A stretch of DNA of 20,320 bases from a virus, in the IMG/VR virus record IMGVR_UViG_3300035698_002139, positions 1 to 20,320 of that record; one strand, 5' to 3'. Of the stretch, positions 1 through 20,320 are shown one piece after another. The notes under the pieces are model-generated. The model did not search any database. It saw only the letters and a program-made list of their open reading frames with translations, and was not told the DNA's origin. How positions within the stretch are numbered: the stretch's first letter is position 1; the number at the start of each line of letters is the position of its first letter. A program made the translations under genes and the position numbers.

Positions 1-21
1 ATAGCTTTTTCTAGTTTTCAT
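1..21 (-). CDS. Start of a small leftward gene, cut by window edge
   Basis: Only seven codons are visible (MKTRKSY). The start ATG overlaps the TGA stop of the upstream gene (18-233) as ATGA. A GAGGG sequence lies nine bases before the ATG, the same arrangement seen at the two preceding gene junctions of this leftward operon. This context is the only support. The product cannot be judged. Confidence 0.4.
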
Positions 22-233
22 GCGCTTGGCCCTCGGGTTGCCATAAACTCATCTATGACCTTGGCGGCGTGGGCTGCGCCGTCCGCTTTTCCCTGCATAA
101 AGTCCGCATGGGTGCGCGGGTTGTCAGTGGGGCTGTATGGACACCGCCCGCCAATGATATTGCTTGACCAGCCCAGAGCGTAAGCGTAGGACTTACCAGC
201 GTGTGTCACGGTACCAAATGATATTGTTTTCAT
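18..233 (-). CDS. Hypothetical small protein (71 aa), third gene of leftward operon
   Basis: Function not recognised. The start was placed at the second in-frame ATG (MKTISFGTV) because a strong AGGAGGG sits nine bases before it. An upstream in-frame ATG at 251 would place that Shine-Dalgarno sequence inside the coding region. The upstream gene's TAA stop lies a few bases before this ATG, so translation is probably coupled. The protein is soluble-looking, with a Gly/Ser-rich middle, two cysteines at most, and an Ala-rich helical C-terminus (HADFMQGKADGAAHAAKVIDEF). It has no signal peptide or membrane segment. Its place in a run of tiny phage genes suggests an early or host-takeover accessory role, which is inference only. 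Confidence 0.6.
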   Translation of the reverse strand: MKTISFGTVTHAGKSYAYALGWSSNIIGGRCPYSPTDNPRTHADFMQGKADGAAHAAKVIDEFMATRGPSA

Positions 234-237
234 GGCC

Positions 238-546
238 TTAGCCCTCCTCATTGTATAGTGTGTACGTGAGCGCGGGGCTAAGGTGGTTTAGTATGTCTGC
301 CACTATTTGCGCATCCCCTTGGGTGGTGTAACCGTTCTGTATTACTACCGTACCTTCCGGCGCGGGGAGGGTGTGGTAAACCTCGTGGTATGTGGTGTTG
401 TCTATTGTGTAGCTCCGCGGTTGCCAACCCTGCAGTGTCAGTATGTTGAAGGTGCTTAGCCCCATGGACTCAGACTCCTCCTGGTGATCGGCTAGGTAGT
501 CTGCCCAGTAGGCTATAGTGTCTGCTGCTTGTTGTATTGTTGTCAT
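238..546 (-). CDS. Hypothetical small acidic protein (102 aa), paralogue of 551-841 product
   Basis: Function not recognised. The start ATG follows a GGAGGG element formed by the last codons of the upstream gene, whose TAA lies four bases before this ATG. The C-terminus (LNHLSPALTYTLYNEEG) matches that of the upstream product (LNTLSPPLTFTHYRTWEG), and both begin with MT and a short amphipathic helix rich in Ala and Trp/Tyr. The two are probably ancient tandem duplicates. The protein has no membrane segment or signal peptide and its middle is rich in beta-prone residues. The last codons, GAG GGC TAA, double as the ribosome-binding site of the next gene. Confidence 0.7.
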   Translation of the reverse strand: MTTIQQAADTIAYWADYLADHQEESESMGLSTFNILTLQGWQPRSYTIDNTTYHEVYHTLPAPEGTVVIQNGYTTQGDAQIVADILNHLSPALTYTLYNEEG

Positions 547-550
547 GTCG

Positions 551-841
551 TTAGCCCTCCCAGGTGCGGTAGTGGGTGAATGTTAGCGGCGGGCTGAGTG
601 TGTTCAGGGCCAGCACTGCTAGCTCAGCCTCGTCACGGTTGCTGGTGTCCAGGTCGGCGTATACCATGTAGGCTTCACCACCTGTGTAGTGCACAATGTC
701 ATACACCCCAGCTTGGTCATCCAGGTCTACGTACCACTGCGTGAGGGCTAGTTCTCCGCACTTCACAACTCTACCAGCGGGCCGGTTACCCTGCGCCGTA
801 CGCCATTCTTCTGTGAACTTTGCTATGTCATGTATTGTCAT
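551..841 (-). CDS. Hypothetical small acidic protein (96 aa), first gene of leftward operon
   Basis: Function not recognised. A longer reading starts at 898, but GGAG lies eight bases before the ATG at 841. The product from 841 (MTIHDIAKFTEEW) also aligns in length with its paralogue encoded at 238-546, so 841 was chosen. The conserved part is the C-terminal 30 residues, which end LSPPLTFTHY. The middle is acidic (YVDLDDQAGVYDIVHY) and beta-prone. The gene heads a coupled leftward operon. Its upstream DNA (about 940-1280) carries repeated TGTACCC sites and a 19-bp repeat that could control it. The small size and duplicated organisation are typical of phage accessory genes, and no enzyme motif is visible. 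Confidence 0.7.
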   Translation of the reverse strand: MTIHDIAKFTEEWRTAQGNRPAGRVVKCGELALTQWYVDLDDQAGVYDIVHYTGGEAYMVYADLDTSNRDEAELAVLALNTLSPPLTFTHYRTWEG

Positions 842-939
842 TTTTGTAGCTCCGTAATGGGCCGGCATTATTGCCCCCACAACCCCTACTTTACCCAAGA
901 CTAGTATGATAGCAAGGCCCGTGCAGTAATGATTTTGGG

Positions 940-1277
940 TGTACCCTAAGGGGGGTACGGGGGGTGTCTATGTACCTCACACTGAGGTTTAGTAGGGTAT
1001 TGTACCCCGTTAAAACGGGATGTTAGCCTGTTTACACTCCTTAGTGGGAACTATACACTCGTTGTTAAGGGTGGTGTAACCTATTGATAGCCTTGTTTGT
1101 AACCTATTGATAGCCTATTGTTTGCATTCGTTAGCTTCCAGCTAAGTGCTTGTTTTACTTAGGGGATTTGTACCGTGTACCCTATTGTACCCTATTATAA
1201 CTACTAATTGATATTATTATATATATGGTATATGTGGCCACAAAGTTAGGGTAATTATGGCGGTACACGGGGGTACA
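940..1277. promoter_or_regulatory. Cluster of TGTACCC motifs upstream of the leftward operon
   Basis: The heptamer TGTACCC occurs on the plus strand at 940-946, 1001-1007, 1176-1182 and 1186-1192, and on the minus strand (as GGGTACA) at 1271-1277. The 1176 and 1186 copies are an exact tandem TGTACCCTAT with a 10-bp period, one helical turn. At 941-958 a GTACCC/GGGTAC inverted repeat encloses six bases, and at 995-1007 GGGTA-TTG-TACCC forms another dyad. Such spacing fits binding sites for a repressor, activator or replication initiator. The rest of the 842-1328 gap is AT-richer DNA with no convincing gene. Confidence 0.5.
1075..1116. repeat. 19-bp direct repeat pair (iteron-like)
   Basis: TGTAACCTATTGATAGCCT occurs perfectly at 1075-1093 and again at 1098-1116, a 23-bp period. 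It lies inside the TGTACCC cluster in a non-coding gap. Perfect, closely spaced direct repeats in phage intergenic DNA often bind a replication initiator or regulator. No initiator gene is in this window. Confidence 0.65.
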
Positions 1278-1328
1278 GGGCGATTTTACCTTACAGCTTC
1301 CCGAAGTTTTAGTGCAGTCTAAGACTCC

Positions 1329-1397
1329 ACGCCCTCCGCGCCCTCCGCTCCGCGCCCTCCGCGCCCTCCGCTCCGCGCCCTCCGCGCCCTCCGCTCC
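1329..1397. repeat. GC-rich 23-bp tandem repeat, three copies
   Basis: Three consecutive 23-bp units (1329-1351, 1352-1374, 1375-1397) are built from CGCCCTCCG blocks, each ending CTCC. Only the first base of the first unit differs. The C-rich strand lacks stops in several frames, which generates long spurious open frames on both strands. There are no unique spacers, so it is not a CRISPR array. It is probably a slippage-prone simple repeat. Confidence 0.8.
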
Positions 1398-1475
1398 ACG
1401 CCCCCAATCAAGAGGCCACGCCCTCCGTAAAACCTCACAAATGGGGACTCCTCCGTGCGGCGGGCGGAGCCCCCA

Positions 1476-1528
1476 GCCTCCAGCCCCGAGCCCCAAGCCC
1501 CGAGTACGGAGCCCCGAGTACGGAGCCC
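1476..1528. repeat. GC-rich 14-bp repeat tract, left copy
   Basis: CGAGTACGGAGCCC is repeated exactly at 1501-1514 and 1515-1528. It is preceded by degenerate CCCCGAG/CCCCAAG words from about 1480. The words are the reverse complement of the CTCGGGGCTTGG repeat at 2682-2737, so related repeats sit in opposite orientation on either side of the 2019-2492 gene. The tract is not convincingly coding. Confidence 0.6.
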
Positions 1529-1561
1529 CCAGATCCACAGACTGAGCACCGAGGGCAGAAA

Positions 1562-1651
1562 ATGGAGTGTATCGAATTTACCAACGAAGTCTTTACACTC
1601 ACGCTCTGTGCCCTCAGGACTCTGCCGAGGCCACCGAGTCCTGAGTCCTGA
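1562..1651 (+). CDS. Possible mini-protein (29 aa), first of a tandem related pair
   Basis: The short frame begins MECIEFTNEV and runs to TGA after a Pro/Ser-rich tail. A GAGGG sequence lies a few bases before the ATG. The next mini-ORF (1674-1772) begins MEFIEFPNEV, and the similarity continues to residue 19 (ALR). Many amino-acid differences between the two are conservative (L/V, F/L, T/S), and several nucleotide changes are silent. This mildly favours translation, but third positions are not overwhelmingly variable and the minus strand also has an open frame. It could equally be a duplicated non-coding repeat. Confidence 0.25.
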   Translation: MECIEFTNEVFTLTLCALRTLPRPPSPES

Positions 1652-1673
1652 GTCCCCAGAGTCATAGAGGAAA

Positions 1674-1772
1674 ATGGAGTTCATCGAATTTCCCAACGAG
1701 GTACTCAGCGTCCCGGTCTCCGCCCTGCGGGCTCGGGGCTCGTCGGGGCTCGTCGGGGCTCGTCACGCTTAG
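1674..1772 (+). CDS. Possible mini-protein (32 aa), second of a tandem related pair
   Basis: The frame begins MEFIEFPNEVLSVPVSALR and ends in a Gly/Arg/Ser tail encoded by the 10-bp repeat at 1733-1762. AGAGG lies four bases before the ATG. It repeats the first 19 codons of the 1562-1651 frame in diverged form. The low-complexity tails suggest GC-rich repeats have grown into the 3' ends of both frames. No function is recognised. See 1562-1651 for the coding case and its weakness. Confidence 0.25.
   Translation: MEFIEFPNEVLSVPVSALRARGSSGLVGARHA
1733..1762. repeat. 10-bp tandem repeat, three copies
   Basis: TCGGGGCTCG is repeated three times without error (1733-1742, 1743-1752, 1753-1762). 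It belongs to the same CGGGGCT word family as the other GC-rich repeats of this region. It lies in the 3' half of the possible mini-ORF 1674-1772. Confidence 0.8.
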
Positions 1773-1897
1773 CACAAATGTGCGCAAAAGGCAAGCAAAA
1801 ATAAAAAATAAATAACTTGCTAAACCGGGGTGCGGTGTGCTAGGCAAACGCGGGCTAAGTGCCAAACGCCTAGCACGTAGGTGGGTCAACATGCAAC

Positions 1898-1928
1898 ATA
1901 AATAAATGGTAATAATACCATTATTTAT
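1898..1928. promoter_or_regulatory. AT-rich imperfect palindrome
   Basis: AATGGTA-ATAA-TACCATT (1905-1922) is a perfect 7-bp inverted repeat. With one bulged A at 1904 the pairing extends six further base pairs to 1898 and 1928. It lies just upstream of a promoter-like element (1941-1969) in an AT-rich island between GC-rich repeats, so it may be an operator or an unwinding element. There is no T-run on the plus-strand side typical of a terminator for an upstream gene. Confidence 0.5.
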
Positions 1929-1940
1929 TTTGCTAAATAC

Positions 1941-1969
1941 TTGCGCTACGTAGTGCTATACCCTACTAT
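1941..1969 (+). promoter_or_regulatory. Promoter-like element TTGCGC-N17-TACTAT
   Basis: TTGCGC (1941-1946) and TACTAT (1964-1969) are separated by exactly 17 bases, a sigma-70-like arrangement, about 50 bases before the ATG at 2019. Elements of the same form, TTGCNN-N17-TACTAT, precede the terminase operon (2756-2784) and the capsid gene (8453-8481), which supports a shared promoter class. Confidence 0.5.
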
Positions 1970-2018
1970 ATATACATGCCAAGCAATTATGCGGGGCATA
2001 AACCAAAGGTAACTTACC

Positions 2019-2492
2019 ATGGCACAAGTAAAGGCAAGCACCAAGCAAGCAACCCCCAACACTGCCAAGCGTGGCCAAGCCACCAAGCAAGCGGCACCCG
2101 TAGCCAGCACGCGCACCTACCCAACACTGCCCAATGGCTTTGTGTGCCATGGCCAGCTTAACCAACAAGGGCAGCCCAGCAACGTAGCGGCAAGCACGGC
2201 CATGTTTGCCACCCCGCGCACGTTGGGTGTTACGCCAAGCGTGGGCATACCAAGCGGCGCACTGCCCGTAGTACTGTGCCCCGCACAGCCCAGCATGGGT
2301 GCCAAGTACACTAGCGCTTATGCCGTAATACAGGCAGCCTTTACGGCGGCCCAAGCACAGCACGGCAAGGCTGTTACCGCGGCCCAAGTACAGGCGCACT
2401 GTGCCCCATGGCCGGCAGCACGGCCCAAGGCTAACAGCGCATGGCGGCATGTAGTGCGCACGTTGGGTGTTGCTTGGCAGCCCACAGCCTAG
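2019..2492 (+). CDS. Hypothetical Ala/Gln-rich protein (157 aa)
   Basis: Function not recognised. The start ATG has AAGG eight bases upstream and a promoter-like element ending at 1969. The N-terminal 35 residues are basic and low-complexity (Lys, Gln, Thr, Ala), so probably disordered. The C-terminal 60 residues look folded and helical (YTSAYAVIQAAFTAAQAQHGKAVTAAQVQAHC, ending NSAWRHVVRTLGVAW). The peptide RTLGV occurs twice, encoded by a 16-bp direct repeat (CGCACGTTGGGTGTTG-like, near 2217 and 2457). The DNA is rich in CCAAGC and GCAAGC words unlike the downstream virion genes, which suggests separate origin or strong mutational bias. A slightly longer open frame exists on the opposite strand (1956-2495), but it is Cys/Leu/Gly-rich and less protein-like. 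The gene is followed at once by tandem hairpins. It could be a DNA-binding accessory protein, but no motif proves that. Confidence 0.55.
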   Translation: MAQVKASTKQATPNTAKRGQATKQAAPVASTRTYPTLPNGFVCHGQLNQQGQPSNVAASTAMFATPRTLGVTPSVGIPSGALPVVLCPAQPSMGAKYTSAYAVIQAAFTAAQAQHGKAVTAAQVQAHCAPWPAARPKANSAWRHVVRTLGVAWQPTA

Positions 2493-2588
2493 CAACTTGG
2501 CACGGTGTTTGCCCTAGCAAGCACCGTGCCAACTAGCACCGTATAGCAACTTGGCACGGGTTTTGCCCTAGCAAGCCCCGTGCCAAGT
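2490..2588. repeat. Two tandem long hairpins (43-bp direct repeat of an inverted repeat)
   Basis: Hairpin 1 pairs TTGGCACGGTG (2497-2507) with CACCGTGCCAA (2522-2532). Hairpin 2 pairs ACTTGGCACGGG (2549-2560) with CCCGTGCCAAGT (2577-2588). Each loop contains the same inner TTGC-CCTA-GCAA hairpin. The two 43-bp copies (2490-2532 and 2545-2586) differ at three positions. One pair of changes is compensatory: T2506-A2523 becomes G2560-C2577. That argues for selection on the folded form, as RNA or as cruciform DNA. Hairpin 1 begins directly after the stop of the 2019 gene, but neither stem is followed directly by a T-run, so a simple terminator is not the obvious reading. Packaging site, protein-bound dyad or processed RNA are alternatives. 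Confidence 0.75.
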
Positions 2589-2610
2589 ACCCCGCCCGAC
2601 GATTTAAAAT

Positions 2611-2624
2611 AAAAAAATTTTTTT
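2611..2624. other. A7T7 block
   Basis: Seven A residues are followed by seven T residues, a perfect 14-bp palindrome inside an AT-rich stretch (about 2601-2650) between GC-rich DNA. Such tracts bend DNA and melt easily. It lies 22 bases after the second long hairpin and could serve as a distant bidirectional T-run, but the gap is too long for a standard intrinsic terminator. Confidence 0.6.
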
Positions 2625-2681
2625 GCCGTCCCATTCATCCGTAGATTTTTTCTGAATTTCAGAAGCCCTGAGCCACGGAGG

Positions 2682-2737
2682 GCTCGGGGCTTGGAGCTCG
2701 GGGCTTGGAGCTCAGGGCTTGGAGTAGGGGGCTTGAC
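2682..2737. repeat. 14-bp tandem repeat, three and a half copies
   Basis: GCTCGGGGCTTGGA occurs at 2682-2695 and 2696-2709, with one change at 2710-2723, followed by a decayed fourth unit. It ends in a TTGACGC doublet (2733-2745). The core CTCGGGGCTTGG is the inverse of words near 1490-1505, so this tract and 1476-1528 flank the 2019 gene in opposite orientations. Confidence 0.75.
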
Positions 2738-2755
2738 GCTTGACGCGTGGGGCTA

Positions 2756-2784
2756 TTGCCAAGTACCGCGCCCCCTGTTACTAT
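2756..2784 (+). promoter_or_regulatory. Promoter-like element TTGCCA-N17-TACTAT before terminase operon
   Basis: TTGCCA (2756-2761, five of six matches to the sigma-70 -35 consensus) and TACTAT (2779-2784) are 17 bases apart. Transcription would begin near 2790-2792, on the start codon at 2791. TACTATGAGT (2779-2788) is shared with the element upstream of the capsid gene (8476-8485). The 16 bases from 2758 nearly repeat those from 2583 (GCCAAGTACC, C or G, CGCCC). Confidence 0.5.
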
Positions 2785-2790
2785 GAGTAA

Positions 2791-3126
2791 ATGAAAGAAG
2801 ATGCGCAAGTAGTAGAAGCTGAGATCATAGACATCAGCACTTGGCAACAGCGGCTCAACGACGTAGCTGCCGAACAGACTGACTCACAAATACAGCTCCC
2901 CGCTAAAATTAAGAACCGTAGGGTCAACCGTGAGGAAGTAGCCAACGCTTTTCTCACCTCCTTTGAGATGGTTGGGGGCGTCCCCCGATTGGCCATGTGG
3001 GCGGACGAGAACTACAGCGACTTCATGCGCATCTTTGGACGGCTTCTCCCCAAAGAGTCAGTCCACCTACACGACGGCGAGGTCACTATACACCACGCCG
3101 TGGCCCCCAGTAAGTTAGACGAGTGA
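2791..3126 (+). CDS. Probable terminase small subunit / DNA-packaging protein (111 aa)
   Basis: The product opens the packaging module, two genes upstream of the large terminase. Its central segment (about residues 50-85, VANAFLTSFEMVGGVPRLAMWADENYSDFMRIFGRLLP) is of a type found in proteins encoded next to podovirus large terminases, and is probably helical. Small terminases recognise the packaging site and load the large subunit. The N-terminal 30 residues are acidic and probably flexible. No classical helix-turn-helix can be pointed to, so the assignment rests mostly on position and this segment. There is no Shine-Dalgarno sequence before the ATG, and the -10-like TACTAT ends only six bases upstream, so the mRNA may be leaderless. 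Confidence 0.6.
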   Translation: MKEDAQVVEAEIIDISTWQQRLNDVAAEQTDSQIQLPAKIKNRRVNREEVANAFLTSFEMVGGVPRLAMWADENYSDFMRIFGRLLPKESVHLHDGEVTIHHAVAPSKLDE

Positions 3127-3135
3127 GGTAGCACT

Positions 3136-3426
3136 ATGTTCTTAGGATCACTAGCAAAACGAGCAGGCGGGCTGCTAGCCCGCAGGGCGCGGTCCCTGGC
3201 AGGCCGAGCACAGAAGACCAAGCGGCAGCTCACAGGACAGCAGGCCAGTAGCGGCCTGATGGCCTCCACCGCTATGACATTTTCCAAGCCCCACGGGCAC
3301 AGCTCATGCGGCAAGGCGCAATACAAGTCGCTGGAGTGTAAGGCAAAGAGTATCGCCAAGCAGGGCGGCGGCTACACCAAACGTCAACAGAAGTACGTAG
3401 ACTGGCTTGAAACAGGGAGAATGTAA
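3136..3426 (+). CDS. Hypothetical basic protein (96 aa)
   Basis: Function not recognised. The start is well placed, with GAGGT seven bases upstream, nine bases after the previous stop. The protein is strongly basic. The N-terminal 35 residues are an Arg/Ala/Leu helix (AKRAGGLLARRARSLAGRAQ) that could bind nucleic acid or a membrane surface. The middle has Cys, His and Gly (HGHSSCGKAQYKSLECKAK), and the C-terminus is rich in Lys and Gln (YTKRQQKYVDWLETGRM). Its stop overlaps the next start as TAATG. Lying between two packaging genes, it may assist DNA recognition or packaging. An alternative is that it, rather than the 2791 product, is the small terminase. Confidence 0.7.
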   Translation: MFLGSLAKRAGGLLARRARSLAGRAQKTKRQLTGQQASSGLMASTAMTFSKPHGHSSCGKAQYKSLECKAKSIAKQGGGYTKRQQKYVDWLETGRM

Positions 3427-3602
3427 TGACTGAACACACCACCCCCGCGCACGTTAAGTCCCCCGCCATCGCCGCAGGTGACTCTTTTTACCGCTGTCTC
3501 GTAACGGGAGCGGAATGGCAAGACGACTGGGACGAGAACGAAGACCCCGTGCAAGAGCCGTGGCTAGATGAGAATGGCGACGAGGTGCCGCGCCCCGAAT
3601 GA
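3426..3602 (+). CDS. Hypothetical acidic mini-protein (58 aa)
   Basis: Function not recognised. The gene is supported by tight coupling on both sides: its ATG overlaps the upstream TAA (TAATG) and its TGA overlaps the terminase ATG (ATGA). With it included there is no gap between 3136 and 4930. The product is very acidic, with a C-terminal half of repeated Asp/Glu/Trp/Pro (WQDDWDENEDPVQEPWLDEN). The N-terminus is Thr/Pro/Ala-rich, with one Cys in SFYRCLVTGAEW. The upstream neighbour is strongly basic, so the two could associate electrostatically, which is inference. It is too short for many automated gene callers. Confidence 0.7.
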   Translation: MTEHTTPAHVKSPAIAAGDSFYRCLVTGAEWQDDWDENEDPVQEPWLDENGDEVPRPE

Positions 3603-4930
3603 CTGAGTTAACGTTCACTTACGAGCCTAGGGAATTTTTCCAGCCCTTTCACGCTCGTGAGGAGCGTTTCGCCTGCCTAGTCTGCCACCGCCGCGCGGGT
3701 AAGACCGTGGGGGTGATAAACGACATGATCGCCAAGGCGCTCTACACTAAAAAGAAAAACGCGAGGTATGCTTATGTCGCTCCGTTTTTTCGGCAAGCGA
3801 AGGATGTCGCTTGGCAATATCTCAAAGACTTCGCAGGAAGCGGAGTCGTTAAGATTAGAGAGTCCCAGTTACGTGTGGAGCTCATTAATGGATCGTGGAT
3901 TACACTCTATGGAGCTGACAACCCTGATGCTCTACGCGGACTATACCTGGATGGTGTTATACTCGACGAAGCGGGAGATATGCGTCCAGGGCTGTGGGCC
4001 GATGTCATACTCCCTGCACTAACTGACCGACGAGGCTGGGCCGTGTTCATCGGCACGCCGAAAGGCAAGAACTACTTCTACGACATTTACCAGCGCGCTC
4101 AGAGAGAGGCCAACTGGTTCAGTCTAATACTAAGGGCCAGTGAGTCCGGACTACTTAACAAAGACGACCTAGCTGAAGTGCGTGGCATTCAGGAAGAGGC
4201 CAGCTACCAGCAAGAGTTTGAGTGCAGCTTTGACGCCTCCGTTAAGGGTTCTTATTACAACGACATCTTTAACAACAATGACCTACTCGGTACGGTGCCC
4301 TACACTCCCACCTACCCTGTGTCAGTGGCAATGGACCTTGGTAGGACGGACAGCACTGCGATGTGGTTCTGGCAGAGTATTCCGGGCGCAGGGCCACGCG
4401 TCATAGACTACCACGAAGCCGACAGCAAAGACCTAGATTACTACTTCACGTACTTGGATGCGAAGCCTTACGGGTACGACACGATGTGGCTGCCACACGA
4501 CGCCGTGGCTAAGACGCTGGCAACGAAGAAGTCTACCATCCAGCAGTTCATGGAGTGGGTAGACCAACGCTGGCGGGTAGAGAAGATACCACAGCTGAGT
4601 AAGCAGCACGGAATAGACGCAGCACGGAAAGTCCTCCCGCAGTGTAAGTTTGACGAAGTTATGTGCAAACAGGGCATCAACGCTCTGCAACACCACAAGC
4701 GGAAGTACAACTCAGTACTGAAGGCTTACAGTGACCAAGCGCAACACGACTGGTCAAGCCACGGAGCTGACGGGTTTAGGTACTTAGCCCTCGTGGTACA
4801 GGATGACATGGAATTAGCAGAGGTTGACACACAAACGCCTCTTGAGCGGTATCAAGAGCCGTATACACTGAATGACCTCTGGAAGGAGAAAGATGATGGC
4901 GATTGGCGAAGCAGAATTATCAGGATCTGA
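3599..4930 (+). CDS. terL: Terminase large subunit (443 aa)
   Basis: This is the DNA-packaging motor: an ATPase that pumps DNA into the procapsid through the portal, and a nuclease that cuts concatemers. Walker A is HRRAGKT at residues 30-36. Walker B is VILDEA at 120-125, with catalytic Glu124. The coupling motif IGTPKG is at 151-156. The RNase H-like nuclease domain follows, with AMDLGRTDSTAM (Asp246), LPHDA (Asp301) and SHGADGFRY (Asp391) as the likely metal-binding acidic residues. The length is near the family norm, with a compact N-terminus. The ATG overlaps the preceding gene's stop as ATGA. The 3' end overlaps the portal start by about 35 bases. No frameshift or missing motif is seen. 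Terminase phylogeny usually tracks packaging strategy, but that needs alignment. Confidence 0.95.
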   Translation: MTELTFTYEPREFFQPFHAREERFACLVCHRRAGKTVGVINDMIAKALYTKKKNARYAYVAPFFRQAKDVAWQYLKDFAGSGVVKIRESQLRVELINGSWITLYGADNPDALRGLYLDGVILDEAGDMRPGLWADVILPALTDRRGWAVFIGTPKGKNYFYDIYQRAQREANWFSLILRASESGLLNKDDLAEVRGIQEEASYQQEFECSFDASVKGSYYNDIFNNNDLLGTVPYTPTYPVSVAMDLGRTDSTAMWFWQSIPGAGPRVIDYHEADSKDLDYYFTYLDAKPYGYDTMWLPHDAVAKTLATKKSTIQQFMEWVDQRWRVEKIPQLSKQHGIDAARKVLPQCKFDEVMCKQGINALQHHKRKYNSVLKAYSDQAQHDWSSHGADGFRYLALVVQDDMELAEVDTQTPLERYQEPYTLNDLWKEKDDGDWRSRIIRI

Positions 4931-7115
4931 TGACCAAGACCAGCCCACGGGCAAGAGCCCGCGTGAGTTACAGAAGTACTGGACTAAAGAAAAGACAGCG
5001 TCGGACAAGCGCCTTCGGAAGTTTCGCAAGCAGGGTAACAAGGTCAACAACCGCTTTCTTGACACCCGTGAAAACGAGGACATACAAGATAAGTCCATAG
5101 TATCGCGTGTCAACCTGTTTCACACCAACATAACGACGCTACAGTCTATGCTGTACGGGCGGGTTCCGAAGATTGAGGTTAAGCGTGACCATGCTGACCC
5201 TGATGACGACGTGGCCCGCGTGGCAGCGATGCTGCTCAAGCGCATCTTGGACAACGACGTGCGGACTATGGACACTGACGTTGCTACGACGTTAAAAGCC
5301 GCGCTTCAAGATAGACTCCTCCCCGGACTGGGCCTTGCGCGCATTGTCTACGCGGCTGAGTTTGAAGAGATGGAGACCATCGTAATGAACCCTGAGACAG
5401 GGGTTCAAGAGGTTCAGATACAGGAGCAGCTTGCGTACGAGAACGCGAGGCCGGAGTACGTACACTGGCAAGACGTAGCGTGGGGATGGTGCCGTACGTG
5501 GTCTGAGATGCCTTGGCTTGGGTTTCGCGCGTGGATGGACAAAGATGAGTCTGAGGCGCGGTTTGGTGCTGACGTAGCTGAGAAACTGGAGTACAAGAAC
5601 CAACTACCGTCAGGCGACAAGAGTGACACCGACCACATTGACGCAGACCAGAAGAACAACACTCAAAAAGCCGAAATTTGGGAGTTTTGGGACAAGCAGA
5701 CGAAGAAGGTGTACTGGTGGTCCAGCGGCATGGACACTATACTGGACGAAAAGGAGGACCCGCTGGAGCTAGAGGGCTTCTGGCCGTGCCCGCGCCCCAT
5801 GACTGCCAACATTACGACCAGTTTGTTCATGCCAAAGGCGGATTTTGTCATTGCGCAGGACCTTTACAACCTAGTTGACATACTGGCGACGAGAATTAGC
5901 ATCATAACCGAGGCTGTTAAGGTCGTAGGAGTGTATGACAAGAGCGCTGGAGACAGTGTGGGGCGTATGTTGTCGGAGGGCGTGGAAAATCAACTTATTC
6001 CCGTGGATAACTGGGCTATGTTCGCTGAAAAAGGCGGATTACAGGGAGTTATTGACTGGTTCCCCGTACAAGAGATCGTAGGCGTGCTACAGACGCTGCG
6101 GCAGGTGCTAGCGGACACCGTAGACCAGCTTTATCAGGTCACAGGTATGTCAGACATCTTACGAGGGGCCAACACCGAGGAATACACGAGTGATGGCACC
6201 CAACAGCTAAAGGCGAAGTTTGGTAGCATTCGCGTACAAGCACTTCAGGAAGAGTTTGCGCGGTTTGCCAGTGATCTTGACGCCCTCAAGGCAGAAGTGA
6301 TAGGCAAGCATTACGAACCTAAAACAATCGTGTACCAATCATCAGCTGAGTACATTCCAGAGGCTGACAGGGACAAAATTGGCCCCGCGCTGGAGCTCAT
6401 CAAGTCCCCCGACATCCAGTGGCGCGTTGAGATTAAGCCAGAGTCTATCGCTATGGTGGACTACGCGCAGCTTAAGGCTGAGCGTACTGAGTTCCTAAAC
6501 GCGATGGCCACATACATTCAATCCGCGCAGGCGGCCGTGAGTGTTATGCCAGACAGCCTCCCTGTACTTCTAGAACTGCTGAAGTGGGCGATGGCTGGGT
6601 TCAAAGGCAGCGAGTATCTTGAGGGCACGATGGACCGAGCTATTGAAGCCGCCATGCAGCCTAAGGAAGACAAGCCAGACCCAGAAGCCGAGCGGGCGCA
6701 GATGGAGATGCAGCGGGCGCAGATGGAGCATCAGCAAGAGATGCAGAAGATACAGGCCAAGGCTCAGGCCGACATGGCGGTACAGGCAGAGAAAGCGCGG
6801 GCAGCCATGGCGCAGGAGATGGCCGACCATCAGAACGCCATGGAGCTGGAGCGTACCAACCACGCCAACGAGCTCCAGCAAATGCAGATGGAGCTACAGA
6901 ACACTATGCGCGAGCTTCAGGCTAAAGTTGAAGCCGTTATACGTGAGGAGCAGGCTCAATCAGCCTACGCCATAGAAGAAGAGCAGTTACAGCATCGTAA
7001 TAAGATGATGCAAATGGGGCTAGACCATGCAGCGGTCATGGAGGAAAAAGAAGAGGAACATAAAAATGCCGAGGTGGAGGCAAGATCCAGAAACTCACAA
7101 GCTGATACCGATTGA
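4896..7115 (+). CDS. Portal protein (739 aa)
   Basis: The portal forms the dodecameric ring at one capsid vertex, docks the terminase and passes DNA. It follows the large terminase directly and has the size of P22-like or N4-like podovirus portals. AAGGAG lies seven bases before the ATG at 4896, so that start was chosen over the in-frame ATG at 4872. The N-terminal region contains VSRVNLFHTNITTLQSMLYGRVPKIEV, followed by the long mixed alpha/beta body and a mid-C-terminal helical region around TGMSDILRGANTEEYTSDGTQQLKAKFGS. From about residue 588 the protein becomes a Gln/Met/Glu/Ala-rich coiled coil of roughly 150 residues, reminiscent of the barrel helices of P22 gp1. The 3' end overlaps the 7066 gene by 50 bases. 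Confidence 0.9.
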   Translation: MAIGEAELSGSDDQDQPTGKSPRELQKYWTKEKTASDKRLRKFRKQGNKVNNRFLDTRENEDIQDKSIVSRVNLFHTNITTLQSMLYGRVPKIEVKRDHADPDDDVARVAAMLLKRILDNDVRTMDTDVATTLKAALQDRLLPGLGLARIVYAAEFEEMETIVMNPETGVQEVQIQEQLAYENARPEYVHWQDVAWGWCRTWSEMPWLGFRAWMDKDESEARFGADVAEKLEYKNQLPSGDKSDTDHIDADQKNNTQKAEIWEFWDKQTKKVYWWSSGMDTILDEKEDPLELEGFWPCPRPMTANITTSLFMPKADFVIAQDLYNLVDILATRISIITEAVKVVGVYDKSAGDSVGRMLSEGVENQLIPVDNWAMFAEKGGLQGVIDWFPVQEIVGVLQTLRQVLADTVDQLYQVTGMSDILRGANTEEYTSDGTQQLKAKFGSIRVQALQEEFARFASDLDALKAEVIGKHYEPKTIVYQSSAEYIPEADRDKIGPALELIKSPDIQWRVEIKPESIAMVDYAQLKAERTEFLNAMATYIQSAQAAVSVMPDSLPVLLELLKWAMAGFKGSEYLEGTMDRAIEAAMQPKEDKPDPEAERAQMEMQRAQMEHQQEMQKIQAKAQADMAVQAEKARAAMAQEMADHQNAMELERTNHANELQQMQMELQNTMRELQAKVEAVIREEQAQSAYAIEEEQLQHRNKMMQMGLDHAAVMEEKEEEHKNAEVEARSRNSQADTD

Positions 7116-7395
7116 TGAAGCGGCGGTATTTAGGGACAGAGCTCAGAGATTCGATGAGGTTGTACCGTTTATTTCTCCTGTTGATGGTACTGTCATTGAT
7201 AGTCGTCGCAAGCTCGAAGAGCACAACAAACGAAATGGCGTTGTACAGGCTTCTGAGTTTTCACCTGAGCATTACGCCAGAAAGGCTAGAGAAAGAGAGA
7301 AAGTCTTTAAGGGAGAAATCTCTGAGAAAGAGCGCTTCGAAAGAAAGCAGCAAATACATGAACTTATAGTGAGGGCTGAAAAAAATGGTAAGTGA
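7066..7395 (+). CDS. Conserved-type phage protein between portal and scaffold (109 aa)
   Basis: The role is unknown. The chosen ATG (MPRWRQDPETHKLIP) has GAGGA nine bases upstream and lies inside the end of the portal gene. An earlier in-frame ATG at 7027 lacks a good site. The protein contains FISPVDGTVIDSRRKLEEHNKRNGV (about residues 35-59), a pattern familiar from small phage proteins encoded beside portal genes. It then has a long basic/acidic helix (EHYARKAREREKVFKGEISEKERFERKQQ). It has no cysteines or membrane segment. Its stop overlaps the scaffold start by 11 bases. A role in procapsid assembly or in regulating the scaffold is possible but not shown. Confidence 0.75.
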   Translation: MPRWRQDPETHKLIPIDEAAVFRDRAQRFDEVVPFISPVDGTVIDSRRKLEEHNKRNGVVQASEFSPEHYARKAREREKVFKGEISEKERFERKQQIHELIVRAEKNGK

Positions 7396-8449
7396 AACTG
7401 CAAAAACAAGAAGTGACGCCATAGCTGACGCATGGGATGCATCGGAGAATGAAGATGCGGACATCCAAGATGGTGTGGAAGCCGAGTACGAAGAAGAGGC
7501 GGAAGCTGCCCAAGACATCGTAGAAAACGAGGGTGAATCTGACCCGAGTAGCGAGGCTGATTATGACGAAGGTGACGAACCTGCGGAGGTGGCGGCGAAG
7601 AGTAAAGCCAAGACCACCGACAAGTCAAAAGAAGGCGACAAAGACAAGGTAGCGGATATAGACGACAAAGCACCGGAGTCTTGGGGGGCTGCGACCAGAG
7701 AGCACTGGAAGACGCTACCTAAGCCCGTCCGTGACGAGCTTAAGAAGCGTGAGCGTGACTTTGCGGTGGGCATTCAACGCCACGCTGAGAAAGCCAAGCG
7801 TACTGACGCCATGGATAGGACGCTAAGCCCGTACCAGCAAATGTTTGCGCTTAATGGTGGGGCACAGCCCACTATACAAGGGCTGTTGCAGGCGGGAGCG
7901 TCACTACAGCTTGGGACACAGCAGCAGAAGACACAAACTGTCGCTAATATGATCCAACGCTTCGGCATTGATATAGAGATGCTTGACAGCTTACTGGTCG
8001 GTGAGCAACCGCAAGGCAGACAGCAATACAACGCCAATGACGATATAGACATGCGCGTACAGGCGGCGATGCAGCCGTTGCTCAACCAGTTCCAGCAGAA
8101 CACACAGCGTAACCAGCAGCAGGAGGTTCAGTCAGAACTGTCCAGGTTCCAGTCTGATCCTGCTAATGAGTTCTACTCTGACGTTCGTATGGACATGGCT
8201 GACATCATTGAACTGGCGGCCAACCGTGGTGAGCGCTTAACACTGAAAGAGGCCTATGACCGTGCCGTGCGCATGAACCCTAGCGTGTGGTCTGTGATGG
8301 AGGGGCGTAGAAGTAAGCAATCGTCGAATAACAAGCGTCGTGCTGCCTCTTCTATATCAGGTGGTCCAGCAGGGCGTACAACCTCGGTGTCTAATAAAGG
8401 CCTCCGTGGGTACATTGAAAACGCCTTTGACGAAACAGGGCGCGTTTAG
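7385..8449 (+). CDS. Capsid scaffolding protein (354 aa)
   Basis: It probably guides coat assembly into procapsids and leaves before or during packaging. Residues 1-95 are highly acidic and disordered-looking. They are followed by APESWGAATREHWKTLPKPVRDELKKRERDF (about 96-125), then LSPYQQMF and a helical block with TIQGLLQAGASLQLGTQQQ and GIDIEMLDSLL (to about 205), a Gln-rich linker, and a C-terminal DVRMDMADIIELAANRGERLTLKEAYDRAV. This architecture matches podovirus scaffolding proteins encoded directly before the coat gene. The C-terminal tail is basic, as expected for the coat-binding end of scaffold. No protease domain is visible here or nearby. The start has GAGGG upstream and overlaps the previous gene. 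Confidence 0.88.
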   Translation: MVSETAKTRSDAIADAWDASENEDADIQDGVEAEYEEEAEAAQDIVENEGESDPSSEADYDEGDEPAEVAAKSKAKTTDKSKEGDKDKVADIDDKAPESWGAATREHWKTLPKPVRDELKKRERDFAVGIQRHAEKAKRTDAMDRTLSPYQQMFALNGGAQPTIQGLLQAGASLQLGTQQQKTQTVANMIQRFGIDIEMLDSLLVGEQPQGRQQYNANDDIDMRVQAAMQPLLNQFQQNTQRNQQQEVQSELSRFQSDPANEFYSDVRMDMADIIELAANRGERLTLKEAYDRAVRMNPSVWSVMEGRRSKQSSNNKRRAASSISGGPAGRTTSVSNKGLRGYIENAFDETGRV

Positions 8450-8452
8450 CGC

Positions 8453-8481
8453 TTGCACCGGAGGGCTAGGGGTGCTACTAT
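8453..8481 (+). promoter_or_regulatory. Promoter-like element TTGCAC-N17-TACTAT before capsid gene
   Basis: TTGCAC (8453-8458) and TACTAT (8476-8481) are 17 bases apart, immediately after the scaffold stop. The -10 and its next four bases (TACTATGAGT) are identical to those at 2779-2788. Transcripts would carry a leader of about 160 bases before the capsid ATG at 8649. A separate promoter would let the most abundant virion protein be made in excess. Confidence 0.5.
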
Positions 8482-8508
8482 GAGTGCATAGAGCCCTCAT
8501 AGCACCCC
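8469..8508. promoter_or_regulatory. Dyad overlapping the capsid-gene promoter
   Basis: GGGGTGC (8469-8475) pairs with GCACCCC (8502-8508). After a three-base bulge, TATGAG (8479-8484) pairs with CTCATA (8496-8501), giving 13 base pairs. The left arm contains the proposed -10. It could be an operator, or a transcript hairpin formed by read-through from the scaffold gene that attenuates or processes the mRNA. No T-run follows, so it is not a standard intrinsic terminator. Confidence 0.55.
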
Positions 8509-8648
8509 AGCCACCCGCAGGCGCACCAAATGTAAGCTCTCCCACAGTAACCCTCCAGGCGTCGTCCAAGGGCTCACTGTAATAGGCAAGGCGCAGCGCG
8601 CCCCATGCAGCACAATATCTTTTCATGGGAACCTAACAGGAGAGTATC

Positions 8649-9608
8649 ATGGCATTCCCCAACATCAGTGACATCATCGCAACTACGATTGACAACCGGT
8701 CAAAAGAGATTGCGGACAACGTAACGAAGAACAACGCATTCCTAATGAAAATGGACATGCGAGGCCGCATTAAAACCTTTAGCGGCGGTGTAAAGATCCT
8801 TCAAGAGCTCAGCTTTGCTGAAAACAGCAACGCAGGCTTCTACAGCGGGTACGACATCCTGCCTGTGGGCGTCAGCGATGTAATCAGCGCCGCAGAGTTT
8901 AACATCAAGCAAGCGGCGGTGCCCTGCATCATGTCTGGTCTGGAAATGCTCCAGAACGCTGGGCGTGAGCGTATGATTGACCTCATGGAGAGTCGTATTG
9001 AAGTGGCGGAAGCTACTTTGACGAACCTCATTTGTGGCGCGTTATACAGCGACGGCACTGGCTCCGGTGGTAACGAGATTGACGGCCTTAATGCTGCGGT
9101 TCCTTTGGACCCAACGAGCGGCACCTACGGCGGCATTGACCGTGCTACGTGGACTTTCTGGCGCAATCAGTTTGTAAACTCTGCAAACACCAGCACCCTC
9201 CAGGTAGATTGGAACGGTCTATGGGCCGCGTGTACTCGTGGCGCTGACCGCCCTGACCTTATCCTATGCGATAACACCGTATGGGAAGCCTACATGGCCA
9301 GCTTGCAGGCTCAACAGCGCTTTACCTCTCCAGAGGTCGGCAACTTGGGCTTCCCAACCATTAAGTTCATGGACGCTGATGTGTGCTTGGACGGTGGTAT
9401 CGGAGGCTTCTGCCCTGCCGGAACAGCATTCTTCCTTAACACGAAGTATATGCACTACCGCCCACACTCGGCTCGTAATATGGTGCCGTTGTCGCCTAAT
9501 CGGCGTTACGCTACCAACCAAGACGCTGAAGTACAGATCTTGGCTTGGGCTGGCAACCTGACTTGTTCAGGTGCTCAGTTCCAGGGTCGGTACGACGCTA
9601 ACGCCTAA
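8649..9608 (+). CDS. Major capsid protein (319 aa)
   Basis: This is probably the HK97-fold shell subunit. It follows the scaffold gene, has a very strong ribosome-binding site (AGGAG, seven bases before the ATG) and its own terminator, as expected for the most expressed virion gene. The N-terminus is helical (FPNISDIIATTIDNRSKEIADNVTKNNAFLMKM). Next comes a Gly-rich loop region with GGVKILQELSFAENSNAGFYSGYDILP (about residues 38-65), like the E-loop and following strand of coat proteins. SGLEMLQNAGRERMIDLMESRIEVAEATLTNLICGALYSDG resembles the spine helix and P-domain start. No propeptide or protease gene is seen, which fits scaffold-dependent, protease-free assembly. Confidence 0.88.
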   Translation: MAFPNISDIIATTIDNRSKEIADNVTKNNAFLMKMDMRGRIKTFSGGVKILQELSFAENSNAGFYSGYDILPVGVSDVISAAEFNIKQAAVPCIMSGLEMLQNAGRERMIDLMESRIEVAEATLTNLICGALYSDGTGSGGNEIDGLNAAVPLDPTSGTYGGIDRATWTFWRNQFVNSANTSTLQVDWNGLWAACTRGADRPDLILCDNTVWEAYMASLQAQQRFTSPEVGNLGFPTIKFMDADVCLDGGIGGFCPAGTAFFLNTKYMHYRPHSARNMVPLSPNRRYATNQDAEVQILAWAGNLTCSGAQFQGRYDANA

Positions 9609-9620
9609 TGTGTAGCCCTT

Positions 9621-9647
9621 GGGGGAGTCGGACCTCCCCCCTTTTTT
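9621..9647 (+). terminator. Intrinsic terminator after capsid gene
   Basis: GGGGGAG (9621-9627) pairs with CTCCCCC (9634-9640) around TCGGAC, followed by C and TTTTTT (9642-9647). It is a canonical Rho-independent terminator 12 bases after the capsid stop, and probably partial because the next gene follows directly. Confidence 0.85.
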
Positions 9648-9663
9648 AATGAGGTGAATAATC

Positions 9664-10059
9664 ATGACAGGCATTGCATTCCCAAATAGGCCAACGTTCT
9701 TCGCCGCCCCATCCGGGCAGCGGGCAACAGTATCCGGCGCTAGCTTTACAAACGGTGCGAACCGTCCAGGAAGCAACTCGCCAGGAATTGGCATCAGCAC
9801 AGGCGTAGCAGGCGTTAAGAGCTCTGACTGGTCAGACGATCAGCGTCTTTTGCAAGAGAGTCAGGCTATCGGTCAGGCAGGTGACGACATCACCATTACT
9901 GACAATGCCGCAGAGTTTAACAACGAAGTTTCCTACGTGCAAGCAGACGGAAACATTGCAGTCAACGCGGTAATTGACGCAGGCACTGGAGCTCTAAACC
10001 GGACGGGGGCAGTCATACCGACCGGGACTTGGGCTTGGGGCGAAGTAGTCGTCGCGTAA
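9664..10059 (+). CDS. Hypothetical capsid-associated protein (131 aa)
   Basis: Function not recognised. GAGGT lies eight bases before the ATG. The gene is isolated between two terminators (9621-9647 and 10065-10085), so it has its own expression level. The protein is small-residue-rich, without cysteine, and lacks membrane segments. The N-terminal 50 residues are Gly/Ser/Asn/Pro-rich and probably extended. The C-terminal 60 residues (DDITITDNAAEFNNEVSYVQADGNIAVNAV, ending TWAWGEVVVA) look like a small beta fold. Position directly after the coat gene and a predicted beta-rich fold suggest a head decoration or head-fibre protein, which is inference from context. Confidence 0.75.
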   Translation: MTGIAFPNRPTFFAAPSGQRATVSGASFTNGANRPGSNSPGIGISTGVAGVKSSDWSDDQRLLQESQAIGQAGDDITITDNAAEFNNEVSYVQADGNIAVNAVIDAGTGALNRTGAVIPTGTWAWGEVVVA

Positions 10060-10064
10060 CAATA

Positions 10065-10085
10065 GGGGGCTCCAGCCCCCATTTT
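10065..10085 (+). terminator. Intrinsic terminator after 131-aa gene
   Basis: GGGGGC (10065-10070) pairs with GCCCCC (10075-10080) around TCCA, followed by A and TTTT. The compact stem with a short T-run suggests partial termination. Together with the terminator at 9621 it would step down transcription of the connector and tail genes. Confidence 0.75.
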
Positions 10086-10105
10086 CACGTAGGAAGGGCT
10101 AAATT

Positions 10106-10711
10106 ATGACAGAAGAAGTAAGTTTAGAGTTCACACAGCGCGTCATGGACAACCAGACCGCTGAAAATCGGTACATAGGTGATGAGCGCCTCTTGGTGAA
10201 GTTTTTCAGCAAGCCGCGTCTAAACCGCATAAAGTCTAGGGAGACCAAACGGCCGATTTTTGAAGATACAGCGTACATCCGCATACTGACTCCCGGCAAC
10301 AAAGACAACATCATTGAGCGGCCCGCCATGCAGATGGACAAAACACGGTTCGCAGAGCATTGGCGTAAGTTCCAAGCTCGTGAAGAGCAGGGTGAAGTTA
10401 TCGGCACTTTGCTGGAAGAGTGGCCAGAGGTCACCCGTAGCCAAGTAGAAGAGCTGCGCTACTTCAATGTTCGCACTGTAGAGCAGCTAGCTACCATCAG
10501 CGACAGCAACGCGCAAGGCTTCATGGGCATTAACGTGCTCAAGGAGCGCGCCAAAGCCTTCTTGGACGCGGGTGGCAAGCCTGTGTCCCTGGCCCAGCTT
10601 GAGCAAGCCAATGAGATCATAGCTGACCTCAAAGCGCGCCTAGAGGCTATTGAAGCTGGCGGCACGTTTGAGCCAGAAGAAGAGTACGAAGAGGACACTG
10701 AGGCAGCCTAA
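10106..10711 (+). CDS. Conserved-type phage structural-module protein (201 aa)
   Basis: The exact role is unknown. The product resembles proteins encoded between coat and head-tail adaptor genes in many podoviruses. Residues 40-70 hold RLNRIKSRETKRPIFEDTAYIRILTPGNKDNIIERP, then a Trp/Arg-rich helix (HWRKFQAREEQ). LLEEWPEVTRSQVEELRYFNVRTVEQLATI (about 102-131) continues into GINVLKERAKAFLDA, a pattern like a helix-hairpin-helix or SAM-type module. The last 40 residues form a coiled coil ending in an acidic tail (FEPEEEYEEDTEAA). AGGAAGGG precedes the ATG, and the stop overlaps the next start as TAATG. It may be a capsid-completion or neck protein. Confidence 0.75.
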   Translation: MTEEVSLEFTQRVMDNQTAENRYIGDERLLVKFFSKPRLNRIKSRETKRPIFEDTAYIRILTPGNKDNIIERPAMQMDKTRFAEHWRKFQAREEQGEVIGTLLEEWPEVTRSQVEELRYFNVRTVEQLATISDSNAQGFMGINVLKERAKAFLDAGGKPVSLAQLEQANEIIADLKARLEAIEAGGTFEPEEEYEEDTEAA

Positions 10712-11442
10712 TGTCTGGTCAAGAAACTGTAAACGACATCCTAAACACCGTAGCCCTAGAGATAGGGCTATCGGAATCAGCTGACCCTGTGTCAGACTTG
10801 GATGACACGTTTGTACAGTTGCGAGGCCTTCTAAAGTCAGCGGGTCGTGAGCTAGTACGTCTAAATCAGTGGGAAATACTCAAGGAACAGTTTGAGTTCA
10901 CAACTGACGCTTCGGAAGGGGTTTACGCACTTCCCTCTGACTTTGCCTACATGATTGACCAAACAGGCTGGGACCGTCTTAATGACGTCCGTGTAGCAGG
11001 GCCGTTGTCGTCACAAGACTGGGCGTACCTGGAGGGGCGTGACCTAGTCAGCCAGTCTATCTACGTAAGTTTTCAGATCTACAAAGGACAACTGCGAGTA
11101 TACCCACAGCCTCCACCCGATGGCGTGCCCATCAGCTTTTACTACATCAGCCGCAATTGGGTGCTGGACGATGATGGGGAAACGCTGAAGGACGCACCGA
11201 CAAAGGGCGGGGACACGGTACTTTACGAGTCTATTCTTGTCACGAAATTCTTAAAAGCCAAGTTTCTTGAAGCCAAAGGTTTTGACTCCAGTAGTGCTCG
11301 CTTAGAGTTTGAGAATATGTTTCTGGCCATAGTAGGTCAGAGTGTTGGAGCGCCCATTTTGAACGCAGGGCGTGGACGCGGAGGGGTTCATTTGTTAAAC
11401 TCATTCTACAACACCCCAGACACCCGCTATGGTCTATCGTAG
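10711..11442 (+). CDS. Head-to-tail adaptor protein, P22 gp4 / SU10-adaptor-like (243 aa)
   Basis: It probably forms the ring beneath the portal that joins head and tail. The N-terminal half is helical (TVNDILNTVALEIGLSESADPVSDLDDTFVQLRGLLKSAGRELVRLNQWEIL, about residues 6-57), followed by beta-prone YALPSDFAYMIDQTGWDRLNDVRVAGPLSSQDW and QIYKGQLRVYPQPPPDGVPISFYYISRNWV. The sequence type, LPSDFAYMID plus a W-R pattern, is characteristic of podovirus adaptor proteins placed before a gp10-like gene. The C-terminus has a second helix set and ends in a Gly/Arg-rich loop. It overlaps its neighbours by one base upstream and 14 bases downstream, so it is translated as part of the connector operon. 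The exact family should be confirmed by profile search. Confidence 0.78.
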   Translation: MSGQETVNDILNTVALEIGLSESADPVSDLDDTFVQLRGLLKSAGRELVRLNQWEILKEQFEFTTDASEGVYALPSDFAYMIDQTGWDRLNDVRVAGPLSSQDWAYLEGRDLVSQSIYVSFQIYKGQLRVYPQPPPDGVPISFYYISRNWVLDDDGETLKDAPTKGGDTVLYESILVTKFLKAKFLEAKGFDSSSARLEFENMFLAIVGQSVGAPILNAGRGRGGVHLLNSFYNTPDTRYGLS

Positions 11443-13072
11443 AAATCTTGGTGCTTTAGGCCAGAGCTTCCAGCCTACAGTACAGTCATTATCAGTACCT
11501 CCCAGTGTCGGTGGCATTAACTCCGTAGATTCATACACGGCCATGCCGCCTACGGACTGTATATACACGTACAACCTCATGCCCAGTGAGTACGGCCTGG
11601 AGCTGCGTAGGGGCTATCTTGAGTACGCGATAAATGTGGGCACCACTGACGTTCGGGGCATGGTGCCGTACACCTCCCTGGACGCTTCAGGCGCTACGAG
11701 CAAGCTGTTTGCGGTCAACGCAGAGGGCATTTACGACGTAACCACGATTGGCACGGACAACCCCACCGCAGAGGTCACGTTTTCTGAGAGCGGTGACGAC
11801 GCAGGTTACGTGGTGTCTTGTGAGTTCAGTAACGACGCCAGTCTTCACTTTCTGTTCGTAGCTGATGAAGCTAACGGCATCTATCGATATGAAGATCTTA
11901 CGGAGACTTGGGCGCGGCCCAGCGGGTGGACGTATGACCCTGACGCAACTGGCCCTGTCGCCTTTCCTGTAGAAGACGTGGTGTTCGTAGCCGCCCACAA
12001 GCTGAGAATATGGGTCATACTACGTGGTAGTGACGACGCGTGGTACCTACCTGTCGCCAGTATTGCAGGACAGCTTGAGAAGTTTACGTTTGGTGCGAAG
12101 TTCGTAAACGGTGGTGACCTCGTCGGGGTGTACGACTGGACGCTAGATGGTGGTGACGGTGTAGACGACTACTTAGTGGCGCTCAGCCGTGGGGGTGACG
12201 TGGCGCTGTACCGAGGGTCGGACCCTGCGACTGCAGAGTGGACACTCGTAGGTACTTACTTCATAGGTGAGGTACCCAACAGTCGACGCGTGGTGGTTGA
12301 GCACGGGGCGGAGATGTACATACTGTCCACGTTTGGCCTTGCGTCATTGAGCTCGTTGCTTGGGGGCATCGCAGCGAGCGACCCTAGGGCTGGTCCATCA
12401 GCTAAAATCAACAAGTTTCTGCGGCGTGACGTTGGGCTTTACAAGCGGCTACGTCAGTGGTCCGTTAGAGTATTCCCAGCCGATGGATTTCTGCAAATAC
12501 TGGTTCCACCAAGACCTAGCGAACCTTCGATCCAGTACAACCAGAATTTGGTGACGCGGGCGTGGGGCATCTGGGAGGGCGTACCTTCCCTGAGCGCGGC
12601 TACTTTGAACGGGGAGTACTACCTCGGTGGGGCCGCCGGAAAAGTCTATCAGTACAACGGCTCTCTAGACAACATACAGCTTGGCGAGGAAGATTCTGGA
12701 GTTGCAATACCGTACAGAATACTCACTGCGTTTCAACAGCTTGAGAATTCCAGCACGTTTAAGCGTGTGGGCTTTCTACGAACAATGGGGCTGCTTAACC
12801 GCAACTCATCTTTCAAGACGCAGGTGGTTTACGACTATGAGATAGACGACCCCATCACCTCGCCTGGAGGTTCTGGGATAAGCGCGGAAGTGCTGTGGGA
12901 TGACGCCCTTTGGGACGCAGCTGATTGGGACTCCTCCGTAGAAGGGCTCAGCTTTCCCCGAGGGCAGCTTGGTATAGGTCGAATATTTGCGGTGCAAATG
13001 CGCGGTTCAGCAGACAACCGTATAATGGTTCTAGGCTGGGACGCCATGTACACTCGTGGAGGGCTTCTGTGA
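11429..13072 (+). CDS. P22 gp10-like DNA-stabilisation / tail hub protein (547 aa)
   Basis: It probably caps the connector, holds DNA in the head and provides the attachment hub for tail fibres. The protein is long and beta-rich, with repeated Tyr/Trp/Gly/Asp strands (LFAVNAEGIYDV, LFVADEANGIYRYEDL, DYLVALSRGGDVALYRGSD, EMYILSTFGLASLS, LNGEYYLGGAAGKVYQYNGS), as in a beta-propeller. The N-terminus has the typical SVGGINSVDSYTAMPPTDCIYTYNLMPSEYGLELRRGY, matching gp10-like proteins of podoviruses. It follows the adaptor gene with a 14-base overlap and has no strong Shine-Dalgarno sequence, so it probably depends on translational coupling. An alternative name is tail tubular protein B-like. Confidence 0.75.
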   Translation: MVYRRNLGALGQSFQPTVQSLSVPPSVGGINSVDSYTAMPPTDCIYTYNLMPSEYGLELRRGYLEYAINVGTTDVRGMVPYTSLDASGATSKLFAVNAEGIYDVTTIGTDNPTAEVTFSESGDDAGYVVSCEFSNDASLHFLFVADEANGIYRYEDLTETWARPSGWTYDPDATGPVAFPVEDVVFVAAHKLRIWVILRGSDDAWYLPVASIAGQLEKFTFGAKFVNGGDLVGVYDWTLDGGDGVDDYLVALSRGGDVALYRGSDPATAEWTLVGTYFIGEVPNSRRVVVEHGAEMYILSTFGLASLSSLLGGIAASDPRAGPSAKINKFLRRDVGLYKRLRQWSVRVFPADGFLQILVPPRPSEPSIQYNQNLVTRAWGIWEGVPSLSAATLNGEYYLGGAAGKVYQYNGSLDNIQLGEEDSGVAIPYRILTAFQQLENSSTFKRVGFLRTMGLLNRNSSFKTQVVYDYEIDDPITSPGGSGISAEVLWDDALWDAADWDSSVEGLSFPRGQLGIGRIFAVQMRGSADNRIMVLGWDAMYTRGGLL

Positions 13073-13509
13073 TAACGTACAAGCCCATGACTACTGCCGA
13101 AGAGTGGAAGTGGATGAAAGACCGCACTCACCTCATACTGTGTGAAGACACACAAGGAATCGTAGCTTATAATGGTGACAAGATCGCAGCCCTTTGTATC
13201 GGTGATAGCTTTGGTGTCGACTCTTGTAATCTACACCTTGCTGTTGACAACCCTTTGGCTATACGTCACAACTTGTTTACTGTTATCGCTGACCACTTTT
13301 TTGAAGCACTGGGTAGGAAGCGTTTTTTCGGGCTTGTACCGGACAACAATCACAAAGCGCTTAAGCTCAACAAGCACATAGGATTTCACGAAGTAGCCCG
13401 GATACCTGACACTATTCAGGCTGGGGTGGGCTATGTTATAATGCGGATGGACAAAGAAGATTGTAGGTGGCTGTCCAGCAACATAGAAAAAGAGAAGGAG
13501 GTAGCCTAA
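13069..13509 (+). CDS. GNAT-like acetyltransferase-fold virion-module protein (146 aa)
   Basis: The fold suggests an acetyltransferase, but activity is not shown. The start is GTG at 13069, overlapping the previous TGA as GTGA, with GGAGGG five bases upstream. A longer ATG reading from 12925 would run in another frame over the hub gene and has basic, non-family sequence there. The C-terminal half carries RFFGLVPDNNHKALKLNKHIGFHEVARIPD (about residues 85-114), the acetyl-CoA-side motif pattern of GNAT proteins (N-x-KA-x-x-L-x-x-K-x-GF). The N-terminal half has the usual beta hairpins (IVAYNGDKIAALCIGDSF). Similar small proteins occur in the virion gene block of T7-like and marine podoviruses, at a place like T7 gene 13. 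Confidence 0.72.
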   Translation: MITYKPMTTAEEWKWMKDRTHLILCEDTQGIVAYNGDKIAALCIGDSFGVDSCNLHLAVDNPLAIRHNLFTVIADHFFEALGRKRFFGLVPDNNHKALKLNKHIGFHEVARIPDTIQAGVGYVIMRMDKEDCRWLSSNIEKEKEVA

Positions 13510-14378
13510 TGAGCTTGCCGCAAGATTACAGCGTACAAGCCTATCTGGACTCTATCGGTTGGGATGGTGAGAAAGACCGTACAGGGCGCAACGCACAGTC
13601 TATAAGACATGAGCTGGGCGCTTTCGGCATAGATGGCGGCGGCTTTGGTTTTGATGAGAAGGCCGCGTTGGAGTACTTCAACAACCTCATGCCCACGCCT
13701 CAAGGCATCCCTATTGACAATAGAATGAGTCAAACGGGGACCCAAAGGTACGACACGCCAACGGGTGCGCCAGTAATAGATGACCCTGTGGGTAACGAGG
13801 GCGTAGACCTGACTGTACAGCCTGACAATTCAGGGTACGTCAAGCGAGAGTGGAGCCGTGGCACTAACTTCACACCTGGAGGGACAGAGGAAGACCCTTT
13901 TGAGCCAAGGGAAGGTGGCAGCCGTGAGTGGAATTGGGAGGGCTTTGGGAACAATGTAGCGCCTCCACTGCTCGGCGGTGGTGGCACTGACCCTAATGAC
14001 TACGCTTTTGACAAGTACGTGCCTGGACAAGACTCACCGTGGGGCATACCCGAAGTAGAGGGTGGCAATACGGACTTTTACCGCAACCAGTTTGTCAACC
14101 TTTTACGTGGTGAGCAGAACTTTCAAGACCAGCAACGCTCAGCACAAACAGCGAAGCAAGATGCCGCTGCCAACCCGCTACAGTCCATGACACCTGACTG
14201 GTCATGGGCTGACTTACCAGAAGTTGAGGTCATGGGCAACGGGTACGCTGCTCCGCTCGCAGGCGTAGGGTTCGGAGGGGATGACTTTGGGTACCAAGAC
14301 GCCCCCGCCATGCTCGGTGGTGGAGCTGGTTGGGGTAACTTTGGCGGCAGTCCAGCTGGTGGCTCGCAGCTTCTTTAG
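13509..14378 (+). CDS. Hypothetical Gly/Asp-rich virion-module protein (289 aa)
   Basis: Function not recognised. The start ATG overlaps the upstream TAA (TAATG) and has a strong AAGGAGG eight bases before it. An earlier ATG at 13467 is inside the preceding gene. The first 60 residues look folded (YSVQAYLDSIGWDGEKDRTGRNAQSIRHELGAFGIDGGGFGFDEKAALEYFNNLMP). The remainder is low-complexity, rich in Gly, Pro, Asp, Asn and Trp, with a short helical segment (TDFYRNQFVNLLRGEQNFQDQQRSAQTAKQDAAAN). No membrane segment is seen. Placement before three Ala/Gln-rich genes and after the hub suggests an internal or ejected virion protein. Codon use and composition do not separate it from its neighbours. Confidence 0.75.
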   Translation: MSLPQDYSVQAYLDSIGWDGEKDRTGRNAQSIRHELGAFGIDGGGFGFDEKAALEYFNNLMPTPQGIPIDNRMSQTGTQRYDTPTGAPVIDDPVGNEGVDLTVQPDNSGYVKREWSRGTNFTPGGTEEDPFEPREGGSREWNWEGFGNNVAPPLLGGGGTDPNDYAFDKYVPGQDSPWGIPEVEGGNTDFYRNQFVNLLRGEQNFQDQQRSAQTAKQDAAANPLQSMTPDWSWADLPEVEVMGNGYAAPLAGVGFGGDDFGYQDAPAMLGGGAGWGNFGGSPAGGSQLL

Positions 14379-14387
14379 GAGATAGAA

Positions 14388-16163
14388 ATGGGCGGTAAAT
14401 CAGACTCACCAGACTACCAAGGCGCAGCGGTTGCTCAGGGTGACGCTAACCGTGACGTAGTGCGGGACCAAACTTTTGCCAACAGGCCCGACCAGTACAG
14501 CCCGTTCGGCAGCACAACTTGGAACCCTAGCTCAACGGTAGACCCTTCTACCGGTGAGTCTACCACGGCGTGGGATCAGGTGACGTCACTCACACCTGAG
14601 CTTCAGAACATACTGAACAAGCAAGTCAGTATGCAGGGGGCGCGGACTGACTTAGCAGGTATGTTGACGGGTCGGCTTGGTGGTGAACTCGGTGCCCCTA
14701 TGGACTGGCGCGGCATTAGCCCGGCGGGCATTACACCTACGGGGCAGTTTACCCTGCCTGAGCAGCTACAACGCGCTCAAAACTACTCAGGTGCGCCGGG
14801 AGTGCAAGCCCCTACACAACAGGCGGGCATTAACACACAAGGCCTCAGCGGCATCAAAGCGCCCTCACAGCGAACGGATGTTGACGGTAACCCGCTTCCG
14901 GGCATCGGCGGACCACGGCAGTCAGGCGGCCTGAGCAATCAGGGGCTACAGGGGTTCAGCACCCCGCAGCAACAACTCTCTATTAGCAACCAAGGTCTGC
15001 AAGGTGTAGGTGACCCCACTCAGCAGCGACGTTTGAACTATTCAAACGCGCCAGAGGTTGGAGACCCTGAGCGGCTGCGCGCTAGAGCTGAAGACGCGTT
15101 GTTCAGCAAAGGCCAGAGTCGCTTACAGCCACAGTTTGACAGCAAGCGCCAGCAGCTAGAGATAAAGCTACGCAATCAGGGCATTGGCCCAGAGGACGCG
15201 GCTTGGAAGTCTCAGATGCAAAGCGTAGACCGCCAGGAAACTGACGCCTACGGACAGCTACAAGCCGACGCCATACGACAAGGCATGGGTGAGCAAGCGC
15301 AGCTATTCGGTCAGGACACTACACTCCGTAACATGAGCACCAGCGAGACTGATCGTCAAGGCAACTTCGCTAACAACGCTTCACGTAACCTGTACGACAT
15401 GGAAACGGGGCTACGTGGCCAGCAGTTCGGCGAGCGCCAAGCGATGGGCAACTTCACCAACAACGCGCTCACTAACCTTAACAGTATGGAGTCTGGTATA
15501 CGGGGACAGCAGTTCGGTGAACGACAAGCAATCGCTAACAACACCAACAGCCGTGAAGCCAACCTGTTCAACATGCAATCAGGCCTCCGTGGGCAAGCCT
15601 TCGGGGAGCAAATGGACACTGGCAGGTTTGGAAACGAGGCCAACCAGAACCTGTTCAACATACAGTCCAGCCTCCGTGGGCAGGGCTTCGGGGAACAACA
15701 GGCGCAGGCTAATTTCGGCAACTCTGCTCGACAAAACATATTCAACATGCAGGGCACGGCCAGAGACCGCGCCACGGGTGAAATGGACCGTTCGGCTGCG
15801 TTCGGTAACCAAGCGGCGGGGCAAGCCTTCTCACAGGCACAGTCTGCTAATCAGCAGAACTTCGGGCAGGCCATGCAACAGGCTAACCTCGCTAGTATGT
15901 TGCGACAGCAGGACATCTCTGAGAACATGCTCATGCGCAACCAGACGCTCAACGAGATTAACGCTGCCATGTCGGGTCAACAGGTCAACAGCCCACAGAT
16001 GCCTGGATTCCAAGGTGCGTCGGCCGCGCAGGCCGCGCCCATTTATCAGGGGGCTGTGGATCAGGGCAACTTTAACCAGATGAACTCACAAGGCTTGATG
16101 GGTGGCCTCACGGGTCTAACTAACGCGGGCATAAGTGCCTACACAGGAGGGCTGTTCGGATGA
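14388..16163 (+). CDS. Gln/Asn-rich repeat protein, probable internal virion/ejection protein (591 aa)
   Basis: It is probably packed in or ejected from the virion, but the role is inferred. GGAG lies seven bases before the ATG. Residues 130-230 contain about four 17-residue units of the type (S/T)NQGLQG-x-x-x-PxQQ. Residues 230-300 are a helical segment (RARAEDALFSKGQSRLQPQFDSKRQQLEIKLRNQGIGPEDAAW) of a kind seen in other podovirus structural proteins. Residues 326-499 are six tandem 29-residue units with the core NLFNMQSGLRGQxFGEQ, decaying at the end. The C-terminus is Gln/Met-rich and ends in a Gly/Leu hydrophobic tail (GLMGGLTGLTNAGISAYTGGLFG) that could touch membrane. The stop overlaps the next start (ATGA). 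Confidence 0.82.
   Translation: MGGKSDSPDYQGAAVAQGDANRDVVRDQTFANRPDQYSPFGSTTWNPSSTVDPSTGESTTAWDQVTSLTPELQNILNKQVSMQGARTDLAGMLTGRLGGELGAPMDWRGISPAGITPTGQFTLPEQLQRAQNYSGAPGVQAPTQQAGINTQGLSGIKAPSQRTDVDGNPLPGIGGPRQSGGLSNQGLQGFSTPQQQLSISNQGLQGVGDPTQQRRLNYSNAPEVGDPERLRARAEDALFSKGQSRLQPQFDSKRQQLEIKLRNQGIGPEDAAWKSQMQSVDRQETDAYGQLQADAIRQGMGEQAQLFGQDTTLRNMSTSETDRQGNFANNASRNLYDMETGLRGQQFGERQAMGNFTNNALTNLNSMESGIRGQQFGERQAIANNTNSREANLFNMQSGLRGQAFGEQMDTGRFGNEANQNLFNIQSSLRGQGFGEQQAQANFGNSARQNIFNMQGTARDRATGEMDRSAAFGNQAAGQAFSQAQSANQQNFGQAMQQANLASMLRQQDISENMLMRNQTLNEINAAMSGQQVNSPQMPGFQGASAAQAAPIYQGAVDQGNFNQMNSQGLMGGLTGLTNAGISAYTGGLFG
15363..15884 (+). repeat. Six tandem 29-residue (87-bp) repeats within the 591-aa gene
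   Basis: The units start at codons 326, 355, 384, 413, 442 and 471. The first four share N-(x)3-N-(A)-x-x-N-L-(x)2-M-(x)2-G-(L/I)-R-G-Q-x-F-G-E-(R/Q)-Q. The fifth retains NIFNMQG and GEM, and the sixth only the FGN and FGQ framework. DNA identity is moderate, so the array is old and diversified rather than a recent slippage product. The 29-residue period suggests a regular helical rod or solenoid. Confidence 0.85.
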
Positions 16164-16645
16164 TGCCACAAGAACCCACTAAAGATAAAGAGTACTACGC
16201 GTTTCTTAACCAGTTGATGCAGCAAGGTCAGGACCCTCAACAGTTCTCAGAGCCGGAATTGGCGGCGCTGTACCAAGACTACAAGGGCAAACGAGTTGAG
16301 ATAGGTAGACAGCGCCAGTTGGCAGACAGTATGCGTGGGCCGATGCAAGGCGGGCGTTCTGAGGGCGGAATATACAAGGCTCAGCACGGGCTGGAAGCGT
16401 TAGCTAATGTCGCCAACAACGCTGTCGGGGCCAAGATGGAGCAAAACGCTGCCGCTGAAGCCGAAACGCTAAACCAACAGGACGCTCTTGCGAGGCAAGC
16501 CAGCGCTCGGGCTATGGCACAGCAGCTACGGGGCGGCGGGCAGCCTATGGGCGCTCAGGCTGGCCCCGTAGCATCAGGTCAAGTTATGACCCCAGAGCAA
16601 AGGGCTATGATTGAGCGCCAGAGACGTGGGGTACACATGACATGA
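16160..16645 (+). CDS. Hypothetical Gln/Ala-rich virion-module protein (161 aa)
   Basis: Function not recognised. The start overlaps the previous stop as ATGA and the stop overlaps the next start likewise. The N-terminal 40 residues are helical with acidic and aromatic residues (KEYYAFLNQLMQQGQDPQQFSEPELAALYQDY). The middle (QHGLEALANVANNAVGAKMEQNAAAEAETLNQQDALARQASARAMAQQL) is a long Ala/Gln/Asn helix, and the C-terminus is Gly/Pro-rich and basic. No membrane segment or enzyme motif is seen. The size, composition and position resemble small internal virion proteins such as P22 gp7/gp16/gp20 or T7 gp14 class members by analogy only. Coupled translation with both neighbours suggests fixed stoichiometry. 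Confidence 0.75.
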   Translation: MMPQEPTKDKEYYAFLNQLMQQGQDPQQFSEPELAALYQDYKGKRVEIGRQRQLADSMRGPMQGGRSEGGIYKAQHGLEALANVANNAVGAKMEQNAAAEAETLNQQDALARQASARAMAQQLRGGGQPMGAQAGPVASGQVMTPEQRAMIERQRRGVHMT

Positions 16646-17814
16646 TAGACCAAGTGCCTAGAGATCCAAGGCTAGATTTCATGATGCAGATGGACCCTAC
16701 AGAGCTCTCTGGCCAACGCCAGAGGGCGGTAGCTGACCAGCTTCGTGGAATGGCTGGGACTGGGGCTATGTTGTCTACCAGTCAGATAGGCGAAGTGTCT
16801 GACATGGGGCAGGGGGCGGTGGAGAGCGCCTTTGCAGTCGGCGGGCGGATGGGTGAAGACCGCAGAGACCGTATTAACACTGAGTCACAAGAGCGGCTTA
16901 GTAAGTCCCTTGCGAAGGAGCGCGCTAAAGAGCGCGCTAAAGAGCGGCGTAACGCCGAGCAGTACCAGACGAGCATAGACAAAGGCTATTACATAGGGAC
17001 CTCACCAGAACGCGAAAAGCTGTCCTCTGGCGTGGACGAACTGGCGACTATTCGACGCCTCAAGCAGTCATGGGACCCTGCGTACGCGAACAACGGTGGT
17101 GCAGGTTTCTTGGCCCGCCTGGAGCAGAAAGGGTACACGTATGAGCCTGTAGCCACCGAGGCGGCTATGGACTTTTTGAAGTCTACCACTGATAGTTTGA
17201 CAGGTGGAAAAACTAACTTCAGTGGACCTGAATCATACGGGAAGGGTAGTTGGACCGCTCCTGACGGTAAGAAACTGACTGGCGAGCAAGTTGAAGACTT
17301 AAAAGCTGACTTCAACAACCGGAAGCAGCAGTGGTTCCGTGAGTACGACCGTGCGTGGAAGCTGCCACAGCGTCACAAGATGTTCGGTGCAACGCTCACA
17401 AGAAATGAGCAGGGCTCGTTTGAGGGTAGCAACATTAACCCCGGATCTACTTCTGAGCAAGTTGGCTTGTATCTGGATGAACTCCACAATTCTGTCGCTA
17501 ACGGAACCCAGCGGCTTCTTGATGACTACGAGTCCAGACGATGGAGCCCTGACTATATAGCTGAACGTCGTGACTTTTTGGTAGAGAACGCTCCCGAGGG
17601 CTGGGGGCAGCAAACTCAGCAGCCACAAGAGGTACAGCAAGCGCCTGAAGGTATACGACGCCCAGGATTAGAACGTGCTACAGGACGTGCGCCTGCCCCC
17701 GTCCCGCAGGGGGTTGACCCGTCTGAACTAGAAGAGCTCACAGAAGAGCAACGTGAATATTTGATGCAGCTATCTCCTAGAGAGCGTGAAGCTATTCTAG
17801 CTGGAGGTATGTAA
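16642..17814 (+). CDS. Hypothetical internal virion protein candidate (390 aa)
   Basis: Function not recognised. The start ATG overlaps the upstream TGA as ATGA. The N-terminal 75 residues are Met/Gln/Gly-rich. Residues 85-105 are a basic helix with three AKER units encoded by a 12-bp DNA repeat (16912-16947). The central part (about 130-300) contains LKQSWDPAYANNGGAGFLARLEQKGYTYEPVATEAAMDFLKSTTDSLTGG, a globular-looking section, and YDRAWKLPQRHKMFG. The C-terminus is Pro/Gln/Glu-rich and ends with a short helix (LEELTEEQREYLMQLSPREREAILAGGM). No transglycosylase or protease motif can be identified. Its context among Ala/Gln-rich genes suggests an ejection or capsid-internal protein. Confidence 0.78.
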   Translation: MIDQVPRDPRLDFMMQMDPTELSGQRQRAVADQLRGMAGTGAMLSTSQIGEVSDMGQGAVESAFAVGGRMGEDRRDRINTESQERLSKSLAKERAKERAKERRNAEQYQTSIDKGYYIGTSPEREKLSSGVDELATIRRLKQSWDPAYANNGGAGFLARLEQKGYTYEPVATEAAMDFLKSTTDSLTGGKTNFSGPESYGKGSWTAPDGKKLTGEQVEDLKADFNNRKQQWFREYDRAWKLPQRHKMFGATLTRNEQGSFEGSNINPGSTSEQVGLYLDELHNSVANGTQRLLDDYESRRWSPDYIAERRDFLVENAPEGWGQQTQQPQEVQQAPEGIRRPGLERATGRAPAPVPQGVDPSELEELTEEQREYLMQLSPREREAILAGGM

Positions 17815-17816
17815 CC

Positions 17817-19157
17817 GTGACACTAGCTGAACGCATAGAAGCCCACAAACAGCAGAAGCGCTACGACGCCGCCATGGCGTACGACGCTGAGCAGACGAAA
17901 GAAATGCTGGCGGGCGCAAATCCAACAGCAGACATGAGCACAGGGCAACGGCTGCTCGCAGGCGTTGGTCAGGGAATGCACAACATCGGCCGCAATGTGG
18001 GGAACATGGTTGGGCTGGTTGACGATGAGACTATAGCACGTCGTAAGAAGGAAGACGAGGCACTGCTAGACACGGGCGCGGGGGCGGTGGGGTCTTTTGC
18101 TGGAGAGATGGCGGCGCTGGCACCTATAAGCGCGCCCGCAGGGGCTGTATTGAAGGGCGCTAAGGCGCTCAAGAGCCTGCCTAAGCTACCCAAAGCGCTA
18201 GGGGCTAGGTTACCACGGGCTACGGGCGGTGGGGCCGCAGGGGCCGCCACAGCAGCCATAGAGGGTGGCCTAGCGGGGGCTGTTACCGCGAACCCTGGGG
18301 ACCGTATGGCGGGTGCCAAAGAGGGCGCTATCACGGGCGCTGTTTTGAACAAAACTTTAGGGTCGCTGGGCCGCAAATTCGGCAAGGGCTTTGATGAAAC
18401 CACCGCCGCTAAAGAGTTCGCAGACACCGTGGCGAGCACTGGAGCCCCACGGCCTAAGATACCCGTGGCGCAGTCTGCTTCTGGACGGCCTGTGAAGTAC
18501 CCTCATAAGAGCGTACTGTCAATGTTCCCGCTGGCACGGGGCGGCAGCATCAAAATGCAAGAAAAAGCTATGGAAGACTGGACTGAGGGCGTGTTACGAC
18601 GCGGCTTCAAAAAGGCGGTAGCGGAAGACGTCGTACCCTTGTTCCGAGAGACGGGAGACTTCGTAGCGGCTGTAGAGCGGGGCTTACAACTGACGGGTAA
18701 AAGCCCTAATCTTGCACAGAACCGTAAGGTGCTGGCTCAGGTGGCCAAGCGTATGACTAAGGGTGAGAAGTTAGACCCTAAAAAGCTGGACAACGTGGCC
18801 AAGAACTTGTACACTGAAAAAGGTAGCGCAAGGCCATTCTACAGCCTCACCAGCCCAGCTATTGAGGTCATGGGCGAGGCGCTAGAAGAGTCCACAGTGT
18901 CCGGCCGTAGAGCCTACAACAAGGGCGCATCCAAGATAGCAGACCTAGGTAAAACAGGACTAGGCGCAGCCATTATGACAGCCCCCGTCTACGCAGGTGC
19001 AATCGGGGGCCTACGCGTTGCCACCAGTGCGCCTGTCCAGAACTTTATGATGGGCCGCACGGCAGCTAACCGTGGCATCACAAACAGTATAGAATCTATT
19101 TACGCAGACGCGCTACGCAACACGCTGGCGACTAGGGAGAAGAAAGATGGCACGTGA
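17817..19157 (+). CDS. Gly/Ala-rich putative membrane-interacting ejection protein (446 aa)
   Basis: It is probably delivered with the DNA and interacts with host membrane, which is inferred. The start is GTG, with GGAGGT eight bases upstream and the previous stop three bases away. Residues 41-67 (STGQRLLAGVGQGMHNIGRNVGNMVGL) follow a pattern common in podovirus internal proteins. There are three small-residue hydrophobic stretches: about 86-118, about 136-158 (GGGAAGAATAAIEGGLAGAV) and 380-397 (TGLGAAIMTAPVYAGAIG). These look like glycine-zipper or pore-type segments rather than ordinary transmembrane helices. Between them lies a basic, helical region with many Lys. The 3' end overlaps the fibre gene by 11 bases. 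A tail-lysis activity is not indicated by any motif. Confidence 0.78.
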   Translation: MTLAERIEAHKQQKRYDAAMAYDAEQTKEMLAGANPTADMSTGQRLLAGVGQGMHNIGRNVGNMVGLVDDETIARRKKEDEALLDTGAGAVGSFAGEMAALAPISAPAGAVLKGAKALKSLPKLPKALGARLPRATGGGAAGAATAAIEGGLAGAVTANPGDRMAGAKEGAITGAVLNKTLGSLGRKFGKGFDETTAAKEFADTVASTGAPRPKIPVAQSASGRPVKYPHKSVLSMFPLARGGSIKMQEKAMEDWTEGVLRRGFKKAVAEDVVPLFRETGDFVAAVERGLQLTGKSPNLAQNRKVLAQVAKRMTKGEKLDPKKLDNVAKNLYTEKGSARPFYSLTSPAIEVMGEALEESTVSGRRAYNKGASKIADLGKTGLGAAIMTAPVYAGAIGGLRVATSAPVQNFMMGRTAANRGITNSIESIYADALRNTLATREKKDGT

Positions 19158-20320
19158 CTCTTCGGGTAACTACACACTTCCTCCAGGGAACCCAGTAGTA
19201 TCCGGCACACCTATTCAGTCGTCCTGGGCGAACAGCACCTTTGGTGATGTAGAAGCAGCGCTGACTGACAGCCTCTCCCGTAGCGGGGCGGGCGGCATGA
19301 CAGCACGACTTAAACTCATAAACGGTACGGAGGCCTTGCCAGCGTTACAGTTCACCGATGAGCCTTCTAGCGGTCTTTATAGAGCGGCGCTTAACGACAT
19401 CAGAATATCCGTTGACGGTGCTGATCAGATAGGGTTTGCTGCTACAGGCGTCGCTATCTCAGGTACGCTTAACGTCGTAGACGTGGTGGAGCTGCAAAGC
19501 ACTCTGGAAGTAGCTGGCGCGCTCATTGCGTTGGACGATATTACTGCCGTTGGTAACGTGACGGGGGCTAACTTAGAGATAGCGAACTGGAACGCGGCCT
19601 TTAGCTGGGGGAACCACGCTCTAGCTGGATACGCTGAAGTAGCTTTGACTGTTCCTAGAAACAGCGCCACGGGTGCGGCTACCATTCCCGCAGGTACTTC
19701 TGCCCAGCGTCCTGGCAGCCCAACTAACGGTCTTCTTAGATACAACAGTGACGAGGGAAGTTTTGAGGGCTACTACGGCGGAGAGTGGCAGTCTATCGCA
19801 GGGCAGGGGTTTTTAGACTTTACAGCGGACGGTGCCATCAGCGCGGCTGGTGAAGCTGTGGTTCTGAACACAGACGGCACAGTGTCTGCTGTAACCGCGC
19901 CCCTCGGGCCTCCTAACATTGGTCCAGAGGAAGACGTTCCTACGGGCATAGGCGCACCCTCTATTTGCTACGACACTGCGAACAACCAAGCTATTCTAGT
20001 TTACACAAGCTCGCCGTCAAATCACCTGAAAGCGGTCGTAGTGACAACTTCTGGAACAACGATCACCTACGGAACAGCGGTGACTGTCGTCGCTGCCTCT
20101 ACCGTACGCTCATCCGTAGTGTACGACGTGGCGGCCGGAGTGGGGCTCGTTGTGTACAGAAATGCGTCTAGCGAATTAAGCGCGGTCACGCTTAGTATAT
20201 CTGGTACCACGCTAACTGTGAACACACCTTTAGCGATCGCAGGTACCAACACATCGTCAGATGTGGCTGCTTGTTACAACCCTATTGAAGAAAAAACAAT
20301 GGTTTTTTGGTCGGACCAAA
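19147..20320 (+). CDS. Tail fibre / receptor-binding protein, N-terminal 391 residues (truncated by window)
   Basis: It probably binds the host surface. The ATG at 19147 has GGAG seven bases upstream and overlaps the previous gene. No stop is reached before 20320. The N-terminus (SGNYTLPPGNPVVSGTPIQSSWANSTFGDVEAAL) is of the type found at virion-attachment ends of phage fibres. Residues 147-162 contain NWNAAFSWGNHALAGY, a widespread fibre motif. Residues 185-215 (SAQRPGSPTNGLLRYNSDEGSFEGYYGGEWQ) are a common beta-rich fibre module. From residue 270 the sequence repeats about every 50 residues: a YD-x-x-x-N/G strand followed by VVVTTSGTTITYGT or VTLSISGTTLTVNT, consistent with beta-propeller blades. 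The third blade starts at 371. The C-terminus and any lyase or chaperone domain lie outside the window. Confidence 0.87.
   Translation, partial: MARDSSGNYTLPPGNPVVSGTPIQSSWANSTFGDVEAALTDSLSRSGAGGMTARLKLINGTEALPALQFTDEPSSGLYRAALNDIRISVDGADQIGFAATGVAISGTLNVVDVVELQSTLEVAGALIALDDITAVGNVTGANLEIANWNAAFSWGNHALAGYAEVALTVPRNSATGAATIPAGTSAQRPGSPTNGLLRYNSDEGSFEGYYGGEWQSIAGQGFLDFTADGAISAAGEAVVLNTDGTVSAVTAPLGPPNIGPEEDVPTGIGAPSICYDTANNQAILVYTSSPSNHLKAVVVTTSGTTITYGTAVTVVAASTVRSSVVYDVAAGVGLVVYRNASSELSAVTLSISGTTLTVNTPLAIAGTNTSSDVAACYNPIEEKTMVFWSDQ

Follow-up and report, generated by a model that had tools for sequence, protein, structure and literature searches.

The DNA analysed here (the window, 20,320 bp) is the whole of one virus record, a genome fragment that carries head, tail and packaging genes and from which early genes are absent. 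Its relevant features are:

1887..2597, both strands: GA/TC-free island, with 0 GA or TC in 712 bp
2019..2492, + strand: P1, an ORF for a 157-aa basic protein, inside the GA/TC-free island
2495..2534, both strands: dyad 1, an 18-bp stem with the loop CCTA, predicted face-to-face sigma54 element pair
2549..2588, both strands: dyad 2, an 18-bp stem with a 4-nt CCTA loop, second predicted face-to-face sigma54 pair
2791..3126, + strand: ORF in the terS position, no PHROG family match at usable significance
3599..4930, + strand: terminase large subunit (terL), phrog_2, E 3.5e-38
4893-7115: portal
8649-9608: major capsid

The dyads follow the P1 stop codon and precede the terS-position ORF. They confirm the two tandem long inverted repeats described in the initial annotation of this DNA. 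Spaced 54 bp apart from start to start, they are the only hairpins of at least 12 Watson-Crick pairs in the window, and they fold far better than shuffled sequence (z = -7.8 as RNA and -8.8 as DNA, with 0 of 200 shuffles as good). A T-run directly 3' of the stem is absent from both dyads and no intrinsic terminator was called at 2495-2588, in agreement with the earlier remark that terminator T-runs are lacking. The dyads had also been placed ~200 bp upstream of the small terminase gene; the distance to the ORF at 2791-3126 is as claimed, but no PHROG family identifies that ORF as the gene in question. Searches of the window returned no Rfam family at the gathering threshold and no tRNA. An A7T7 tract lies 3' of the dyads at 2612-2625, and likewise at the same place in L003, a relative. 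At 1060-1230, iteron-like repeats (CCTATTGATAGCC, GTACCCTATT) lie beside an AT-rich stretch and may mark a replication origin.

Both dyads match the sigma54 promoter consensus

Each dyad arm, read on either strand, is of the form TTGGCACG-N4-TTGC, which is the -24/-12 form of sigma54 promoters. The published consensus for these promoters is TGGCACG-4N-TTGC(T/A) (PMC9765219), and that for D. vulgaris is tGGcacg/tTGCt (PMC4641369). The four elements are:

2498..2512, + strand: TGGCACG-GTGT-TTGC, directed towards terS/terL, putative transcription start ~2524, 11/11 consensus match
2517..2531, - strand: TGGCACG-GTGC-TTGC(T), directed leftwards, antisense into P1, putative transcription start ~2506, 11/11 consensus match
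2552..2566, + strand: TGGCACG-GGTT-TTGC, 11/11 consensus match
2571..2585, - strand: TGGCACG-GGGC-TTGC(T), 11/11 consensus match

The invariant GG and GC of sigma54 elements are present in four of four sites. Because all four arms match the consensus, each dyad can be read as two sigma54 promoters, interleaved and facing each other, and the palindrome as the product of one asymmetric sigma54 signal written on both strands. The earlier suggestion of a regulator-bound dyad was right in kind, the arms being apparent recognition elements for sigma54-RNA polymerase. We predict, with high confidence, that the dyads are double-stranded DNA sites for E-sigma54 (the RpoN holoenzyme).

The resemblance to bacterial -24/-12 promoters covers the 11/11 elements, the N4 spacing, the intergenic location and the bases that flank the core, with Y 5' of TGGCACG in 93 of 122 arms and W 3' of TTGC in 94 of 122. 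Bacterial sigma54 elements are also enriched in the candidate host genome, a deltaproteobacterial MAG linked weakly to this virus by a contig bearing a 58%-identical portal; it holds 28 single perfect sites compared to 1 for the reversed control. In contrast to bacterial promoters, the phage dyads are interleaved face to face on both strands, are tandem or arrayed and lie upstream of terminase. A search of 193 genomes from the candidate host phylum found 0 face-to-face sigma54 pairs, indicating that this arrangement is not ordinary promoter architecture. We found no sigma54 gene in the phage records and no sigma54 activator (PF00158) in 64 of them. Since neither gene was seen in the phage records, the likely ligand of the dyads, as far as sequence can indicate, is the host RpoN-RNAP.

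The element recurs upstream of terL in other viruses

Relatives were gathered through terL and portal, and not through P1. Their contigs (1.086 Mb) contain 21 perfect sites, compared to 0.56 expected. Wherever such sites were mapped (the window, L060, L062, L151, L152, L091, L077 and L074), they lie upstream of terL. The elements of L060, L062 and L152 stand upstream of P1 rather than 3' of it, and L062, L077 and L091 carry single unpaired sites. No sigma54 site was found at the locus in L003 and L053, two island-bearing relatives, and the element is therefore not essential across the whole clade.

When IMG/VR was scanned blind for the face-to-face N4 pattern, 66 contigs were returned, a count that overstates independence because many of the contigs are mutually related, while the same pattern with N5 spacers returned 0 contigs. 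This restriction to N4 marks a sigma54 signature and not a generic palindrome. An iterated protein search recognised a terL ORF at 33 of the 66 dyad loci, and the dyad was upstream of terL in all 33, at a distance of no more than 4 kb in 30 and commonly of 0.7-2.3 kb. A PHROG scan of 82 dyad-neighbour proteins likewise found mostly terL, in several families. Taken together, these findings establish the face-to-face TGGCACG-N4-TTGC element as real and recurrent in viruses.

Within 1 kb of the dyads we found 66 further perfect N4 sites, a density of 0.547/kb compared to 0.015/kb farther away, and no extra sites with N3 or N5 spacers; 32 of the 66 loci have just one pair within 1 kb. Among the extra sites, those facing away from terL outnumber those facing it (26 vs 10; two-sided p 0.011, relatedness ignored), which is a poor fit to a plain late promoter. 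Dense arrays of 10-13 perfect sites in ~1 kb, in mixed orientation, were observed in L216 (7700-8800), L213 and L194; that of L216, with 13 perfect sites per kb, is upstream of terL.

Sequence, not pairing, is conserved

The initial annotation counted three differences between the copies and interpreted one pair of them as a compensatory change that reveals selection on structure. Over 43 bp, 4 positions differ. Two of the four changes replace T-A by G-C and keep pairing, and this part of the argument holds, but the neighbouring G-to-T change breaks one pair; a C-to-G change near the outer end gains one. Three of the four differences, the "compensatory" pair included, fall within the consensus-free N4 spacers, and the fourth lies outside the elements. 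Selection on pairing would give matching arm spacers in relatives. Instead, L060 and L152 keep the -24/-12 words of their face-to-face elements while the spacers are unpaired, and across 61 distinct elements of other viruses the two spacers agree at 0.85 of their 4 positions compared to ~1.3 expected from composition. Structure is thus not conserved. The pairing that had been expected to persist in relatives breaks exactly in the N4 spacers, and the claim of selection on structure fails with it, as does that of a structured RNA. On this sequence evidence, the conserved feature is not structure and the dyads are not a structured RNA.

A proposed docking site for host polymerase and its alternatives

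Sigma54 is the strictest of bacterial transcription switches, in which the polymerase waits on the DNA and an ATPase starts it. E-sigma54 binds -24/-12 sites as a stable inactive closed complex, and opening requires an AAA+ enhancer-binding protein. We propose that, at the boundary that precedes the packaging (late) operon, the array would act as a docking site insensitive to orientation, that docked sigma54 polymerase would keep the region silent or block read-through, and that a host activator would fire the docked polymerase to give transcription outwards in both directions. No activator site for the array was identified. Docking pairs for host E-sigma54 that gate the packaging operon provide, in our view, the best explanation as a whole, and probably the right one. 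The narrower claim, that the array gates transcription of the terminase/late operon, is an even call, and a gate, a roadblock and an RpoN sponge are indistinguishable from sequence alone. Genome mapping in E. coli revealed stable E-sigma54 binding without transcription at scattered and often intragenic sites (PMC4591121). Silent holoenzyme binding, documented there for sigma54, is the trait that the viral sites may share with those of E. coli; in contrast to the latter, they are clustered at one locus. If the proposal is correct, phages would couple the expression of their late genes, or the host RpoN regulon, to the sigma54 switch. This would point to a hitherto unnoticed phage use of a host transcription switch, and face-to-face TGGCACG-N4-TTGC would serve as a signature with which to find such phages and predict RpoN-bearing hosts. 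A literature search of partial coverage returned no description of a two-faced phage sigma54 site or of a GA/TC-free island.

The chief alternative to a gating role is that the arrays titrate RpoN. On replicated phage genomes they would tie up the E-sigma54 of the host as silent closed complexes, so that its sigma54 regulon (nitrogen, envelope stress, pili or flagella) is switched off, and the position before terL would merely be a free intergenic slot. The inactive state in which E-sigma54 binds (PMC4591121) is consistent with such a sponge, as are the lack of a phage-encoded activator, the 0 face-to-face pairs in 193 candidate-phylum genomes and the presence of as many as 13 perfect sites within 1 kb (10 in two other viruses) in mixed orientation. 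We nevertheless consider it rather unlikely, for 32 of 66 loci have one pair only within 1 kb, which is few, and the place upstream of terL (33 of 33) is too regular if place were irrelevant.

Packaging-site and structured RNA readings, both raised in the initial annotation, are unlikely. According to the former, the dyads are a pac or cos site to which the small terminase subunit binds, and they resemble sigma54 sites by coincidence. Its positional part is borne out, the element being always upstream of terL (33 of 33) and commonly 0.7-2.3 kb from it, but the sequence is that of the host sigma54 consensus with strict 4-bp spacing. The same host-factor consensus occurs across phages with different terminase families, phage-specific pac or cos sites would not depend on exactly N4 (0 matches with N5), and L062, L077 and L091 have unpaired single sites, all of which render this reading improbable. 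An operator for a phage regulator that recognises the same words by chance is very improbable. P1 would be a candidate regulator, its gene being the neighbour of the dyads and its family, by structure models, a small winged-helix-like domain, but the element is present in phages without a detected P1 relative (no P match in L074, L077 or L091), its agreement with the sigma54 extended consensus and spacing is exact, and a dimer operator would not yield many single oriented sites. A structured RNA or tandem terminator at the P1 3' end is scarcely credible. The dyads fold very stably, a T7 run lies ~30 bp downstream, and hairpins in the post-P1 slot of L003, L053 and L060 resemble terminators; against this, neither stem is followed by a T-run, neither a terminator nor an Rfam match was called, spacers are unpaired in L060 and L152 and match below chance in the 61 elements, and in L060, L062 and L152 the elements are upstream of P1 and not after it.

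The dyads end a GA/TC-free island centred on the P1 start

On its right side the island, which spans promoter, P1 gene and dyads, ends with the dyads. From 1764 to 2597 (835 bp) the sole GA/TC dinucleotide is a TC at 1886. The frequency of GA/TC in the genome is 0.106/bp, no other free run in the window exceeds 88 bp, and the chance of the island is ~4e-32 per window. Its G+C content of 55.6% is normal, and GA/TC alone is affected. A graded purge of GA/TC, centred on the P1 start, is also present in seven other viruses (L003, L053, L060, L151, L062, L019 and L152, the last mostly for GA). It is absent from G015, G016, G017 and the P2 paralogues examined (G018, G024), and no GA/TC desert was found in the known relatives Mx8, BUCT555, Venkman, ctXG6705 or HTVC010P, where the longest runs are 52-76 bp. 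In unrelated phages (L186-L251), GA/TC is low near the dyads (median p 0.17, compared to 0.29-0.65 for other dinucleotides), a modest dip that may reflect mere intergenic DNA.

Two candidate causes of the island were disfavoured. A CmdT-type defence would act by ADP-ribosylation of GA in single-stranded RNA, and the purge of both GA and TC on the same strand points instead to a double-stranded cause. TC-specific deamination fits poorly with an island that is not AT-rich.

P1 lacks D and E residues in all of its 157 aa. It is a genuine protein gene, as indicated by a dN/dS of 0.24 (L060 vs L151). The P family is small and basic, and models of its relatives show a small winged-helix-like domain; fold matches for P1 are weak (best Z 5.6, winged-helix-like; Foldseek gave no E under 1), and the model of the window P1 itself is poor (pLDDT 44). 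Comparison of the window P1 protein with viral contigs found no relative, and that of the P1 family with annotated phages found no match. An exact 16-bp repeat in P1 (GCGCACGTTGGGTGTT, 2216-2231 and 2456-2471) encodes RTLGV twice. Six genomes (G015, G016, G018, G022, G024 and G045) have two P paralogues on opposite strands, one upstream of terminase and the second on the other strand, where in G022 and G024 it belongs to a modification operon.

Several island-bearing relatives encode thymine-hypermodification genes

PF18723, the 5hmdU DNA kinase helical domain, occurs in relatives G005, G015, G016, G022, G024 and G045. Among records of at least 25 kb searched for both, and with relatedness ignored, it is present in 5 of 6 with P compared to 0 of 16 without P. 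In G022 and G024, P2, PF18723 and a thymidylate-synthase homologue share one operon. These apparent hypermodification operons (L154:2146-7979 in G022 and L156:6998-11494 in G024) comprise the P2 paralogue, one or more glycosyltransferase-like genes, PF18723 and the thymidylate-synthase homologue. A search for further HMUDK loci by peptide patterns found none.

Known thymine hypermodification occurs in TG/TC context (PMC6449724, PMC7653180); PMC7653180 also cites the finding that E. coli polymerase is impaired by phosphorylated 5hmdU. For comparison we used the thymine-hypermodified phages M6, ViI and phiW-14, which have a 5hmdU DNA kinase and TG/TC context (PMC6449724). Like these, the island-bearing relatives L060/G022 and L062/G024 carry PF18723 adjoining a thymidylate-synthase homologue; unlike this clade, M6 has no GA/TC or TG/CA desert. 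As a modification signature we considered an excess of GA/TC outside the island; it is suggestive in the PF18723 group, but L065 and L080 show high values too although they lack PF18723, and the measure was set aside.

Since several island-bearing relatives encode thymine-hypermodification genes, the island may be modification-proof; were there a TC-specific enzyme in the clade, the island would be the one place that modification cannot reach. We tentatively suggest, with less than even confidence, that it is a cassette comprising a gene and a host-polymerase docking site free of the phage's hypermodified thymine. An unmodified island would allow host RNA polymerase, sigma54 polymerase included, always to read it. 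Such a cassette would constitute a first genomic footprint of a heavily modified phage keeping chosen DNA readable, and the modification context would be readable from sequence alone.

Short tandem repeats, C-rich and then G-rich and high in GA/TC, flank the island in the window (1315-1768 and 2665-2750), and similar GA-rich repeats flank the islands of L003 and L053.
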